Assembly (NCBI RefSeq): GCF_001011155.1
Contig: NZ_CP011479.1
Location: forward strand, 1,568,501-1,632,500
Length of the DNA stretch: 64,000 bases
Source: Hoeflea sp. IMCC20628
Lineage (GTDB): Bacteria; Pseudomonadota; Alphaproteobacteria; Rhizobiales; Rhizobiaceae
Direction of reading: 5' to 3'
In this document: positions 1 to 64,000 of the stretch, in pieces
Numbering within the stretch: the first letter of the stretch is position 1
How the letters are laid out: each line of letters opens with the position of its first letter
The notes under the pieces: model-generated
Told to the model about the DNA's origin: nothing
The model's database searches: none
What the model saw: the letters and a program-made list of their open reading frames with translations, nothing else
Program-made: the position numbers and the translations under genes

Positions 1-1
1 G

Positions 2-679
2 ACGCATTTTCAGGGCGCAGCGGCGGAAGAGGGCAAGATCAACCTGCAGCGCCGGGTCTGGAACCTGCTGGCCAAGGGCGAGGTGTTTTCGCGCATGGCG
101 GCCCACCCGGTGCTGATGGATATCCTGCGCAGGTTTTTAGGCACCGAATTCATCATGGGCTCGATTGCCGCCAACCGGATTCTGCCGGGCGGGCCGGGGC
201 AGGAGCCGCATGTCGATTATCCCTATTGGGATTTCCACAAGCCCGAAACCCATCCGGTCGGCTTTAACGGCTCGTTCCCGATGAATGCCCAGGTCTCCGT
301 GATCCTTGATCCGTTCACCACTGAGAGCGGCGCCACCGGCTATGTACCGGGAAGCCAGAGAGAGCTGCGCTATCCGACTGCCGAGGACAAATTCTATGAT
401 CGCTGCGAGCGGATGACCGGCGAACCCGGCGATGTGGCGCTGTTTTACGGCGTCACCTGGCACTGCGCCATGCCCAATACGTCTGATCACGACCGCAGCG
501 CCATCCTGATCCAGTATCTGCCGAAATGGGTCAAGCCGATGGAAGACATGCCGGCTGCCCTGCCGCAATCCTTCATCGATGCCGCCAGCCCCGACATGCG
601 CCAGCTTCTCGGTCTCAATTATCCCTATCCGGAAGTGCTTGATGCGGCGCGCGCCGGCAATGCCGAGGGCCGGACATGA
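2..679 (+). CDS. Phytanoyl-CoA dioxygenase (PhyH) family protein, 5' truncated
   Basis: The reading frame is open from base 2, so the start lies outside the window and about 225 residues are visible. The HVD (HxD) pair in GQEPHVDYPYW and the distal His in YGVTWHCAMPNTS, followed by an Arg-containing strand, fit the Fe(II)/2-oxoglutarate oxygenase facial triad of the PhyH family. Members hydroxylate or oxidatively demethylate small molecules; the substrate cannot be read here. The stop overlaps the next gene by four bases (ATGA), so it is probably translated with the inositol-type genes downstream. That context suggests an oxidative step on an inositol or sugar derivative, which is inference. 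Confidence 0.8.
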   Translation, partial: THFQGAAAEEGKINLQRRVWNLLAKGEVFSRMAAHPVLMDILRRFLGTEFIMGSIAANRILPGGPGQEPHVDYPYWDFHKPETHPVGFNGSFPMNAQVSVILDPFTTESGATGYVPGSQRELRYPTAEDKFYDRCERMTGEPGDVALFYGVTWHCAMPNTSDHDRSAILIQYLPKWVKPMEDMPAALPQSFIDAASPDMRQLLGLNYPYPEVLDAARAGNAEGRT

Positions 680-1656
680 GCAGTCTCGACGGCATCAAGA
701 CGCGGAATTTTCTGGTCATCGGACGCGTCGGCATGGATCTGTCGCCTGATCCCGCCGGCACCCGCACCCGTGACGCAACCTCGATGATGGTGGCCATGGG
801 CGGCTCGAGCGCCAATATCGCAGCGGGCCTGGTCAAGCTCGGCTGCAAGGCGGCCCTGGTCACCAAGGTGTCCGATGATGCGGTCGGCTGGTACTGCCTC
901 AACCAGCTTGATCATTACGGCGTCGACCGCAGCCACGTGCAGGCGATCACCGGCGAATGCCGCACCTCGCTGGCGGTCTACGAGACCCGCGTCGAAGAGC
1001 ATCAAAGTGTCATCTACCGCAACAATGCCGCCGATTTCCAGATGGACATCGTCGATGTCGAGGCGGTGGATTACATGAGCTTCGGCGCGCTGATCACCGC
1101 CGGCACGGTGTTTGCTGCCGAACCCTCGCGCTCGGCCACCTTCCGGGCTTTTGAGCTGGCCCGCGCTGCCGGTCTGCCGATCATTTTCGATGTTGATTAC
1201 CGGCCCTATTCCTGGCCCTCCGCCGAGGTTGCCGAAGAGGTGCTGTCGCGCGCCGGCGCCATGGCCGATGTCATTGTCGGCAATGACGAGGAGTTCGGCT
1301 TCATGGCCGGCGGCATCGACAAGGGGCTCGACAAGGCGCGTGAACTGGCGGCTACCAGCGCCGGCATCGTCGTCTACAAGATGGGGCCCGAGGGCGCCAT
1401 TGCATTTGCGGAAGGCGAGGAACTGCGCACCGGGATTTATCCCGCAGCAGCCCTCAAGCCCACCGGCGCCGGCGACAGTTTCATGGCCGGCCTGCTGGCA
1501 GGGCTTGGCGAAGGCCGGGAGCTGCGCGACGCGGTGCTGCGCGGCTCGGCTTGCGCCTCCATCGTGGTGTCGCGGCCCGGTTGCGCGCCCGCCATGCCCG
1601 TCACTGCCGAGCTCGAAGCCTTCCTGTCCTCGCATCCCGGCCCGACCTCCGTCTGA
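676..1656 (+). CDS. iolC: PfkB-family 5-dehydro-2-deoxygluconokinase (IolC-like)
   Basis: PfkB (ribokinase) fold kinase of 326 residues. The N-terminal GGSSAN motif (about residues 42-47) contacts sugar, and the PTGAGDSF motif (262-269) carries the anion hole and catalytic Asp. In inositol catabolism IolC phosphorylates 5-dehydro-2-deoxygluconate. The length matches the free-standing Bacillus-type kinase; many rhizobial IolC proteins carry a C-terminal DUF2090 domain that is absent here. The start overlaps the oxygenase stop, and iolB follows 30 bases after its own stop, so the group looks like one operon. Another sugar-acid kinase is possible, but the neighbours favour IolC. Confidence 0.82.
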   Translation: MSSLDGIKTRNFLVIGRVGMDLSPDPAGTRTRDATSMMVAMGGSSANIAAGLVKLGCKAALVTKVSDDAVGWYCLNQLDHYGVDRSHVQAITGECRTSLAVYETRVEEHQSVIYRNNAADFQMDIVDVEAVDYMSFGALITAGTVFAAEPSRSATFRAFELARAAGLPIIFDVDYRPYSWPSAEVAEEVLSRAGAMADVIVGNDEEFGFMAGGIDKGLDKARELAATSAGIVVYKMGPEGAIAFAEGEELRTGIYPAAALKPTGAGDSFMAGLLAGLGEGRELRDAVLRGSACASIVVSRPGCAPAMPVTAELEAFLSSHPGPTSV

Positions 1657-1686
1657 GCCGCACGTCACCCGAAAGGATCCGACTCC

Positions 1687-2529
1687 ATGCATATCGCGCC
1701 CTATGACAACCACAACAAACCGATCGTCGATGCGGAGGATTCCTGCGTTCCGCTGAACTATTTCAACATCGTCAAGCTGAAGAAGGGCGAAGCCTTTGCC
1801 TATCAGGTGCCCGGCTACGAGACCTGCATCGTGCCTGCCACCGGCACGGTCGATGTCGATGTCGAGGGCGTCGGTTTCGTGGCGCTTGGCAATCGCGGTG
1901 TCGATGTCTGGGACGGCGAGCCGGAGGGCGTTTACGCGCCGGTCGGCGCCAAGGTGACGATCATCTGCGTCTCCGAGGCGACCGAAGTCTTCATTGCGGG
2001 TGCCAAATACGACAAGGTTCTCGACCCGTTCGATGTCCGCGCCGACGGACTCGACAAGATCCAATACGGCTCCGACGACACAAAAACCCACCGCAAGATC
2101 AAGCACATCTTGGGCCAGAAACATCACGGCAAGGTCGGGCGACTGCTGGTGAGCGAGCTGTTCACGGTCGGGCAGGGCGGCTGGTCGGGGTTCCCCAGCC
2201 ACAAGCACGATACTGATCGGTTGCCGGACGAGACCCGTCACGACGAGACCTACAATTTCCGCTTCCGGCCCAATCACGGCTCCGGCGTGCAGATGCTGCA
2301 GCGAGAGGACAACAAGCCCGGCGACGCCTATCACATCGTCGACGGCTCGACGATCTGCATCGACAAAGGCTACCACCCCTGCGCGGTGCTGCCGGGCTAC
2401 GAGATGTATTATTTCACCATCCTGGGCGGGCTGAGCCAGCGCTCGCTGGTGCAGTATTTCCAGCCGACGCATGCCTATCAGATCGAAACGATCCCGGGCA
2501 TCAAGGACATGGTGGCGAAGTTCAAATGA
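1687..2529 (+). CDS. iolB: 5-deoxy-glucuronate isomerase
   Basis: IolB converts 5-deoxy-D-glucuronate to 5-dehydro-2-deoxy-D-gluconate, the substrate of the kinase encoded just upstream. The 280-residue protein has the family's duplicated cupin layout. A metal-binding cluster near residue 175 (WSGFPSHKHD) is followed by the characteristic RHDETYNFRF segment and, near the C-terminus, GYHPCAVLPGYEMYYF. A GGATCC-type purine stretch precedes the ATG. The stop overlaps the aldolase start by four bases, so the two are translationally coupled. Confidence 0.92.
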   Translation: MHIAPYDNHNKPIVDAEDSCVPLNYFNIVKLKKGEAFAYQVPGYETCIVPATGTVDVDVEGVGFVALGNRGVDVWDGEPEGVYAPVGAKVTIICVSEATEVFIAGAKYDKVLDPFDVRADGLDKIQYGSDDTKTHRKIKHILGQKHHGKVGRLLVSELFTVGQGGWSGFPSHKHDTDRLPDETRHDETYNFRFRPNHGSGVQMLQREDNKPGDAYHIVDGSTICIDKGYHPCAVLPGYEMYYFTILGGLSQRSLVQYFQPTHAYQIETIPGIKDMVAKFK

Positions 2530-3368
2530 GCATTGCAACACTTGCCGAGGTGCTTCAGCCGGCACTCAAGCATGGCTATGCCGTTGCCGGTCTGGTCACA
2601 CTTGGCTGGGAGGACATGCGCGCCTATGTGGCCGCTGCCGAAGCCGAGGGCGCCCCGGTGATCCTGCAGGCGGGGCCATCCTGCCGGGCGCATACGCCCT
2701 TGCCGGTGCTGGGCAAGATGTTCCGCTATCTGGCTGAAAATGCCAGCGTGCCGGTGGTTGCCCATCTCGATCACGGCTACACATTCGAAGAATGCAAGGA
2801 GGCGCTCGACAGCGGTTTTACCTCGCTGATGTTCGACGGCTCGCGCAAGGAGCTTTCGCAGAACATCGACGAGACCGCGGCCATTGCCGAAATGGCCCAT
2901 GCCGCCGGCATTTCCTGCGAGGGCGAAATCGGTTTTGTCGGCTATTCCGGCGGCGAGAATTCCGCCGGCACCGATCCGGAAGAGGCCGCACGCTTCGCCC
3001 GCGAGACCGGTGTCGACGCGATGGCGATTTCGGTCGGCAATGTGCATCTGCAGCAGGACAAGCAGGGCGGGCTCGACGAGCCGCGGATCCGCGCCATCGA
3101 GAAACTGACGACCGTGCCGCTGGTCATCCATGGCGGGTCCGGCGTTCCGCTGACGCAGCGCAAGGCGCTTGCCACCGGCTCCAGCATCTGCAAGTTCAAC
3201 ATCGGCACCGAGCTGAGGATGGCCTTTGGCGCAGCATTGCGCGAAGCGGTCAACCGCGATCCGGAGCGCTTTGACCGGGTGACGATCCTCAAGGAAACCC
3301 ACGATCCGGTGATGGCCGCCGCCCGCACTGTCATCCGCGCCTTTGGCGCATCGCAACAGAAAGCCTGA
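2526..3368 (+). CDS. iolJ: Class II aldolase, 6-phospho-5-dehydro-2-deoxygluconate aldolase type (IolJ-like)
   Basis: Class II (zinc) fructose-bisphosphate aldolase family, 280 residues. Visible are the zinc-binding HLDHG motif, FDGSRKE, the EGEIGFVG segment, HGGSGVP and the KFNIGTELR phosphate-binding end. In the inositol pathway IolJ splits the IolC product into dihydroxyacetone phosphate and malonic semialdehyde. Tagatose- or ketose-bisphosphate aldolase activity would look similar; the iolB/iolC neighbours decide the call. It starts inside the iolB stop (ATGA) and ends three bases before the next gene. Confidence 0.82.
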   Translation: MSIATLAEVLQPALKHGYAVAGLVTLGWEDMRAYVAAAEAEGAPVILQAGPSCRAHTPLPVLGKMFRYLAENASVPVVAHLDHGYTFEECKEALDSGFTSLMFDGSRKELSQNIDETAAIAEMAHAAGISCEGEIGFVGYSGGENSAGTDPEEAARFARETGVDAMAISVGNVHLQQDKQGGLDEPRIRAIEKLTTVPLVIHGGSGVPLTQRKALATGSSICKFNIGTELRMAFGAALREAVNRDPERFDRVTILKETHDPVMAAARTVIRAFGASQQKA

Positions 3369-3371
3369 GAC

Positions 3372-4361
3372 ATGTTGAAGATCGGAATTCTCGGTTGCGG
3401 CCGCATTGGCCAGGTCCATGCCCGCAGCCTGTTCATGGTTGAGGGCGCACAGGTGGCAGCAGTCACGGATGCGTTTCCGGATGCAGCCAATGCGCTGGCC
3501 CAAAAAACCGGCGCCAGCGTCATGAGCGCCGAGGAGATGATCGCCAGTCCCGACATCGACGCGGTGGTCATCGGCACGCCGACCGACACACATTTCGATC
3601 TGATCCAGATGAGTGCAAAGGCAGGCAAGGCGATTTTTTGTGAAAAACCGGTCGACATGTCCGCCGACCGCATCCGCGACTGCATCAAAACCGTCGATGC
3701 GAGCGGCGTGCCGTTCCTGACCGGCTTCAACCGCCGCTTTGACGCTGGCTTCGCCGGCATCCGCGCACGAATCGCTGCGGGCGACATTGGCGACGTCGAA
3801 CTGGTCACCATCCTGTCGCGTGACCCGTCCCCGCCGCCGGTTTCCTATATCAAAAGTTCAGGCGGTCTGTTTCGGGACATGATGATCCATGATTTCGACA
3901 TGGCGCGGTTTCTGCTCGGCGAAGAAATTGTCCGGGTCTATGCCACCGGTTCGGCGCTGGTCGATCCGGCGATCGGCGAGGCCGGTGATGTCGACACCGC
4001 TGTTGCTGTGCTGACGACCGCGTCGGGCAGGATCTGCCAGATCTCCAATTCCCGCCGCGCCACCTATGGCTATGATCAGCGAGCCGAAGTGCACGGCTCT
4101 TTGGGTTTACTCAAGGCCAACAATGTGCCCGAAAACAATGTTGAGCTCGCCAGCGGCGCTGGGTTTTGTGCAGCACCGGCTCAGCATTTCTTTCTCGAGC
4201 GCTATGCCGGGGCCTATCTGGCGGAAATGGCGCATTTCGTTGCCTGCCTGCAATCAGGCCAGGCGCCGTCCCCCGGCATCCGCGACGGCCTTGCCGCGCA
4301 GATGATTGCCGATGCGGCAGCGACGTCGCTGGCGACGGGTGTGCCAGTCGATCTGGCCTGA
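3372..4361 (+). CDS. iolG: Gfo/Idh/MocA family oxidoreductase, inositol 2-dehydrogenase-like
   Basis: NAD(P)-binding oxidoreductase of 329 residues. The N-terminal Rossmann motif LGCGRIGQVHARSL, the EKPVDMS motif with the catalytic Lys, and GGLFRDMMIHDFDMARF with the Asp/His pair are all present and intact. In this operon it most likely oxidises myo-inositol or a related cyclitol to the ketone. The family is broad, so an O-methyl- or amino-inositol substrate, or another polyol, is possible. It is the last gene of the run; about 200 bases separate it from the next start. Confidence 0.78.
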   Translation: MLKIGILGCGRIGQVHARSLFMVEGAQVAAVTDAFPDAANALAQKTGASVMSAEEMIASPDIDAVVIGTPTDTHFDLIQMSAKAGKAIFCEKPVDMSADRIRDCIKTVDASGVPFLTGFNRRFDAGFAGIRARIAAGDIGDVELVTILSRDPSPPPVSYIKSSGGLFRDMMIHDFDMARFLLGEEIVRVYATGSALVDPAIGEAGDVDTAVAVLTTASGRICQISNSRRATYGYDQRAEVHGSLGLLKANNVPENNVELASGAGFCAAPAQHFFLERYAGAYLAEMAHFVACLQSGQAPSPGIRDGLAAQMIADAAATSLATGVPVDLA

Positions 4362-4564
4362 GCCATCGCGAAGCTTGTCGGTCGGGCGGAAATGGCCTGT
4401 AACCGGCCTATACCTTTGGTTGATGCGCTTCGACCTGAGGGTTGATGCCCCCCAAAACCATCTTTTGGCAGATGGCTCTCTTCGGCTGATCACTGCATCT
4501 CTGTCTCACCGGACCAGCGAACACATCACGTTCGTCTGCCGGACAACAGAGAAGGAAAAATCAC

Positions 4565-5053
4565 ATGTCGAAGAGAAAATCATTCGCGACCGCATTTGCC
4601 GGCCTGTTCATTCTGTCCGTTCCCGTTGCGGCTGTCGCCCAGGAAGCGGAGACAAGCTTTACCTTCAGTGACACGCTGCAGGCCTCTTTTGATACTCTCA
4701 AGGCTTCCAGTGATGCATTCCGGTCCGGGATGGAAGCGGCCCTGGACGGGCTGACCGGCGACGACCGCAGGGACGTGATGGAAGCCAATGCGGATGACGC
4801 ACGGGCTCTGCAGGATGCCGAGCGCGAGTTGCGGGATTTGGGTGCTGCCGAAATGGAAGCTGCTGGGATCGAGGTTGCCGATCTTGAAGGTGGACGTCCC
4901 GGCGGTCCGGGTAATGAGGCTGAAGGATTCTCCGGCCCGGAAGCCGGCGGTGGCGAAGGGTCTGACGGCGAAGGTGCTGGTGGCGAAGGCCGTGGTGGTG
5001 AAGGACCTGGTGGCGAGGGCCGAGGCGGTGAAGGCGCTGGCGGCCGTCCGTAA
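4565..5053 (+). CDS. Exported protein with Gly/Glu-rich repeat tail, function unknown
   Basis: 162 residues; no family recognised. A clear Sec signal peptide (MSKRKSFATAFAGLFILSVP, then VAAVAQ) is followed by a helical acidic segment of about 85 residues. From about residue 115 the tail is low-complexity, built on tandem GGEG units (GGEGAGGEGRGGEGPGGEG) ending in GGRP. A good ribosome site (GAAGGAAA) sits eight bases before the ATG. It opens a cluster of small exported or membrane proteins that ends with a membrane LuxR-type regulator; a second glycine-rich exported protein lies 600 bases downstream. The tail suggests an extracellular or envelope structural or binding role, but this is unproven. 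Confidence 0.7.
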   Translation: MSKRKSFATAFAGLFILSVPVAAVAQEAETSFTFSDTLQASFDTLKASSDAFRSGMEAALDGLTGDDRRDVMEANADDARALQDAERELRDLGAAEMEAAGIEVADLEGGRPGGPGNEAEGFSGPEAGGGEGSDGEGAGGEGRGGEGPGGEGRGGEGAGGRP

Positions 5054-5087
5054 CCCGGCATCTGACCTCTGACCTCTGACTGAACCG

Positions 5088-5125
5088 GGTGCCGGAGCTT
5101 TCGTTCATGGCTATGCTTCGGCACC
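5088..5125 (+). promoter_or_regulatory. Leader stem-loop, copy 1
   Basis: GGTGCCGGAGC pairs with GCTTCGGCACC (one G-U pair) around a 16-base loop and is followed by TGTTTTC. It lies 51 bases before the 39-residue peptide ORF. The equivalent position before the second peptide ORF carries a similar stem. It may terminate the upstream gene, or act as a leader structure. Confidence 0.5.
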
Positions 5126-5176
5126 TGTTTTCCCCCGCGCACGGATCCCGGCGTGGCGCCCCCAAGGAATTGAACA

Positions 5177-5296
5177 ATGTCGCGATTTCTAGACCCTGCT
5201 TATCTGCAGCTTGCAGTGCTGCTGCTCGTCCCGACCTGGATGGTTGCCGGCCAGCTTATCGAAAACGCACAAGTGCTTCGTAGTGCTTTCATCTGA
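5177..5296 (+). CDS. Small membrane peptide, copy 1 of a tandem pair
   Basis: 39 residues, starting MSRFLDPAYLQLAVLLLVPT and ending VLRSAFI. The middle is one hydrophobic helix long enough to span a membrane. The second peptide, 217 bases downstream, shares the PAYLQLA core and the same upstream bases (GGAATTGAACA before the ATG). Conservation of the reading frame in both copies is the main evidence that it is translated. Function unknown; single-span micropeptides of this kind often regulate or assemble membrane complexes, but nothing here shows that. Confidence 0.55.
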   Translation: MSRFLDPAYLQLAVLLLVPTWMVAGQLIENAQVLRSAFI

Positions 5297-5306
5297 ACAG
5301 GACCAA

Positions 5307-5342
5307 GTGCCGAAGTGACCGTTTCCCACGATGCTTCCGCAC
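5307..5342 (+). promoter_or_regulatory. Leader stem-loop, copy 2
   Basis: GTGCCGAAG pairs with CTTCCGCAC (one mismatch) around an 18-base loop. It lies 52 bases before the second peptide ORF, matching the spacing of copy 1. The stem sequence has drifted on both sides while pairing is mostly kept, which hints at a conserved RNA structure. Confidence 0.45.
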
Positions 5343-5393
5343 CTGGTTCTCACGCGCGGCGACACATCCCCGCTTTCACAATGGAATTGAACA

Positions 5394-5612
5394 ATGTTAC
5401 GGATTTTGAACCCTGCCTATCTGCAGCTTGCAGCGGTGCTGCTCTTCCCGAGCAGCATGATTGCCAATCAACTGATTGCCAACACACACGCACTTTACGA
5501 GTACGCCCACCCGGCATCTGAAGCGGTGGTGCATCTGTCGGTGCCGTATTCGCCGACAGCAACCGATGCTGTTTTATCGAATGATGATCGTGTATGGACT
5601 GGCGAGTGGTGA
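5394..5612 (+). CDS. Small membrane protein, copy 2 of the tandem pair
   Basis: 72 residues. The first 30 (MLRILNPAYLQLAAVLLFPS and onward) parallel the 39-residue peptide upstream: PAYLQLA, a hydrophobic span, then QLI-N. The C-terminal 40 residues are hydrophilic and unique. Both ORFs are preceded by the same GGAATTGAACA sequence, so gene and leader were duplicated together as a unit of about 218 bases. Function unknown. The pair sits between two exported glycine-rich proteins and upstream of a membrane HTH protein. Confidence 0.55.
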   Translation: MLRILNPAYLQLAAVLLFPSSMIANQLIANTHALYEYAHPASEAVVHLSVPYSPTATDAVLSNDDRVWTGEW

Positions 5613-5662
5613 TACACCTGTCCGCCCAACCTGGTCATCGGACTCTGGGAAAGGAAACTGAC

Positions 5663-6040
5663 ATGAAACGGTCCTTGCTTTACGCGAGCATTTTTACTCT
5701 GGCGCTTGCAGGCCCGCTGCAGGCGCAAACCTTGAGTCCGGGTTTTTCCGATCTGCTTGACGAGCAAGGCTTTGTTGTCCTTTCAAAGCGATACACATGG
5801 CTCGGACGCATTGTGGTCACCGTTTCCAATGGTCTTTACGAACGTGAAATTCTGCTGACCCGCGGCTCGAACCAGATCCTACAGGATAACTGGACCACGA
5901 TCGAACAGGCACCGGTGACGGACACTCCCAGCCAGACCGTAATTATCGGTGGGGAGTCGAGCCGCGGCGGGCCTGGTCCCGGCGGTCCAGGAGGACCAGG
6001 TGGCGCTGGCGGTCCGGGTGGTCCCGGCGGGCAGCCTTGA
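5663..6040 (+). CDS. Exported protein with collagen-like Gly-Pro-Gly tail
   Basis: 125 residues from the ATG preceded by GGGAAAGGAAA; an in-frame start further upstream lacks the signal peptide at its N-terminus. The N-terminal signal peptide (MKRSLLYASIFTLALAGPLQ, cleaved near AQA/Q) leads into a mixed domain of about 70 residues, then a low-complexity tail of GGPGGPGGAGGPGGPGG units. GPG-type tails resemble collagen-like or glycine-rich surface proteins, but Gly-Pro-Gly without regular G-x-y triplets need not form a triple helix. No known family recognised. It probably belongs with the other exported glycine-rich protein about 600 bases upstream. Confidence 0.65.
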   Translation: MKRSLLYASIFTLALAGPLQAQTLSPGFSDLLDEQGFVVLSKRYTWLGRIVVTVSNGLYEREILLTRGSNQILQDNWTTIEQAPVTDTPSQTVIIGGESSRGGPGPGGPGGPGGAGGPGGPGGQP

Positions 6041-6109
6041 TCTCGCAATCCCGGGGAAAGCTCCACCGGCGCCTTCGAAAATTCAGCAGGTCCATATGAG
6101 AATGAAGTT

Positions 6110-6592
6110 TTGAAAAAACCCAATATCTTGCTTTGGTTCTTCGTCGCGGTTCAGGTTTTGTGCGCCGGCGCATTTGTTGCGAGCCTTGCCATGTCGATAT
6201 TCGGCCTGCAGCGCGGCGGCACAAGCTGGCAGTTGCGCGAGGCGCTGGAAATTTCGGCAAGCTTCGGGCTGATCATCGGTTCCGTGCTGGGCATGCGGTC
6301 GGTGGCGGTGGCGCGCCGCAGCCAATTGCAGGCAGAGGACGCCTTGCGTTCAGCATCTGGTGCTTTTGCCAAGGTGGTCAACGAGAAATTTGAGCGTTGG
6401 GGTCTGACGCGAGCCGAACTTGATGTTGCCTGGCTGGTGATCAAGGGGTTTTCCACCCGGGAAACGGCTGAGCTTCGCGGCACCTCCGAGGGAACCGTGA
6501 AGTCGCAGTGTAATGCGATATACCGCAAGGTCGGAGTGACCGGCCGCGCCCAGTTGCTTTCGCTGATTGTCGAAGATCTGCTTCTGGATTAG
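6110..6592 (+). CDS. Membrane-anchored LuxR/GerE-type HTH regulator
   Basis: 160 residues, TTG start overlapping a short ATGAAGTTTTGA stretch. Two membrane spans (about 6-30 and 45-63) precede a C-terminal GerE helix-turn-helix: LTRAELDVAWLVIKGFSTRE, then TAELRGTSEGTVKSQCNAIY and a recognition-helix end. There is no receiver or autoinducer domain, so sensing would have to come from the membrane segments or a partner. It closes the cluster of exported and small membrane proteins and could control it in response to an envelope signal; that role is inferred from position. Membrane-bound one-component regulators are known, although this short two-span form is unusual. Confidence 0.72.
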   Translation: MKKPNILLWFFVAVQVLCAGAFVASLAMSIFGLQRGGTSWQLREALEISASFGLIIGSVLGMRSVAVARRSQLQAEDALRSASGAFAKVVNEKFERWGLTRAELDVAWLVIKGFSTRETAELRGTSEGTVKSQCNAIYRKVGVTGRAQLLSLIVEDLLLD

Positions 6593-6675
6593 AGCCGGAC
6601 GAAACAGAGGACCCTTCCGACGCCTCATCAGCGTCGCAAGGTCTGTTTCCAGCCGAGGATTTCGGGAGTCGGCGG

Positions 6676-7233
6676 TCAGGCCGCTTTCATCGGCTTGACC
6701 TGCTCGCCGCTGACGCTTTTGCCGACAGCTTCAAAGGCCCATGTCTTGATCTGCTCTTCAAGTTCCTCATTGCGCTTGCGCAACGCTTCGATTTGACCGT
6801 CAACCTTGTCGCGCTCGACCTGATGGATGGCATCCAGCTCGGCCTGAAGTTCCTTGTTGCGGGCTCTCAGTGTCTCGTTGTCCTGGCCGTTGAGCGAATC
6901 CAGCTGGTCCTGAAGCGCGATGATCTGCGAGGTGACCTTTGACACGGAATCCGTCAGTCCGGCGATCTTGGCTGATTGCGCTTCAATGTCTGCGTCGGGT
7001 TTGGGGGTCAGCAGCATGGCGGCAATGGTCAGGATCGCAAACAGTGGCACCAGCCCGATGGCGTAACCGCCCAGTATGTGATGCAGACCCAGATGCCCGA
7101 CATCGAACACGGCGGCGAAAAACAAGGTTGCGAGAACCGCAGCGATAAGAGCAAAAACCTTCGACAGCATGCCCATCATGTTGCCACCATTCTTTTTCGG
7201 GGACTTGCCCTTGTCTGTCTTCTGACCTGCCAC
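6676..7233 (-). CDS. Two-span membrane protein with C-terminal coiled coil, unknown
   Basis: 185 residues with a GTG start preceded by AGGAG at six bases. A basic N-terminus (KTDKGKSPKKNGG) leads into two hydrophobic spans (about 20-43 and 54-74). Residues 80-165 form a strongly predicted coiled coil rich in Glu, Gln and Lys with heptad leucines, ending in VSGEQVKPMKAA. No enzyme motif is visible. It may be a scaffold or membrane-tethered spacer. It converges on the membrane LuxR-type gene and is not clearly part of an operon. Confidence 0.6.
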   Translation of the reverse strand: MAGQKTDKGKSPKKNGGNMMGMLSKVFALIAAVLATLFFAAVFDVGHLGLHHILGGYAIGLVPLFAILTIAAMLLTPKPDADIEAQSAKIAGLTDSVSKVTSQIIALQDQLDSLNGQDNETLRARNKELQAELDAIHQVERDKVDGQIEALRKRNEELEEQIKTWAFEAVGKSVSGEQVKPMKAA

Positions 7234-7592
7234 AATAAACTCCTAGACTGAAAACCGGATGGCGTCGTGTCGGACAACCGACCGGGCATGTGCATCGGTT
7301 CAGATGTGCAAGATGCTGGCGCATCGTGAAAATCCGTGCTGGAACATTCCGGGATCTGTTCAGGTCAAACCGGCGGCGCGAGTGCGCATCATGCTTTTCC
7401 AGTCGGAAAACTCGCCATTCAAACCTATCCAAACGGTTTTAAGGAAACGTGAAAACCGGCGAACGAAAATCGGCGGGGGAGCTTGCTCGCTCCAGGTCAG
7501 CGTAGCCCAGTGGCCAGGCACCGGTGCCACGCCGCTCTGGTTTGACAATGCGCGTGCGGCTGCACTTTATTGTAATATGCGCGGGCCGGCGA
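7234..7592. other. Intergenic, 359 bases
   Basis: Lies upstream of the membrane coiled-coil gene and downstream of the quorum-sensing trio, both on the minus strand. Short open frames exist on both strands but lack ribosome sites or recognisable composition. It presumably holds the promoter of the coiled-coil gene; no confident element was seen. Confidence 0.4.
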
Positions 7593-7805
7593 TCACAACC
7601 GATCCATGTCACCCGGTTTTTCGATCCGGTCAAACCCGGCTTCGTTGGTTTCGAACTGGGCATGCACCTCCATCCGCGCCATCTTGATGAGATAAGACAG
7701 CAATTCCTTGTCAGTGCCCCGGGACAGCTCATAGGCGCCCGCCAGCAGGCCCTGAATCTTCAAGAGTGAGACAGTCTGATCATTGTTTGATGTTTTTTCT
7801 GTCAT
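7593..7805 (-). CDS. Small protein coupled to the AHL synthase (CinS-like by position)
   Basis: 70 residues, polar and helical (SLLKIQGLLAGAYELSRGTD), without signal peptide or membrane span. Its ATG overlaps the stop of the autoinducer synthase by four bases, so the two are translationally coupled. Rhizobium leguminosarum has the same order, cinR-cinI-cinS, where CinS is a small anti-repressor made with CinI. Length, position and coupling fit CinS; sequence similarity could not be tested, so the symbol is withheld. Confidence 0.6.
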   Translation of the reverse strand: MTEKTSNNDQTVSLLKIQGLLAGAYELSRGTDKELLSYLIKMARMEVHAQFETNEAGFDRIEKPGDMDRL

Positions 7806-8461
7806 GAGACGGTCTCCATAGTGGGGCTGCGTGAAAGTTTTATGAAAGGGATCTGAGCGCCGTTGCGAACCACCAGAGGGCGATCAATCCCTGCGTGAAG
7901 ACGTCCAGACCTGAGCGATATTTCGTTGACATCGACATAGGCCACCAGATGCCATTCTCCTGACAGGAGGCGGGGCAGTCCCGCAGGGATGACGTTCCAG
8001 CCCAGATCGAGCCAGTTTTTGAGAAGGAATTGCCGCATCACTCCGCCGGTGTGGGTAATGCCCTCATCAAGGCAGAACTCCATCACCGCGCAAAGCATCT
8101 GGCCAAAGGTGTCGTTGGCGCCGGTGTCGCGGTATTCAGGCAGGACACAGGTTCGCGACAGATCCGCCCAATCGGGGTGACACGGGCGGATGTGCTCGCA
8201 CATGTCCGAAAATTCTTCAGACATGTGGTTGGCGATGGTTGTTGGCGTCAGCCGTGCAGAAGAGATCACCTGATCCTCCAGCATGCCGAGCAGATAGGTC
8301 GCCTGAGGGGTGTCGAAGGGATCAAGTTCCGGCCCGTCACCGCTCAGCAGTGACCGGCGATCGCCGACAGCACAGTGTTCGTGGTGGCGTTGAAGGAACG
8401 TCAGGAACGGACGTTCATAAAGATGCTTGTTACGGGCATTGACAACATGAGCTTCGATCAT
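7802..8461 (-). CDS. Acyl-homoserine lactone synthase (LuxI family)
   Basis: 219 residues. LuxI landmarks are visible: the ELDPFD block (residues 45-50) with conserved acidic residues, ISSARLTPTT (about 66-75), and DLSRTCVLPEYR with the conserved Arg near 103. The Trp normally found about residue 34 is not evident, so this is a divergent member. It would make an N-acyl-homoserine lactone from S-adenosylmethionine and an acyl carrier. It lies 41 bases downstream of a LuxR-type receptor gene and overlaps a small CinS-like gene. The ribosome site and the A of the ATG lie in a perfect 10-bp hairpin, so its translation may be controlled. Confidence 0.82.
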   Translation of the reverse strand: MIEAHVVNARNKHLYERPFLTFLQRHHEHCAVGDRRSLLSGDGPELDPFDTPQATYLLGMLEDQVISSARLTPTTIANHMSEEFSDMCEHIRPCHPDWADLSRTCVLPEYRDTGANDTFGQMLCAVMEFCLDEGITHTGGVMRQFLLKNWLDLGWNVIPAGLPRLLSGEWHLVAYVDVNEISLRSGRLHAGIDRPLVVRNGAQIPFIKLSRSPTMETVS

Positions 8462-8492
8462 ATCCTTTCCCCTTGTTCAGGCGGAAAGGATA
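8461..8492 (-). promoter_or_regulatory. Perfect 10-bp inverted repeat masking the AHL synthase start
   Basis: On the minus strand TATCCTTTCC, a 12-base loop, then GGAAAGGATA, whose last A is the first base of the luxI-type ATG. A luxR-luxI transcript would fold with part of the AAGGGGAAAGG ribosome site and the start codon edge in the stem. It begins ten bases after the luxR stop. It could be a translational switch, an RNA thermometer or a DNA operator; a plain terminator is unlikely since no U-run follows. Confidence 0.6.
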
Positions 8493-8502
8493 GTCCGTCG
8501 TC

Positions 8503-9261
8503 TCAGTGCATGTCGCCTAGCGATTCCGCCAGTTGATCGAGGGTGATCTCGCCCTGCTGCAAAGCCCGCGCCACGGCATGGGTGGTGTTGGAGGCGTTGA
8601 GTTTGTGACGGATCTGGGCGGTGTGAAACCGCACGGTCTGTTCGCTGACACCCAGAATGACCGACACATCCCAGCAGGATTTTCCCGCTGAGGTCCACAA
8701 CAGCACTTCTCTTTCGCGGAAGGTCAATTTTCCGCGCGAGGAGGGTTGCCTGTTTTGCTGCCGCTCGATTGCCGAGGATGCGTAAATCGCCATCAGATTG
8801 ATGGCGCCGCGCTCCCTGGCGGTCAATTCCAGCCTCCGCGGCCCGCCAAAGGAGACGGCGGACAGCCATTCATCGCGCGAAAAAACCGGCACGATGTAAC
8901 CATCGGACATGCCGTGGTCTGCGGATTCACCGATAACGCGTGCAGCACCTTCCCTTTCGGCGAAACGCGGTTCCACTTCACTCCAGGCGAAAGGCATCAT
9001 TGTCGACAACATCTGCTGGCAAACCGGGTCGGTCTTGGAATAGTCCTCTGAAATGTACCTGTTCCACAGTTCTGTTGGGAACCGGTTGGACTTGACCAAA
9101 GGGGCTATGGGCGCGTTGCCGACGGGAAGGCCGGTATAAATCATGTGCGTGAAGCCGAAGGCGTTGGAAACCTGCAACAGGTCGTCCAGCAAGGCATCCA
9201 TTGAAGGATGCTTGTCAATTCGCTCGATAAACTCGAAAACTGCGGATTCCTGTGCGCTCAT
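8503..9261 (-). CDS. LuxR-family AHL-responsive regulator
   Basis: 252 residues from the ATG at the start of MSAQESAVFEFIERIDKHPS; the frame is open further upstream but family length supports this start, although it lacks an obvious ribosome site. The autoinducer domain shows the LuxR signature W66, Y74 and DP78-79 (WNRYISEDYSKTDPV), followed by PFAWSEV. A C-terminal GerE HTH begins KLTFREREVLLWTSAGKSCW and continues through SVILGVSEQTVRFHTAQIRH. It is the presumed receptor for the signal made by the gene downstream. An 18-bp lux-box-like dyad sits just before the start. Confidence 0.83.
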   Translation of the reverse strand: MSAQESAVFEFIERIDKHPSMDALLDDLLQVSNAFGFTHMIYTGLPVGNAPIAPLVKSNRFPTELWNRYISEDYSKTDPVCQQMLSTMMPFAWSEVEPRFAEREGAARVIGESADHGMSDGYIVPVFSRDEWLSAVSFGGPRRLELTARERGAINLMAIYASSAIERQQNRQPSSRGKLTFREREVLLWTSAGKSCWDVSVILGVSEQTVRFHTAQIRHKLNASNTTHAVARALQQGEITLDQLAESLGDMH

Positions 9262-9714
9262 TGGCGCAACTGAAATGTAAGTTGTCTGATTGTTGTCACT
9301 TTTCCCACCCCTGGCAAGAATCCTAACCCATAGCATTGTACGGTGCAATTGCCGATAACGGCCATGCCGGATCTTATTTGGGCGTTTTGCCGTGAAGTTC
9401 CGGAGCAGCCGGTTGATCTTGATTGAGAGGACTTGCCGGATGGTCAACCTACGCGCGAGGGAAATCAGATCGCCGGAGGCTCGAGAGCAGGCTCGTTGCA
9501 CGCGCCACACTGTTTCGACCGCAGCCAAGATCGCCGGAACAAGAGGCTGATGGTCCGGTGCGATCATAAATTTCATCTATGGTCATGATTGACGATATCT
9601 GTTTGATCGATAGTGAGCCGCCGTGCGACACCATCATTCAGGGCTGATGCGGCGCCGATATTTCCGGCGCAGCACAACAGCCCGGTACTCCATTGAACAG
9701 AGAAGGGGTGTGAT
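9262..9714. other. Divergent intergenic region, 453 bases
   Basis: Separates the luxR-type gene (minus) from the aminotransferase operon (plus). It should contain both promoters. Apart from the lux-box-like dyad, a GCGCCG/CGGCGC hairpin at 9652-9670 is visible. No convincing open reading frame was found. Confidence 0.45.
9267..9284. promoter_or_regulatory. Lux-box-like dyad
   Basis: CAACTGAAATGTAAGTTG is an 18-bp imperfect palindrome (7 of 9 pairs) five bases upstream of the luxR-type start. Size and symmetry match LuxR-family boxes, but so close to the ATG it would sit over the transcript or act as an autorepressor site. Only pattern evidence. Confidence 0.35.
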
Positions 9715-9828
9715 ATGACCGCTGTCACCAAGACGACTGGCACCGCAATTGCGGCCGGGTCCGCTGGCTTGATGTGCAATGGCCTTGTTGCAATTGAAGA
9801 GCTGGATAGACATCGCCATGGCCACTGA
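9715..9828 (+). CDS. Possible 37-residue leader ORF upstream of the aminotransferase
   Basis: The ORF starts MTAVTKTTGTAIAAGS and ends DRHRHGH. It has the best ribosome site of the region (AGAAGGGGTG, four bases before the ATG). Its stop lies 11 bases inside the aminotransferase gene, in another frame, while the aminotransferase start itself has only a weak site. This arrangement fits translational coupling or a leader peptide. No family recognised; it may be non-functional. Confidence 0.35.
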   Translation: MTAVTKTTGTAIAAGSAGLMCNGLVAIEELDRHRHGH

Positions 9829-11167
9829 AATCAAATCCAATCTGTTCTACCAGTCGCGTCTGACCCGGCCGATGCTCGACCGGGCCGAGGGCATCTATCT
9901 TTATGACACGACAGGGAAACGCTATCTCGATGGCTCGAGTGGCGCCATGGTGTCCAATATCGGCCATTCCAATGCCAATGTGCTCACAGCGATGAAAGCG
10001 CAGATGGACAAGGCGACCTTCGGCTATCGCCTGCATTTCCAGAACGAGGCGGCGGAGAAACTGGCGCGGATGACCGCCGAGCGGATGCCGGAAGGTCTTG
10101 ACCGGGTGTTCTTTGTTTCGGGTGGTTCTGAAGCGGTGGAAAGCACCATCAAGCTGGCGCGGCAATATGCGCTGGCGATTGGAGAGGCAAGCCGCTGGAA
10201 GGTGATCTCGAGGTTTCCGTCCTATCACGGCGGCACGCTCGGGGCCGTGGCGCTGACCGGCTATGACCCGTTGACCAAGCCGTTTGAGCCGATGTTCCGG
10301 CAAATGCCAAAGATCCCGGCGCCGCTGTGCTATCTCGACCGCGACAATCTCAGCGACGAAGATCGCGGCATCAAATATGCCGAGATGCTGCGTGACAAGA
10401 TCATCGCTGAAGGGCCGGAAACCGTGCTGGCCTTCATCATGGAGCCCGTCGGCGGCGCTTCCACCGGCGCGCTGGTCGCACCCGACAGTTATTACGGCCG
10501 CATCCGAGAGATCTGCGACGAGTTCGGCATCCTGCTGATCTATGACGAGGTGATGACCGGAGCCGGTCGCACCGGCAAGTTTGTCGCCTCCGAGCATTGG
10601 GGCGTGATCCCGGATATTGTTGCGCTGTCGAAGGGCTTTGCTGCGGGCTATTCTCCGCTCGGCGCCATGGTGGCGCAGAATGCAATCGTCGACAAAGTGC
10701 TCGATACCGGCGGATTCATGCATGGCTTCACCTATGCCGGCAATCCGCTCGCTTGTGCCGCCGGTTGCGCGGTGCTGGAGGAAATGGATCGCCTCAAGCT
10801 GATCGACAACGCCAGGGATATGGGTGATCTGCTCAAGGCTGAATTGGCCAAACTGATGGACCGCTATCCCTTCATTGGCGATGTTCGCGGCAAGGGGCTG
10901 TTGCTGGCTTTCGAGCTTGTCTCCGACCGCGAAACCATGACCCCGTTGCCCAAAGGGCTCAATGCCTATAATCGGCTGGTCGATCTTGCCTATGAGCGCG
11001 GCCTGATCATCTATTCGCGCCGCACCCGCGGCGGGCTGGAGGGCGATCATTTCCTGGTCTGCCCGCCGCTCATCATCAACGAAAGCCAGATCGGTGAAAT
11101 CATCGCCACCCTGATCGAGTGTCTGGATGCAATGGCGGCTGAAATGAACTTGCCGGTGAACGGGTAG
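9818..11167 (+). CDS. Class III PLP-dependent aminotransferase
   Basis: 449 residues from MATEIKSNLFYQSRL; an upstream in-frame ATG would add 13 residues without family similarity. Class III signatures are clear: FVSGGSEAVESTIKLARQYA, SYHGGTLGAVALTGYDP, IYDEVMTGAGRTGKF with the PLP-binding Asp, and LSKGFAAGYSPLGAM with the PLP lysine. These enzymes act on omega- or beta-amino groups. It is followed with one-base overlap by CoA-transferase genes, then a deacylase and a thiolase, so the likely role is to turn an amino acid into a keto acid that is activated and thiolysed. The exact substrate is not determinable. Confidence 0.88.
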   Translation: MATEIKSNLFYQSRLTRPMLDRAEGIYLYDTTGKRYLDGSSGAMVSNIGHSNANVLTAMKAQMDKATFGYRLHFQNEAAEKLARMTAERMPEGLDRVFFVSGGSEAVESTIKLARQYALAIGEASRWKVISRFPSYHGGTLGAVALTGYDPLTKPFEPMFRQMPKIPAPLCYLDRDNLSDEDRGIKYAEMLRDKIIAEGPETVLAFIMEPVGGASTGALVAPDSYYGRIREICDEFGILLIYDEVMTGAGRTGKFVASEHWGVIPDIVALSKGFAAGYSPLGAMVAQNAIVDKVLDTGGFMHGFTYAGNPLACAAGCAVLEEMDRLKLIDNARDMGDLLKAELAKLMDRYPFIGDVRGKGLLLAFELVSDRETMTPLPKGLNAYNRLVDLAYERGLIIYSRRTRGGLEGDHFLVCPPLIINESQIGEIIATLIECLDAMAAEMNLPVNG

Positions 11168-11859
11168 TGCCGGTATTGAACAAATCCACGGCCATCGCTG
11201 ACGCCATTGGGCAGATTTCCGATGGCGCCCGCGTCATGATCGGTGGGTTCGGCGTCCCCGGAACGCCGTTCCTGATGATCGAGGAACTGGTCCGGCAGGG
11301 CCCGAAAAACCTGACCATCATCAAGAACGACGCGAATGAACCGGGAATGGGGGTCGACTGGCTGCTTCAGGCTGGAATGGTCAAACGCCTGATCACCAGT
11401 CACATTGGTCTCAATGGCAATGCCGTGCGGATGATGAATGCCGGTGAGATCGAAGTCGAGTTTGTCGCCCAGGGAATCCTGGCTGAACGCATTCGGGCCG
11501 CCGGCGCCGGGCTGAAGGGCTTTGTCACCGACATTGGCATCGGCACTCTGCTCGCCGAAGGCAAACAACGGGTCGAAATGGACGGCGAGACCTATCTGGT
11601 TGAGCCGGCGCTGGAAGCTGATTTTGCGCTGGTTCATGCGGCCCGCGCCGACACCGGCGGAAATCTCGTCTACGAGGCAACGGCGCGGAATTTCAATCCC
11701 CTGATGGCAATGGCAGCCGAATGCACCATCGCTGAAGTGGAAACCATCACGCCGATCGGCAGCATCGATCCTGACGGCGTTCATACGCCGGCGCCGTTTG
11801 TCGATCACCTGGTGGCCCTCGCCGAACTCCCGGAGGTGTATGGTGTCGTCAAGCGCTAA
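11167..11859 (+). CDS. 3-oxoacid CoA-transferase subunit A
   Basis: 230 residues, GTG start overlapping the aminotransferase stop by one base. The ISDGARVMIGGFGVPGTP glycine loop and the later GNLVYEATARNFNPLMAMAA segment are typical of the alpha subunit of the ScoA/AtoD/PcaI family. Together with subunit B it moves CoA from a donor such as succinyl- or acetyl-CoA to a short 3-keto acid. The B start lies 20 bases before its stop, so the subunits are coupled. Confidence 0.87.
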   Translation: MPVLNKSTAIADAIGQISDGARVMIGGFGVPGTPFLMIEELVRQGPKNLTIIKNDANEPGMGVDWLLQAGMVKRLITSHIGLNGNAVRMMNAGEIEVEFVAQGILAERIRAAGAGLKGFVTDIGIGTLLAEGKQRVEMDGETYLVEPALEADFALVHAARADTGGNLVYEATARNFNPLMAMAAECTIAEVETITPIGSIDPDGVHTPAPFVDHLVALAELPEVYGVVKR

Positions 11860-12499
11860 GGACAGAATGCTGCGCCGTGCGGCTCTCGACATCAAACCCG
11901 GTATGACGGTCAATCTGGGGATAGGTTTGCCGACGCAGGTGATGAACTTTGTCGCCACCGATTGTCCGGTTTGCCTGCATTCCGAAAACGGCATTGCCGG
12001 GGTCGGCGGGCTGGCGGCAGCCGGGGAAGCCAATCGCAATCTGATTGATGCCGGCGGCGGTTACATCACCTGTGCTGCGGGCGGATCTTTCTTCGACAGC
12101 GCGGTGTCATTCGCGCTGGTGCGGGGAGGACGGCTCGATCTGACCCTGCTCGGCGCTTTCGAAGTCGCTGCCAATGGTGATCTCGCCAACTGGATCATTC
12201 CGGGCAAGTTTGCAGCAGGTGTTGGCGGCGCAATCGAACTGGCGCAAAAGGCCCGCCGGGTCGGTGTTCTGACAACGCACACAGACAAGCACGGCAATCC
12301 GAAGATCCTCGAGCGCTGCACCTTGCCGCTGACGGCCGTGGGCTGCGTCCACCGTATCTACACCGACATGGCGGTTTGCGACGTCAAGCCGGACGGCCTG
12401 CATCTTGTCGAGATTGCCGAAGGCGTCACACTGAACGAAGTATGTGAGGCAACCGGCGCGCCGCTGATCGTGGCCTACGGGCCGATTTCGACGTTTTAG
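11840..12499 (+). CDS. 3-oxoacid CoA-transferase subunit B
   Basis: 219 residues from MVSSSAKDRM, chosen because a CGGAGG ribosome site precedes it and the family N-terminus follows; longer in-frame starts exist. The catalytic Glu lies in LHSENGIAGVG. GLPTQVMNFV and GGSFFDSAVSFALVRGGRLD are family blocks, and NWIIPGKFAAGVGG replaces the commoner MVPGKMVKGMGG, so this is a divergent beta subunit, perhaps with a different acid substrate from classical acetoacetate or oxoadipate enzymes. It overlaps subunit A and ends six bases before the deacylase. Confidence 0.86.
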   Translation: MVSSSAKDRMLRRAALDIKPGMTVNLGIGLPTQVMNFVATDCPVCLHSENGIAGVGGLAAAGEANRNLIDAGGGYITCAAGGSFFDSAVSFALVRGGRLDLTLLGAFEVAANGDLANWIIPGKFAAGVGGAIELAQKARRVGVLTTHTDKHGNPKILERCTLPLTAVGCVHRIYTDMAVCDVKPDGLHLVEIAEGVTLNEVCEATGAPLIVAYGPISTF

Positions 12500-12505
12500 G
12501 AGCGG

Positions 12506-13804
12506 ATGACAATGACGACCCCAGACGAGACAGCAATCCTCAAGGCAGTGGATGCGGTGTTCGACCGCGAGATCAAGTTTCTTGCCGAACTCACCTCGCA
12601 TCCGTCGACACGCGGCAATGAGCAGTCGGCGCAGGATTTCATGGCCGGCGAGCTTGCTGCGCGCGGCTATGAGGTTGATCGCTGGACCATCGACGTCGCG
12701 GATATTGCGCGTCTGCCGGGGTTCTCGCCGGTGATCGGCAATTACGAGGATGCGGTCAATGTGGTCGGCACGCATCGGACCAAAGGCGGAAATGGCAAGA
12801 GCCTGATCCTCAACGGCCATATCGATGTGGTGCCTGAAGGTCCGCTGGATATGTGGGATACGCCGCCTTACGAACCGCGCATCGAGGATGGCTGGATGTA
12901 TGGCCGCGGCGCCGGCGACATGAAGGCCGGGCTTGCCTCCAACCTGTTCGCGCTCGATGCGTTGCGCCACATGGGCTTTGCACCAGCGGGTGATGTGTTC
13001 ATCCAGTCGGTGGTCGAGGAGGAATGCACCGGCAATGGCGCGCTGGCTTGCCTGCAGCGCGGTTACAAGGCCGATGCGGCGCTGATCCCGGAACCGTTTG
13101 AGGAAAAACTGGTGACCGCGCAATTGGGCGTGTTGTGGTTCCAGGTGCATCTCAAGGGCATCCCGGTGCATGTCGCCTATGCCGGCAGCGGCTCGAACGC
13201 CATCGAGGCTGCGATTCCGCTGATTGCGGCCCTGCACGAGATGGAGCACCGCTGGAATGAACCTGAGCGCCGCCATGGCGCCTATGCCGGGCACAACCAC
13301 GCGCTCAATCTCAATATCGGCAAGATCAAGGGCGGCGACTGGACCAGCTCGGTGCCGGCCTGGTGCGTGTTTGATGTGCGCATGGGGCTGTTTCCCGGCC
13401 AGAACCTCGACGAGGCCAAGCGAGAGATCGAGGCGGTGCTGGCGGAAGCGGCGAAATCGCATCCGTTTCTGAGCAAGAATGCGCCTGAAATTGTCTATCA
13501 CGGCTTTCATGCCGAGGGTTACGCGCTGTCAGAAGACAGCTCCGCCGACGCGGTTCAGGCGATCTCGGCGCTTGAGCACGCACATCACACTGTGACCGGT
13601 GCGAGCCTCGACAAGATTGCCATCACCGCCACCACCGATGCACGGTTCTTCGGGCTCTATGCCGACACGCCTGCTCTGGTCTATGGTCCTCGCGCCGAAT
13701 CCATCCACGGATTCAACGAGCGCGTCGAGCTCGAGTCCGTGCGACGGGTGACGCAGGCCACCGCCCTGTTCATTGCCAACTGGTGCGGTCTGGAAAAACT
13801 CTGA
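12506..13804 (+). CDS. M20-family ArgE/DapE-type deacylase
   Basis: 432 residues. Metal-binding and catalytic motifs of the M20 peptidase/deacylase family are present: LNGHIDVVPEG with the HxD pair, YGRGAGDMKAG, and VVEEECTGNG with the catalytic Glu pair; the dimerisation domain follows, with the last His in ESIHGFNERV. Such enzymes remove acyl or carbamoyl groups from amino acids. In this operon it probably frees the amino acid that the aminotransferase uses. Two ATGs (12506 and 12512) follow a TAGGAGCGG ribosome site. It ends 12 bases before the thiolase. Confidence 0.83.
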   Translation: MTMTTPDETAILKAVDAVFDREIKFLAELTSHPSTRGNEQSAQDFMAGELAARGYEVDRWTIDVADIARLPGFSPVIGNYEDAVNVVGTHRTKGGNGKSLILNGHIDVVPEGPLDMWDTPPYEPRIEDGWMYGRGAGDMKAGLASNLFALDALRHMGFAPAGDVFIQSVVEEECTGNGALACLQRGYKADAALIPEPFEEKLVTAQLGVLWFQVHLKGIPVHVAYAGSGSNAIEAAIPLIAALHEMEHRWNEPERRHGAYAGHNHALNLNIGKIKGGDWTSSVPAWCVFDVRMGLFPGQNLDEAKREIEAVLAEAAKSHPFLSKNAPEIVYHGFHAEGYALSEDSSADAVQAISALEHAHHTVTGASLDKIAITATTDARFFGLYADTPALVYGPRAESIHGFNERVELESVRRVTQATALFIANWCGLEKL

Positions 13805-13816
13805 GAGGAAAACCTC

Positions 13817-14995
13817 ATGCGTGACGCTGTCATCGTTTCAACTGCCCGCACACCGATCGCCAAGGCCTATCGCGGCGCTTTCAATATAACGCAAGCACCG
13901 GTGCTGATGGCGCATGCTATTCGCGCAGCGGTATCGCGCGCCGGGCTTGAGGGTGGCGAGATCGAGGATTTCACCATGGGCTCGGCGCTCACCCAGGGTA
14001 CCACTGGCGTCAATGCCGCACGTCATGCGGTGATTGCGGCGGGTCTGCCGGTCAGCGTTGCCGCTGCCACTGTCGACAGGCAGTGCGCCTCGGGACTTTC
14101 GGCAATCGCGGCTGCTGCCTATCAGGTGATGCATGACGGGGTGGAGGTCGCCATGGCCGGTGGTGTCGATTCCATCTCGCTGGTGCAGAACGAGCATTGG
14201 AACAAGTACCGCTACCGGATCAGCACCGTTGCCGACAGCTATTACATGAGCATGCTCGACACTGCCGAACTGGTCGCCAGCCGCTACGGCGTCAGCCGTG
14301 AGGCGCAGGACATCTATGCCTTTGAAAGCCAGCAACGCACCGCTGCTGCGCAAACTGCCGGGCGCTATGATGAAGAGATTGTCGCGATGGATACGGTCAA
14401 GGCGGTGACGGACAAGAAAAGCGGCGAAATCTGGGAACAGGCGGCGACGCTGACCCAGGACGAGTGCAATCGCCCCGGAACCACGCTGGAAGGCCTCCAA
14501 GGCCTGGCGCCCGTGATGGGCGAGGGCAAGGTCGTCACCGCCGGCAACGCCAGCCAATTGTCCGATGGTGCTTCGGCACTGATCGTCATGTCCGGCGAGG
14601 AAGCGGCACGGCGGGGGCTCTCGCCGCTCGGAATTTTTCGCGGCATGGCGGTTGCCGGATGCGCGCCGGAGGAAATGGGCATCGGTCCGGTGTTCGCCAT
14701 TCCGCGCCTGCTGGGGCGCCACGCACTCAAGGTCGATGATATCGATCTGTGGGAGATCAACGAGGCCTTTGCCTCGCAACTGCTTTACTGCCGCGACAAA
14801 CTCGGCATCGATCCTGAAAAGCTCAACGTCGATGGCGGTGCGATCTCCATCGGCCACCCCTACGGCATGAGCGGCGCCCGCATGACCGGCCACGCGCTGA
14901 TCGAGGGCCGCCGTCGCGGCGCCAAACTCGCAGTTGTCTCCATGTGCGTCGGCGGCGGCATGGGGGCTGCGGGGCTGTTCGAGATCTGCGGCTGA
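13817..14995 (+). CDS. Acetyl-CoA C-acyltransferase (thiolase)
   Basis: 392 residues, normal thiolase length. The acyl-accepting Cys lies in [13 protein letters not shown], the [11 protein letters not shown] block is intact, the His is in [13 protein letters not shown], and the second catalytic Cys is in [15 protein letters not shown]. It should cleave the 3-ketoacyl-CoA produced by the CoA-transferase to acetyl-CoA plus a shorter acyl-CoA. It has a GAGAGGAAA ribosome site and is the last gene of the presumed catabolic operon. Confidence 0.92.
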
Positions 14996-15090
14996 AGCGG
15001 GACGGGCTCCCCGAATGTTTTTGATTGCGCATCATTTCACATCAATTAATTTGAATGTGTGGATTCAATAAAACAAACGGGAGGGATAAA

Positions 15091-15534
15091 ATGTTTCACT
15101 TGGGAAAACTGATGGCGGTGCTGTTTGCTGTTGCCATGCTGGCGATGCCGGCAATGGCAACTGCTGCCGAACACAAGCTGGTGCTGCAGATCAGCGACAG
15201 TGATCCGCAGAAAATGAACACGGTCTTGAATGTGGCTGCAAACGTCTCGCGGCTCTATTCGGAGCGCGGCGACATGGTCGATATCAAGGTCGTCGCCTTC
15301 AATGCCGGGCTGCATATGCTGCGTCCCGATACCTCGCCGGTTTCCGAGCGGATCAAGAATTTCGCCGCCAGCATGCCCAATGTCGAGTTCCAGGCCTGCA
15401 ACAACACCCGCGAGGCGATGGCGAAGAAATCCGGCAAGGATGTGCCGATCTTCGAATTTGCCGAAGTCGTACCCGCCGGCGTGGTTTCGATCATCGAACT
15501 CGATGAACAGGGTTACACCATCGTTCGCCCCTGA
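15091..15534 (+). CDS. Exported DsrE-family protein
   Basis: 147 residues from the ATG after a GGGAGGG ribosome site; an in-frame upstream ATG would break the signal peptide. The signal sequence (LMAVLFAVAMLAMPAMATAA) is followed by a DsrE/DsrF-like fold: KLVLQISDSDPQKMNTVLNV, VDIKVVAFNAGLHML and a single Cys in VEFQACNNTREAM. Periplasmic DsrE-like proteins are linked to sulfur chemistry, but a specific role is not known. It follows the thiolase at 95 bases and may have its own promoter. Confidence 0.75.
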   Translation: MFHLGKLMAVLFAVAMLAMPAMATAAEHKLVLQISDSDPQKMNTVLNVAANVSRLYSERGDMVDIKVVAFNAGLHMLRPDTSPVSERIKNFAASMPNVEFQACNNTREAMAKKSGKDVPIFEFAEVVPAGVVSIIELDEQGYTIVRP

Positions 15535-15735
15535 CATCGGCTTGATTTACACGCCAGAAGCCATCTGAATCAGCGGATCATGAATCCCGGTGTTCGGTGC
15601 GCCATTTGCATGAGAGGTGGTCGGGTTTTCCTGTCCACCTTTCATGCGTTTTCGACACTGACGACGCTTGGCCCCTCGTCTTCGCCCCTGGAAACCGACC
15701 CCTTCACCTAACGCTAATTGCACCACTATTCATGT

Positions 15736-15764
15736 TTGACACATCAGTATGCTAGTATTATACA
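15736..15764 (+). promoter_or_regulatory. Sigma-70-type promoter for the XRE gene
   Basis: TTGACA, a 17-base spacer, then TATACA, the closest consensus match seen in the window, 34 bases before the XRE-family ATG. The spacer is AT-rich with partial dyads that could be an autoregulatory site. Confidence 0.65.
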
Positions 15765-15797
15765 TTCATATTAAGTGTTGACGCGAGAGGGCAGGCC

Positions 15798-16070
15798 ATG
15801 ATCACCGCTTCACAATTGCGTGCCGCCCGTGCGCTTCTTGGAATCGACCAGAAAACCCTTGCCGCGTTGGCAGGCGTCTCATTACCAACGGTGCAGCGGA
15901 TGGAAGCCAGCGACGGCAATGTCCGCGGCATCATCGACACACTGACAAAGGTGGCTGACGCCCTCGACAAGGCGGGCATTGAACTCATCGGGGAGGGCGC
16001 GCGCAGCGACACCGGCGGGCGCGGGGTCAGGCTCAAAAACCTAACCTCTGGAACGGGCAAGCCGAACTGA
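15798..16070 (+). CDS. XRE-family HTH regulator
   Basis: 90 residues. A Cro/CI-type helix-turn-helix occupies the N-terminal half (QLRAARALLGIDQKTLAALA, then GVSLPTVQRMEASDG), followed by a short helix and a basic tail. Small proteins of this type are often found before SulP transporter genes in rhizobia and may regulate them. The downstream SulP gene starts 87 bases later on the same strand. A near-consensus promoter precedes it. DNA binding is expected; the ligand, if any, is unknown. Confidence 0.8.
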   Translation: MITASQLRAARALLGIDQKTLAALAGVSLPTVQRMEASDGNVRGIIDTLTKVADALDKAGIELIGEGARSDTGGRGVRLKNLTSGTGKPN

Positions 16071-16157
16071 ACAGACTTAGTCGCGACGGCGACCGCCGAC
16101 AGCCCTGCCGACGATCCCGCCGCCCAAAACCGGCAATTTTAGCAATGGGTTCTCGAC

Positions 16158-17423
16158 ATGCGTCAGCCAAAAATTCTCACCACACTTCAAACCTACAGCT
16201 TAAAGCTCTTTGTCAGCGACCTGCTGGCCGGCATTACCGTTGCCATGGTTGCGCTGCCGCTGAGCCTGGCTATCGCCATTGCGTCGGGGGCTGGCCCGGA
16301 CAAGGGGATTATCACGGCCATCGTCGGCGGGTTTCTGATTTCGATGTTTGGCGGCAGCCGGGTTCAGATCGGTGGCCCGACAGGGGCCTTCATTGTCGTC
16401 GTCTTCTCCGTGATCGCCCAGTATGGATATGACGGCCTTGTTCTGGCAACCTTCATGGCGGGCATCATCCTGCTTGTCGGCGGCTACTTCCGGGCCGGAA
16501 ACCTGATCGCCTTTGTTCCCGAAGCCGTGGTCAACGGTTTCACCATCGGCATCGGCATCATTATCGCCACCAGCCAGTTGACGGACTTTCTCGGTCTGGC
16601 CGTTGATAAAGAGCCTGCCGACTTCCTCGAAAAGATCCCGGTGCTGTGGGAGTCGCTGGATACTTTCAGCCCGGCGACTTTTTCCGTTGCGATTGTTACA
16701 CTCATCCTGATTGTGGTTCTGCGGCGCGTCGCGCCCCGCTTTCCCGGTCTTATCGTGGCCGTCGGGGTCGGGTCTGCTCTCGTGGCGCTGCTGTCGCTCC
16801 CCGTCGATACGCTTGGCTCGCGGTTTGGCGAGCTTCCAAGCCAGATGCCGTGGCCGCAACTGCCCGAGCTTTCCCTCTCGCGCATGATCGAGCTGCTTCC
16901 ATCGGCCTTCATCATCGCCTTTCTGGCCGGGGTTGAATCGCTCCTGTCAGCCATGGTCGCCGACAAGATGATCGAAGGTCAGCACCGGCCGAATGCCGAA
17001 CTGACAGCGCAAGGCATTGCCAATATCGGCTCGGCGCTGTTCACCGGTCTTCCGGCGACAGGCGCCATTGCGCGCACCGCGACCAACATCAAGGCAGGCG
17101 GCAAGACGCCTGTATCAGGGCTTGTCCATGCCGCTGTTATCTTGCTGGTGATGATGTTTGCGGCGCCGCTGGCAAGCTATCTGGCGATGCCGGCGCTGGC
17201 AGCACTTCTCATTGTCACGGCATGGAACATGACCGAACCTCACAAATGGCGCGAATACGCGCGCGGCAGGAAAAGCGACGTCTTGCTTTTACTGCTGACG
17301 CTGGTCCTGACCGTTCTTGTCGATCTGACCGTAGCCATTGGCGCCGGCGTCTCCATCGGCCTCGCCCTGCGCCTGAGCCGCAGAAAATCGGTGGAAAACG
17401 ACTGGTCAACGCCCGACAGGTGA
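16158..17423 (+). CDS. SulP-family anion transporter without STAS domain
   Basis: 421 residues of membrane protein with the SulP blocks DLLAGITVAMVALPLSLAIA, GGSRVQIGGPTGAFIVVVFS and a late NIGSALFTGLPATGAIARTA segment. SulP proteins move sulfate, bicarbonate or other anions, often with Na+ or H+. The chain ends after the last span with LALRLSRRKSVENDW; the cytoplasmic STAS domain that most SulP proteins carry is missing, and no STAS-like sequence follows before the stop. Substrate not assignable. It follows an XRE regulator and precedes an SLC13-type transporter. Confidence 0.88.
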   Translation: MRQPKILTTLQTYSLKLFVSDLLAGITVAMVALPLSLAIAIASGAGPDKGIITAIVGGFLISMFGGSRVQIGGPTGAFIVVVFSVIAQYGYDGLVLATFMAGIILLVGGYFRAGNLIAFVPEAVVNGFTIGIGIIIATSQLTDFLGLAVDKEPADFLEKIPVLWESLDTFSPATFSVAIVTLILIVVLRRVAPRFPGLIVAVGVGSALVALLSLPVDTLGSRFGELPSQMPWPQLPELSLSRMIELLPSAFIIAFLAGVESLLSAMVADKMIEGQHRPNAELTAQGIANIGSALFTGLPATGAIARTATNIKAGGKTPVSGLVHAAVILLVMMFAAPLASYLAMPALAALLIVTAWNMTEPHKWREYARGRKSDVLLLLLTLVLTVLVDLTVAIGAGVSIGLALRLSRRKSVENDWSTPDR

Positions 17424-17575
17424 GAACTTCAGCAAGGCTGCACACCAATACGGCGTTTCGGGCGGGGAGCATGAGGCGGGCGCCGGGCCGCGCATAATAA
17501 ACTGTCTCGCCACGCAACTCCGGGGCTGCCAGCGCGTTTGTGTCAAAACGTGCACTCTCGGCCCCGGGCGGTTTC

Positions 17576-19384
17576 ATGATTGAAAATTTTTTTGCGGAGT
17601 TCATGAGAGACACGCCTTCGGGGCTCTCTGCGGTGATTCTCGGGCTGGTCTTCCTCGGGTTCCTGTTCGAGAAACTGCCGCCGGCCGCGGTGGCCACCGC
17701 CGGCGCTGCGGCGTTCCTGCTGCTCGGATATGTCTCGACCGAGGAGGCGCTGGCGGTGTTTTCCAACCCGGCGCCGATCACCATTGCGGCGATGTTCATC
17801 CTGTCCTCTGCACTGGTCAGCACCGGCGTGCTCGATGCGGCGTCGTCCTATTTTGTCGGATTGTCGGAAAGGCGCGGGCCAATTGCGATTGTGCTGCTGC
17901 TGCTCGGCGCGGCACTGGCGTCGGGCCTGATGAACAACACGCCGCTGGTGATCGTGCTGATCCCGATCATCTCGAAAATGGCCGGCGCTCTCAATATCGC
18001 GTCCAGCAAGGTTCTGATTCCGCTGTCCTACATGGCGATCCTCGGCGGCACGCTGACGCTGATCGGAACCTCGACCAATCTGCTGATTGATGGTGTGGCG
18101 CAACGCGAGGGCATGGAGCCGATGCGGATGCTCGAGTTGCTGCCATTTGGTCTGGTGGCGCTGGTGGTGGGCGGACTGACATTGCTGCTGCTCGGGCCGC
18201 GACTGCTGCCCTCGCACATCGTGTCCGGGGAAGCGACCGATGACAGCGCCACCGAGTTCATGTCAGAGGTGAAAATCATCATGCCTGCCGGAACCGAGGG
18301 CGAGACGACTTCCACCGGCCGGCCGCTGTCGGATTTCAGCGCGCTGTCGAAAACCCGTGTGCTCGCCATCCTGCGCGGCACCGAACGGCTGAAGCCCGAT
18401 CCCGAGCTTGAACTGCATAGCAATGATCTCGTTATTTTCAGCGCCAATCAGTCCGAACTGCTGACGCTGCACGACCACCCGAACTATGTGCTGGGTTATT
18501 TCAAGGCCCTGCTTGCGGCAGCGGATCAGCAGAAGACCGAGAAGGTCGAGGCGGTCTATGCCGGCGACGCGGGCAGCAGTGGCCGCCAGTTGCGCGATCT
18601 GGGCTGGTTCAAGGCGGGTGTTCGGGTGCTCGGCATTTCGCGGCGGAAGCACAATCCGGGACCCGAGCTGTCCGAAGTCCGATTGCGCGCTGGCGATCGC
18701 ATTTTGCTGGAAGGCAGCCCGGGCGATCTTGCCGTTATTCTTCAATCCGAGAGCTTTGTCGCAGCGTCAGTGCCGAAATTGCGGCCCTACAAGCGGCACC
18801 GGGCGGGACTGGCAATCCTGACAATGACCGCTGTGATTCTGCTCTCGATTTTCAATGTGGCGCCGATCGTCACCCTGTCGCTTCTGGGCGTGGGCGTCAT
18901 CCTGCTCGCCGGTTGCGACGACGCCGACGACGCCTGGAAGTCCATCGACGGCTCCATCCTGGTTCTGATTTTCGCCATGCTCGCCATCGGTCGTGGCCTG
19001 GACAATACCGGCGTGGTGCAAGGCCTTGTCGATGCGGTGACGCCTTATCTGAAAACCGTTTCGCCGCTGGTGGTGTTGTTTGCCATCTACGCGCTGACAT
19101 CGGTGCTGACCGAGCTGATCTCCAACAATGCGGTCGCCGTGATCCTGACGCCGATGGCGATCGGGCTCGCCACTTCGCTCGGCATCGACCCGAAGCCGCT
19201 GATCTACGCCATCATGCTCGGCGCCTCGGCCAGCTTCGCCACACCCATCGGCTATCAGACCAACACGCTGGTTTATGCTGCCGGCAACTACCGCTTTGCC
19301 GATTTTCTGAAAGTCGGGCTGGTGATGAATGTGGTGGTCGGCATCGCCAGCTGTCTGGCGATATGGGCTTTTACGGGGATATGA
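17576..19384 (+). CDS. SLC13/DASS-family permease with central RCK_C domains
   Basis: 602 residues from ATG (MIENFFAEF); a GTG 36 bases upstream is possible. Two membrane halves carry SGLMNNTPLVIVLIPIISKM, LIGTSTNLLIDG in the first half and LTELISNNAVAVILTPMAIG, SFATPIGYQTNTLVY in the second, the duplicated signature of divalent anion/Na+ symporters. Between them two TrkA-C-like regulatory domains (about residues 215-400) contain the DLVIFSANQSELL and GDRILLEGSPGDL motifs. Likely substrates are sulfate or dicarboxylates. Its position after SulP suggests a shared inorganic-anion theme. Confidence 0.87.
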   Translation: MIENFFAEFMRDTPSGLSAVILGLVFLGFLFEKLPPAAVATAGAAAFLLLGYVSTEEALAVFSNPAPITIAAMFILSSALVSTGVLDAASSYFVGLSERRGPIAIVLLLLGAALASGLMNNTPLVIVLIPIISKMAGALNIASSKVLIPLSYMAILGGTLTLIGTSTNLLIDGVAQREGMEPMRMLELLPFGLVALVVGGLTLLLLGPRLLPSHIVSGEATDDSATEFMSEVKIIMPAGTEGETTSTGRPLSDFSALSKTRVLAILRGTERLKPDPELELHSNDLVIFSANQSELLTLHDHPNYVLGYFKALLAAADQQKTEKVEAVYAGDAGSSGRQLRDLGWFKAGVRVLGISRRKHNPGPELSEVRLRAGDRILLEGSPGDLAVILQSESFVAASVPKLRPYKRHRAGLAILTMTAVILLSIFNVAPIVTLSLLGVGVILLAGCDDADDAWKSIDGSILVLIFAMLAIGRGLDNTGVVQGLVDAVTPYLKTVSPLVVLFAIYALTSVLTELISNNAVAVILTPMAIGLATSLGIDPKPLIYAIMLGASASFATPIGYQTNTLVYAAGNYRFADFLKVGLVMNVVVGIASCLAIWAFTGI

Positions 19385-19531
19385 TCCAGACGGCTCAAAT
19401 GCAGGGGCGGTTCAGGTCCATCCGCCCCGCTGATGCGTGCCGCGTTCAAATGGCTTCATTCGAACGATAACCTGGAAGCGCACCGCCAGCGGGTTGCCAC
19501 CGCAGGGCAGGTGCCCGTGGCCCGTCCGGGT

Positions 19532-19870
19532 TCAGTTCCCGTCGGTTGATTTGCGCTGTGACAGCGCTTCCAGAACCGCTGCCTTGACCTCTTCGTCCTG
19601 CGCCAGCACGGCCTGGCTCAGCGTGTAGAGCCGCTCGCGGGTGGCGTGCAACTGGTCAAGCAGGTCGAGCACCACCGGCAGGGTCTCTTCCTCGACATCC
19701 ATGTCAAAGCGCAGACTGCAGATCAGCCGGACGCGGGCAAACTGCCTGTCGCTGAGTGCTGCGTGGCCTGCCTCCTGTTGCATTTCGATCAGCGAGTCCT
19801 GAATCCAGCGGTCCAGATCTTCGCGATTGAGATCCGGCACCAGCGAAATGATCTCTTCAAGGTTTCTCAT
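19532..19870 (-). CDS. cbpM: Chaperone modulator CbpM
   Basis: 112 residues, all helical, with the MerR-like CbpM fold: LDRWIQDSLIEMQQ, then SDRQFARVRLICSLRFDMDV and a C-terminal helix pair. CbpM binds the J-domain of CbpA and inhibits its co-chaperone activity. The start overlaps the end of the cbpA-like gene by four bases, the usual cbpA-cbpM arrangement. Confidence 0.85.
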   Translation of the reverse strand: MRNLEEIISLVPDLNREDLDRWIQDSLIEMQQEAGHAALSDRQFARVRLICSLRFDMDVEEETLPVVLDLLDQLHATRERLYTLSQAVLAQDEEVKAAVLEALSQRKSTDGN

Positions 19871-20793
19871 GACAGTATCTCCTTGCGAGGATTTTGCGCA
19901 TGGCCGGGTGTCCAGCTTTCTAGGAATGCCGCCAGTTCCGGCTCGTCGGCCTGCGGCAGCATCACTTTCAGCGTGACATAGAGATGGCCTTTCTGGCCGG
20001 TCTTCCTGTTGCGGATGCCGCGATCCTTGAGCCGCAATTTGGTGCCGGTGTTGGAGCCTTTGGGCACCGTCAGGCTGACAGGTCCCGAAAGTGTCGGCAC
20101 CTCGATCTTGGCGCCCAGCACTGCTTCCTTCAGCGTCACCGGAACGTCGAGATGAATGTTGTCATCCTTGCGGACAAAATGGGCGTCGGGCTGAATGTGA
20201 AGTTCGATATAGGCGTCTCCGGCGGGCCCGCCGCCGTAACCCGGCCCACCCTGACCCTTCAACCGCAGGGTCTGGCGGTCCTCGGCGCCTTCCGGAATCG
20301 TCACCTTCAGCGTCTTGCCGTCGGGCAATTGCAGCGTGTTGACCGCGCCGGTGGCTGCGTCCATGAACGAGACCCGCAGCGTGTAGCTGACATCCTGGCC
20401 GCGCGCCTTCATGTTGGCCCGTCCGCCGCCGCCCATGCCGCCGGCACGCCCGCCAAAGGCCTGTGCGAAAAACTCGTCGAGTCCCTCATTGCCGGCAAAC
20501 CCGTCCTGCCGGGCATGGCTGCCCGATGCCCCGGCGCCGGCGTAGTCGCGATAATATTGCTGCTGCTTTTCGGCGCCTGACGCATCGATCTCTCCGGCAT
20601 CAAACTTGCGCCGCTTGTCCTTGTCTTTCAACAGGTCATAGGCCCCGGAGATCTCCTTGAACTTGGTTTCCGCTGTTTTATCGTCGGGATGCAGGTCAGG
20701 ATGATATTTCTTGGCAAGCTTCTTGAAAGCCTCCCTGATCTCGTGATCGGTCGCCTTCGGCTTCACCCCGAGGGTTTCATAGGGATTTTTCAT
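19867..20793 (-). CDS. cbpA: Curved-DNA-binding/J-domain co-chaperone CbpA
   Basis: 308 residues from MKNPYETLGVKPKATDHEIR; an upstream in-frame ATG would add 11 residues ahead of the J-domain. The J-domain has the HPD motif (KKYHPDLHPDD). A Gly-rich linker follows, then two DnaJ C-terminal beta domains ending in GHLYVTLKVMLP. There is no zinc-finger CxxCxGxG domain, which separates CbpA from DnaJ. It works with DnaK and can bind curved DNA. GGAG lies nine bases before the ATG. cbpM overlaps its end. Confidence 0.9.
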   Translation of the reverse strand: MKNPYETLGVKPKATDHEIREAFKKLAKKYHPDLHPDDKTAETKFKEISGAYDLLKDKDKRRKFDAGEIDASGAEKQQQYYRDYAGAGASGSHARQDGFAGNEGLDEFFAQAFGGRAGGMGGGGRANMKARGQDVSYTLRVSFMDAATGAVNTLQLPDGKTLKVTIPEGAEDRQTLRLKGQGGPGYGGGPAGDAYIELHIQPDAHFVRKDDNIHLDVPVTLKEAVLGAKIEVPTLSGPVSLTVPKGSNTGTKLRLKDRGIRNRKTGQKGHLYVTLKVMLPQADEPELAAFLESWTPGHAQNPRKEILS

Positions 20794-21043
20794 TCCATAA
20801 GGCTCCGGTCGTTCACTTGATTTCAAGACTCACATGTGGGGGCGGCAGCTCTGCACTCAAGGGCCGCTGACAGACTCATGGTCTTATATGGGGTGTCTGG
20901 CGCTGGCATGCACGTTTCATCTCGATGAGGCCGTCGTTGAGCGCTGGTATAATACAGTGCCTGCCGATCCGTCTTTGAGCTTGATCAATTCTCGCGCTTG
21001 CAAAAGGCCGAACGCCGCTCATTCGCCACGGGTGTCGGAAACG

Positions 21044-21079
21044 ACACCGCCGCGCATTCAAATGAATACGCGGCGGTGT
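21044..21079 (-). terminator. Strong hairpin downstream of the SDR gene
   Basis: A 16-bp stem (ACACCGCCGCG-ATTC with one mismatch) around a four-base loop, 61 bases after the SDR stop. There is no long T-run on either side, so it may be an RNA stabiliser or Rho-assisted end. It also lies in the otherwise empty 20794-21140 region upstream of cbpA, where nothing else was seen. Confidence 0.5.
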
Positions 21080-21140
21080 GAAATCTTGAGATGATGACTG
21101 TTTGTCAGCGTTCAAACGGAGCCATTCCGATGCCTATGCA

Positions 21141-21890
21141 TCAGGAGAACAGCATGCCGCCGTTGATGTCGATGCAGTCGCCGGTCATGAAGGCGGACTG
21201 GTCGGATGCAAGGAAGGCTACCAGGTTGGCGACGTCTTCCGATGTGCCTTCGCGTTTGACCGGCGTTGCCTTGGCGACATTGGCGCGCACTTCGGGCTTG
21301 GTGAAGATGTTGTGAAAATCGGTGTCGATCATGCCGGGGCACAGCGCGTTGACGCGAATTTTCGGGCCAAGCTCCTTGGCGAGACCGCGGGTCATGGTCA
21401 TCACCGCGCCCTTCGATGTCGCATAGGCCACGGCGCCGGGGCCACCGCCGTCACGGCCGGCCTGCGATGCAAACGGGATGATGGTGCTGCCGTCCGGCAT
21501 GAACGGCGTCGTCGCCTTGACCAGCAGAAACAGCGACGTGAGATTGAGGTTCATCACCGTGTAGAAATGCGCAAGATCCATCTCTTCGATGGTCTTGCGG
21601 GCAACCAGGCCACCGGTGACGTGAACCAGAACATTGATTTCCGGACCAAAATTGTGGCGGGTGGCGCTGATCAGCTTGTCGACATCAGCCGGGTTGGTCA
21701 TATCACCCTGCAAGGCAAAGGCCGCGCCGCCCGCGGCTTCGATTTCCTTCACCGCCGAAAGGGCGCCGTCGGCACTTGAGTGATAGTTGATCGCGACCCG
21801 TGCGCCTTCCCGGGCCAGACGAAGAGCGCATGCACGCCCAATATCCCGGCCGCCACCGGTCACGATTGCGGTTGTACCACTCAGTGTCAT
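21141..21890 (-). CDS. SDR-family NAD(P)-dependent oxidoreductase
   Basis: 249 residues, classical short-chain dehydrogenase. The nucleotide-binding [15 protein letters not shown] segment, the NVLVHVTGG strand in place of NNAG, catalytic Ser in IIPFASQAG, and YATSK with the Tyr/Lys pair are present. The C-terminal GGMLFS is family-like. AGGAATT precedes the ATG. It shares a GntR-type operator candidate with the TRAP transporter genes, so it likely oxidises or reduces the transported sugar acid or related compound; substrate unknown. Confidence 0.87.
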
Positions 21891-21940
21891 GATAATTCCT
21901 TGCTCTCTGGGCCCGGTCTGGCCGGAATGTTGTTGTCAAT

Positions 21941-21952
21941 ACTAGTATGGTA
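21941..21952. promoter_or_regulatory. GntR operator candidate, site 1
   Basis: ACTAGTATGGTA, whose reverse complement TACCATACTAGT recurs exactly before the TRAP operon at 22853. It lies 51 bases upstream of the SDR start in the SDR/GntR gap. Palindromic AGTA/TACT elements extend on both sides. Confidence 0.6.
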
Positions 21953-21986
21953 GTATCCCAAAGCTGTCAAGGAGTGGCGCCGGCAA

Positions 21987-22676
21987 TCAGTCCTCGAAAA
22001 ACGCGCCGTGATTTTCGCGGGCAGTGTCTATTGTGGCGTCGAGTCGGGCCAGATGCATCCGGGTCAGCTTGACGGCGGTGGCCTCGTCGCGCTTGGACAG
22101 GGCGACGAAAATGGCGCGGTGGTCCTGGCACAGCTCGGCGATGCCGTCACCGTCGGCAAGCGCCAGCGAGCACAGCCGGTCCACATGTTCCTTGTTTTCG
22201 GCGATGGTCTTGAAGGCCGGTTCGCACTTGGCGGCGATGCAGATCAAATGATGGAATTCATAATCGAGATCGTGAAACGCATCGGTATCGCCGTCGGCGA
22301 GCGCCACTTTCTGCTGATTCAGATTGTTCTCGATGTCGGTCAGCGCTTCCTCTGAGGCATCGGCGCAGGCGCGGCGGACGACCTCAACCTCAACCGCAGT
22401 ACGGATGAACCGGGAGTTGAGTATGTCCTGCATGGAGATCTTGCGAACCACAGTCGCCTTCTGCGGAACGATCTGCAGCAGGTTCATGTCACCAAGCCGC
22501 ATGAACGCCTCGCGCACCGGCTGGCGGGATATGCTGTGTTGTTTTGCAACCTCGGCTTCCGACAGCTTGGTTCCGGGCAGCAAGCGCAATCCAACAATAT
22601 CGGACCGGAGTTGCTGGAAGACCCGGTCTGATGCGGTACCCCGTACGGTGTCGGCAAATCTCTCGTGAACGGTCAT
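21987..22676 (-). CDS. GntR-family (FadR/FCD) regulator
   Basis: 229 residues. N-terminal winged HTH (RSDIVGLRLLPGTKLSEAEV, then AKQHSISRQPVREAFMRL) and a C-terminal all-helical FCD domain with the metal-site pattern DLDYEFHHLI and a later HRAIFVAL. FCD regulators usually repress catabolic and transport genes until a carboxylate or sugar-acid ligand binds. It lies between the SDR gene and the TRAP genes; both promoters carry the same 12-bp element, most simply its binding site. Confidence 0.88.
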   Translation of the reverse strand: MTVHERFADTVRGTASDRVFQQLRSDIVGLRLLPGTKLSEAEVAKQHSISRQPVREAFMRLGDMNLLQIVPQKATVVRKISMQDILNSRFIRTAVEVEVVRRACADASEEALTDIENNLNQQKVALADGDTDAFHDLDYEFHHLICIAAKCEPAFKTIAENKEHVDRLCSLALADGDGIAELCQDHRAIFVALSKRDEATAVKLTRMHLARLDATIDTARENHGAFFED

Positions 22677-22846
22677 GTCATATCTCGTTGTTCATGGCGC
22701 TGGCACTGCCGTTTCAAGGCTGTGCTATCGCAATCGGGTGCGGATGCAGGTTCCGGATTGGTACATGTATGTCATCTTTAGCCTCATATAAAGCAAGGCT
22801 CAACTTCGCGCCGGTCGGGCACTGCAGTCCCGTCGGCAAATAGAGT

Positions 22847-22875
22847 GCATATTACCATACTAGTCAACAATATGC
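22847..22875. promoter_or_regulatory. GntR operator candidate, site 2, with flanking inverted repeat
   Basis: The TACCATACTAGT core (22853-22864) is framed by GCATATT and AATATGC, a perfect 7-bp inverted repeat. A -35-like TTGACG begins one base later (22876), followed at 17 bases by GTATTT. This would place the repressor next to or over the TRAP operon promoter. The rest of the 22677-22982 gap shows nothing else. Confidence 0.58.
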
Positions 22876-22982
22876 TTGACGAATTGGCAATCCGGTGTGT
22901 ATTTCAGGATGGGAGCTTGAGAGGGGCGGCCGCGTTATGCGGACGTGAGTTCAAGATTCAACAACACTTCTGGAGGAAAATC

Positions 22983-23987
22983 ATGACCCTGTTTACCAAT
23001 GCAAAACGACTGGTTCAGAGCGCCACATTCGCAATCGGACTGGCAACTGCCGCGACAACCGGCGTTCACGCCGACGAGATCACGCTGCGTGGCGCCAGCA
23101 TGTTTGACAATGACCACGCCTTCACCAAGACGATGGTCAAATTCGCCGAACTCGTTGATGAAAATTATGACGGCGATGTCGTCTTCGATCTGCGGTTGAA
23201 CGGTGAACTCGGCGTCGAGTCCGACTATGTCACCTTCCTGCAGCAGGGCGTGGCGATCGACTACACCATCATGGCGCCGTCCAACATGGCGAGCTTTGCG
23301 CCATCCATTCCGCTGATGGACATGCCTTTCCTGTTCCGCGATCTCGATCACTGGAACGCAACGCTGTCGAGTGATGTTCTGGCGCCGCTGGAAGCCGAAT
23401 TGCTGGAAAAAGCCGACATCAAGATCATCGGTTACACCGGTGGCGGCACGCGCAACCTTTTGTCGTCCGCACCGATTGGCAACCTGGCCGAGCTGAAAGG
23501 CCACAAGATGCGGGTTATGGGCGCACCTATCCAGGCTCAGATCTTTGCAGCCCTCACTGCTGCGCCGTCGGCTATTGCCTATAACGAAGTCTACAATGCC
23601 ATTCAGTCGGGCGTCATTGCCGGGTTTGAAAATGAAGCAGCCAGCATCCAGAACCTGAAGTTCTACGAGGTTGCGCCGCATCTGACCCTGACCCGTCACA
23701 CCATCACCGTTCGCCCCATCGTCATGAGCGGCAAGACCTTCCGCAAACTGCCGGAAGACCTGCAGGCTGTGGTGCTCAAGGCCGGAGCCGAAGCCGGCGC
23801 CTTTGGTCGTGAGCTTGAATCGCGCGAAGATGCCATCAAGCTTCAGGAAATGGTCGATGCCGGTCAGGTCATTGTTCAGGAATTTGAAAACCGCGACCAA
23901 TTGCTGGGCATGGTTGTTCCTGTTCAGGACGAATATGCGGCAAGCCTCGGCGCCACCGAATTGCTTGCGGCCATCCGCGCCAAGTAA
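22983..23987 (+). CDS. TRAP transporter substrate-binding protein (DctP family)
   Basis: 334 residues from the ATG eight bases after GGAGG; the frame is open upstream but the signal peptide (ending GVHA/DE) fixes this start. DctP features include DNDHAFTKTMVKFAEL, GELGVESDYVTFLQQG, DMPFLFRDLDHWNA and the central AYNEVYNAIQSGVIAGFENE with the Asn and Glu near the hinge. It captures a solute, usually an organic acid, in the periplasm for the two membrane proteins encoded next. Confidence 0.92.
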   Translation: MTLFTNAKRLVQSATFAIGLATAATTGVHADEITLRGASMFDNDHAFTKTMVKFAELVDENYDGDVVFDLRLNGELGVESDYVTFLQQGVAIDYTIMAPSNMASFAPSIPLMDMPFLFRDLDHWNATLSSDVLAPLEAELLEKADIKIIGYTGGGTRNLLSSAPIGNLAELKGHKMRVMGAPIQAQIFAALTAAPSAIAYNEVYNAIQSGVIAGFENEAASIQNLKFYEVAPHLTLTRHTITVRPIVMSGKTFRKLPEDLQAVVLKAGAEAGAFGRELESREDAIKLQEMVDAGQVIVQEFENRDQLLGMVVPVQDEYAASLGATELLAAIRAK

Positions 23988-24095
23988 ACTACACTGCACT
24001 GAGGCGCCGGGGGAAAGCCTCCGGCGCTGGCATGCCATGTCGGCTTGAACGCAATCGCATTGTCGTCGTGATGATGCGGGCAGGGGGATGGACAC

Positions 24096-24590
24096 GTGCT
24101 TGAGAATGGTCTCGATAAATTTTGCCTGAGCCTGCGCTTTCTGCTCGGCTTTTTGATGGCGGCGCTCGCCATCCCGGTCGGCATGCAGGTCATTGCCCGC
24201 TACACCGGCATCATTCCGGTCTATTTGTGGACCGAGGAACTCTCCACCTTCATCTTTGTCTGGATCGTCATGATCGGTTCGGTGATCGCAGTCTGGGACG
24301 GAACCCATTTCGACGTGCAGATCACGCCCGATTCCAGCAATCCGCTGATCGTCCTGCTGCAAAATGTTGTCGTTCTGGCGCTGATCGCGGTGTTTGGCAC
24401 GCTTTTCGCCTTCTACGGCATTGAATATGCCAAATTCGGCTACATTCAGAATTCGGTGATGATGCGCGCCAACCTGCTGGTCACCTATATTTCGGTGCCG
24501 ATCTCGGGCGCGCTCTGGGCGATCTTTGCCTGTTTCCGCATCTACCAGGCCATCCTTGAGTACCAAACCCCAGATGAGGCTTCGGCATGA
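24096..24590 (+). CDS. TRAP transporter small permease (DctQ family)
   Basis: 164 residues with a GTG start after CAGGGGG. Four membrane spans; the typical second-third span region contains YTGIIPVYLWTEELSTFIFV and VIAVWDGTHFDVQI. It forms the transport complex with the large permease, whose start overlaps its stop by four bases. Confidence 0.9.
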   Translation: MLENGLDKFCLSLRFLLGFLMAALAIPVGMQVIARYTGIIPVYLWTEELSTFIFVWIVMIGSVIAVWDGTHFDVQITPDSSNPLIVLLQNVVVLALIAVFGTLFAFYGIEYAKFGYIQNSVMMRANLLVTYISVPISGALWAIFACFRIYQAILEYQTPDEASA

Positions 24591-25897
24591 TCGTCTCCAC
24601 CGGACTTGCCTGCGCCATCCTTGTTGGCGGATTTCTGTTGCTCGTGCTGATTCGCGTGCCGGTGGCTTTCGCGCTAGGCATCGCCATCATTCCGATCGTA
24701 TCGCTGGATCTGCGGCTGACGCCGTTCATCATCATGGACCGGATGTTCCAGTCCTACAATTCCTTCATCCTGCTTGCCGTGCCGTTCTTTCTTCTCGCCG
24801 CCAATCTGATGAACTCGGGAAAGATAACCGACAAGCTGATTGATCTGGCCCGTGTGCTCACAGGCTGGATGCCGGGCGGGCTGGGCCACGTCAATGTCGC
24901 GGTCTCGATGCTGTTTGCCGGAATTTCGGGATCGTCGACGGCGGATGCCGCCGGCTGCGGCAAGATCCTGATCCCGGCCATGGTCAAGGAGGGCTATGAC
25001 ACCCGCTTCGCCATTGCCATTACCGCCTGCTCTTCGGTGATGGGGGTGATCATCCCGCCCAGCATCCTGATGGTGGTCTGGGGCGGCGTCATGCAGGTGT
25101 CCGTCGGCGCGCTGTTCCTGGCTGGCGCCATTCCCGGCATCATGATCGGCCTGGCCTTGATGGGCACCGTCTATGGCTATGCCAAGGTCTATGATTATCC
25201 TACCGCCGGCCGGCCGACATTGTCGTCCTTCTGGGTGGCGCTGAAGGGCTCGATCCTCGCCCTGTTGACGCCGGTTCTGGTCATTGGCGGCATTGTCACC
25301 GGCGTTGTCACCCCGACAGAGAGCGCTATCATCGCCGCCGGCTACGCGCTGATCCTCGGCGTGTTCGTCTACAAGACCGTGTCGGTCCGCGATCTCGGTC
25401 ACATCTTCTATGACACCGGTCGCTTTGCCTCGATCTCGCTGTTTGCCATTGGCACGGCGTCGGCATTCGGCTGGATGCTGTCATTCTACAATGTGCCGCG
25501 TTTGATCGTCGACTTCATGACCAGCATGCAGTTCGGCAGTTTTGGCACCGCTCTGGTGATCGCCGGTTTGTTCCTGTTCTTCGGCCTGTTCATCGACGCC
25601 ATTCCAACCATCATCATTTTGGGCTCGGTGCTGTTGCCGGTGGCGACAGCCGCCGACATTCACCCGGTGGTCTTCGCCATCATTGGCATCGTCTCGCTGG
25701 CCTTCGGACTGGTCACGCCACCCTACGGGCTCTGTTTGCTGATATCGGCGGCCATCGGCGGCATGAATGTGGTCCAGGTGATGCGCGATGTGGTGATCAT
25801 CCTGATCCCGATGCTGCTGATCCTGATCCTGATCATCATCTTCCCGGAAATCGCCCTCTGGCTGCCTTCAACCCTGATGCCGAACTCCTTCCGGTAA
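24587..25897 (+). CDS. TRAP transporter large permease (DctM family)
   Basis: 436 residues with about 12 hydrophobic segments. DctM signatures include NSFILLAVPFFLLAANLMNS, GGLGHVNVAVSMLFAGISGS (then STADAAG) and SVMGVIIPPSILMVVWG. It carries the Na+-driven translocation pathway. ATGA overlap with the small permease. The operon ends here; a hairpin with T-run follows about 115 bases later. Confidence 0.93.
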   Translation: MIVSTGLACAILVGGFLLLVLIRVPVAFALGIAIIPIVSLDLRLTPFIIMDRMFQSYNSFILLAVPFFLLAANLMNSGKITDKLIDLARVLTGWMPGGLGHVNVAVSMLFAGISGSSTADAAGCGKILIPAMVKEGYDTRFAIAITACSSVMGVIIPPSILMVVWGGVMQVSVGALFLAGAIPGIMIGLALMGTVYGYAKVYDYPTAGRPTLSSFWVALKGSILALLTPVLVIGGIVTGVVTPTESAIIAAGYALILGVFVYKTVSVRDLGHIFYDTGRFASISLFAIGTASAFGWMLSFYNVPRLIVDFMTSMQFGSFGTALVIAGLFLFFGLFIDAIPTIIILGSVLLPVATAADIHPVVFAIIGIVSLAFGLVTPPYGLCLLISAAIGGMNVVQVMRDVVIILIPMLLILILIIIFPEIALWLPSTLMPNSFR

Positions 25898-26013
25898 GCG
25901 GGCTTGCTTCCAAACCAGAGCATTTGCAAGCAAGCCCAGTTGTAACAGTTTTTCTTGTTGGCTATATCGCAATATGTCGCCCCGAAAAACTGGTTATCCC
26001 CAGAATCCCGGTC

Positions 26014-26040
26014 CGGCCCGAAAGGCCCGGGCCGTTTTTT
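26014..26040 (+). terminator. Intrinsic terminator after the TRAP operon
   Basis: CGGCCCG, a seven-base loop, CGGGCCG, then TTTTTT. It is the only clear element in the 379-base gap between the TRAP large permease and the small HTH gene. Confidence 0.8.
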
Positions 26041-26276
26041 GTTTGCATGTCAGGGGGATAATCTGCCAGATTCCTGTTGTTGCCTTGAAAAGCTACGAGG
26101 CCCGGTAAGGTTGCTGCCTGACCGGACCTCAATGGCAAGGCCGACGCCCATCCCTGTCGGGTAGCGCCGGAATTGCGGAAAGTCGGACCTTCAAGCCCTC
26201 CCTTTGCAAGGTAAGCTTACTGGTCTCGGCGCACTCCTTCAACTAAAAAGACAGGGAGAAGGGCTGGTTATCCAAA

Positions 26277-26486
26277 ATGGAAATCAGGATCACTTTTGTG
26301 CCGAAAAGGCGATCGCCGAGAGTTTCGGCGGAAATGGCCGGGCGGATACGAGCGCTATACGGCTTGGGCTACACCCAGCACGACATAGCCGCACTACTTG
26401 GTGTCAATCAGGGCCGCGTGTCCGAGGTGGTGCGATTCAAAATACACCCCACGGTCCCGCCCAGCCAAGGCGATTTGTTCCTGTAA
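26277..26486 (+). CDS. Small HTH-domain protein
   Basis: 69 residues. The central GLGYTQHDIAALLGVNQGRV is a helix-turn-helix of the sigma-like or transposase-like class, preceded by a basic stretch (KRRSPRVSAEMAGRIRAL). It resembles small rhizobial proteins of unknown role. The ribosome site is not strong. A GC hairpin (CCCGGCCC/GGGCCGGG) follows directly. It could be a tiny regulator or a remnant of a larger gene; the HTH looks intact. Confidence 0.55.
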   Translation: MEIRITFVPKRRSPRVSAEMAGRIRALYGLGYTQHDIAALLGVNQGRVSEVVRFKIHPTVPPSQGDLFL

Positions 26487-26493
26487 TATGTTG

Positions 26494-26517
26494 CCCGGCC
26501 CGCTTCGGTGGGCCGGG
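26494..26517 (+). terminator. GC-rich hairpin after the small HTH gene
   Basis: CCCGGCCC and GGGCCGGG form a perfect 8-bp stem with an eight-base loop, seven bases after the stop. No T-run follows on the plus strand, so termination would be weak. Confidence 0.5.
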
Positions 26518-26576
26518 TCATTCTGCTGCGTCTAGTCTGGACCGAACTTAGCGCGCACGGCAGATTTTGATTTGTT

Positions 26577-27098
26577 CTACTGCTGACCTGGCACTGCAGT
26601 CGCTTGCGCCAGTGGATGAGCGATTCCGGATTTGGTTTCAAAATAGGACAGGAACGCTGCAAGAAGATGCGCCATCAGCAGCGTCATGCCGACATGTCCG
26701 ACAAAGGATGATTGCGTATAGGTGCCGAAATCCATCATGAAGCTGCGCCCGATAAAGGGTGCGAGCATACCCTGGGCAACAAACCAGAGAATCAAGCCCG
26801 AGATGGTTCCTGTCAGCCAGACCCGTGCGGGCATGACCAGCCGCGTTGCGTAAACGAACAACCCGAAGCCCAGTGACCCAATCAGAAAGTGGATGGGGAA
26901 TGCCAGGGTTTTGGACATCTGCACGCCAGTCAATTTGGCAGTCAGCGCAATAACCAGGTTAGATGGCTGCAACACCACATCAAACAAAATCGGCGATACC
27001 AGCCATGCGTATAGTTCGAAGGCAATTTCTCCGATCAGGCCGGCAAGGGCGATCGACAGGAGAATCTGTTTTCTGGAAAGGGTTTTCGAGGATGACAT
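26577..27098 (-). CDS. Four-span membrane protein, unknown
   Basis: 173 residues from MSSSKTLSRKQILLSIALAG; a start 22 residues earlier is possible but adds a polar leader. Four hydrophobic helices are visible, around residues 9-40, 50-80, 85-110 and 125-150. A GMLAPFIGRSFMMDFGTYTQ loop lies between the last two. The C-terminus is a short polar tail. No family recognised. It stands alone between a small HTH gene and a tRNA. Confidence 0.6.
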   Translation of the reverse strand: MSSSKTLSRKQILLSIALAGLIGEIAFELYAWLVSPILFDVVLQPSNLVIALTAKLTGVQMSKTLAFPIHFLIGSLGFGLFVYATRLVMPARVWLTGTISGLILWFVAQGMLAPFIGRSFMMDFGTYTQSSFVGHVGMTLLMAHLLAAFLSYFETKSGIAHPLAQATAVPGQQ

Positions 27099-27304
27099 TG
27101 CGTTCTTTCTTCGGGAGGAGGTTATTAAAACGCAGTCGCTACCAATCAGCCGGTGAGCACGCAATTAACGTTGGATCACAGCTGATCACATCGCGCGGAG
27201 CGGACAGCCGGAAAAGCACGGTTTGCGAGAGCCACGAAGATCGCGCAGGCGCCAGATCCGTAGGGCCGCCGACCGTGGGGCTCTATCTCAGTCACTGAAA
27301 TTAA

Positions 27305-27379
27305 TGGTGGGCGCGACAGGGATTGAACCTGTGACCCCTGCCGTGTGAAGGCAGTGCTCTCCCGCTGAGCTACGCGCCC
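27305..27379 (-). tRNA. tRNA-Val (anticodon CAC)
   Basis: A complete cloverleaf reads on the minus strand. The acceptor stem is GGGCGCG/CGCGCCC, the D-arm GCTCAGCGGGAGAGC, the anticodon arm CTGCC-TTCACAC-GGCAG with anticodon CAC, the T-arm ACAGG-TTCAATC-CCTGT, the discriminator A, and CCA is encoded. Its 75 bases are normal. It reads GUG codons. Confidence 0.97.
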
Positions 27380-27518
27380 GTTGTTGGTTCGCAGCGCGAA
27401 CCGAACGGATCCAGCGGCGGTATAAGCGGTGCGCCGGGCAGGCGTCAAGCGGCAGATTGGCGCTTGTGCACCATCAGCGCGGTTTGCGCGTGTCCGTACC
27501 CGCACAAACCATGCCGCC

Positions 27519-28208
27519 TCACGCCGCCTGGTCTGTCTTTGCGATCAATCTCTCCACCATCCCGGCGTCGAGTTCGTCAAAATGCGCGATCACGATGTCC
27601 GGGTTGAACTTCGTCACCGGCTTGTCGGAATAGCCGAAGGGAACGGCGATGGTTGGAACCTTGGCATTCTGCGCTGCCAGGATGTCGTTGACGCTGTCGC
27701 CGACCATTACGGCGTTGCCCGGGCTGCCGCCTGCCATCTCGATGGTACCCAGGATATGATCGCCATGCGGCTTGCGCACGGCAAACGTGTCGCCGCCGGT
27801 GATCGCGACAAAGCGCGATGTAAGCTCCAGTGCGTCGAGCAGCTTGCGGGCCAGCGCTTCGGTCTTGTTGGTGCAGACTGCAAGCCGCATGCCAGCGGCA
27901 TCCAGCCGGTCGAGCGCAGCAAGCAGGCCCGGATAGGGCAGCGACTTGCCCGGCATGTCGGCTGCATAGTTGATCAGGAACGCGTCGAAGGCAGCTTCAA
28001 GCTGCTCGGGCGAGGAGGGGTGTTTGTGCAGCGCCCAGGCCCGCTCGATCATCACCTTGGCGCCCTGACCGACCAGCCAGGTCATGTCGTCGAAGGTGAC
28101 AGGTTCAAGGCCGTTGAGCTCCATCACATGGTTGAGACTTGTCATCAGATCGGGCGCGGTGTGGATCAGCGTACCGTCGAGGTCAAAGATTACCAGGGGA
28201 GAGGTCAT
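27519..28208 (-). CDS. gph: HAD-family phosphoglycolate phosphatase
   Basis: 229 residues, HAD superfamily subclass IA. Motif I FDLDGTLIHTAPDL, motif II CTNKTEALA, and motif IV VGDSVNDILAAQNA are intact. Phosphoglycolate phosphatase (Gph) is the usual annotation at this length with this N-terminal cap; it clears 2-phosphoglycolate from DNA repair or photorespiration-like side reactions. It is divergent from rpiA with a 279-base gap. Another sugar phosphatase cannot be excluded. Confidence 0.82.
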   Translation of the reverse strand: MTSPLVIFDLDGTLIHTAPDLMTSLNHVMELNGLEPVTFDDMTWLVGQGAKVMIERAWALHKHPSSPEQLEAAFDAFLINYAADMPGKSLPYPGLLAALDRLDAAGMRLAVCTNKTEALARKLLDALELTSRFVAITGGDTFAVRKPHGDHILGTIEMAGGSPGNAVMVGDSVNDILAAQNAKVPTIAVPFGYSDKPVTKFNPDIVIAHFDELDAGMVERLIAKTDQAA

Positions 28209-28487
28209 GTGGGCTCCGGAAATGCGATTGCAGGCAGCGGGTGGCTTTCGGGTTCAGTAGCGCCTGATCTGCAAGCTGGCAATGTCTGATCCCCGGCTTC
28301 CGGGGCGCGGCATGGTGCTCATTGCAGGGGGATGGCTATGAACGGCAAGCCCGGTTTGGCGATGATCGGCAACCGGCCTCGAGCATTGCGGCTGACAACT
28401 CTCGGTCTCAACAGCCAACTCGGGCTTTGCCTTGTCTGGCTTCCATGCTAACAGGCGATCCAGTATCAACAACGATGGCAGACAGGC

Positions 28488-29186
28488 ATGGACGCCCGCC
28501 AACTCAAGATCGCCGCAGCGCAGGCAGCTCTCGAACATGTCGAGGACGGTATGCGGCTGGGCATAGGCACCGGTTCGACAGCGGATGAATTCGTCCGTCT
28601 GCTGGCCGAAAAGGTCGCCGATGGTTTCAAGGTTCAGGGTGTTCCGACATCTGAACGCACAGCAAGGCTGTGCGTCGAACTCGGCGTACCGCTGTTTTCG
28701 CTCGACGACCTGCCGGAACTCGACCTGACCATTGATGGCGCTGACGAGGTCGATCATTCGCTCGGCCTGATCAAGGGCGGTGGCGGCGCGCTGCTGCGCG
28801 AGAAGATTGTTGCTGCGGCCTCGTCGCGGATGATCGTCATTGCCGACGAGTCCAAGCTGGTCGAGACGCTGGGCCAGTTTCCGCTGCCAATCGAGATCGC
28901 GCCGTTCGGCATGACGGCGACGCTTCTGGTGATCGAACGGCTTGCGGCACGGCTTGGCCTGACCGGCGCCATCGTTCAGCGGCCTGAACGGGACGGGCCT
29001 TATCTCACCGACGGGGGACATTTCATCCTCGACGCATCTTTTGGCCGCATTCCGGACGCAGAAGCGCTGGCAAACGGGCTCGCCGCAATTCCCGGCGTGG
29101 TCGAACACGGATTGTTTCTTAATATGGCAAGTGCCGCCATCATCGCCTCGCAGAGCGGTGCGCGGACCTTGCTGGCAACGGGTTAA
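28488..29186 (+). CDS. rpiA: Ribose-5-phosphate isomerase A
   Basis: 232 residues. The loop [11 protein letters not shown], the catalytic region [20 protein letters not shown] and [13 protein letters not shown] match RpiA. It interconverts ribose-5-phosphate and ribulose-5-phosphate in the pentose phosphate pathway. The next gene begins 18 bases later and is likely cotranscribed. Confidence 0.95.
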
Positions 29187-29204
29187 ACAGGAGTGACACC
29201 GAAC

Positions 29205-29744
29205 ATGACTATCTTTACCGGTCTCAAGCGTTTCGGCGCGGGCATGATCGTCGCCTCGAGCCTCGCCGTTGCGAGCAACGCGGCTCTGGCGCAGGAACTG
29301 AGCGACGAGCATCTCGCCGCCGCCCGCGCTGCCATCACTGCGCTCAAGTCCACCGACCAGTTTGATGCTGTTATTCCGGGAACCGCCGAGCAGTTGAAGG
29401 TCAACCTGATCCGGGCCAATGGCGATCTCCAGGAAATCATCAGCGCGACGATCGACGAGGAAGCCCTCAAGATCGTGCCGCGCCGTTCCGACCTGGAAAA
29501 GGAAGCCGCGGCGATCTACGCCAAGTCTTTCACCAAGGAAGAACTGACGGCGATCGCCGATTTCTACAATTCGCCTGCAGGCAAGAAGTTGATTGACAAC
29601 GGACCGCTGGTGACGCGCGAACTGATCAAGTCCGCCGAAATCTGGTCCGCCGGGATCGCCCGCGATCTTGCTGAAAACACCAATTTGGCATTGCAGAAAA
29701 AAATCGGCGAGCGTCCGAAGGTGCAAGACGAAGCAAAACCGTAA
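29205..29744 (+). CDS. Exported DUF2059-family protein
   Basis: 179 residues from the second start (ATG), which gives a clean signal peptide (LKRFGAGMIVASSLAVASNA, then ALAQ) and proper spacing to GGAG. The C-terminal half carries the DUF2059 pattern KSFTKEELTAIADFYNSPAG, with KLIDNGP following. Function unknown; the family is often found between rpiA and gor in rhizobia. It ends with a terminator before gor. Confidence 0.82.
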   Translation: MTIFTGLKRFGAGMIVASSLAVASNAALAQELSDEHLAAARAAITALKSTDQFDAVIPGTAEQLKVNLIRANGDLQEIISATIDEEALKIVPRRSDLEKEAAAIYAKSFTKEELTAIADFYNSPAGKKLIDNGPLVTRELIKSAEIWSAGIARDLAENTNLALQKKIGERPKVQDEAKP

Positions 29745-29811
29745 CCGGCCCCATCTGGCGCCCGCTGCGTGACAATCGCCATCACTTTGCCGTGTGGCGC
29801 GATCTTTTGAG

Positions 29812-29850
29812 AGCCCGGGACCGGTGTTTGACCGGTTCCGGGCTTTTATT
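29812..29850 (+). terminator. Intrinsic terminator between the DUF2059 gene and gor
   Basis: AGCCCGGGACCGGT and ACCGGTTCCGGGCT form a 14-bp stem with one mismatch around a five-base loop, followed by TTTATTTT. Confidence 0.88.
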
Positions 29851-29943
29851 TTGCGCCCGTATGGCTAAAACACTGGCGATCAGCGGGCAACTCCATGCGC
29901 AGTTGCATCGTGCCGCCCAAACAGTCTTAAAAGGAAATCCGCC

Positions 29944-31332
29944 ATGACCGAATTTGATTACGACCTGTTTGTCATTGGCGGCGGCTCCGGCGGGGTTCGC
30001 GCGGCGCGGCTTGCAGCAGGTCTGGGCAAGCGTGTGGCGATTGCCGAGGAATTCCGTTTCGGCGGCACCTGCGTCATTCGCGGCTGTGTGCCGAAGAAAC
30101 TGTTTGTCTATGCCTCGCAGTTTTCCGAGCATTTCGAAGATGCGCGCGGCTTTGGCTGGAGCGTCGGCGAGACTTCGTTCGACTGGCCAACCCTGATTGC
30201 CAACAAGGACCGGGAGATTGACCGGCTCGAAGCGCTCTACCAGCGCGGGCTGGAAAACGCCGGCGCCGAGATCATCGCCTCGCGCGCAGAGCTCACCGGT
30301 CCCCATACTGTGCTGATCAAGGCCACCGGTGTGACGGTGACGGCGAAACATATCCTCGTGGCTGTCGGTGGCCGCCCCAATCCGCATGCGTCGCTGCCCG
30401 GTCATGAGCTGTGCATCAGCTCCAACGAAGCCTTCCATCTCGATGCCCTGCCCAAGGCGATCATCATCGCCGGCGGCGGCTATATCGCTGTTGAATTCGC
30501 CAATATTTTCCACGGGCTGGGCGTCGACACCACGCTGATCTATCGCGGCAAGGAAATCATGTCCCGGTTCGACATGGACATGCGCCGCGGGCTGCATGCG
30601 GCGATGGAGGAAAAGGGCATTCGCATCCTCTGCCACGAGGTGTTCGAGAAGATCGAGCGTGGCCCGGATGGCCGTCTGCTGGCGCATACGTCAGCCGGCA
30701 AGGCGCTTGTGGCCGACCAGGTGATGCTGGCGCTCGGCCGCGATCCCAACACCGAAGGCCTCGGCCTCGACAAGGCGGGCGTCGAAACCGGCCACAAGGG
30801 CGAGATCCTGATCGACGACTATTCGCGCACCAATGTCGAAAGCATCTATGCTGTCGGCGACGTCACCGACCGGGTGCAGCTCACACCGGTGGCGATTCAC
30901 GAAGCCATGTGCCTGATCGACACGCTCTACCATGACCGTCCGACTTCGCCGGATCATGATCTGATCGCCACGGCGGTGTTCTCGCAGCCCGAGATCGGCA
31001 CCATCGGCCTGTCGGAAGACGAGGCCTCCAAAAAATACGACGAGCTGGAAATCTACCGCGCCGAATTCCGGCCGATGAAGGCGACGCTGTCGGGCCGGTC
31101 GGAAAAGACCATCATGAAGATCGTCGTCAATGCAGCTGACCGCAAGGTGATCGGCGTCCATATCCTCGGCCACGAGGCTGGCGAGATGGCGCAGATCCTC
31201 GGCATCGCGCTGAAAGCCGGCTGCACCAAGGATGATTTCGACCGGACCATGGCCGTGCACCCCACCGCCTCGGAAGAGCTGGTGACCATGTACACGCCAA
31301 GCTACCGGGTAAAGGGCGGCGAGCGGGTCTGA
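29944..31332 (+). CDS. gor: Glutathione-disulfide reductase
   Basis: 462 residues. FAD-binding VIGGGSGGVRAARLA, redox Cys pair in GGTCVIRGCVPKKL (C43 and C48), NADPH-binding AGGGYIAVEFANIFHGLGVD, and the C-terminal catalytic His in MAVHPTASEEL. CVIRGC is the form seen in glutathione reductases of rhizobia and plants. It keeps glutathione reduced with NADPH. AAAGGAAA precedes the ATG. Confidence 0.93.
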   Translation: MTEFDYDLFVIGGGSGGVRAARLAAGLGKRVAIAEEFRFGGTCVIRGCVPKKLFVYASQFSEHFEDARGFGWSVGETSFDWPTLIANKDREIDRLEALYQRGLENAGAEIIASRAELTGPHTVLIKATGVTVTAKHILVAVGGRPNPHASLPGHELCISSNEAFHLDALPKAIIIAGGGYIAVEFANIFHGLGVDTTLIYRGKEIMSRFDMDMRRGLHAAMEEKGIRILCHEVFEKIERGPDGRLLAHTSAGKALVADQVMLALGRDPNTEGLGLDKAGVETGHKGEILIDDYSRTNVESIYAVGDVTDRVQLTPVAIHEAMCLIDTLYHDRPTSPDHDLIATAVFSQPEIGTIGLSEDEASKKYDELEIYRAEFRPMKATLSGRSEKTIMKIVVNAADRKVIGVHILGHEAGEMAQILGIALKAGCTKDDFDRTMAVHPTASEELVTMYTPSYRVKGGERV

Positions 31333-31354
31333 GCCGTTCTCCGGGGAGACGCGA

Positions 31355-32116
31355 TTGGACCGCCAGGCCTTCTTCCATCATCTGACCGTCACTGATCCGC
31401 GTCTGTTTGCAGACGGCATGAGCGCGGCGCAGCGGGCAGGGCTGGAGACAAAACTCGATGTCTGGGCCAAATGGTATGCCGCTGAGTATCCGCTGACCTT
31501 CCTGTCAGCCGCACTCGGCCAGATCTTTCGCGAGACCGGCGGGCGGATGGAGCCGGTGCTGGAAGCCTTTGCGCCGGACCGGAAAACCTCCGCCGAGCGG
31601 CTGCAAAAGGCCTATGACGCGGGCCGGCTGAAATGGGTAAAGACACCCTATTGGCTGCCCGACGAGACCGGGCGGCATCCGGTCGGCGGCGGCGACATCC
31701 AGCTCACCCACCGTCGCAACTATGTGAATGCCGAGGAAAAGCTCAAGGCCCGGTTCGACGTCAGCATCGGCCTGGCCCAGAATTACGACCTGATCCTCGA
31801 TCCGGTCATCTCCGCCCATGTGGCCTTTGCCGGCATGATCGATGGCTGGTTCCGGCCCTGTAAACTCGAAGATTTCTGCACAGCCGAAGGGCTTGATTAC
31901 GCAGCCGCCCGCGACATCGTCAATGGCGACGCCGGCCTGATTGGTGAAGAGATCGCCCGCAATTGCCAGATTTTTGAGGCAGCACTGAAGGCCGCCGGAG
32001 CAGATCGCGATTTCGGGCCGCCCGAGAGTGCTGCGCTTTGGCCATCGCCGCCATCTGTGTCTTGGTTGTCTCGGTTAATAGTGTTTTTTCAATCGCTTGC
32101 AGGCAAGGGCGGGTAA
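31355..32116 (+). CDS. GH19-like glycoside hydrolase (chitinase/endolysin type)
   Basis: 253 residues from a TTG start six bases after GGGGAG; the next ATG (MSAAQRAG) would cut the N-terminal helix. LSAALGQIFRETGGRMEPV carries the presumed general acid Glu and GGGDIQLTHRRNYVNAE is the GH19 sugar-cleft motif. Bacterial members of this size are usually phage-type endolysins or peptidoglycan hydrolases. There is no signal peptide, and no other phage genes lie nearby. The C-terminus ends in a hydrophobic segment (LSRLIVFFQSLAG) that might anchor it. Confidence 0.7.
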   Translation: MDRQAFFHHLTVTDPRLFADGMSAAQRAGLETKLDVWAKWYAAEYPLTFLSAALGQIFRETGGRMEPVLEAFAPDRKTSAERLQKAYDAGRLKWVKTPYWLPDETGRHPVGGGDIQLTHRRNYVNAEEKLKARFDVSIGLAQNYDLILDPVISAHVAFAGMIDGWFRPCKLEDFCTAEGLDYAAARDIVNGDAGLIGEEIARNCQIFEAALKAAGADRDFGPPESAALWPSPPSVSWLSRLIVFFQSLAGKGG

Positions 32117-32119
32117 GTT

Positions 32120-32145
32120 GATTCAGCGCCTTGAAGCGCTGAATC
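32120..32145. terminator. Bidirectional hairpin between convergent genes
   Basis: GATTCAGCGC, six-base loop, GCGCTGAATC, a perfect 10-bp stem directly after the GH19-like gene and 19 bases past the end of the convergent hydrolase gene. No long T-run. Confidence 0.55.
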
Positions 32146-32163
32146 ATGTGTCTGGCCCGCGCT

Positions 32164-33132
32164 TCACTTGGTGTCGACACGGCCGTGGGAGCCGGCATGC
32201 TGCCTGAGCGCCTTGCAGGCTTCTGGCCAGGCCGGGTCTCGGGTGTAGAGCGCGGAGCGCAGGTAGGCCCAAGTCATGCGCTGGGTCAGGGCCAGACGAT
32301 CGGGGTCCTCGTCGTCGGTCTCTCTGGCATCAACCCCCGAAACCCCGCCCATGCCATGCTTGCCGCCCAACAGCGTCAGCAGCGCATTGCTGCCCGGAGC
32401 GAATTTGTAGGGGTCGGTATGCCAGTCTGCGCCACGCGTGGTCAAATTCGGGTTCACATCGGCGTCGCCGGCAACCACCAGTGTCGGGGTGGTCATGTGG
32501 CTGAAGTCTGGATTGAGTGCAGTGTAATTCTCGCGGGCAAAATTGCTGAGACTGTCGCCACCCTTGCCGGGGGCTGCCAGCAGCACGCCGGCCCTGATGC
32601 GTGGCTCGATCAGGTTGACGTCTCTGGCCGTGGCATCCTTCGCATCGGTCAGCCGGGCACCGAGCAACATGCCCACGGTCTGTCCGCCCATGGAATGTCC
32701 GACAGCGGCAATGCGGTGATGGTCGAGCCGTCCGGCAATGGCCGGAACCAGGGTTTCGATCTCGTCAAGCCGGTCGATAATCAGCTTCATGTCCTCGACG
32801 CGCGAGCGCCAGAACAACGGGCCTCCTGGAGCATCGGATGCAAGGCCCGCGACTTTGGAATTGAGATGGGTCGGCTGGATGACGACAAAGCCGTGGGCGG
32901 CGTAGAAATTGGCCAGCGGGCCATAGCCGTCGCTGGATGAAATATAGAGCGAGGGACCATGGCCGTGCGACAGCAGGATGATTGGCAAGTCATCTCCAGC
33001 CACCGGCGTAGTGATCCGCATCTGGAGTGGCAGGCCGCGGTCCGGGGCGGGGAGGGTGACCGGGCTGATCGAGAGGGTCTGGCAGGCTTCGTTGACCGGT
33101 ATGCGAGCGGCATCGGTGATTAGGTTGTTCAT
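32164..33132 (-). CDS. Alpha/beta hydrolase (chlorophyllase/dienelactone hydrolase-like)
   Basis: 322 residues. The strand-turn ILLSHGHGPSLYISSSDGYG forms the oxyanion region; the nucleophile elbow is AVGHSMGGQTVGML; a distal Asp lies in VVAGDADVNP and the His near LLGGKHGMGG. No signal peptide. It is divergent from a TetR gene with three operator-like sites between them, so its expression is probably induced by the compound the TetR protein senses. Esterase or lipase-type activity is expected. Confidence 0.75.
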   Translation of the reverse strand: MNNLITDAARIPVNEACQTLSISPVTLPAPDRGLPLQMRITTPVAGDDLPIILLSHGHGPSLYISSSDGYGPLANFYAAHGFVVIQPTHLNSKVAGLASDAPGGPLFWRSRVEDMKLIIDRLDEIETLVPAIAGRLDHHRIAAVGHSMGGQTVGMLLGARLTDAKDATARDVNLIEPRIRAGVLLAAPGKGGDSLSNFARENYTALNPDFSHMTTPTLVVAGDADVNPNLTTRGADWHTDPYKFAPGSNALLTLLGGKHGMGGVSGVDARETDDEDPDRLALTQRMTWAYLRSALYTRDPAWPEACKALRQHAGSHGRVDTK

Positions 33133-33187
33133 GGAGATCTGGTCCTGTTTGTGGTGGCTAAACCGAAGCCGGTTGCTTATAAGATGG

Positions 33188-33263
33188 AAACGGAACGGTG
33201 GTCCGTCTATAAACGGATCACTGTTCCGTTTACTATTTCGATATACGGAACATTGCTCCGGAT
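33188..33263. promoter_or_regulatory. Three TetR operator copies
   Basis: Three dyads share the design ACGGA-N7-TCCG: AAACGGA-N7-TCCGTCT (33188-33208), AAACGGA-N7-TCCGTTT (33211-33231, perfect) and ATACGGA-N7-TCCGGAT (33243-33263). Centres are 23 and 32 bases apart, between the divergent hydrolase and TetR genes. Size and symmetry fit TetR dimers. Confidence 0.75.
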
Positions 33264-33312
33264 ATCAAGGGGTAGGAATAGTCGCGGGGTCTGGTCGATC
33301 AAGGAGACGTGG

Positions 33313-33921
33313 GTGACTGACGTATCGAAAGCCGGGCAGGGCGGGGACATATCTCCCAAACGGCGCATCCGTGCCGACGCCCAGCGCAACGAGGACGCGG
33401 TGCTCGAAGCAGCAAAGCAGGTCTTCGCCACCTCAGGCGTCGATGCCCCGGTAAGGGACATCGCAGCCAGGGCCGGCGTTGGCGTCGGCACGCTCTATCG
33501 CCGCTTTCCCAATCGCTCCGATCTTGTCGCAGCCGTGTTTCGCCGCGAGGTCGATGCCTGTGCTGCCGAGGCCGCAACGCTCGCTGCTGCGCACCCGCCC
33601 GGCGAGGCGCTGTGGCGCTGGCTCAAGCGCTACACCGCCTTCATCGCCACCAAGAAGGGGCTCGCCGCGGCGTTGCACTCAGGCGATCAGGCTTTCGACA
33701 CGCTGCCGACCTATTTTCAGGCCCGGTTTGAACCAGCACTTGGGCGACTACTCGATGCCGCAGCCATGGCCGGAGAGATCCGCGACGGCGTAGCCCCCTA
33801 TGATCTGCTGCGTGCGGTCGCCAATTTGTCGGTCAGCAACAACGAGGACGGGCATGCCGACCGGATGCTGGATCTGATGATTGACGGGTTGTGCTATGGC
33901 GCGAAGGCCGCGAAGAAATAG
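33313..33921 (+). CDS. TetR-family regulator
   Basis: 202 residues from a GTG six bases after GGAG; the frame is open further upstream through the operator region, which cannot be protein. HTH: VRDIAARAGVGVGTLYRRFP preceded by AKQVFATSGVDAP. The C-terminal ligand domain is helical and ends LMIDGLCYGAKAAKK. It is probably an autorepressor that also controls the divergent hydrolase through the three shared dyads. A diverged copy of its last 40 codons sits about 1 kb downstream. Confidence 0.87.
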   Translation: MTDVSKAGQGGDISPKRRIRADAQRNEDAVLEAAKQVFATSGVDAPVRDIAARAGVGVGTLYRRFPNRSDLVAAVFRREVDACAAEAATLAAAHPPGEALWRWLKRYTAFIATKKGLAAALHSGDQAFDTLPTYFQARFEPALGRLLDAAAMAGEIRDGVAPYDLLRAVANLSVSNNEDGHADRMLDLMIDGLCYGAKAAKK

Positions 33922-34321
33922 CATCGGCAAATAGGCTGTCCGGGACTCACTCCGAGGAGCGGATCGGAGTGGAGCCAAACTGATAGCGGCGGATCTTGAC
34001 CGGGCGGTTCAACAACGCAAAACAATCGACGCAGCCTATGAGGATTGTCTTCTCGCTGCCGAACCGGGTGGTTTTGGCAGGCCGGCCGCAGCATCTCGCT
34101 GCTTGACAGGTAATGACTGATTTGGCGGCAGTTTGCCTTCTGTTATGACGAAACTGCACAGCTTTGCGCCACGATAAGCTGAATTTCCGAAGAGCTATGC
34201 AATTTTCGTATGGCTTGTATGGTTATATTGCACTGCACAAATCGATTAGATGCCCTATATTCAAAACATCGGAAGGCCACGGTGGTCAACCGGACAACAG
34301 CAGGACAAAGGGTGAGAAACC
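33922..34321. other. Intergenic, 400 bases
   Basis: Lies between the TetR gene and the DUF1127 gene. The last 100 bases are AT-rich and hold CCCTATATT at 34253, similar to the -10 of alphaproteobacterial RpoH (heat/oxidative stress) promoters; no clean -35 was found. Nothing else recognisable. Confidence 0.35.
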
Positions 34322-34462
34322 ATGAAATTGATCCGCTCCTACGCCAGCTGGCGGAAGTACCGCGAAACATGCGTCGAGCTTAACAGGCTTTCAGAACGCG
34401 AGTTGAGCGACATCGGCATGTCACGGCGCGATATTCCATTCGCCGCCCGGCGCGCCTTGTAG
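34322..34462 (+). CDS. DUF1127 small protein
   Basis: 46 residues, starting MKLIRSYASWRKYRETCVEL, then NRLSERELSDIGMSRRDIPF and ending ARRAL. The L-x-x-L-S-x-x-x-L-x-D-I-G-hydrophobic-x-R-x-x-I pattern is the DUF1127 (YjiS-like) signature, and the protein is Arg-rich. AAGGGTGAG lies before the ATG. In Rhodobacter, a DUF1127 protein (CcaF1) is encoded upstream of and cotranscribed with CcsR RNAs and acts in RNA maturation and turnover. The same layout is seen here. Confidence 0.88.
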   Translation: MKLIRSYASWRKYRETCVELNRLSERELSDIGMSRRDIPFAARRAL

Positions 34463-34475
34463 AAATTCAAGAATT

Positions 34476-34599
34476 CGGAGCGGCACCTCCTCCTCCCAAA
34501 TAGCCGCTTCGATGTGACTGGTGTTCATCCTCCTCCCGAGCATCAGTTTCCCAAAATGACGCCCACCGGATCCTCCTCCCCCGGTGGGCGTTATTTTTT
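34476..34599 (+). ncRNA. Anti-Shine-Dalgarno sRNA of the 'cuckoo'/CcsR (CCUCCUCCC) type
   Basis: Three consecutive stem-loops each expose CCTCCTCCC in the loop. Stem 1: CGGAGCGGC (34476) with GCCGCTTCG (34503), motif at 34486. Stem 2: ACTGGTG (34517) with CATCAGT (34541), motif at 34529. Stem 3: ACGCCCACCG (34559) with CGGTGGGCGT (34582), motif at 34572, ending in TATTTTTT as an intrinsic terminator. It begins 14 bases after the DUF1127 stop. This matches Rhodobacter CcsR1-4 and the rhizobial alpha-r14 'cuckoo' RNAs, which present anti-SD loops and respond to stress. It is probably processed from the DUF1127 mRNA. Confidence 0.85.
34559..34599 (+). terminator. Terminator of the DUF1127/sRNA transcript
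   Basis: A perfect 10-bp stem (ACGCCCACCG/CGGTGGGCGT) followed by TATTTTTT. The loop carries the third CCTCCTCCC motif, so it is also part of the sRNA. Confidence 0.88.
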
Positions 34600-34685
34600 G
34601 GGCAAGGCTCGGCGCCCCGCTAGTTGCAAAGCTGATTGGAGGAAGAGTGGTCCCGACACCCTGATGCCGGTTTTCGATCCAGAAC

Positions 34686-34838
34686 CTACCCCTGCAAATT
34701 CTGCTGCACCCAGCTGACAATGCCGCGGGCGTCCATGGCGCCGGCATGGCGGGCGACTTCCTGGCCCTTGTGAAACAGGATGATCAGCGGAATGCCGCGG
34801 ATCTGGAAGCGGTTGCCGACGCTCTGGTTGTTTTAGGT
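34686..34838 (-). pseudogene. Truncated copy of the trxC 3' end
   Basis: Reads QSVGNRFQIRGIPLIILF-KGQEVARHAGAMDARGIVSWV and then QQNLQG-stop, nearly the same as the last 48 residues of the trxC gene 2 kb downstream (QSVG to VRQNVKG). An in-frame TAA stands just before the homologous part and the WCGPC active site is missing. The shared DNA extends past the stop to CCAGAACCTACCCC in both places. It is a remnant of duplication or recombination, not a working gene. Confidence 0.8.
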
Positions 34839-34851
34839 GTTTGGCTCGGGC

Positions 34852-35004
34852 CAGATGCTCGATGCCGTGGCCAATCCGTCGGGTAGCAACAACGAGGACG
34901 GGCATACCGACCGGATGCTGGGTCTGATGGTCGACGGACTGCGCTATGTTGCGAAAGCCCCGCCAAACCATCTCGAAGTCAGGGACGCAGGACCCTGCTC
35001 CTGA
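34852..35004 (+). pseudogene. Truncated paralogue of the TetR gene 3' end
   Basis: Translates as QMLDAVANPSGSNNEDGHTD, RMLGLMVDGLRYVAKAP, matching DLLRAVANLSVSNNEDGHAD, RMLDLMIDGLCYGAKAA of the TetR gene 1 kb upstream. The HTH part is absent, and the frame runs to a stop about 12 codons after the similarity ends. It abuts the trxC remnant, so two unrelated gene ends were joined here. Confidence 0.78.
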
Positions 35005-35038
35005 TCAAGAGGGCACTTGTTCTTAATAAGTCGATCCT

Positions 35039-36463
35039 ATGATGCGCAAAAGCTCATATGACGCCAAGCTAGGAAGATCGATGGCAAGTCCAAAGCCGCA
35101 GCTCTCGCCGGCACTTGCCAGCCACTATTCAACGCGAATGGTCGTTGCCTTCCGTTACGGGGCCTTGGCACTTGCCGGTATCGGTTTGATCCAGGCCGTG
35201 ATCTTTGCCGCGATAGGTTCGTGGGTGGTGGTGGCCATGGAGCTTGCGGTTTTCATCGCCGGGCTGGCGATCTATCTGTTGATCCGGCGCGGTCATCTCG
35301 CTTTCGGAATTCTGGCCGGCCAGGCTGCATTGATGGTGATCGGAATCACCATGGGGCTGATACTCGATGTTCCGACGGCAGAAGCACCGCGGATAAGTCA
35401 TATGTATCTGCTTGTGGTGGCAGCTCTTGGCTATATCAATTATCAGCGCGCAAAATCGCGGGCGCAGCTGGTATTGATAGGCCTGTGTCTTCTGGCTTTC
35501 ATTGTACTCGGCAGCACGGCGTTGACTTCACCCTTTGTGGTGCTGCCTGACATTGCGCGAACCATCGGCACCTGGGCCAATGCATTCATGGCCACCACCA
35601 TGCTCGCAGCTTGCGTACATGTGATGCAGGCAGAACTCAGCCGCAAGGACAAGTTAAGCCGCGATCTCATCGCCGCCTTGTGGAATGACGAATTCCGGCT
35701 GGCCTATCAGCCGCAAGTCGATCTGTCGCAAACCACGACCGGCGCAGAAGCACTTCTGCGCTGGAACAGCCCGAAACGGGGTTTGGTTTCGCCCGCCGAA
35801 TTCCTTCCGCAGGCGGAAAAGCTTGACCTGATGATCGCAATTGGCGGCTGGGTGCTGGAAACCGGTTGCCGCACATTGGCCGAATGGGGCAAAAATCCAC
35901 GTTTGAAACACTTGACCCTGTCGGTCAATGTCAGCGCCAGCCAGCTCATGCACCATGATTTCGGGGCATTTGTGCACGACACACTGGTCAAAACCGGTGC
36001 GAACCCGAGGCTGCTGACCCTTGAACTGACCGAAAGCGTATTGGTGACTGACATCGAGTTGGTGATTGCCAAGCTCGATAGGTTGCGTGCACTGGGCATC
36101 ACCATTTCGCTCGATGATTTCGGGACGGGCTATTCATCGCTGTCATACCTGCGTCGTTTGCCGATCCAGGAAATCAAGATCGATCGCAGTTTCGTGCAGG
36201 ATGCGGTCAACAGTTCAGCAAGCGCTTCGCTGGTCAAGAATGTTGTCCTCATGAGCCACGATCTGGGTCACACTGTCCTGGCCGAAGGGGTGGAAACGCT
36301 GGAGCAGCACGATTTGCTGGCCCGGTTCGGCTGCATGCAGTTTCAGGGCTACCTCTATGGCAAACCAATGACATTGGCTGATTTTGAGCAACGCATCGAG
36401 GCTGAACCAAGGCGCACTGCCGCCATTTTGGGCGAGGCCTCTGTGCGCCAGTTTCGGCGATAA
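35039..36463 (+). CDS. Membrane EAL-domain cyclic-di-GMP phosphodiesterase
   Basis: 474 residues. About six hydrophobic segments cover residues 35-205, then an EAL domain (about 220-455). Catalytic motifs are intact: GAEALLRWNSP, the Asn in LSVNVSASQL, LELTESVL, ISLDDFGTGYSSLSYL (metal Asp pair), IKIDRSFV and LAEGVETLEQH. No GGDEF domain precedes it, so it should be a pure phosphodiesterase. It would lower cyclic-di-GMP in response to an unknown signal sensed in the membrane part. Confidence 0.88.
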   Translation: MMRKSSYDAKLGRSMASPKPQLSPALASHYSTRMVVAFRYGALALAGIGLIQAVIFAAIGSWVVVAMELAVFIAGLAIYLLIRRGHLAFGILAGQAALMVIGITMGLILDVPTAEAPRISHMYLLVVAALGYINYQRAKSRAQLVLIGLCLLAFIVLGSTALTSPFVVLPDIARTIGTWANAFMATTMLAACVHVMQAELSRKDKLSRDLIAALWNDEFRLAYQPQVDLSQTTTGAEALLRWNSPKRGLVSPAEFLPQAEKLDLMIAIGGWVLETGCRTLAEWGKNPRLKHLTLSVNVSASQLMHHDFGAFVHDTLVKTGANPRLLTLELTESVLVTDIELVIAKLDRLRALGITISLDDFGTGYSSLSYLRRLPIQEIKIDRSFVQDAVNSSASASLVKNVVLMSHDLGHTVLAEGVETLEQHDLLARFGCMQFQGYLYGKPMTLADFEQRIEAEPRRTAAILGEASVRQFRR

Positions 36464-36718
36464 CAACAAGTCACTGATTTTGATTGGTGTTTTTGAACGT
36501 TCCGCCGCTACGGCGCCGTGCTTCCAACCGGATGCGCCAAGGCCGGCGTAATTCTTTGAACCATGCAGAGGTGAGCCTGACGGAGGCTCGACTTTGTCAG
36601 CGCTGGTGAATGCCGTTGTCTGCAACGGACAGCAATTGCCTGCGCAACTTGTCCCGTCGTTGGTCGCAAAACCACTCAAATGCATTACCGGACGGTTTCG
36701 GGCAGTTAGGCCCAGAAC

Positions 36719-37159
36719 CTACCCCTTCACATTCTGCCGCACCCAGCTGACAATGCCGCGGGCGTCCATGGCGCCGGCATGGCGGGCGACTTCCTGGCCC
36801 TTGTCAAACAGGATGATCAGCGGAATGCCGCGGATCTGGAAGCGGTTGCCAACGCTTTGATGTTTTTCGGTGTCGAGCTTGGCAAAGCGAACATTTGGCG
36901 ACATCTGCTGGCCCGCATCGGCAAATCCCGGCGCCATCATCCGGCACGGCCCGCACCAGGGTGCCCAGAAATCGACCAGCAGCGGCACCTCGTCGCCCTT
37001 GAGGTGCTTGTTCAGCTTGGCCTCGTCGAGCTCGAAGGGAGCGTCAGGAAACAGCGGTGCCTTGCACACCCCGCAAGTAGGCTTGGCGCCCAGCTTGGCA
37101 GCCGGGATGCGGTTTTTTGCCTGACATTTGGGGCATACGATATGGATCGTGTCGGTCAT
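36719..37159 (-). CDS. trxC: Thioredoxin 2 with N-terminal zinc ribbon
   Basis: 146 residues from MTDTIHIVCPKCQ; longer in-frame starts are not supported. The zinc ribbon has Cys9/12 and Cys29/32. The thioredoxin fold follows with the active site FWAPWCGPC (Cys69, Cys72) and the cis-Pro in RGIPLIILF. TrxC is an oxidative-stress disulfide reductase. It ends seven bases before its neighbour's stop region. A truncated copy of its 3' end lies 2 kb upstream in the window. Confidence 0.92.
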   Translation of the reverse strand: MTDTIHIVCPKCQAKNRIPAAKLGAKPTCGVCKAPLFPDAPFELDEAKLNKHLKGDEVPLLVDFWAPWCGPCRMMAPGFADAGQQMSPNVRFAKLDTEKHQSVGNRFQIRGIPLIILFDKGQEVARHAGAMDARGIVSWVRQNVKG

Positions 37160-37166
37160 GCGGGTC

Positions 37167-37793
37167 TCATTCGGATTTGGCCATATCGACGTCGACAACG
37201 TCCTCGATCGGCGCGCTATAGCCGGTTCCGACCAGCGAGGGCAGGGTGTGCAGGTGAACGCCGTCGCCATTGTGACCTTTGAGGATCGCCAGCGCGCGTT
37301 CCTCGTGTTGCTCGTCGCGGGTGCGAACCCACAGCAACAGGCCACCGGCCAGCATGTGCTTTTCGATCTCGTCAGCCTTGGCCGCACCGATCAGCCCGGC
37401 CATCACCGTGCCGAGCGATCCGCCGACACCGCCGGCAATCAGCGCAGCCGTTGCAGCTGCGGCCAGCGCGCCACCGGAGGCGACCACGGCTGCCGCACCA
37501 ATCATCGCCGGTACATAGACCAGAACCCCGATCACCGCGCCCATGGCGTCGCCGATGGATTCGGTCGACACAAAGGCGGTGGTCGGCACTTCGACCCGGT
37601 CTTCAAGATTTCTGGCCGGGACATAGGCTTCATGCAGCTTGTCCTCGATGGCTGTTTCAGAGGCCAGAATGCTCAGATCCATACGGTTGAATCCCTGGGT
37701 CAACAGATCGTCAATCGCTGCCTGCAGGTCTTGTGCTGTATGGAAGATGCCTACGGCTTCGGTGGTGTTGGAATAGGCTGATTGTCCGGTCAT
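37167..37793 (-). CDS. Membrane protein with YflT-like stress domain
   Basis: 208 residues from MTGQSAYSNTTEAVGIFHTA; another ATG nine codons upstream is possible. The N-terminus (TAQDLQAAIDDLLTQGFNRM, DLSILAS) resembles the YflT/general-stress-17M fold. A glycine- and alanine-rich hydrophobic region, about 80-135, forms one long or two short spans. The C-terminus (MLAGGLLLWVRTRDEQHEER) has the same fold again. Function unknown. It lies seven bases before trxC and may be cotranscribed, giving it a stress setting. Confidence 0.65.
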   Translation of the reverse strand: MTGQSAYSNTTEAVGIFHTAQDLQAAIDDLLTQGFNRMDLSILASETAIEDKLHEAYVPARNLEDRVEVPTTAFVSTESIGDAMGAVIGVLVYVPAMIGAAAVVASGGALAAAATAALIAGGVGGSLGTVMAGLIGAAKADEIEKHMLAGGLLLWVRTRDEQHEERALAILKGHNGDGVHLHTLPSLVGTGYSAPIEDVVDVDMAKSE

Positions 37794-37888
37794 GTCTGAA
37801 GCTCCGCTGGCTGGTTGCATGCCACAGCAATAACACCAGCCGATATTTCAGCCTTGATATGTGTCAATCCGTACCTGCACTCTGGCAC

Positions 37889-39259
37889 TCAACTGACCAG
37901 CTTGATCAGCCGGGATTTGAGCGCCGAGAATGGCGGGTAGCGCAGTTTGACTTCGAACTTTTCCGATTTTGTCAGCACAGCCTTGGCATGGCTGAATGTG
38001 TCAAACGAGGCGCGGCCGTGACAGGCGCCCATGCCGCTGGCGCCAACGCCGCCAAACGGCAGTTCCGGCACGGCGAGATGGGTGACCACGTCGTTGATCA
38101 CGGCACCGCCCGAGCTGGTCTCGGTCATCACCCGGTCGCGAATGTCGGTCGAATTGGAGAACAGATACAGCGCCAGCGGCTTGGGTCTGGCGGTGATGAA
38201 GCCGATTGCCTCGTCGATTGTTGCATAGGTGATCACAGGCAGCACCGGCCCGAAAATCTCCTGGCTCATCACCGCTGACGCCGGATCCACGCCGGTGAGA
38301 ATGGTCGGCGCGATATAGCGCGAGGCCGGATCGGTCTCGCCGCCGCATTCAATCTGGCCATCGGCGATCAACCGGCTGACGCGGGCAAAATGCTTGTCGT
38401 TGATGATGCGCGGATAATCGGGGCTGGTCTTCGGATTTTCGCCATAAAACCGCGTCAGCGAGCTCTTCAGATGGGTGACGAAGTCACCGGCAACGGTTTC
38501 GTGCACCAGCAGGTAATCGGGCGCCACGCAGGTCTGGCCGGCATTGAGAAATTTCCCCCAGGCAATACGCCGCGCCGCGGTCTCGAGATCGCAATCAGGC
38601 TCGACGATGCAGGGGCTCTTGCCGCCCAGTTCCAGCGTCACCGGGGTCAGATGTTTCGCCGCTTCGGTCATGACGATCTTGCCAATGGCCTGGCTGCCGG
38701 TGAAGAAAATATGGTCGAACCGCTCGGCCAGCAGCTCGCTGGCGGTGTCGGCATCACCTTCGACAATCCGGATTGCCTCGGAATCCATATAGGCCGGAAT
38801 CAGCCGTGCCAGCAGCTTGGACGTGTTGGCGGAAATCTCCGACGGCTTCAGCACCGCGCAATTGCCTGCCGCGATCGCTCCGATCAACGGCATGCAGATC
38901 AGGTAGACCGGATAATTCCACGGCGCCATGATCAGCACCACGCCCAGCGGTTCGGGCACGATTTCCGAGCGGCCGGGCTGGTTGGTCAGCGGCGTTGGCA
39001 CCCGCTGCGGCCGCATCCATGACTTGAGATGCTTGAGCACGTGGCTGATCTCGGATTGAACGGTATTGGTCTCGACCAGCCGCGACTCGTAGCCCGAGCG
39101 GCCCAGGTCAGCCTTCAGGTCTGCGAGGATGTCTGCCTCATTGTCCTTGATCATGGCGCTGAGGCGCTGCAACTGCCCCCGCCGCCATTCGAGCGGCCGG
39201 GTCTTGTGGCGTGCAAATGTCTCGCGGAGATCTGCAATCATGTCGGCAATCTGGGTCAT
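37889..39259 (-). CDS. Aldehyde dehydrogenase, class 3/coniferyl aldehyde type
   Basis: 456 residues, shorter than class 1/2 enzymes and matching class 3. NAD(P)-binding PWNYPVYLICMPLIGAIAAG, the Glu in LELGGKSPCIV and the catalytic Cys in NAGQTCVAPDYLLV are intact; the EIFGPVLPVI block follows. It oxidises fatty or aromatic aldehydes. No operon partner is evident. Confidence 0.9.
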   Translation of the reverse strand: MTQIADMIADLRETFARHKTRPLEWRRGQLQRLSAMIKDNEADILADLKADLGRSGYESRLVETNTVQSEISHVLKHLKSWMRPQRVPTPLTNQPGRSEIVPEPLGVVLIMAPWNYPVYLICMPLIGAIAAGNCAVLKPSEISANTSKLLARLIPAYMDSEAIRIVEGDADTASELLAERFDHIFFTGSQAIGKIVMTEAAKHLTPVTLELGGKSPCIVEPDCDLETAARRIAWGKFLNAGQTCVAPDYLLVHETVAGDFVTHLKSSLTRFYGENPKTSPDYPRIINDKHFARVSRLIADGQIECGGETDPASRYIAPTILTGVDPASAVMSQEIFGPVLPVITYATIDEAIGFITARPKPLALYLFSNSTDIRDRVMTETSSGGAVINDVVTHLAVPELPFGGVGASGMGACHGRASFDTFSHAKAVLTKSEKFEVKLRYPPFSALKSRLIKLVS

Positions 39260-39494
39260 GCGGTTCTGCCTGCAAGCTGTGGAGACACAATCATTGTCCC
39301 AAACATGTATGGCGCGCTAGCGCTGTCTTCAACTCAAGCGCCGGCGTCTTCGCGCTTTTTGTCCGGGCGAGGGGCCTTTGCGCCGCACTGCGCCCGGCCG
39401 GGATCGCGCCGGCTTTGACATCGGCTGGTCGATACCCCATCTCTAACGGGAATTCACCGGTGCCAAGCGCACCGCTATCGAGCCCGGGACCGAG

Positions 39495-40178
39495 ATGCCG
39501 TCACAGCCTTCCATTGCCGATTTCGAACAGCTTGCCGGATCGAAAGATCTTGTCGGCTATGGCTCGCTGGTCAACCGCGCCACGTTGCGCACCGAGATCG
39601 TCGCCGCCTGGCCGGCGCGACTCAAGGGCTGGCGCCGGACCTGGCGGCCCCGCCCGGTGATGGAGCACGACAGTCTTGCCATCCCGGTCCCCGGCACTGC
39701 GCTGACGCCGTCAATGCTGACCGCCGAGCGGGCGCCGGAAAGCTTTATCGACGGGCTGCTGGTGATTGATTTTGCTGCCAATCTGCCCGACATCGATGCC
39801 CGCGAATTCCGCTACCATCGCCGCGATATCGCGCTCACGGATCTCGAATTCATTTCCAGCGGTTCGGCGTCCGTGTCAGCGCGCGCCCCGGCGCCGGATT
39901 TCAACCTGCATGTCTACGAGGCGCGACCCGAGCATCCGCGGGCGGAGGGCCATTCGCCGATCCTGCGGTCCTATCTCGATGCGGTGATGCAGGGGTTTTT
40001 GCGCGAATTCGGCGCGGAAGGCGTGCACCGGTTCGTCGCCGAAACCGATGATTTTCACACCGAAATCCACGAAGACCGGCACGCGCCGCTCTACCCCCGC
40101 GCAGTGACGCTGTCGCCGGCTGAAATCGAGCTGTTCGAGCTGTCGCTGGGGCGGCGGGGACGCCCTTCGCGCAGCTGA
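39495..40178 (+). CDS. Gamma-glutamylcyclotransferase-like protein
   Basis: 227 residues. The N-terminal [15 protein letters not shown] is the GGCT-fold substrate loop (YGSL). The catalytic Glu expected in a VFGYDAL-type strand is not obvious, so activity is uncertain. The middle ([20 protein letters not shown]) and C-terminus fit GGCT-like family members seen in alphaproteobacteria. It may act on gamma-glutamyl amines or glutathione fragments. Stands alone. Confidence 0.68.
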
Positions 40179-40264
40179 TTCGAATTGCCGGGTTTGCAGG
40201 CGGTCAATTGATCGCTATAAGCCCCCTGAAATCGACCAATCCACGGGCTACGGTCCGTAAAACT

Positions 40265-40281
40265 GCCGGGGGAGCCCCGGC
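40265..40281 (+). promoter_or_regulatory. Leader hairpin before the DAHP synthase gene
   Basis: GCCGGGG-GAG-CCCCGGC, a perfect 7-bp stem with a three-base loop, 16 bases before the ATG. It could affect ribosome access. No leader peptide rich in aromatic codons was seen. Confidence 0.4.
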
Positions 40282-40297
40282 CAACACGGTGAACGAC

Positions 40298-41671
40298 ATG
40301 GCACAGAACTGGACCCCATCAAGCTGGCGCAACAAACCGATCCAGCAGGTCCCGGATTATCCGGATGCAGAGGCACTGAAAGTGACCGAAGCGCGGCTGG
40401 CCAAGTTTCCCCCCTTGGTGTTTGCGGGGGAGGCCCGCCGGTTGAAGTCGGTGCTTGCCGACGTCGCCGAAGGCAGGGGCTTTCTGCTTCAGGGTGGCGA
40501 TTGCGCCGAGAGCTTCGCCGAGCACGAAGCCGACAACATCCGCGATTTCTTCCGCGTCTTCCTGCAGATGGCCGTGGTTCTGACCTTTGGCGCGCAGCAG
40601 CCGGTGGTCAAGGTCGGCCGCATTGCCGGCCAGTTTGCCAAGCCGCGTTCGGGACCGACCGAAACCAGGGGCGATGTGACGCTGCCGAGCTACCGCGGCG
40701 ACATCATCAATGGCATCGACTTCGACGAAGCCTCGCGGATCCCCGATCCGGAGCGTCAGGTTGCGGCCTACCGGCAGTCGGCGGCAACGCTCAACCTGTT
40801 GCGCGCCTTTGCCCAGGGCGGCTACGCCAATCTCGACAATGTGCACCAGTGGATGCTCGGCTTCGTCAAGGATAGCCCCCAGGCCGAGCGCTACCGCAAG
40901 CTCGCTGACCGGATTTCCGAGACCATGGATTTCATGAAGGCGATCGGCATCACCGGCGACAACCACCCGAACCTGCGCGAGACCGATTTCTTCACCAGCC
41001 ATGAAGCGCTGCTGCTTGGCTATGAAGAAGCCATGACCCGCATCGATTCGACCTCGGGCGATTACTACGCCACATCCGGCCACATGATCTGGCTCGGCGA
41101 CCGTACCCGCCAGCCCGACCACGCCCATGTCGAATTTGCCCGCGGCATCAAGAACCCGATCGGTCTCAAATGCGGCCCGTCGCTGCAGCCCGACGAGTTG
41201 CTTTCGCTGATCGACATCTTGAACCCGGCCAACGAAGCCGGCCGGCTCACCCTGATCGCCCGTTTCGGTCACGACAAGGTTGCCGATCACCTGCCCAAGC
41301 TGATCCACGCCGTCGAGCGTGAAGGCCGCAAGGTGGTGTGGTCATGCGATCCGATGCACGGCAACACCATCACCATGAACAACTACAAGACCCGTCCCTT
41401 CGAGCGGATCCTGTCGGAAGTGGATTCGTTCTTCCAGATCCACCGTGCCGAGGGCACCCATCCCGGCGGCATCCACATCGAGATGACCGGCAAGAATGTC
41501 ACCGAATGCACCGGCGGTGCCCGGGCGCTCACCGGCGAAGACCTGCAGGACCGCTACCACACCCATTGCGACCCGCGTCTCAACGCCGACCAGGCCCTGG
41601 AACTCGCCTTCCTCGTGGCTGAGCGCATGAAGGGCGGACGCGACGAGCAGAAAGCGGTTGTCAACGGGTAA
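40298..41671 (+). CDS. aroG: Class II DAHP synthase (3-deoxy-7-phosphoheptulonate synthase)
   Basis: 457 residues from [20 protein letters not shown], the usual class II N-terminus; the frame is open 30 codons upstream. [44 protein letters not shown] and [17 protein letters not shown] carry the metal- and substrate-binding residues, including the metal Cys and His. It condenses phosphoenolpyruvate with erythrose-4-phosphate as the first shikimate step. A single gene with a terminator after it. Confidence 0.95.
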
Positions 41672-41703
41672 CGTTCCGGTCGCAAGTAGCTGACATGATT
41701 ACG

Positions 41704-41732
41704 AAAACGCCGGGGGGAACTCCGGCGTTTTT
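41704..41732 (+). terminator. Terminator after the DAHP synthase gene
   Basis: AAAACGCCGG and CCGGCGTTTT pair around an eight-base loop, followed by two more T. It works in either direction in principle. Confidence 0.85.
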
Positions 41733-41765
41733 GGTTGGCGGCGCGATCAAGTGATCCCCGCCGCC

Positions 41766-41900
41766 GTCACCCCGGACTTGATCCGGTATCCAGCCACCGC
41801 GCGTCGGCGCGGTGAGAGACCCATTCGCTTCCTGAAGACAGTTGGTCTCCCGGCTCGCGGACGCTCGCCTGCTGGATGCCGGATCGGGGTCCGGCATGAC
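41766..41900. repeat. Interspersed palindromic repeat element with degenerate arms
   Basis: The left arm GTCACCCCGGACTTGATCC and the inverted right arm GGATCGGGGTCCGGCATGAC frame about 95 bases. Elements with GTCA-CCCGGAC-GATCCGG arms are scattered between genes in many alphaproteobacteria. A second half-arm (CAGTCCGGCATGACGATGG) occurs near 41993. The rest of the 41733-42092 gap shows no gene. Confidence 0.65.
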
Positions 41901-42092
41901 GGAGTGTGCAGGGGCTCCACATTCACCATCTTCGTCTTCAGTCCCCTCGTTTCGTCATCCTCGGCCTCCGAGCCGAGAATGAAAACGGGTGCAGTCCGGC
42001 ATGACGATGGAATGTCGCAAATGTCAGTAGCATGGCAACTCCCGTCCGTGGTTGTATCGCCCCCAGCCTGATTCACACCTCTGGAGTCCGCC

Positions 42093-42515
42093 ATGTCAGA
42101 CGATCAAACCCGCACCGGACACTGCAATTGCGGTGCCGTCAGCTTCCGCACCACCGGCCCGTTGCGTGAGGTTGTCGCCTGCCATTGTTCGCAATGCCGG
42201 CGCCAGTCGGGGCTCTATTTCGCTGCCACCAATGTGAGCGACGACAAGATCGAAATCGAGGGTGAGGCCGACATCACCTGGTATCAGGCTTCCGATGTCG
42301 CCAGGCGCGGTTTCTGCACCACTTGCGGCTCTGCGCTGTTCTGGAAACATCAGGCGGATCAGCATATTTCGGTGCTGGCGGGGGCGTTTGATCAGCCGAC
42401 CGGGCTGGCGATCACCAAGCACATCTTCTGTGCCGACAAGGGCGATTTCTACGAGATCACCGATGGATTGCCGCAATACGAAAAAGGCTCGGCCGGGTTG
42501 CTGGTGGCGGAGTGA
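42093..42515 (+). CDS. GFA (glutathione-dependent formaldehyde-activating-like) family protein
   Basis: 140 residues with the Mss4-like zinc fold: GHCNCGAVSF, CHCSQCRRQSG and GFCTTCGSALFWK supply the Cys ligands. GFA proteins are zinc-binding and often linked to glutathione or formaldehyde adducts, but most members are uncharacterised. It lies between two repeat elements and has no evident partner. Confidence 0.85.
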   Translation: MSDDQTRTGHCNCGAVSFRTTGPLREVVACHCSQCRRQSGLYFAATNVSDDKIEIEGEADITWYQASDVARRGFCTTCGSALFWKHQADQHISVLAGAFDQPTGLAITKHIFCADKGDFYEITDGLPQYEKGSAGLLVAE

Positions 42516-42534
42516 GGGGTTTTGGGCTTGTTGC

Positions 42535-42675
42535 AATCTCCCCCCTTGCGGGGGAGATGTCACCGTAGGTGACAGAGGGGGGTAAGGTCTCAGCGAACAC
42601 TGCGTTGTCGGTATAAAACGCAACATACCCCCCTCTGTCGGTTTCACCGACATCTCCCCCGCAAGGGGGGAGATT
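42535..42675. repeat. RIME-like intergenic palindromic element
   Basis: Two 49-base arms in inverted orientation begin and end AATCTCCCCCC / GGGGGGAGATT and contain TGCGGGGGAGATGTC and GACAGAGGGGGGT. Each arm also has its own inner hairpin: GTCACC-GTA-GGTGAC in one, GTCGGTGAAACCGAC in the other. The 43-base middle is unrelated. This is the widespread rhizobial intergenic palindrome, like RIME. It can fold into one large hairpin. Confidence 0.82.
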
Positions 42676-43413
42676 GGGCTCGCGAAAATGCCGAATTGCC
42701 GGGGAAAAGCCGCAGCCTTGCACCCAAGATTTCCAATCCCTTGGTTAGAATCTTATCCCCATTTCTTCCCCACCCTGCACCCCCGTGCCACACTGATGTC
42801 GCTCCCGCTGCCGGATGGAACGCGAACGTGTTGGACCAGGTGGGAGGAAGGCCTTTCGGGATTTGCCGTAACGTGCGGTGGGCACCGGGAGGAGGCGGAG
42901 GCCATCGGGGTTCCGCTGGCGGGCGGTCAAGGTGACCGTGCAAAGCCAGCCACCGGGCCGGGTTTCGTTGCGCGCCAGCCGAAAGGCGGGATGCGCGGCG
43001 GGAGATCGGTCCGGGCCTGTGGCGGACATGAGGGCCGGTTGGCCTTCAGGGTCCGTGCCGGAACCTTGCCAGAACCACTCCCGCGGTCGGTCCAGACCGC
43101 GGCCGGAGCAATCCGGGCGGGGATAAACTCCCGAGGGTGCGAGGCGCCGTCTGTCGGATGCGGACATCATCCGGCGATATTCGGGCCGCGCGCGTGCTGC
43201 GCCACCGATCTTTCAGTTTTCCGTAAGGCAAAGCCCGCGTGCGGCCCTCCGGATCAGATCTTCCTCATCACCCCGATTGGAAACACTCCATGCGGGGGCA
43301 TCGCCATGTTCGCGGTAAATTGGAGTGTTTACAAAATGCGAACGCTGAGTGGTCAAAACGACATCTTCTATGAACGCGGGTGACGATCTATATTCACGGC
43401 AAGGAGATCATTC
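42676..43413. other. Long gene-poor stretch, 738 bases
   Basis: Open frames of up to 231 codons exist on the plus strand but have no ribosome site, family motif or normal codon pattern, and overlap equally long frames on the other strand, as expected of high-GC noncoding DNA. A perfect 10-bp inverted repeat lies at 43281-43330. It may contain decayed coding sequence. Confidence 0.5.
43281..43330. repeat. Perfect 10-bp inverted repeat, 30-base spacer
   Basis: AAACACTCCA at 43281 and TGGAGTGTTT at 43321. It lies 84 bases before the dioxygenase start. It could be a widely spaced operator or the ends of a tiny element; no target-site duplication is evident. Confidence 0.45.
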
Positions 43414-44250
43414 ATGACCCAGTTGTCCGAAAACCCCATGCCCGCCCTTTTCCTGTCCCACGGTTCGCCCGACACGGCGATTGCCGACACCCAGGCCGCC
43501 GCCTGGCTCAGGCAGCTGGCTGCGGATCTGCCACGGCCGCGCGCCATTGTCGTCGCCAGCGCTCATTTCGAAGTCGCCGGCAGCGTGGTCGTCTCGGCTG
43601 ATCCGCATCCTGAAACCATCCATGATTTCGGTGGCTTCGCGCCGGAACTCTACGCCATTGAGTATCCCGCTCCGGGCGATCCGGAACTGGCGCAACGCAT
43701 CGCGAGTGATCTGCAGTCGGCGGGCTTTTCGGCCCGAGCCGTGGCAAAACGCGGTTTTGACCATGGTGTCTGGGTGCCGCTGACGCTGGCCTATCCCGAG
43801 GCCGATATTCCGGTGGTGTCGCTTTCGGTCGATCCGAGCAAGGGACCTGAGCATCATTACCGGCTGGGTCAGGCGCTCGCAGGCCTTGGCCGTGAGGGCG
43901 TGCTGATCATCGGCTCAGGCTCGTTCACCCACAATCTCGGCGAGGCCTTCAAGGCATTGAGGACCGGTCAACGCCAGCTTGCAGTGCCAGTCTGGGTGCA
44001 GCAGTTTTCCGACTGGATGAATGAGAAAATCGCTGCCAATGACATTGCGGCATTGCTCGATTATCGCCGTCTGGCACCCTATGCAGTCGAAAACCATCCG
44101 ACTGACGAGCATCTGCTGCCGCTCTATGTGGCGCTCGGGGCTGCCGGTGAGGCGGGCAGGGCCAAACTGGTGCATGACAGCGCCGAATTCGGCGTGCTGG
44201 CGATGACCATGTGGCGGTTTGACAAGGCAAGGGTTGCAGCTACGGCTTAA
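43414..44250 (+). CDS. DODA-type extradiol ring-cleavage dioxygenase (YgiD-like)
   Basis: 278 residues of the LigB superfamily. ALFLSHGSPDTAI (His metal ligand), SAHFEVAGSV (second His), the HDFGGFAPELYAIEYPAPG block and RGFDHGVWVPL (third His) are the DODA signatures. It is homologous to E. coli YgiD and plant 4,5-DOPA dioxygenase; the natural substrate in bacteria is unknown. AAGGAGATCATTC gives a strong ribosome site. A small lipoprotein gene follows 24 bases later. Confidence 0.9.
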   Translation: MTQLSENPMPALFLSHGSPDTAIADTQAAAWLRQLAADLPRPRAIVVASAHFEVAGSVVVSADPHPETIHDFGGFAPELYAIEYPAPGDPELAQRIASDLQSAGFSARAVAKRGFDHGVWVPLTLAYPEADIPVVSLSVDPSKGPEHHYRLGQALAGLGREGVLIIGSGSFTHNLGEAFKALRTGQRQLAVPVWVQQFSDWMNEKIAANDIAALLDYRRLAPYAVENHPTDEHLLPLYVALGAAGEAGRAKLVHDSAEFGVLAMTMWRFDKARVAATA

Positions 44251-44274
44251 CTTGATTTTCACGATGGGTGGCTT

Positions 44275-44508
44275 ATGGCATGTGTCATGAGCTCTTACCG
44301 TCGCCTTGTTCCGCCCTGTCTTGCCCTCGCGCTGGCGCTGTCCGCGTCGGGTTGCGGTACCTATATGGTCGCCAAAACTGTCACTGGCGCCGGGTCCATG
44401 GTGGTTGGCGGTGCGGTTGGCGCTGTCAAACTCACCGGCAAGGCTGTCGGCAAAACCGCCGGCGCCGTTGCCGGTATCGGCCGTGACGAGAGCGCCGAAT
44501 ACGAGTAA
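44275..44508 (+). CDS. Small lipoprotein
   Basis: 77 residues (73 if the ATG at 44287 is used). A signal peptide ends with the lipobox SASGC, so the mature protein begins at Cys27 and is lipid-anchored. The rest is Gly/Val/Ala-rich (TVTGAGSMVVGGAVGAVKLT) with an amphipathic look, ending in an acidic DESAEYE. Function unknown. Confidence 0.72.
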   Translation: MACVMSSYRRLVPPCLALALALSASGCGTYMVAKTVTGAGSMVVGGAVGAVKLTGKAVGKTAGAVAGIGRDESAEYE

Positions 44509-44604
44509 GCAGGCCCCAGCCGGGAGCGGACCATATGCAGGTTTGATCAATCAATCGGATTTCGATGATTTTCAAGTCCGGCAAGTTGGGGTAACACGGC
44601 TGTC

Positions 44605-46290
44605 ATGACCCAGATCCAAACCGCCCAGACCGACACCATCCGCATCGCCGTTGGGCAGCTCAATCCCATCGTTGGCGATATTTCCGGCAATCTCGCCAAG
44701 GCCCGGCAGGCGCGTTCCGACGCCGCCCGCCATGGCGCCGATGTGCTGCTGCTGACCGAGTTGTTCATCTCCGGCTATCCGCCCGAGGATCTGGTGACCA
44801 AACCGGCCTTCCTCAAAAGCTGCCTGAAGGCGATTGAGGAATTGGCGGCCGAGACTGCTGATGGCGGACCGGCGGTGATCATCGGTTATCCGCGTTTTGA
44901 GGGCGACAAGCGCTTCAATTCGGCTGCCGTTCTCGATGGCGGCAAGATCATGGCTTCACGCGACAAGGTGGATTTGCCCAACTATGGCGAATTCGACGAG
45001 AAACGGGTGTTTGATGCCGGCGAGATGCCCGGCCCGGTGGCGCTGCGTGGCGTGCGTTTCGGCATTCCGGTCTGCGAGGATATCTGGGGCGATCTCGGCG
45101 TTTGCGAAACGCTGAGCGAGAGCGGCGCGGAAATTCTCATCGTGCCCAACGGATCGCCCTATTATCGTGGCAAGGTCGACATCCGCCATCAGGTGGTGCT
45201 CAAGCAGGTGATCGAAAGCGGTCTGCCGATGATCTATGCCAACCAGCTCGGCGGTCAGGATGAACTGGTCTTCGATGGCGCCAGCTTCGCCATGAATGCC
45301 GACAAGAGCCTCGCCTTTCAGATGAGCCAGTTCGAGGAAGCCGTTTCGGTCAGTACCTGGAAACGCCAGGCTGATGGCGACTGGGTCTGCGCCAGCGGAC
45401 CCATGTCGCAGATCCCGGTGGCCGAGGAAGCCGATTACCGCGCCTGCATGCTCGGCCTGCGCGATTACGTCAACAAGAACGGATTTCGCAATGTGGTGCT
45501 CGGGCTGTCGGGCGGCATTGATTCGGCCATCTGCGCAGCCCTCGCGGTCGATGCGCTGGGCGAGGAGCGCCTGCGCGCCGTCATGCTGCCCTACCGCTAC
45601 ACCTCTGAGAGCTCGTTCGCCGATGCCGAGGCCTGTGCCCGCGCACTTGGCTGCCGTTACGACACTGTGGCGATCGAGGAGCCGGTACAGGGCTTCCTCA
45701 CCGCACTCGGCGAGATGTTTGAAGGCACCGACGAGGGCATCACCGAGGAAAACCTGCAGAGCCGGGCGCGCGGTGTCATCCTTATGGCGATCTCCAACAA
45801 GTTCGGCTCAATGGTGGTCACCACCGGCAACAAGAGCGAAATGAGCGTCGGCTACGCCACGCTCTATGGCGACATGAATGGCGGCTTCAATCCGATCAAG
45901 GATCTCTACAAGATGCAGGTCTATGCGCTGTCGCGCTGGCGCAACACTCACGTCCCGCCAGGCGCGCTCGGCCCTTCGGGCGAGGTGATCCCGGTCAACA
46001 TCATCGACAAGGCGCCCTCGGCAGAGCTCCGGCCGGATCAGACAGACCAGGATTCGCTGCCGCCCTATCCGGTGCTTGATGATATTCTCGAATGTCTGGT
46101 CGAAAACGAGATGGGCGTCGACGAGATCGTCGCCCGCGGCCATGACGTGGCCACCGTGCACCGCATCGAGCATCTGCTCTATATCGCCGAATACAAGCGG
46201 CGGCAGTCGGCGCCCGGCGTCAAGATCACCCGCAAGAATTTTGGCCGCGACCGGCGTTACCCGATCACCAACCGGTTTAGGGATCGCTGA
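44605..46290 (+). CDS. nadE: Glutamine-dependent NAD+ synthase
   Basis: 561 residues. N-terminal nitrilase-type glutaminase domain with catalytic Glu (LTELFISGYPPED), Lys (DKVDLPNYGEFDE) and Cys (GIPVCEDIWGDLG); C-terminal ATP-pyrophosphatase domain with the P-loop LGLSGGIDSAICAA. It converts deamido-NAD to NAD using glutamine as ammonia source. TGATG joins it to the MFS gene. Confidence 0.95.
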   Translation: MTQIQTAQTDTIRIAVGQLNPIVGDISGNLAKARQARSDAARHGADVLLLTELFISGYPPEDLVTKPAFLKSCLKAIEELAAETADGGPAVIIGYPRFEGDKRFNSAAVLDGGKIMASRDKVDLPNYGEFDEKRVFDAGEMPGPVALRGVRFGIPVCEDIWGDLGVCETLSESGAEILIVPNGSPYYRGKVDIRHQVVLKQVIESGLPMIYANQLGGQDELVFDGASFAMNADKSLAFQMSQFEEAVSVSTWKRQADGDWVCASGPMSQIPVAEEADYRACMLGLRDYVNKNGFRNVVLGLSGGIDSAICAALAVDALGEERLRAVMLPYRYTSESSFADAEACARALGCRYDTVAIEEPVQGFLTALGEMFEGTDEGITEENLQSRARGVILMAISNKFGSMVVTTGNKSEMSVGYATLYGDMNGGFNPIKDLYKMQVYALSRWRNTHVPPGALGPSGEVIPVNIIDKAPSAELRPDQTDQDSLPPYPVLDDILECLVENEMGVDEIVARGHDVATVHRIEHLLYIAEYKRRQSAPGVKITRKNFGRDRRYPITNRFRDR

Positions 46291-47510
46291 TGATTCTGAC
46301 ATTTCTGCGCGACAATGCCCGCTGGGTCGCCGGCGGGTTTTTGCTGACGTTCTTCTCCTCGTTCGGACAGACTTATTTCATCTCGCTGTCAGCAGGTGAA
46401 ATCAGATCCGAATATGGTCTGAGCCATGGCGAGTTCGGCACGCTCTACATGCTGGCAACGCTGGCAAGCGCCGCAACGCTGCCGCAGGTGGGCAAGATCG
46501 TTGACCGGATCTCTGTCGCCTCGACGGTGCTGCTGGCCGCACCGGTTCTGGCCATTGCCTGCATCCTGATGGCCTGGTCGCGCTCGCTGGCGCTGCTGGT
46601 GCTCTCGGTCTATCTGCTCAGGCTGTTCGGGCAGGGCATGTTCAGCCACATCGCCATGACCGCGATGGGACGCTGGTTTGCCGCCCAGCGCGGCCGGGCG
46701 ATATCGCTGACGGCCATCGGGGTGAATTTCGGCGAGGCGATATTTCCGATCAGCTTCGTTACCGTGACGGCCCTCGTCGGCTGGCGCGGCTCCTGGCTGG
46801 TGGCGGCAGCCGTCCTCATTCTGGTCGCCCTCCCGGCGATCTACAATCTGCTCAAGCTCGAGCGAACACCGCAATCGGTGGCGAAAAAATCCGGCGCCGC
46901 TGCGGTTCGGGACTGGACCCGCGCCGAGGTAATCCGCGATCCCTTGTTCTGGGCTGCGCTGTCGGGGGTGATGGCGCCGGCAGTCATCGGCACAACCGTG
47001 TTCTTCCATCAAGTCTATCTGTCAGAGTTGCGCGGCTGGCCGCCGAGTGTATTTGCTGCCTCGTTTGCCATCATGTCTTCTATGACCATTATCTTCGCGC
47101 TGATTTCTGGACAGCTGGTCGACCGGTTTTCCGCCATCCGGATGCTGCCGGTGTTCCTGGTTCCGCTGTCGCTGTCGTGTTTCGTGCTGGCATCGACGGA
47201 TGCCCCGTGGGGCGCTTACGTGTTCATGGCGCTGATGGGGGTCTCCTACGGATTTTCGTCAACCCTGTTCGGCGCCCTCTGGCCCGAGGTCTACGGCGCC
47301 AGGCATCTCGGAAGCATTCGTTCGCTGATCGTCGCCTTCATGGTGTTCGGCACGGCCATCGGGCCGGGCGTGACCGGTGTGCTGATTGATCTGGGTGTCT
47401 CGTATCCGGCTCAGATCGCCGCGATGGGCGTCTATTGCGTGCTGATCAGCACCGTGCTGATCCAGGTCAGCCGTAAAGCGCTGGCGCGGCGGCAGGCTTA
47501 CCCGGTGTAG
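46290..47510 (+). CDS. MFS transporter
   Basis: 406 residues with 12 predicted spans. The loop 2-3 region (LPQVGKIVDRISVAS) and GEFGTLYMLATLASAATLPQ fit the major facilitator pattern, and the central loop (LKLERTPQSVAKKSGAAAVR) splits the halves. FFHQVYLSELRGWPPSVFAA is typical of the oxalate/formate-antiporter-like or monocarboxylate branch. Substrate unknown. Overlaps nadE by one base, so the two are cotranscribed, which hints at a link to NAD precursors; weak inference. Confidence 0.87.
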   Translation: MILTFLRDNARWVAGGFLLTFFSSFGQTYFISLSAGEIRSEYGLSHGEFGTLYMLATLASAATLPQVGKIVDRISVASTVLLAAPVLAIACILMAWSRSLALLVLSVYLLRLFGQGMFSHIAMTAMGRWFAAQRGRAISLTAIGVNFGEAIFPISFVTVTALVGWRGSWLVAAAVLILVALPAIYNLLKLERTPQSVAKKSGAAAVRDWTRAEVIRDPLFWAALSGVMAPAVIGTTVFFHQVYLSELRGWPPSVFAASFAIMSSMTIIFALISGQLVDRFSAIRMLPVFLVPLSLSCFVLASTDAPWGAYVFMALMGVSYGFSSTLFGALWPEVYGARHLGSIRSLIVAFMVFGTAIGPGVTGVLIDLGVSYPAQIAAMGVYCVLISTVLIQVSRKALARRQAYPV

Positions 47511-47557
47511 TTTCCGGGTTGGATCCAGATGTGTGGAGCCTCAATCGAATGTTCAAT

Positions 47558-48727
47558 TCAGCGGATCAGCGTCTGCGGCCCGGCTTTCAGGTCGAGATGA
47601 TCGGACTGGTCAGGCAGGAAGGTCGGTCCGACCATTCGAACCTGCTGGCGTTCCTCGGTGAGCGGCCGTTCGGTGCTTGAGGCGGCAAGCACTGCAGCCA
47701 CGTCTTCCGATGTCAGGCGCATCTCGGCATCAAGGATGGTTTCGGGATCCTCGCCCGGGTCGGGCCGGTTGAACGGGCGGACCCAGGTCGTCACCGGCGC
47801 GTCAGCCGTGGCCGAGCCGTTCAGGATTGCCTCGCGGCGCTGCATTTCCTTGAAGAAGGCCCCCATGTTGCAGCCGCAGGCCTTGCTCATCGGCGCACCG
47901 ATATTGCGGTAGGCGAATGCGTTGGGCATCTCGGTATAGGGTTCGCGGGTCCGGGCGGAGACCATGTCCTCGCTTTCCTGTCCGTAGGCGGAATGAAAAT
48001 ACAGCTCCGCCTTGGTGCCGGGACACATCATCTGGCAGGTCCGTTCATCCCGACCAAAATCGGAGGGTGAAGCGGCTGAAGAGACCGGGAAGAAGAATCC
48101 GTCGCAACTGCGGACACACAGGGTCCGGTAGTTCCCGCCACTCGATGCCCTTGGTTCGACCACGATTTTTGACCGCGACGTGCTTGCGGTGACGGAAGGG
48201 CTGACCTTGCCGCCACTGTCACCGATAATGGCAACGAGGCCGGTGCTTTTTGGCTTGCGCGAGTTCACGGCGTCTGCTTGCCCCTTGAGTGCGGCGGCGC
48301 GGATGGATGCACGCTTGCCGTCGCAATCATTGGCTTTGAGTTCCGCCTGAATGCGCCGTTTGAGCACCTTGTTCGATCGGCGGGCGTAGGAGTCCCGCTT
48401 GCGCTCGAGGGCGGCGAGATTGGCGTTCATCTTGGTATGCGCCGAGGTGAGCTTGGCGCAGGCCTTGGCGTTCTTGCCACCCAGGACGATGACGCTGCCG
48501 GAACTGCAGCCGAAGCGCTTTAAATCAGACCGCACCTGGTTGATCTGCTGTTCCTGCTTGACCGCTGCTTCGGCAAAACGCCTGAAATTTTTAGACGATC
48601 CGGTTGAATTGGCGTTGACGAGTTGCGCCTTGAGCTGTGTGCAAACCGCAGATGCTTCCGCCGCGCCTGTACCTGAAAGGGCAAGGGCGAGAACCAGCAA
48701 GTGACTGCGAAACCAGACGCGAGGCAT
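47558..48727 (-). CDS. Exported DUF2865 protein
   Basis: 389 residues from MPRVWFRSHLLVLALALSGT, the start of a signal peptide (an ATG six codons earlier is possible). A Lys/Arg-rich helical part (about 25-140) leads to the DUF2865 core: TLCVRSCDGFFFPVSSAASP, ERTCQMMCPGTKAELYF and SKACGCNMG with conserved Cys. The C-terminus is acidic. Conserved in Rhizobiales, function unknown, probably envelope-associated. Convergent with the MFS gene. Confidence 0.82.
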   Translation of the reverse strand: MPRVWFRSHLLVLALALSGTGAAEASAVCTQLKAQLVNANSTGSSKNFRRFAEAAVKQEQQINQVRSDLKRFGCSSGSVIVLGGKNAKACAKLTSAHTKMNANLAALERKRDSYARRSNKVLKRRIQAELKANDCDGKRASIRAAALKGQADAVNSRKPKSTGLVAIIGDSGGKVSPSVTASTSRSKIVVEPRASSGGNYRTLCVRSCDGFFFPVSSAASPSDFGRDERTCQMMCPGTKAELYFHSAYGQESEDMVSARTREPYTEMPNAFAYRNIGAPMSKACGCNMGAFFKEMQRREAILNGSATADAPVTTWVRPFNRPDPGEDPETILDAEMRLTSEDVAAVLAASSTERPLTEERQQVRMVGPTFLPDQSDHLDLKAGPQTLIR

Positions 48728-48891
48728 GACTTTTGACTCCAACACAACGACAAACCCGTTCTATGACATCAAGATTAAATCTTCGATGGCATTGCAGTTT
48801 GCATTGTAATCGTTGTGTGGATTTGCGCCAATCACATCCGGTTGTTTACCTTAACCTGCGGCTGGAAGGTCATCGAAAACGCCAGATTCAA

Positions 48892-51207
<2,316 letters not shown>

Positions 51208-51533
51208 TTGCAGTTCTTCTCTTCAAGGGCAATTGGAGGATGATCGACGGGTAAGCAGACCCGGTTCAACAATCTGTGCGGCGAAGCGAGCGTTGGATTT
51301 GCAAGATGATACGGTAAGGCGTGGCCGAGGCGATAATCCCGTCCTGCTTCAAACTTGCCGATGCGCAGCAATTGGCGGCGACAAATTCACCATCTTCGGT
51401 GCGATTGACGCCGATTCGACCCGATATCATGCGGATTTCCCCCTCGAAAAAGCTTGATTGACCGACCTCAGTTCTAGTGCTGATCCATCCCGAATGAAAC
51501 CTGTTTGATGATCCGGTCCGACGCGCGATAAAC
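51208..51533. other. Intergenic, 326 bases
   Basis: Upstream of the malic enzyme gene and downstream of the epimerase gene, both on the minus strand. It should hold the malic enzyme promoter. No strong hairpin or conserved box was found. Confidence 0.4.
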
Positions 51534-52517
51534 TCAGCCCCAGAGTTCGGCAGACGGCGGAGAAACTAGCGACCCCGTATAGACCAGCCCCGGAGACCGG
51601 TCGCGTGCAAGCAGCAGCGGTCCGTCAAGATCGACCCAGTCCGCATCCTGGGCCAACAGCACTGCCGGGGCCATGGCCAGGGATGAGCCGACCATGCAGC
51701 CGATCATCACGCCGAAGCCAAGTTCACGGGCGCGGTCACGCATGCGCAGGGCTTCAGTAAGGCCACCGGTCTTGTCGAGCTTGATGTTGATCGCATCATA
51801 GCGATCCGACAGTGATTCGAGATCGGCAAGTGTGTGGACGCTTTCATCAGCGCAAATAGGCACCGGGTGGGGGATATGCGCCAGAATTTCGTCCTTGCCT
51901 GCAGGCATGGGCTGTTCGATCAGGCCAATATGCAGTTCGGCTGCGAGCAGCAGGTGTTCACGGATGTTGCTTTCGTCCCAGCCTTCATTGGCATCGAGAA
52001 TGATTTCCGCATCGGGCGCAGCGCTGGCCACGGCATGCATGCGGGCGCGATCGTCGGATGTGCCGACCTTGACCTTGAGCAGTTTCTGGGAGGTGTGGGC
52101 GCGGGCCTGATCCGCCATGTCGGCGGGCTCGCCGAGCGAAATCGTCACCGCGGTGGGGACCGGGCGCGGCAGAATGCGGCAGGCAGTTGTCGAGACCCGG
52201 GTGCCGCTGAGTTTGGCTTCGAGATCCCACAGGGCGCAATCAATGGCGTTGCGAGCGGCGCCCGCTGCCATGGCGCTTTGCAGCTCTTCCCGGCTCATCC
52301 CTGATGCGATGGCGTCGTTAAAGGCTTTGATCGCTTCCATGACGCCTTCGACGGTTTCGCCGTAGCGCGCGTAGGGAACACATTCTCCGTGGCCGCTGAC
52401 GCCATTGTCGCTGATGGTGCAGGTGACGACTTCGGCAGATGTCTTGGCGCCGCGCGAGATTGTGAAAGCGCGGGTGAGCGGAAAGCTGTCGATCTTGGCA
52501 TGAAGTTGTCTGGGCAT
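51534..52517 (-). CDS. Enolase-superfamily dipeptide epimerase (L-Ala-D/L-Glu type; DgcA-like)
   Basis: 327 residues from MPRQLHAKIDSFPLTRAFTI; an earlier in-frame ATG adds 26 residues without family match. Enolase-fold features: LLKVKVG (KxK acid/base), metal ligands in IILDANEGW, LIEQPMP and ICADESVHTL, and the second Lys in INIKLDKTGGL. These match dipeptide epimerases that recycle peptidoglycan peptides, and the related N-acetyl-D-glutamate racemase DgcA. Single gene. Confidence 0.83.
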   Translation of the reverse strand: MPRQLHAKIDSFPLTRAFTISRGAKTSAEVVTCTISDNGVSGHGECVPYARYGETVEGVMEAIKAFNDAIASGMSREELQSAMAAGAARNAIDCALWDLEAKLSGTRVSTTACRILPRPVPTAVTISLGEPADMADQARAHTSQKLLKVKVGTSDDRARMHAVASAAPDAEIILDANEGWDESNIREHLLLAAELHIGLIEQPMPAGKDEILAHIPHPVPICADESVHTLADLESLSDRYDAINIKLDKTGGLTEALRMRDRARELGFGVMIGCMVGSSLAMAPAVLLAQDADWVDLDGPLLLARDRSPGLVYTGSLVSPPSAELWG

Positions 52518-52608
52518 TGGTGCGTGTCCGTGAATAAAGTGTCGAATACAGTGTAGACAGGCGCTTATACGGTTCCTGTCCGGTGACAGTTCCAAGGCGA
52601 CCCGCTAT

Positions 52609-53808
52609 GTGTGGATCATGTTGACCGAACAGCAAAAAGATACAAGAGCCGATGTCCATATCGGGCGCGCCAGTGGTCCGTCGCCGCGGGTCGAACGGCG
52701 CGTCTCGGAAGATGGCGAGACGCTTGTTCTCTCCGGTGACTGGCGTCATGCGGCGATTTCAGGGGTATATGGCAAATTGCTGGAAATCCAAGATAGCCTG
52801 TCGGGGAAATCCCTCAACATCAACCTGGCGGAAGTCAGCAATTTCGACACTGCCGGCGCCTGGCTGGTGCGCAAGACGATGGCAGCAGCCCACGCCTGCG
52901 GCGCAGAGGCAAATGTGGTGGGTGCGACAGAACCGGTGGAGAGCTTGATTGCGGCGATCCCGGACATGGTGGATCGGGCTGCACGTGTGGCTCCGGACCG
53001 TCAGCCGCTGTTTGAACGGATATTCGCCCCGATCGGCAAGGGCATGTATGAGCTCTATGATGACCTCATAGCATCGCTGTACATTCTGGGATCGGCGGTT
53101 CGCGGGGCGCAGCTCAAGCTCGACCGGTCTTCCGGAATTTCCCCGGCGTCGATTGTCACCCATATGGACCAGATGGGTGTTCGTGCGGTGCCGATCATCA
53201 TGCTGATGAGCTTTCTCATCGGTGCGATTATTGCCCAGCAGGGTGCGTTTCAGCTGCGCTATTTCGGCGCCGAGGTCTTTGTCGTCGATCTCGTCGGAAT
53301 TCTGCAATTGCGCGAAATCGGCGTGCTTTTGACTGCGATCATGATCGCCGGACGGTCCGGCAGCGCGATTACCGCGGAAATCGGCTCGATGAAGATGCGC
53401 GAGGAGGTCGACGCACTCAAGGTGATGGGCTTGAACCCTATCGGCGTGCTGGTATTCCCGCGGATGGTGGCGTTGACGGTTGTGTTGCCGCTTCTCACCG
53501 TTGTGGCAAATTTTGCTGCGCTGCTCGGTGCCGCTGCCGTAGTCTGGACCTATTCCGGTATTACGCCCGACGTCTTCGTGGCGCGGCTGCGCGAGGCCAT
53601 CGACATGTCGACGATCACATCGGGCATGATCAAGGCTCCGTTCATGGCGCTGATCATCGGCATCGTCGCATCGGTGGAAGGCATGAAGGTTGGCGGCAGC
53701 GCCGAATCTCTGGGCCGGCGGGTGACGGCTTCGGTCGTCAAGGCGATCTTTGTTGTTATCCTTGTCGATGGCCTGTTCGCCATGTTCTACGCGGCAATCG
53801 ACTTTTGA
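52609..53808 (+). CDS. mlaE: Mla-type ABC transporter permease with N-terminal STAS domain
   Basis: 399 residues (396 if the ATG at 52618 is used). The first 110 or so form a STAS-like domain (SGKSLNINLAEVSNFDTAGA), the role played by separate MlaB in E. coli. The rest is MlaE permease: SLIVTHMDQMGVRAVPIIM-like start and the GRSGSAITAEIGSMKMREEV, DALKVMGLNPI motif. It sits in the inner membrane and moves phospholipids or other lipids between membranes with the following genes. The ATPase gene starts 10 bases later. Confidence 0.9.
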   Translation: MWIMLTEQQKDTRADVHIGRASGPSPRVERRVSEDGETLVLSGDWRHAAISGVYGKLLEIQDSLSGKSLNINLAEVSNFDTAGAWLVRKTMAAAHACGAEANVVGATEPVESLIAAIPDMVDRAARVAPDRQPLFERIFAPIGKGMYELYDDLIASLYILGSAVRGAQLKLDRSSGISPASIVTHMDQMGVRAVPIIMLMSFLIGAIIAQQGAFQLRYFGAEVFVVDLVGILQLREIGVLLTAIMIAGRSGSAITAEIGSMKMREEVDALKVMGLNPIGVLVFPRMVALTVVLPLLTVVANFAALLGAAAVVWTYSGITPDVFVARLREAIDMSTITSGMIKAPFMALIIGIVASVEGMKVGGSAESLGRRVTASVVKAIFVVILVDGLFAMFYAAIDF

Positions 53809-53818
53809 ACAGGATCCG

Positions 53819-54703
53819 ATGACCCCGCAAGACCCCAATCACTCTGATCGTCTGGTGCCAGACCCCGAGCTCGAGCGCGAGGTGATCCTCTCGGCGCGCG
53901 ACGTCACCGTTGCGTTTGGGCGCAATGTGGTGCTCGATCATCTTGATCTTGATGTTTATCGCGGCGAGATACTGGGATTTGTCGGCGGTTCCGGTACCGG
54001 AAAATCGGTGTTGATGCGATCGATACTGCGGCTGATTCCGCGGCAGCATGGGGTTATCCGGATTCTCGGCGAGGATTATGATCAGGTCGACGAAGCCACG
54101 AAAATTCAGCTCGATATGCGCCTGGGTGTATTGTTTCAGCAGGGCGCGCTGTTTTCGGCGCTGACAGTGCGCGAGAACATTCAGGTTCCGATGCGGGAGT
54201 ACCTGGATCTTCCCAAGAAACTGATGGATGAACTGGCGGAGCTGAAGGTGGCAATGGTCGGGCTTACGCCTGACGCGGCGGACAAATACCCATCAGAACT
54301 GTCCGGCGGAATGATCAAACGGGCAGCGCTGGCACGTGCACTGGCGCTTGATCCGGATCTGGTTTTCCTGGATGAGCCGACCTCCGGGCTGGACCCGATC
54401 GGAGCGGCGGAATTCGATGAGCTGATCGCCCAGTTGCGTGACACGATGGGACTAACCGTCTACATGGTGACCCATGATCTCGACAGCCTGTTCTCTGTCT
54501 GCGACAGGATCGCCGTTCTGGGCCAGAAACGCGTGCTGGTGGAAGGAACCATCGATGACATGCTTTCATTTGACGACCCTTGGGTGCAATCCTATTTTCA
54601 AGGCAAGAGAGCGCGCTTGATCCCAAGCCATACCCGGAATCAAGATGTTAAGCAGGACCCGGAACCTAACCCGGCCGGCAGCAAGAAAAGCGAAGCGAAG
54701 TAA
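53819..54703 (+). CDS. mlaF: Mla-type ABC transporter ATPase
   Basis: 294 residues from ATG (MTPQDPNHSDRL); upstream in-frame codons overlap the permease end. Walker A FVGGSGTGKSVLM, signature LSGGMIKRAALARALA, Walker B LVFLDEPTSGLDP and the H-loop VYMVTHDLDSL are intact. The N-terminal 25 residues and C-terminal 30 are polar extensions. It powers the MCE lipid transport complex. TAATG links it to the MCE gene. Confidence 0.93.
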   Translation: MTPQDPNHSDRLVPDPELEREVILSARDVTVAFGRNVVLDHLDLDVYRGEILGFVGGSGTGKSVLMRSILRLIPRQHGVIRILGEDYDQVDEATKIQLDMRLGVLFQQGALFSALTVRENIQVPMREYLDLPKKLMDELAELKVAMVGLTPDAADKYPSELSGGMIKRAALARALALDPDLVFLDEPTSGLDPIGAAEFDELIAQLRDTMGLTVYMVTHDLDSLFSVCDRIAVLGQKRVLVEGTIDDMLSFDDPWVQSYFQGKRARLIPSHTRNQDVKQDPEPNPAGSKKSEAK

Positions 54704-56073
54704 TGGAAACGCGGGCCAATTATGCCATCGTCGGCTTGTTCACCCTTCTGGTGATGTTGTCGGCGTTCGGCTTTGTCTACTGGATGGCGCGCTATGGCGG
54801 TGGTGGCGAGACCACCCAATTGATCGTCCGCATCCCTGGCTCCGCCAACGGACTGTCGGTGGGCTCGCCGGTGCGGTTCAACGGCATTCCCTACGGCGTG
54901 ATCCGGCGGCTCAGTATTGATCCTGAAAGCCCCGATTACGTGATTGCGCAGACCGAGGTGCAGGCCAATACGCCGATCTACACCGATACACGTGCGGCGC
55001 TGGAAATTCAGGGACTGACAGGGTCGGCCTATATCGAGTTGCAAGGGGGAACCCCTACCAATGACAATATTTTGCTCCGCGCGCTCACCAAGGACGAGAT
55101 CGCGGAAATCGAGGCCGATCCGTCCAGCGTGACCAATTTGCTTGCCACGGCCGACGAAATCCTCAATCGCGCCAATGCGGTGATTGGCGAGGTCGAAGGC
55201 TTCGTCAAGGACGCGCGAGCCCCGCTGACCGAAACGCTCAAGAACACCGAGATTTTCACCGGCGCGTTGCGTGACAATGCCGACGGCATCGACGATTTCC
55301 TCAAGAGCGTAGCCAGCCTGTCCGAGACCGTGAAATCGCTGTCGGGCCGGATCGACAGTGCGCTTGGCTCGGCGGAAGAGCTGATCAAGGCGGTGGATCC
55401 GGAGAAAATCGACCGCATACTGGGCAATGTCGACAAGGTCACAGCCGACGTCGCCAATGCTTCGGGCGACATCACCAAAACGCTGGAAAGCTTCCGGCTG
55501 GCGGCCAATTCGCTTGAAACATTCGCTGCTGACGCCGGCGTCTCGCTCGACAAGGTCGACAAGGTGATTTCCGGAATTGACCCGGCCAAGGTTGGCCAGG
55601 CCGTCGATGACATTGCGGTTGCAAGTGCGGATGCCCGCAAGGCGCTCGCCGATGCGCGAGAAGTGGCTGAGACATTCAATGCGCGCAAAGAAGATTATGA
55701 TCTGATCATTTCCGATGTTAAGCAGATGACCGCCACGCTCAATGCCGCATCGACTCGCGTTGACGGGGTTCTGGCCAAGGTGGACAATTTCCTCGGGGAA
55801 GGGGATGCATCAACGCTGCTCGCCGATGCCGAGGCTACGCTCAAGTCGTTCCGCGATGTCGCCAATTCGCTCAATACCAGAATTGGCCCGATCGCTGACA
55901 ATCTTCAGCGCTTTTCAGGCTCTGGCCTGCGCGATGTCGAGGCACTGGTCAATGATGCGCGGCGTTCAATCGAGCGCATCGAACGCTCGATTTCTTCCAT
56001 CGAGCAGGATCCGCAGCGGCTTATTTTCGGTGGCGACACGGTCAAGCAATATGACGGGCGGACGCGCCGTTGA
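54703..56073 (+). CDS. mlaD: MCE-domain lipid transport protein (MlaD-like)
   Basis: 456 residues. One N-terminal span (YAIVGLFTLLVMLSAFGFVY) leads into an MCE domain (about 38-115: VRIPGSANGLSVGSPVRFNG, then YIELQGG). The long C-terminal region is helical with repeated SLSETVKSLSGRIDSALGS-like heptads and probably forms the tunnel or needle seen in MCE hexamers. It is longer than E. coli MlaD (about 180 residues). It overlaps the lipoprotein frame region. Confidence 0.92.
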   Translation: METRANYAIVGLFTLLVMLSAFGFVYWMARYGGGGETTQLIVRIPGSANGLSVGSPVRFNGIPYGVIRRLSIDPESPDYVIAQTEVQANTPIYTDTRAALEIQGLTGSAYIELQGGTPTNDNILLRALTKDEIAEIEADPSSVTNLLATADEILNRANAVIGEVEGFVKDARAPLTETLKNTEIFTGALRDNADGIDDFLKSVASLSETVKSLSGRIDSALGSAEELIKAVDPEKIDRILGNVDKVTADVANASGDITKTLESFRLAANSLETFAADAGVSLDKVDKVISGIDPAKVGQAVDDIAVASADARKALADAREVAETFNARKEDYDLIISDVKQMTATLNAASTRVDGVLAKVDNFLGEGDASTLLADAEATLKSFRDVANSLNTRIGPIADNLQRFSGSGLRDVEALVNDARRSIERIERSISSIEQDPQRLIFGGDTVKQYDGRTRR

Positions 56074-56153
56074 CTCTTTGTTGTATGCCTCGCAAGAGAT
56101 GTGTTAACGGTTTGGTAAGTGGCCTGACACAGGCTTTTGGGAGTGGCGTAAGC

Positions 56154-56747
56154 GTGAATGTGAGTCGATGGATAGTTGCGATTGCCATGCTGTCAGCACT
56201 GTCCGGCTGTGCGGGCGGACTTGTTGCAGCAACACCTCCTGACACCTATGGCCTGTCGGCTGCGCCAGAAGTTTCTGGCCAGCAGTCGCGCAACCGCCAG
56301 ATCCTGATCAATGAGCCGACTGCGCTCAAGGCGCTCGACAGCGAGCAGATCGTCATCCGCCCGACGTCTTCGTCGATCGAATATCTGGCGAAGTCGCAAT
56401 GGTCCGACCGGCTGCCGAAAATAGTCCAGGACAAGCTGGTTCAGGCGTTTGAAAATTCGGGCCGGGTTGGCGGCGTCGGACGCCCCGGTGACGGTCTGGC
56501 GATCGACTACAAGATCATCACCGCCATTCGGGCCTTCGAGATCAAGGCCGATGCCGGTGAGCGCGCTGTCGTTGAATTGTCTGCCAAGATACTCAATGAC
56601 CGCAACGGCGTGGTGGTGGCGACAAAGGTGTTTCGCTCGACTACAGCGGTCACGGGCAGCGGAAATGCTGCCTATGTGCAGTCACTTGACCGGGCGTTCG
56701 AAGAGGTCGTGCAGGATCTGGTTGGCTGGACATTGGCGAAGATCTGA
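56154..56747 (+). CDS. ABC-type transport auxiliary lipoprotein
   Basis: 197 residues from GTG (MNVSRWIVAIAMLSALSGCA) with GGGAG nine bases upstream; in-frame starts before it would spoil the signal peptide. The lipobox LSGC marks an outer-membrane lipoprotein. The middle (LKALDSEQIVIRPTSSSIEY, then WSDRLPKIVQDKLVQAFENS) fits the auxiliary lipoprotein family linked to MCE systems (PqiC-like). It would accept or guide lipid at the outer membrane in place of MlaA/C. Last gene of the operon. Confidence 0.85.
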   Translation: MNVSRWIVAIAMLSALSGCAGGLVAATPPDTYGLSAAPEVSGQQSRNRQILINEPTALKALDSEQIVIRPTSSSIEYLAKSQWSDRLPKIVQDKLVQAFENSGRVGGVGRPGDGLAIDYKIITAIRAFEIKADAGERAVVELSAKILNDRNGVVVATKVFRSTTAVTGSGNAAYVQSLDRAFEEVVQDLVGWTLAKI

Positions 56748-57201
56748 TACGGACGATGACGGCTGCGGCCGAAGAGGCTGGCCACGGCATTCTGCGCCTG
56801 CAAATCCACTCACACCCGACCATGGGTCCGATGTCAGGCGACCGGCTGTTTGTGCGCCGGTAGATGCAGGCCATGTGTTCATGCAGTCCAGATATCAATG
56901 TGGTGCGCATCGGCGTGCGGTCACATGTACACGCTTCATTGCGTCGCGAAATATTTTCAAGTGTAATGTATAGTCAGCCAATTGTAGTTACATCGATGTC
57001 ATATATCGTGAGTTTGTAACTATCCGTCATGTCGGATTTTTATAAGTGTTTATCTATTGTGATCCGCGGTCAATATTTCGACGCTGAATAGACGAATTGC
57101 GGCCCTAATTGCCAGACTATTGTTACTGGCGGGCATTGGTCCACAGCAAGGATCCGGCCCTGACACCACACTGGACATGTCCAGCAAACAGGAGAGACGC
57201 A
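56748..57201. other. AT-rich intergenic stretch, 454 bases
   Basis: No credible gene. From about 56940 composition becomes AT-rich. An 8-bp inverted repeat TAGTTACA (56985) / TGTAACTA (57015) with a 22-base spacer is visible. It may carry the promoter and control region of the EF-hand gene. Confidence 0.45.
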
Positions 57202-57426
57202 ATGAAACGCATTCTTGTAGCACTCGCCATTGTCGGCTTTGCCGCTCCCGCTTTCGCCCAGGCGGCGGATTTCACATCGGTTGATACTGATCAGAGCGGC
57301 GCCGTGAGTTGGGAAGAAGTCGCGGCCGCAATCCCGGACGCGTCGGAAGACTCCTTCCGGTCAGCCGATGTCGACGGAAGCGGTGACCTCTCGGCAGAGG
57401 AATATGCCGCGGTGACGGGCCAGTAG
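57202..57426 (+). CDS. Exported EF-hand calcium-binding protein
   Basis: 74 residues from the ATG after GGAGAGACGCA; the longer frame lacks a signal peptide at its start. Signal peptide KRILVALAIVGFAAPAFAQA, then two EF-hand loops, DTDQSGAVSWEE and DVDGSGDLSAEE, each with Asp at positions 1, 3, 5 and Glu at 12. A periplasmic calcium buffer or sensor is likely. A small lipoprotein gene follows nine bases after its stop. Confidence 0.85.
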   Translation: MKRILVALAIVGFAAPAFAQAADFTSVDTDQSGAVSWEEVAAAIPDASEDSFRSADVDGSGDLSAEEYAAVTGQ

Positions 57427-57435
57427 GTCTTCGAC

Positions 57436-57612
57436 ATGACAATTCATCGAGTGACCAGCTTCATCACAGCGTCGGCACTTGCCCTGGCGTTGCTCGGGAT
57501 TACCGGCTGTGATGACAAAAGCGGGGCGGAGACGGAGCAGAGCGATATGGTTCCTGGATCGAGCGATGCCCCGGCAGATGAACCCTCTTCGTCTGCTTCC
57601 CCGGCAGACTGA
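57436..57612 (+). CDS. Small lipoprotein following the EF-hand gene
   Basis: 58 residues. Signal peptide with lipobox GITGC (Cys25), then a short acidic, Ser/Pro/Ala-rich tail (DDKSGAETEQSDMVPGSSDA). Such tails are typical of small unstructured lipoproteins. It likely forms a two-gene unit with the EF-hand protein. Start not preceded by a strong ribosome site, so coupling to the upstream gene is plausible. Confidence 0.6.
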   Translation: MTIHRVTSFITASALALALLGITGCDDKSGAETEQSDMVPGSSDAPADEPSSSASPAD

Positions 57613-57687
57613 CGTCCACCCCACACCTGTCCGGACGTTTATTCCGGGGGCCAGTGCGCTGGTCCCCGGACCCATGCTTGTGCGGCT

Positions 57688-58143
57688 TCAGTCCTTGACA
57701 GGCCAGTTGGCGGAAACCAGCTCGACGGTGTTGCCGTCGGGATCGGTAAGGAAGACACCGCGCCAGCCGATCCAGGAAAATTCCTCGATCTTGTAGCTGA
57801 TGCCATTGGCCTCAAACCAGCGGCAGGCAGCCTGCTGGTCGGCCTGGCTGAGGCTGAGAGCAACGTGATGCAACGTCGACGATGCGGCCACCGACGCGCC
57901 GCATCCAGGATTGATCTCCGGGTTAAACAAGGCCAGCACTGCGGTGTGGCCCTCGACGCCGTTGCCCAGTTTGAAGAAGATGATGCCGCCGCGATCAGCC
58001 AGCAGTTCAAGCCCCAGAGTGTCGCGATAAAACGCGGTCATGGCGGCAAAATCAATGCATCGGATGGCGATTTCGCCAAGCCCTGAAATGGCAAAACCCC
58101 GCGTCTGTGCGGGGTTTTGCAGTCTGTCAGGTGTCCCGGACAT
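57688..58143 (-). CDS. VOC (glyoxalase/bleomycin resistance) family protein
   Basis: 151 residues, one or two VOC modules: IAIRCIDFAAMTAFYRDTLG, LHHVALSLSQADQQAACRWF, and FLTDPDGNTVELVSANWP with the metal-site Glu. Possible metal ligands include the His of LHHVALSL. Its ATG lies two bases after the stop of the giant coiled-coil gene, and codons 7-16 span a terminator-like hairpin, so it may be expressed by read-through. Substrate unknown. Confidence 0.82.
   Translation of the reverse strand: MSGTPDRLQNPAQTRGFAISGLGEIAIRCIDFAAMTAFYRDTLGLELLADRGGIIFFKLGNGVEGHTAVLALFNPEINPGCGASVAASSTLHHVALSLSQADQQAACRWFEANGISYKIEEFSWIGWRGVFLTDPDGNTVELVSANWPVKD
58089..58118 (-). terminator. Terminator-like hairpin inside the start of the VOC gene
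   Basis: GCAAAACCCCGC and GCGGGGTTTTGC form a perfect 12-bp stem with a six-base loop, beginning 28 bases after the stop of the giant coiled-coil gene. T-tracts are inside the stem rather than after it, so efficiency is uncertain. Confidence 0.65.
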
Positions 58144-58145
58144 AC

Positions 58146-61100
58146 TCAGTCGCGGTCAAAGCGACCACTGGCATGGGCCAGCATGGTGTAGACCTTGCCG
58201 GTGTCCGAGGTCAGATAGGTCTGGGTCATCATGTTGTCGCGGTCGTTGCGGGCAACGTCGGACAGCAGCTTTTCGAAATCGGCGATGTAACGGTCAACCG
58301 CAGCGCGGAACTCAGGCTCGCGGCCGTACTTGTTCTTGATCTCATCAAAGGTCTGCTGGCCCTTGAGCGTGTAGAGCCTCCGGGTGAAGACGTCACGCTC
58401 GCCGCGCTGATAACGCCGCCACAGATCGACCGAGGCATCGTGGTCGATGGCGCGGGCGATATCGACGGACAGCGAGTTCAGCGATTCAACCACATGGCGT
58501 GGATTGCGCTCGGGCTTCTTTTGCGCCACGGGCGCGGGAGCAGGGGCCTGTTCCTCGCGGGAAGCGGCGCGCAGCAAATCGCTGACCCAGCCTTCGCTCT
58601 TGGCCGGAGCGGCGCCGGCAGTTTCGAAGCTGCCGCGCAATGGCACGCGTTGGGCCGGAACCTCAATGCGTGGCGCTGGAGCAGGTGCAGCAGGAGCAGG
58701 TTGACGCTGGGGTGCAGCCTGCTGAACGGCGGCGCGAGGCGCAGGACGAGGTGCCGGCTCGCTGACCTCGATGCGCTGGCTCGACTGGCCGACGATCTGC
58801 GAGAGTTCCTGCAGCGCCTTGATCTGATCGGCGACAGCACGGCGCATGGCGGCTGCGCTTTCGCGTGTTTCCTCAGGCAGGTCGAACGCACCGCGCTTGA
58901 GTTCGCTTCTGGTGTCATCCAGTTCGCGCTTGATATCAGCGGCCGACTTCCGGATTTCATCGGTCGCGCCGGAGAACCGGGTGATCGCATCCTCAATGGC
59001 TTCGCGCACGGTTTCACGCATCAGGCCGGCTGCGGTCTGTGCGCGGGTTTCGGAACCGCGCATCAGCTTGTCGGCGTCTTCGATGGCGCCGCGCATGTTT
59101 CCGGTCAGCAAGCTGGCAGCAGATTGCGCCCGGGCTTCGGCTTCACCCAACAGCTTGTCGGTGTCTTCCACAGCACCGCGCATGTTTCCAGTCATCACGC
59201 TGGCAGCGGATTGTGCGCGAGCCTCGGTGGCGCGCAACAGCTTGTCAGTGTCTTCGACCGCGCCGCGCATGTTTCCAGCCATTACGTTGGCAGCGGATTG
59301 TGCGCGGGCCTCGGCTTCGCTCAACAGCTTGTCGGTGTCTTCCACCGCTTCGCGAATGCTTTCGCGCATTACGCCTGCAACGGAATGTGCCTTGCCCTCG
59401 GTCTCGTCCAGCAGCTTGGTGGCACTTTCTGCAGCATTGCGCAGACCGCCTTCAAGCCGAACAGCGGCGCGTTTTGACAGCTCGTCAGCGCCTGAGAATG
59501 CTTTAAGGACGATATCCTCGAGCGAATGCATCGTGGTTTCGATCTGTTCGGACCGGCTGACGAGACCGACCGAAAGCGACTGCAGGGCTTCCCGGCGCTC
59601 CTCAAGCGTGGAGGCGAGGTTGGACTGCGCTGCACCAAGGAGGTCCGATGCGGACGCAAGCACCTTGGAATGGTCGTCGAAGCGTCCGGCGATGGCGCCG
59701 ACCTGGTTGAGCGTCCGGCTGGAAATGTCGGTGAGCCGTTCGACCTTGCCGTCGAGAAGCCGGGCGGAGCCGGAGAGCAGTTCCGCGGCCTTTTCGGTGG
59801 AGGAGGAAATCTCGCCCGTCGTCTCTGAAAGCTGGGCATTGGCTGCGCCAAGAGTTGCTGCAGCCCTCTCCACGACTTCAGAAATGTCCTGGTTGCTGGC
59901 ACCAAGGCGTTCGAGCAGGCTGCCGACATTGCCGCTCAGGCTCTGATTGACGGACTCGATGGCAGACAGCGTTTCGCTGGTGCGGTTGGTGATGGCGTTG
60001 ATCAGCGCCGCGTTTTCGGCGCGGAGGCGATCAGTCGAATTCTGGGTGACCTCGGTCAGGCGGTTGGCGAATTCTTCGCCGCTGGCTGCGTAACGGTCGA
60101 CCAGTGGACGGGCCTGTTCGTCAATGACACGAGAAAGCTCGGCGGAGCGGCTGGCCAGCATCGAATTGAGTTCGCGGGTCCGCTCATCCAGGGTGGAATG
60201 AACCGCCGTGGCGCGGGTGTCCATGGCCTGTTCGGCTTCAACCAGTCGTTTGACGATGGTCGATGCCTTCTGCTCAAGCGCCTCACCAAGCGAACCGGTG
60301 CGGGCGAGGAGGCTTTCTCCGGACGCAGCCAGGCGGGCGTCGATGGCACCGGCCTTTTCGTCGAGCGCGGATACAAGACTGCTGGCGGTTTTACCGATAC
60401 GGCTCGAGATTGCGCCAGTCTCGGATTCCAGCCGGGACGTAAGTGCTGCGGCCTGTGCGGCAAACCGGGCTTCGGTTGCATCCAGCGTGGTGGCGATAGT
60501 GTTCGCCTGATTTCCAACGGTTTCGCCGACGCGCTCCACCAGATCGCTGATCCGGGCGGCTTCACTGCCAAGATCGGCGGCGCCTGCGGAAATGCGGCCG
60601 GCAATGGTTTCGGCGTGGGCTGCCAGATTGGCGGTTCGTTCTTCGACATGTTCATCGAGAGTACGGGCAAAATTGCGCGCCTGCTCATCCATATTGCTGG
60701 CAAAGCCGGAACTGATGGTTCCCAACGTTTCACCCGCCTTGAGCGCTTCTCCGTCCAGGTCGACGGCAGCGTTGGCGACGGCTTCCCGCAACTTGGCGGC
60801 GAGGCCGGTTGCCTTGCCTTCAATTGTCTTGGAAACCGAATCAAGCCCGATCCCGAGCATGTTGTTCATTGTGGTCAGGCGCTCGTCGATACGGCCAGCG
60901 CCTTTGGCGAAAGTGGCGTCGACACGATCGGAGGCGGATGTCGCCAGTTCGGCGAAGCGTTGGCCTTCGACGTCCAGTGTTGCCGAAAGCTGCTCTGTGG
61001 CACCTGTGAGGCCGGACTGGATTGCGGAAGCCCGTGCGGCAAGGCGACCGTCGAGCACGTCGGCTGCTTCGTTGACTGTCGTGCCGAATGATTCCACGCG

Positions 61101-63410
61101 TTCGCCGAGCTTGCGATCGAGTTCCTCGGCGCGTTCGCCAAGTTTGCGATCCAGCGATTCAGCGTTTTCCGAGAGGGACCCGAACAGAGCAGCAGACCGC
61201 TCGTTCATGCTGGTGTCGATCCGTTCCGCACCTGCGGCAAGCGCGAACTCCAGATCGGTGACCTTGCCGGAAATGCCGGACACGATCTCGTTGGTTCCCT
61301 CCGAGAGGCTTGTATCGATGCGGCCTGCGCCGGCGGACAAGGCAGCTTCCAGATTGGTAGCGCGCTGCGACAGGGTTTCGTCGATCCGCGTGGCGGCATT
61401 GGATGTGGAGGATTCGAGCCGCTCCATGCCTGCTTCCAGAGTTGTCTCCAGTGCCTCGGCGCGCTGCGCCAAGGTGGCTTCGATCCGTGCCGAAGCCATG
61501 CTGGAAGAGGATTCCATCCGCTCCGCGCCTGTACCCATTGCAGTTTCCATCGCCTCGGTACGCTGTGCCAAGGTGGTCTCGATACGGGAGGCGGCTGTGG
61601 CGGTGGACGATTCCAACCGCTCGACACCCGAACCAAGTGCGGCTTCCAGTGCCTGGGCGCGTTGCGCCAGGTTGGTCTCGATGCGGTTGGCAGTCGTTTC
61701 TGCGGTCGATTCCAACCGCTCGACACCCGTACCCAGCGCAGCTTCCAGTGCCTGGCTGCGATCCGAGAGTGTGGCGCCAATCCGCTCGAGGCTGGCTGAC
61801 AGAATGCCGTCCATGGCATTTGTGCCGCCATTCAGTGTCTCGTTGATCCGAGACAGACTGTCAGAAAGCTTGCCGTCGAGGCTGCCGGCACGGCTGTCGA
61901 ACGCGGAAGTGAATTCGCCGACCCGTTCATCGAAGGCGGCGGTCAGGCGGCTGATCGATGATTCAAGCTTCTCTTCAAAGAAGCCGGAGCGGAGATCGAG
62001 ATCCATGACTGCGTCATCGGCGCTGGTTTTCAGCGACTGGCGGAATGATGCGCCTTTCTCGTCCAGAGACGAGTTGAGCGCTGCGAGTGTCTCTTCAAGA
62101 CCCGACGTAATTGCTTGCTGACCGACGCCAAGGCTCTCGGAGATGTCCCGGGTGCGGGCGATCAGTGTTTCATTGAGCTGGCGGGCGCGTTCACCGAGTG
62201 CCGCGTTGAGTTTTTCGGTGTTGGCGTCAAGCGTCGAGGCGCGGGTTTCAAACTCGGACAACAGCGCCTTGCCGCGCTGGTTGAGCTGGACATTGAGCAT
62301 TTCCAGCCTTGTGTCGAACTCGTCGGTCAAATCGCCGCCGGAGGTCTTGAGCGCCGTCACCAGTGCATCGGTGCGGCCATCGAGCAAAGTTTCCAGCTGA
62401 CGGCTGGTTTCGACGGTGCGTTCCTGCAGGCTCGCAGCACGCGTTTCCATCAGTTGCGCGAATGCTTCACCCGAGGTCGAGATCCGGCTCGAAATTTCTT
62501 CGCTGGCGGTTGTCAATTCTTCCTTGAGCTGTTCATGGGCGCCGGAGATCGAGGCGCGAATACGCTCGGCATGGCCGACAATTGCGTCGCGTTCGGATCC
62601 CAGTTCCTGCACCAGGCCGCGGACGCGCAATTCGTTGTCTGAATAGCTTCGTTCCAGTGCATTGACTTCCGAATGCACCAGGGTTTCGAGTTCGGAAGCG
62701 CGGGCAATGGTGCGCTCAATCCCCTCGTTCATGGCCGAGACTTCACGCCGGACTGCCTGGCCGACGGTCAGGATCCTGTCGCCGGCGACGTTTTCGGGTT
62801 CGGCAAGGCGCAGCGCCACTTCGGCCATGGACCGTGCGGCGGAGCGCATTTCGCGTGCGCGGGCCATCATGATTGAAAAGGCATAGAAAACCAGAACGGG
62901 GACCAGAATGGCCACCAGGAAACCAATGGCCGCGGGTATGGCCAGAATTTCGGCAATCGAACGAATCTGCCAGATCTCGGGTCCGTACAACAGATTCGCC
63001 AGTCCGAGGACGCCAAAGGTCCACAGCACGGAGATAATCGTCGCGTTGCGTATGGCTCCACGGCTTGAGCGGATATCCAGCGCGCGCAGAAGACCGGCGG
63101 TGGTCTTGCGTCCATCATCATTGGCGGGCGCCAATGGTCCAACCGGGGTGAACGGCGGCGTCGGTGCGCGCGGTGCGGTGCTTTGGCCTGGATCTGGCTG
63201 GGCAGACACATTTGCGGCAGTGGGCTTTTGACCGGCGTTCTTGAGTTCTCGAGCGGCGCTGGACACCTTGTCTTCCAGCTCTTCGATCGAAATGTCGTCA
63301 AGCACATCCAGGTCATCGTCGTCGAGATCGATATTCAAGGCGTCTTCAAGCGCCTCGAATGTCTGCTCGTCTATGCTCTTGTCCGCTGGTGTTTTACTCA
63401 TGTTACTCAA
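58146..63410 (-). CDS. Growth-pole-ring (GPR)-like giant coiled-coil membrane protein
   Basis: 1754 residues (1751 from a second ATG). An acidic N-terminus (DLDDDDLDVLDD) and Pro-rich linker precede two membrane spans (about 122-143 and 155-181). Residues 190-1550 are almost pure helix of apolipoprotein A/E-like repeats, including about five 33-residue units around ERLESS-A-RIE-LAQRAEALE and five 29-residue units of the form EDTDKLL-EARAQSA-GNMRGAV. The C-terminus after a Pro/Ala linker is globular (FTRRLYTLKGQQTFDEIKNK). In Agrobacterium, GPR (Atu1348, apolipoprotein-domain) forms a ring at the growing pole. The Hpt gene is divergent from it. Confidence 0.85.
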   Translation of the reverse strand: MSNMSKTPADKSIDEQTFEALEDALNIDLDDDDLDVLDDISIEELEDKVSSAARELKNAGQKPTAANVSAQPDPGQSTAPRAPTPPFTPVGPLAPANDDGRKTTAGLLRALDIRSSRGAIRNATIISVLWTFGVLGLANLLYGPEIWQIRSIAEILAIPAAIGFLVAILVPVLVFYAFSIMMARAREMRSAARSMAEVALRLAEPENVAGDRILTVGQAVRREVSAMNEGIERTIARASELETLVHSEVNALERSYSDNELRVRGLVQELGSERDAIVGHAERIRASISGAHEQLKEELTTASEEISSRISTSGEAFAQLMETRAASLQERTVETSRQLETLLDGRTDALVTALKTSGGDLTDEFDTRLEMLNVQLNQRGKALLSEFETRASTLDANTEKLNAALGERARQLNETLIARTRDISESLGVGQQAITSGLEETLAALNSSLDEKGASFRQSLKTSADDAVMDLDLRSGFFEEKLESSISRLTAAFDERVGEFTSAFDSRAGSLDGKLSDSLSRINETLNGGTNAMDGILSASLERIGATLSDRSQALEAALGTGVERLESTAETTANRIETNLAQRAQALEAALGSGVERLESSTATAASRIETTLAQRTEAMETAMGTGAERMESSSSMASARIEATLAQRAEALETTLEAGMERLESSTSNAATRIDETLSQRATNLEAALSAGAGRIDTSLSEGTNEIVSGISGKVTDLEFALAAGAERIDTSMNERSAALFGSLSENAESLDRKLGERAEELDRKLGERVESFGTTVNEAADVLDGRLAARASAIQSGLTGATEQLSATLDVEGQRFAELATSASDRVDATFAKGAGRIDERLTTMNNMLGIGLDSVSKTIEGKATGLAAKLREAVANAAVDLDGEALKAGETLGTISSGFASNMDEQARNFARTLDEHVEERTANLAAHAETIAGRISAGAADLGSEAARISDLVERVGETVGNQANTIATTLDATEARFAAQAAALTSRLESETGAISSRIGKTASSLVSALDEKAGAIDARLAASGESLLARTGSLGEALEQKASTIVKRLVEAEQAMDTRATAVHSTLDERTRELNSMLASRSAELSRVIDEQARPLVDRYAASGEEFANRLTEVTQNSTDRLRAENAALINAITNRTSETLSAIESVNQSLSGNVGSLLERLGASNQDISEVVERAAATLGAANAQLSETTGEISSSTEKAAELLSGSARLLDGKVERLTDISSRTLNQVGAIAGRFDDHSKVLASASDLLGAAQSNLASTLEERREALQSLSVGLVSRSEQIETTMHSLEDIVLKAFSGADELSKRAAVRLEGGLRNAAESATKLLDETEGKAHSVAGVMRESIREAVEDTDKLLSEAEARAQSAANVMAGNMRGAVEDTDKLLRATEARAQSAASVMTGNMRGAVEDTDKLLGEAEARAQSAASLLTGNMRGAIEDADKLMRGSETRAQTAAGLMRETVREAIEDAITRFSGATDEIRKSAADIKRELDDTRSELKRGAFDLPEETRESAAAMRRAVADQIKALQELSQIVGQSSQRIEVSEPAPRPAPRAAVQQAAPQRQPAPAAPAPAPRIEVPAQRVPLRGSFETAGAAPAKSEGWVSDLLRAASREEQAPAPAPVAQKKPERNPRHVVESLNSLSVDIARAIDHDASVDLWRRYQRGERDVFTRRLYTLKGQQTFDEIKNKYGREPEFRAAVDRYIADFEKLLSDVARNDRDNMMTQTYLTSDTGKVYTMLAHASGRFDRD
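58995..59430 (-). repeat. 87-bp coding tandem repeat in the GPR-like gene
   Basis: Five in-frame copies of 29 codons. CAGCTTGTCGG-GTCTTC landmarks at 59064, 59151, 59238 and 59325 are exactly 87 bases apart and nearly identical at DNA level, implying recent amplification or gene conversion. Confidence 0.85.
61330..61800 (-). repeat. 99-bp coding tandem repeat in the GPR-like gene
   Basis: About five copies of 33 codons (ALGTGVERLESTAETTANRI pattern). The landmark TCGACACCCG occurs at 61621 and 61720, 99 bases apart. Three turns of an 11-residue helical repeat, as in apolipoproteins. Confidence 0.75.
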
Positions 63411-63782
63411 GCCTCGTTACCCGAAGGAGGAATTGTTCGTGCAATCCGCCGCTGCTGCACGCCCAAAAGTGGAGGGCTGCCGGTTAGCCGCGAACACGCG
63501 GAGAATCCGGTAACGCCCGTTTCCGGACCCTCAAACCTCCAATTTAGTGACACACACAGCGGAATTTAACAAACAAAAGCGATCAGGTGGGTCGGGTGTC
63601 CACCGGTTTTTAACGGTGTTCTGTGTCAAAAAAAGGCACAAACGCCAATCATTTGCCACATTTACCGACCGTTAACCATGTCGGCAGGTTTTCCGGTCCG
63701 CACCGTGCTGGTGTTTACCGAATCGAGAGGCTGCTGCAGTCACACTCATCCCCAGTTCTTATGGAAATAAAGGATATCCGCG
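63411..63782. other. Divergent promoter region, 372 bases
   Basis: Between the GPR-like gene (minus) and the Hpt gene (plus). AT-richer than its surroundings, with TTAAC/GTTAAC elements (63568, 63671) that resemble CtrA half-sites but not the full TTAA-N7-TTAA, and a small CACCG/CGGTG hairpin at 63601-63618. No gene seen. Confidence 0.35.
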
Positions 63783-64000
63783 ATGGCGGCGCTCAGTATT
63801 GCATTCGAAGCCCCGGAAGTCAGTTGTCAGCCGAGACCGTCGGGCGGACGACCGGTCGATCTGGTACACCTGGCGCGGCAGACCGGGGGCGACAAGACGC
63901 TTGAGACCGAAGTGCTGGCATTGTTTGCCCGGCAGGCGCGTGAAGCGGTGGCCCGGATGGGTACATTGGAAAATGATGCACGCTCCGAAGTGGCACACCG
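63783..64000 (+). CDS. Hpt-domain phosphotransfer protein, 3' truncated
   Basis: The first 72 codons are in the window. After a short leader (MAALSIAFEAPEVSCQPRPS), PVDLVHLARQTGGDKTLETE and VLALFARQAREAVARM form the first helices of an Hpt domain, just before the site of the phospho-His, which is beyond the end. Such a protein relays phosphate between histidine kinases and regulators; a cell-cycle role is possible next to a polar growth gene, but not shown. Confidence 0.68.
   Translation, partial: MAALSIAFEAPEVSCQPRPSGGRPVDLVHLARQTGGDKTLETEVLALFARQAREAVARMGTLENDARSEVAH

Follow-up and report, generated by a model that had tools for sequence, protein, structure and literature searches.

A duplicated CIN1-type αr14 locus in Hoeflea sp. 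IMCC20628 and a related αr14 cassette in phage contigs

We analysed a stretch of 64,000 nt (the window), part of the 5.12 Mb genome of Hoeflea sp. IMCC20628, and found in it a CIN1-type locus, that is, a short DUF1127 gene directly followed by a CcsR/cuckoo-like RNA, here of the αr14 family. The observation holds up and is of an ordinary kind, a CIN1-type αr14 locus present in duplicate; specific to it are that it is the second copy of a locus of the genus, lying among duplicated fragments, and that its promoter has an LsrB-like box with one mismatch. We consider it probable that the RNA is cut from the DUF1127 mRNA and acts in trans by masking Shine-Dalgarno (SD) sites, and that the window copy, a duplicate confined to this lineage, raises its dosage. 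An αr14 cassette in phage contigs, outside the window, looks new and is the part worth following.

An αr14 RNA behind a DUF1127 gene

From the letters of the window, a first-pass annotation had described at 34322-34599 a DUF1127 ORF and then anti-SD hairpins, three loops each showing the motif and the last hairpin serving as terminator. The Pfam match of the ORF (PF06568, E 2e-13) and RNA folding bear this description out, and its coordinates agree with the ORF and the RNA that we found (Table 1). Folding of 34463-34600 predicted three hairpins with all three CCTCCTCCC motifs (34489-34497, 34529-34537 and 34572-34580) in terminal loops, at a minimum free energy of -59.1 kcal/mol (z -8.89), and none of 200 shuffles was equally stable. 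The motif alone is not rare, since CCTCCTCCC occurs 28 times genome-wide (8 of them in the three αr14 loci of this genome) versus 21 times for the reversed control; in the window, CCTCCTCC was observed 7 times, 4 of them at the locus, against 2.09 expected, and none of 100 shuffles reached 7.

Scanning the whole window with the Rfam model of αr14 (RF02344, curated cut-off 58.8 bits) gave a match of 92.2 bits (E 1.6e-15), whose start lies 7 nt behind the DUF1127 stop codon. Membership in CcsR1 (RF02791) was rejected, with 31.1 bits at 34514-34597 against a cut-off of 65.3. The Rfam check proposed with the annotation thus came out for αr14 and against CcsR1, and its match to a known design stands as regards cuckoo/CIN1 (DUF1127, anti-SD hairpins, terminator) and falls as regards CcsR identity. 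Three hairpins with CCUCCUCCC are the published form of αr14 (PMC10746234, PMC3927594), so the locus is not the "compact version" for which it had been taken. A TTG-started ORF of 53 codons at window 34164-34325 overlaps with its stop the start of DUF1127 (ATGA); in Sinorhizobium meliloti a DUF1127 gene is controlled by an upstream ORF (PMC12218461).

Table 1. Positions of the features discussed, in window coordinates unless a contig is named
Feature	Position	Strand	Evidence
LysR-type box TGCAATTTTCGTAT, one mismatch to LsrB box TGCA-N6-GCAT	34198..34211	+	sequence, genus alignment
TTGCACTGCACAAATCG element overlapping -35 region (CTGCAC 34233-34238)	34228..34244	+	18/18 genus loci
-10 like CTATAT, 16 nt behind CTGCAC	34255..34260	+	sequence, genus alignment
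Ribosome binding region AAAGGGTGAG; sister copy has AGAGGGAGAG	34307..34316	+	copy comparison
DUF1127 protein, 46 aa	34322..34462	+	PF06568 E 2e-13, 50.3 bits
αr14 sRNA (Rfam RF02344), 3'-UTR type	34470..34596	+	92.2 bits, model 1-123 of 123
Hairpin 1, loop with CCUCCUCCUCCC (34486-34497)	34475..34512	+	sequence, folding, covariation
Hairpin 2, loop with CCUCCUCCC (34529-34537)	34516..34548	+	folding, covariation
Hairpin 3 with CCUCCUCCC (34572-34580), intrinsic terminator and T run	34553..34597	+	sequence, folding, covariation
Duplicated segment: promoter, DUF1127, αr14	34192..34617	+	95% over 427 bp to C1:1868575-1869001, minus strand, same genome
Copied end of thioredoxin-like gene, 162 bp	34679..34840	.	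94% to window 36712-36873
Copied end of TetR-like gene, 100 bp	34863..34962	+	83% to window 33813-33912
Phage αr14 beside helicase	L460:11517-11636		above Rfam cut-off
Phage αr14 beside helicase	L429:5113-5233		above Rfam cut-off
Phage αr14 beside helicase	L453:7806-7931		above Rfam cut-off

The CIN1 locus and its cuckoo RNA were reportedly described by Reinkensmeier and Giegerich in 2015. A short DUF1127 gene and then CCUCCUCCC hairpins are common to that locus and ours, with no difference found in the order of the parts, and the combination of DUF1127 and RNA is published under the CIN1 name (PMC10253847). With NfeR1 of S. meliloti, the founding member of αr14, the Hoeflea RNA shares the full-length match, the three hairpins with CCUCCUCCC in each, the third a terminator, and, with one mismatch, a candidate LsrB-like box upstream. 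NfeR1, however, is free-standing and has its own promoter, a layout that does not appear directly in front of the RNA here: the DUF1127 ORF ends 7 nt before the RNA, which is the tail of that gene, and the box lies upstream of the gene. The CcaF1-CcsR1-4 locus of Rhodobacter sphaeroides likewise combines DUF1127 with anti-SD hairpins in the 3'-UTR, but there the RNAs number four, one of them described as having two stem loops (PMC3927594), and the promoter is of the RpoHI/RpoHII type (PMC10253847), whereas Hoeflea has one three-hairpin RNA and an RpoD-like promoter with a LysR box. The kinship of αr14-type and Rhodobacter RNAs is already in print (PMC3927594).

The annotation would have fallen if the loops were not conserved in related genomes, and this it survived: the 96 distinct αr14 sequences from the order and the genus contain 266 anti-SD motifs, and in 259 of these every base is unpaired within a closed hairpin loop. 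The rows counted were 67 above-cut-off matches from other genomes of the order and 31 of the 38 genus matches, seven weak ones without a fetched locus being left out. The stems vary across the genus alignment (18 rows, 17 distinct sequences) yet stay paired: 99.2% of the cells are paired and seven pairs are changed on both sides, 4 of them among the 11 pairs of hairpin 2, versus a mean of 1.7 in shuffled controls and 0 or 1 in slid versions, a control that favours the αr14 structure because this was drawn from one of the aligned sequences. Covariation over the 17 distinct genus sequences supports the αr14 fold.

At E 0.001, αr14 was detected in 63 of 199 genomes of the order (above the cut-off in 29) and in all 18 genomes of the genus (above it in 17). 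Of the 67 order matches, 45 (in 24 of 28 genomes) have a DUF1127 ORF, called by its own HMM, on the same strand no more than 400 nt upstream, and 31 have one no more than 150 nt away; the other 22 have none within 400 nt. Where αr14 copies stand in tandem after a single gene, each was counted. In the genus, 18 of 20 above-cut-off matches are linked to DUF1127, as are none of the 11 low-scoring two-loop matches examined. These latter form a free-standing αr14-like gene of 37-46 bits (L003 at G000:C1:3110358-3110504, L115 and L118-L126), with a terminator without anti-SD and, in 10 of the 11, a TGCAATGCAGCAT element upstream.

Promoter and duplication of the locus

Transcription would start near 34267, as inferred from the sequence, which puts the TGCAATTTTCGTAT box at about -69 to -56, upstream of DUF1127. 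All 18 DUF1127-αr14 loci of the genus have TTGCACTGCACAAATCG and then a CTAT-type -10, and farther upstream 17 of them have TGC(A/G)-N6-NNAT in the same alignment columns, that of G201 being one base shorter. The best match to the LsrB box has at most one mismatch in 15 of the 18 loci and two in the remaining three. A single one-mismatch box is weak, because 66 of 1000 random 170-nt window segments match the LsrB box as well; it is the conserved place of the box across the genus loci, which are related sequences, that carries the argument that LsrB may control the locus. LsrB and VtlR are probably akin. NfeR1-type regulation also includes an NtrC motif, TGC-N11-GCA. NfeR1, which has an LsrB box TGCA-N6-GCAT near -72 to -60, is activated by LsrB (PMC10746234), and in Brucella VtlR controls three DUF1127 genes (PMC12595884). 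We did not find LsrB control and linkage to DUF1127 joined in the literature searched, and the available text of PMC10746234 names DUF1127 nowhere.

The sister copy at C1:1868575-1869001 sits in an array with two further DUF1127 genes. From the -35 region to the ribosome site both copies have the same 83 nt, and their RNAs differ by one substitution (34548, at the end of stem 2, where a G-C pair becomes G-U) and by a single T in the tail of the terminator. The DUF1127 ORFs differ at three places, two of them silent and the third a missense change from Gly to Arg (SRGDIP), at a residue that is Gly in 12, Ser in 4 and Glu in 1 of the 17 other genus copies. On these counts the RNA seems to be held at least as tightly as the protein, although the numbers are small. 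Partial gene duplications surround this DUF1127 copy as a patchwork (window 33813-36873), with fragments that we label thioredoxin-like and TetR-like from reading their ORFs; in another genome, G211, the matches to these two genes lie 53 nt apart.

Proposed action of the RNA, alternatives and possible targets

In the reading that we favour, a single transcript from the LysR-box/RpoD-like promoter would encode the 46-aa DUF1127 protein and carry the αr14 sRNA at its end. The RNA would be released from the message immediately after the stop codon and act in trans, any of its three CCUCCUCCC loops pairing with GGGAGGA-type SD sites to block the start of translation, and the window copy, as a lineage-specific duplicate, would add to RNA dosage. 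The silencing step from loop to ribosome site is modelled on NfeR1, a Hfq-independent RNA of 123 nt with three redundant anti-SD motifs, whose loops pair with ribosome binding sites and silence messages in trans (PMC10746234). Release by RNase E is modelled on CcaF1-CcsR, where CcsR1-4 are cut from the DUF1127 mRNA by this enzyme (PMC10253847, PMC8625941), and where the DUF1127 protein CcaF1 binds RNA and promotes CcsR maturation (PMC10253847). The masking of SD sites is the most likely role of the αr14 RNA.

Hairpin 3 is a terminator, and the stop codon ends 7 nt before the start of the RNA model, as would suit hairpins that merely reinforce the terminator and protect the 3' end of the DUF1127 mRNA, with no action in trans. 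We regard this as improbable, given that the 259 loops of 266 keep their anti-SD motif unpaired while the stems change, that 22 of the 67 order matches have no DUF1127 gene within 400 nt, and that NfeR1 acts in trans (PMC10746234). The annotation had raised, as a speculative role, the titration of ribosome sites or RNA-binding proteins under stress. The same 22 matches speak against a titration role in which the RNA would bind up a protein, perhaps DUF1127 itself, instead of pairing with mRNAs. Titration would fit the RNA binding of CcaF1 and its part in CcsR maturation (PMC10253847), as well as the 45 order matches that come after a DUF1127 gene, but the loop is complementary to the SD sequence and NfeR1 silences through its loop (PMC10746234), and we give titration an equally small chance.

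Better placed than either of these, but still doubtful, is the view that only the array copy at C1:1868.6 kb works, the window copy being a functionless duplicate in decay. Two DUF1127-linked αr14 genes occur in only one of the 18 genus genomes among the loci examined, fragments of two neighbouring genes adjoin the window copy, its ribosome site is changed, and it has Arg where 12 of 17 genus copies have Gly; on the last two points the copy may be decaying. Against this stand the 83 nt from promoter to ribosome site identical to the sister and an RNA with a single substitution. We retain the reading of a CIN1-type locus whose window copy would raise the dosage of a trans-acting, SD-masking RNA.

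As candidate targets we took genes of the same genome led by GGGAGGA-N4..9-ATG (101 sites, of which 86 were taken from 100 listed, after removal of a transposase leader present in 12 copies and of 2 sites listed twice), which gave 83 distinct proteins, 75 of them of at least 60 aa. Substrate-binding families, which overlap, were frequent: DctP 9, SBP_bac_1 8, SBP_bac_8 8, Peripla_BP_6 4, Peripla_BP_4 4, NMT1 2, NMT1_3 1 and Phosphonate-bd 1. The control leader AAGGAGA (118 sites, 70 taken, 68 distinct proteins, 58 of at least 60 aa) gave SBP_bac_8 3, SBP_bac_6 2, SBP_bac_5 1, OpuAC 1 and Peripla_BP_6 1. We then compared samples of the first 30 GGGAGGA-led genes from two other genomes. G136, which has αr14, gave Peripla_BP_4 3, SBP_bac_5 2, SBP_bac_1 2, SBP_bac_8 2, Peripla_BP_6 1 and SBP_bac_3 1 among 24 proteins scanned; G019, with no αr14 match, gave TctC 4, Peripla_BP_6 2, DctP 2, SBP_bac_5 1, SBP_bac_8 1 and SBP_bac_1 1 among 26. 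Because G136 and G019 are alike, the bias is independent of αr14 and gives no evidence for a regulon of transporter binding proteins, which we rejected. On sequence grounds αr14 could pair with the mRNAs of these proteins; control of them is not implied.

GGGAGGA-led genes thus often encode ABC, TRAP or TctC substrate-binding proteins in all three genomes (L150-L279, L320-L379). A many-copy transposase-like gene (326 aa) has the identical leader GGGAGGACGAGGCATG at L159, L160, L167, L170 and 12 further places.

An αr14 cassette in phage contigs

A scan of IMG/VR for the triple motif returned 65 matches on 64 stretches; 16 loci were set aside by eye as apparent coding repeats. Of the 65 matches, 40 have a phage-type helicase gene on the other strand, its 3' end 32-184 nt away from the array. 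Scores above the αr14 cut-off were obtained for L460 (80.5 bits), L429 (81.2), L453 (70.8), L418 (109.2 and 107.8) and L439 (59.4), and also for L474, L488, L526 and L531, and not for L427. L418, L427 and L439, which have no helicase beside the array, may be host DNA. Seven proteins surround the L460 copy, five of which match PHROGs for primase, helicase, methyltransferase or exonucleases, while one matches a PHROG of unknown function and one is porin-like with no PHROG match.

We grouped the helicases of the best 80 of 100 viral loci, counting arrays where at least 400 nt of downstream sequence were available; many phage loci are near-identical and not independent. Among these best 80, the array is present in 16 of 26 loci of group A (90-100% to the L460 helicase), in 14 of 28 of group B (53-57%) and in none of 23 of group C (61-72%). 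We set array-free relatives, six in group A and five in group B, against one carrier each. In two of the six (L480, L475) the helicase end is followed at once by DNA that in the carrier comes about 395 bp later; in the other four a longer stretch is missing or different. In three of the five (L532, L535, L528) the DNA that follows comes about 500 bp later in the carrier, and in the other two different DNA is found there.

The phage RNA shows both-side changes in 8 of 31 pairs (16 sequences). An exact TGCA-N6-GCAT lies 83 nt before the first anti-SD motif in 16 of 16 group A arrays, and occurs in 2 of 1000 random window segments; the exact LsrB box is found in none of the 14 group B arrays. The phage RNA is preceded, on its own strand, by a short terminator hairpin with GGGAGG at its head and no start codon, present by pattern in all 16 group A and 13 of 14 group B arrays and in none of 98 other αr14 loci. 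Between this element and the αr14 loop the longest perfect complementarity runs to 7-8 nt in 15 of 16 variants and to 6 nt in the other; in the 260 nt upstream of the 98 other loci the longest complement is at most 5 in 94, 6 in three and 7 in one. Judged against shuffles of each sequence, the match is no more than moderately unusual (p about 0 to 0.06, the weakest 0.27), and in the three examples folded the motif partly pairs with bases just 5' of it.

Another genus of the same family, g116, has a chromosomal counterpart: a homologous stretch was found in seven of its genomes among the matches listed (best 74-82% per genome), the homology reaching over the candidate decoy part in six of them. 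Of the seven g116 loci read (L546-L552), five have an 8-nt complement, one has a 7-nt complement without a hairpin and one has other DNA between. No helicase was near the chromosomal homologue in the 15 family loci tested. With this counterpart in g116, the phages may have captured a two-part host device of RNA and decoy. In the arrangement we propose, the cassette sits between the helicase gene and the next gene, the GGGAGG terminator RNA first and then the αr14 RNA, and the former would pair with the αr14 loop as a decoy. On balance we lean, by a narrow measure, towards the view that rhizobial-type phages carry an αr14 presence/absence cassette of decoy RNA and αr14, maybe a captured host device that taps a stress/nitrogen circuit.

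Among isolated phages, blastn gave no record for the window RNA or the phage RNA, and six isolated relatives of the helicase, Rhizobium phage 16-3 among them, have no αr14 within about 2.5 kb of the gene. No report of phage αr14 was found in the open-licence literature searched, including the text of PMC3927594. The plasmid matches include one Sinorhizobium record with 75% identity to part of the window stretch and 50 records (43 from Rhizobium) that are 60-90% identical to part of the phage αr14.

For the family, the origin of the αr14 RNA as a DUF1127 tail becomes testable, because 45 of the 67 above-cut-off order matches come after a DUF1127 gene. Should the phage cassette be expressed, it would amount to an anti-SD RNA carried by a phage, with a host-type switch and a built-in candidate decoy, and would raise the question of what a phage gains from masking ribosome sites.
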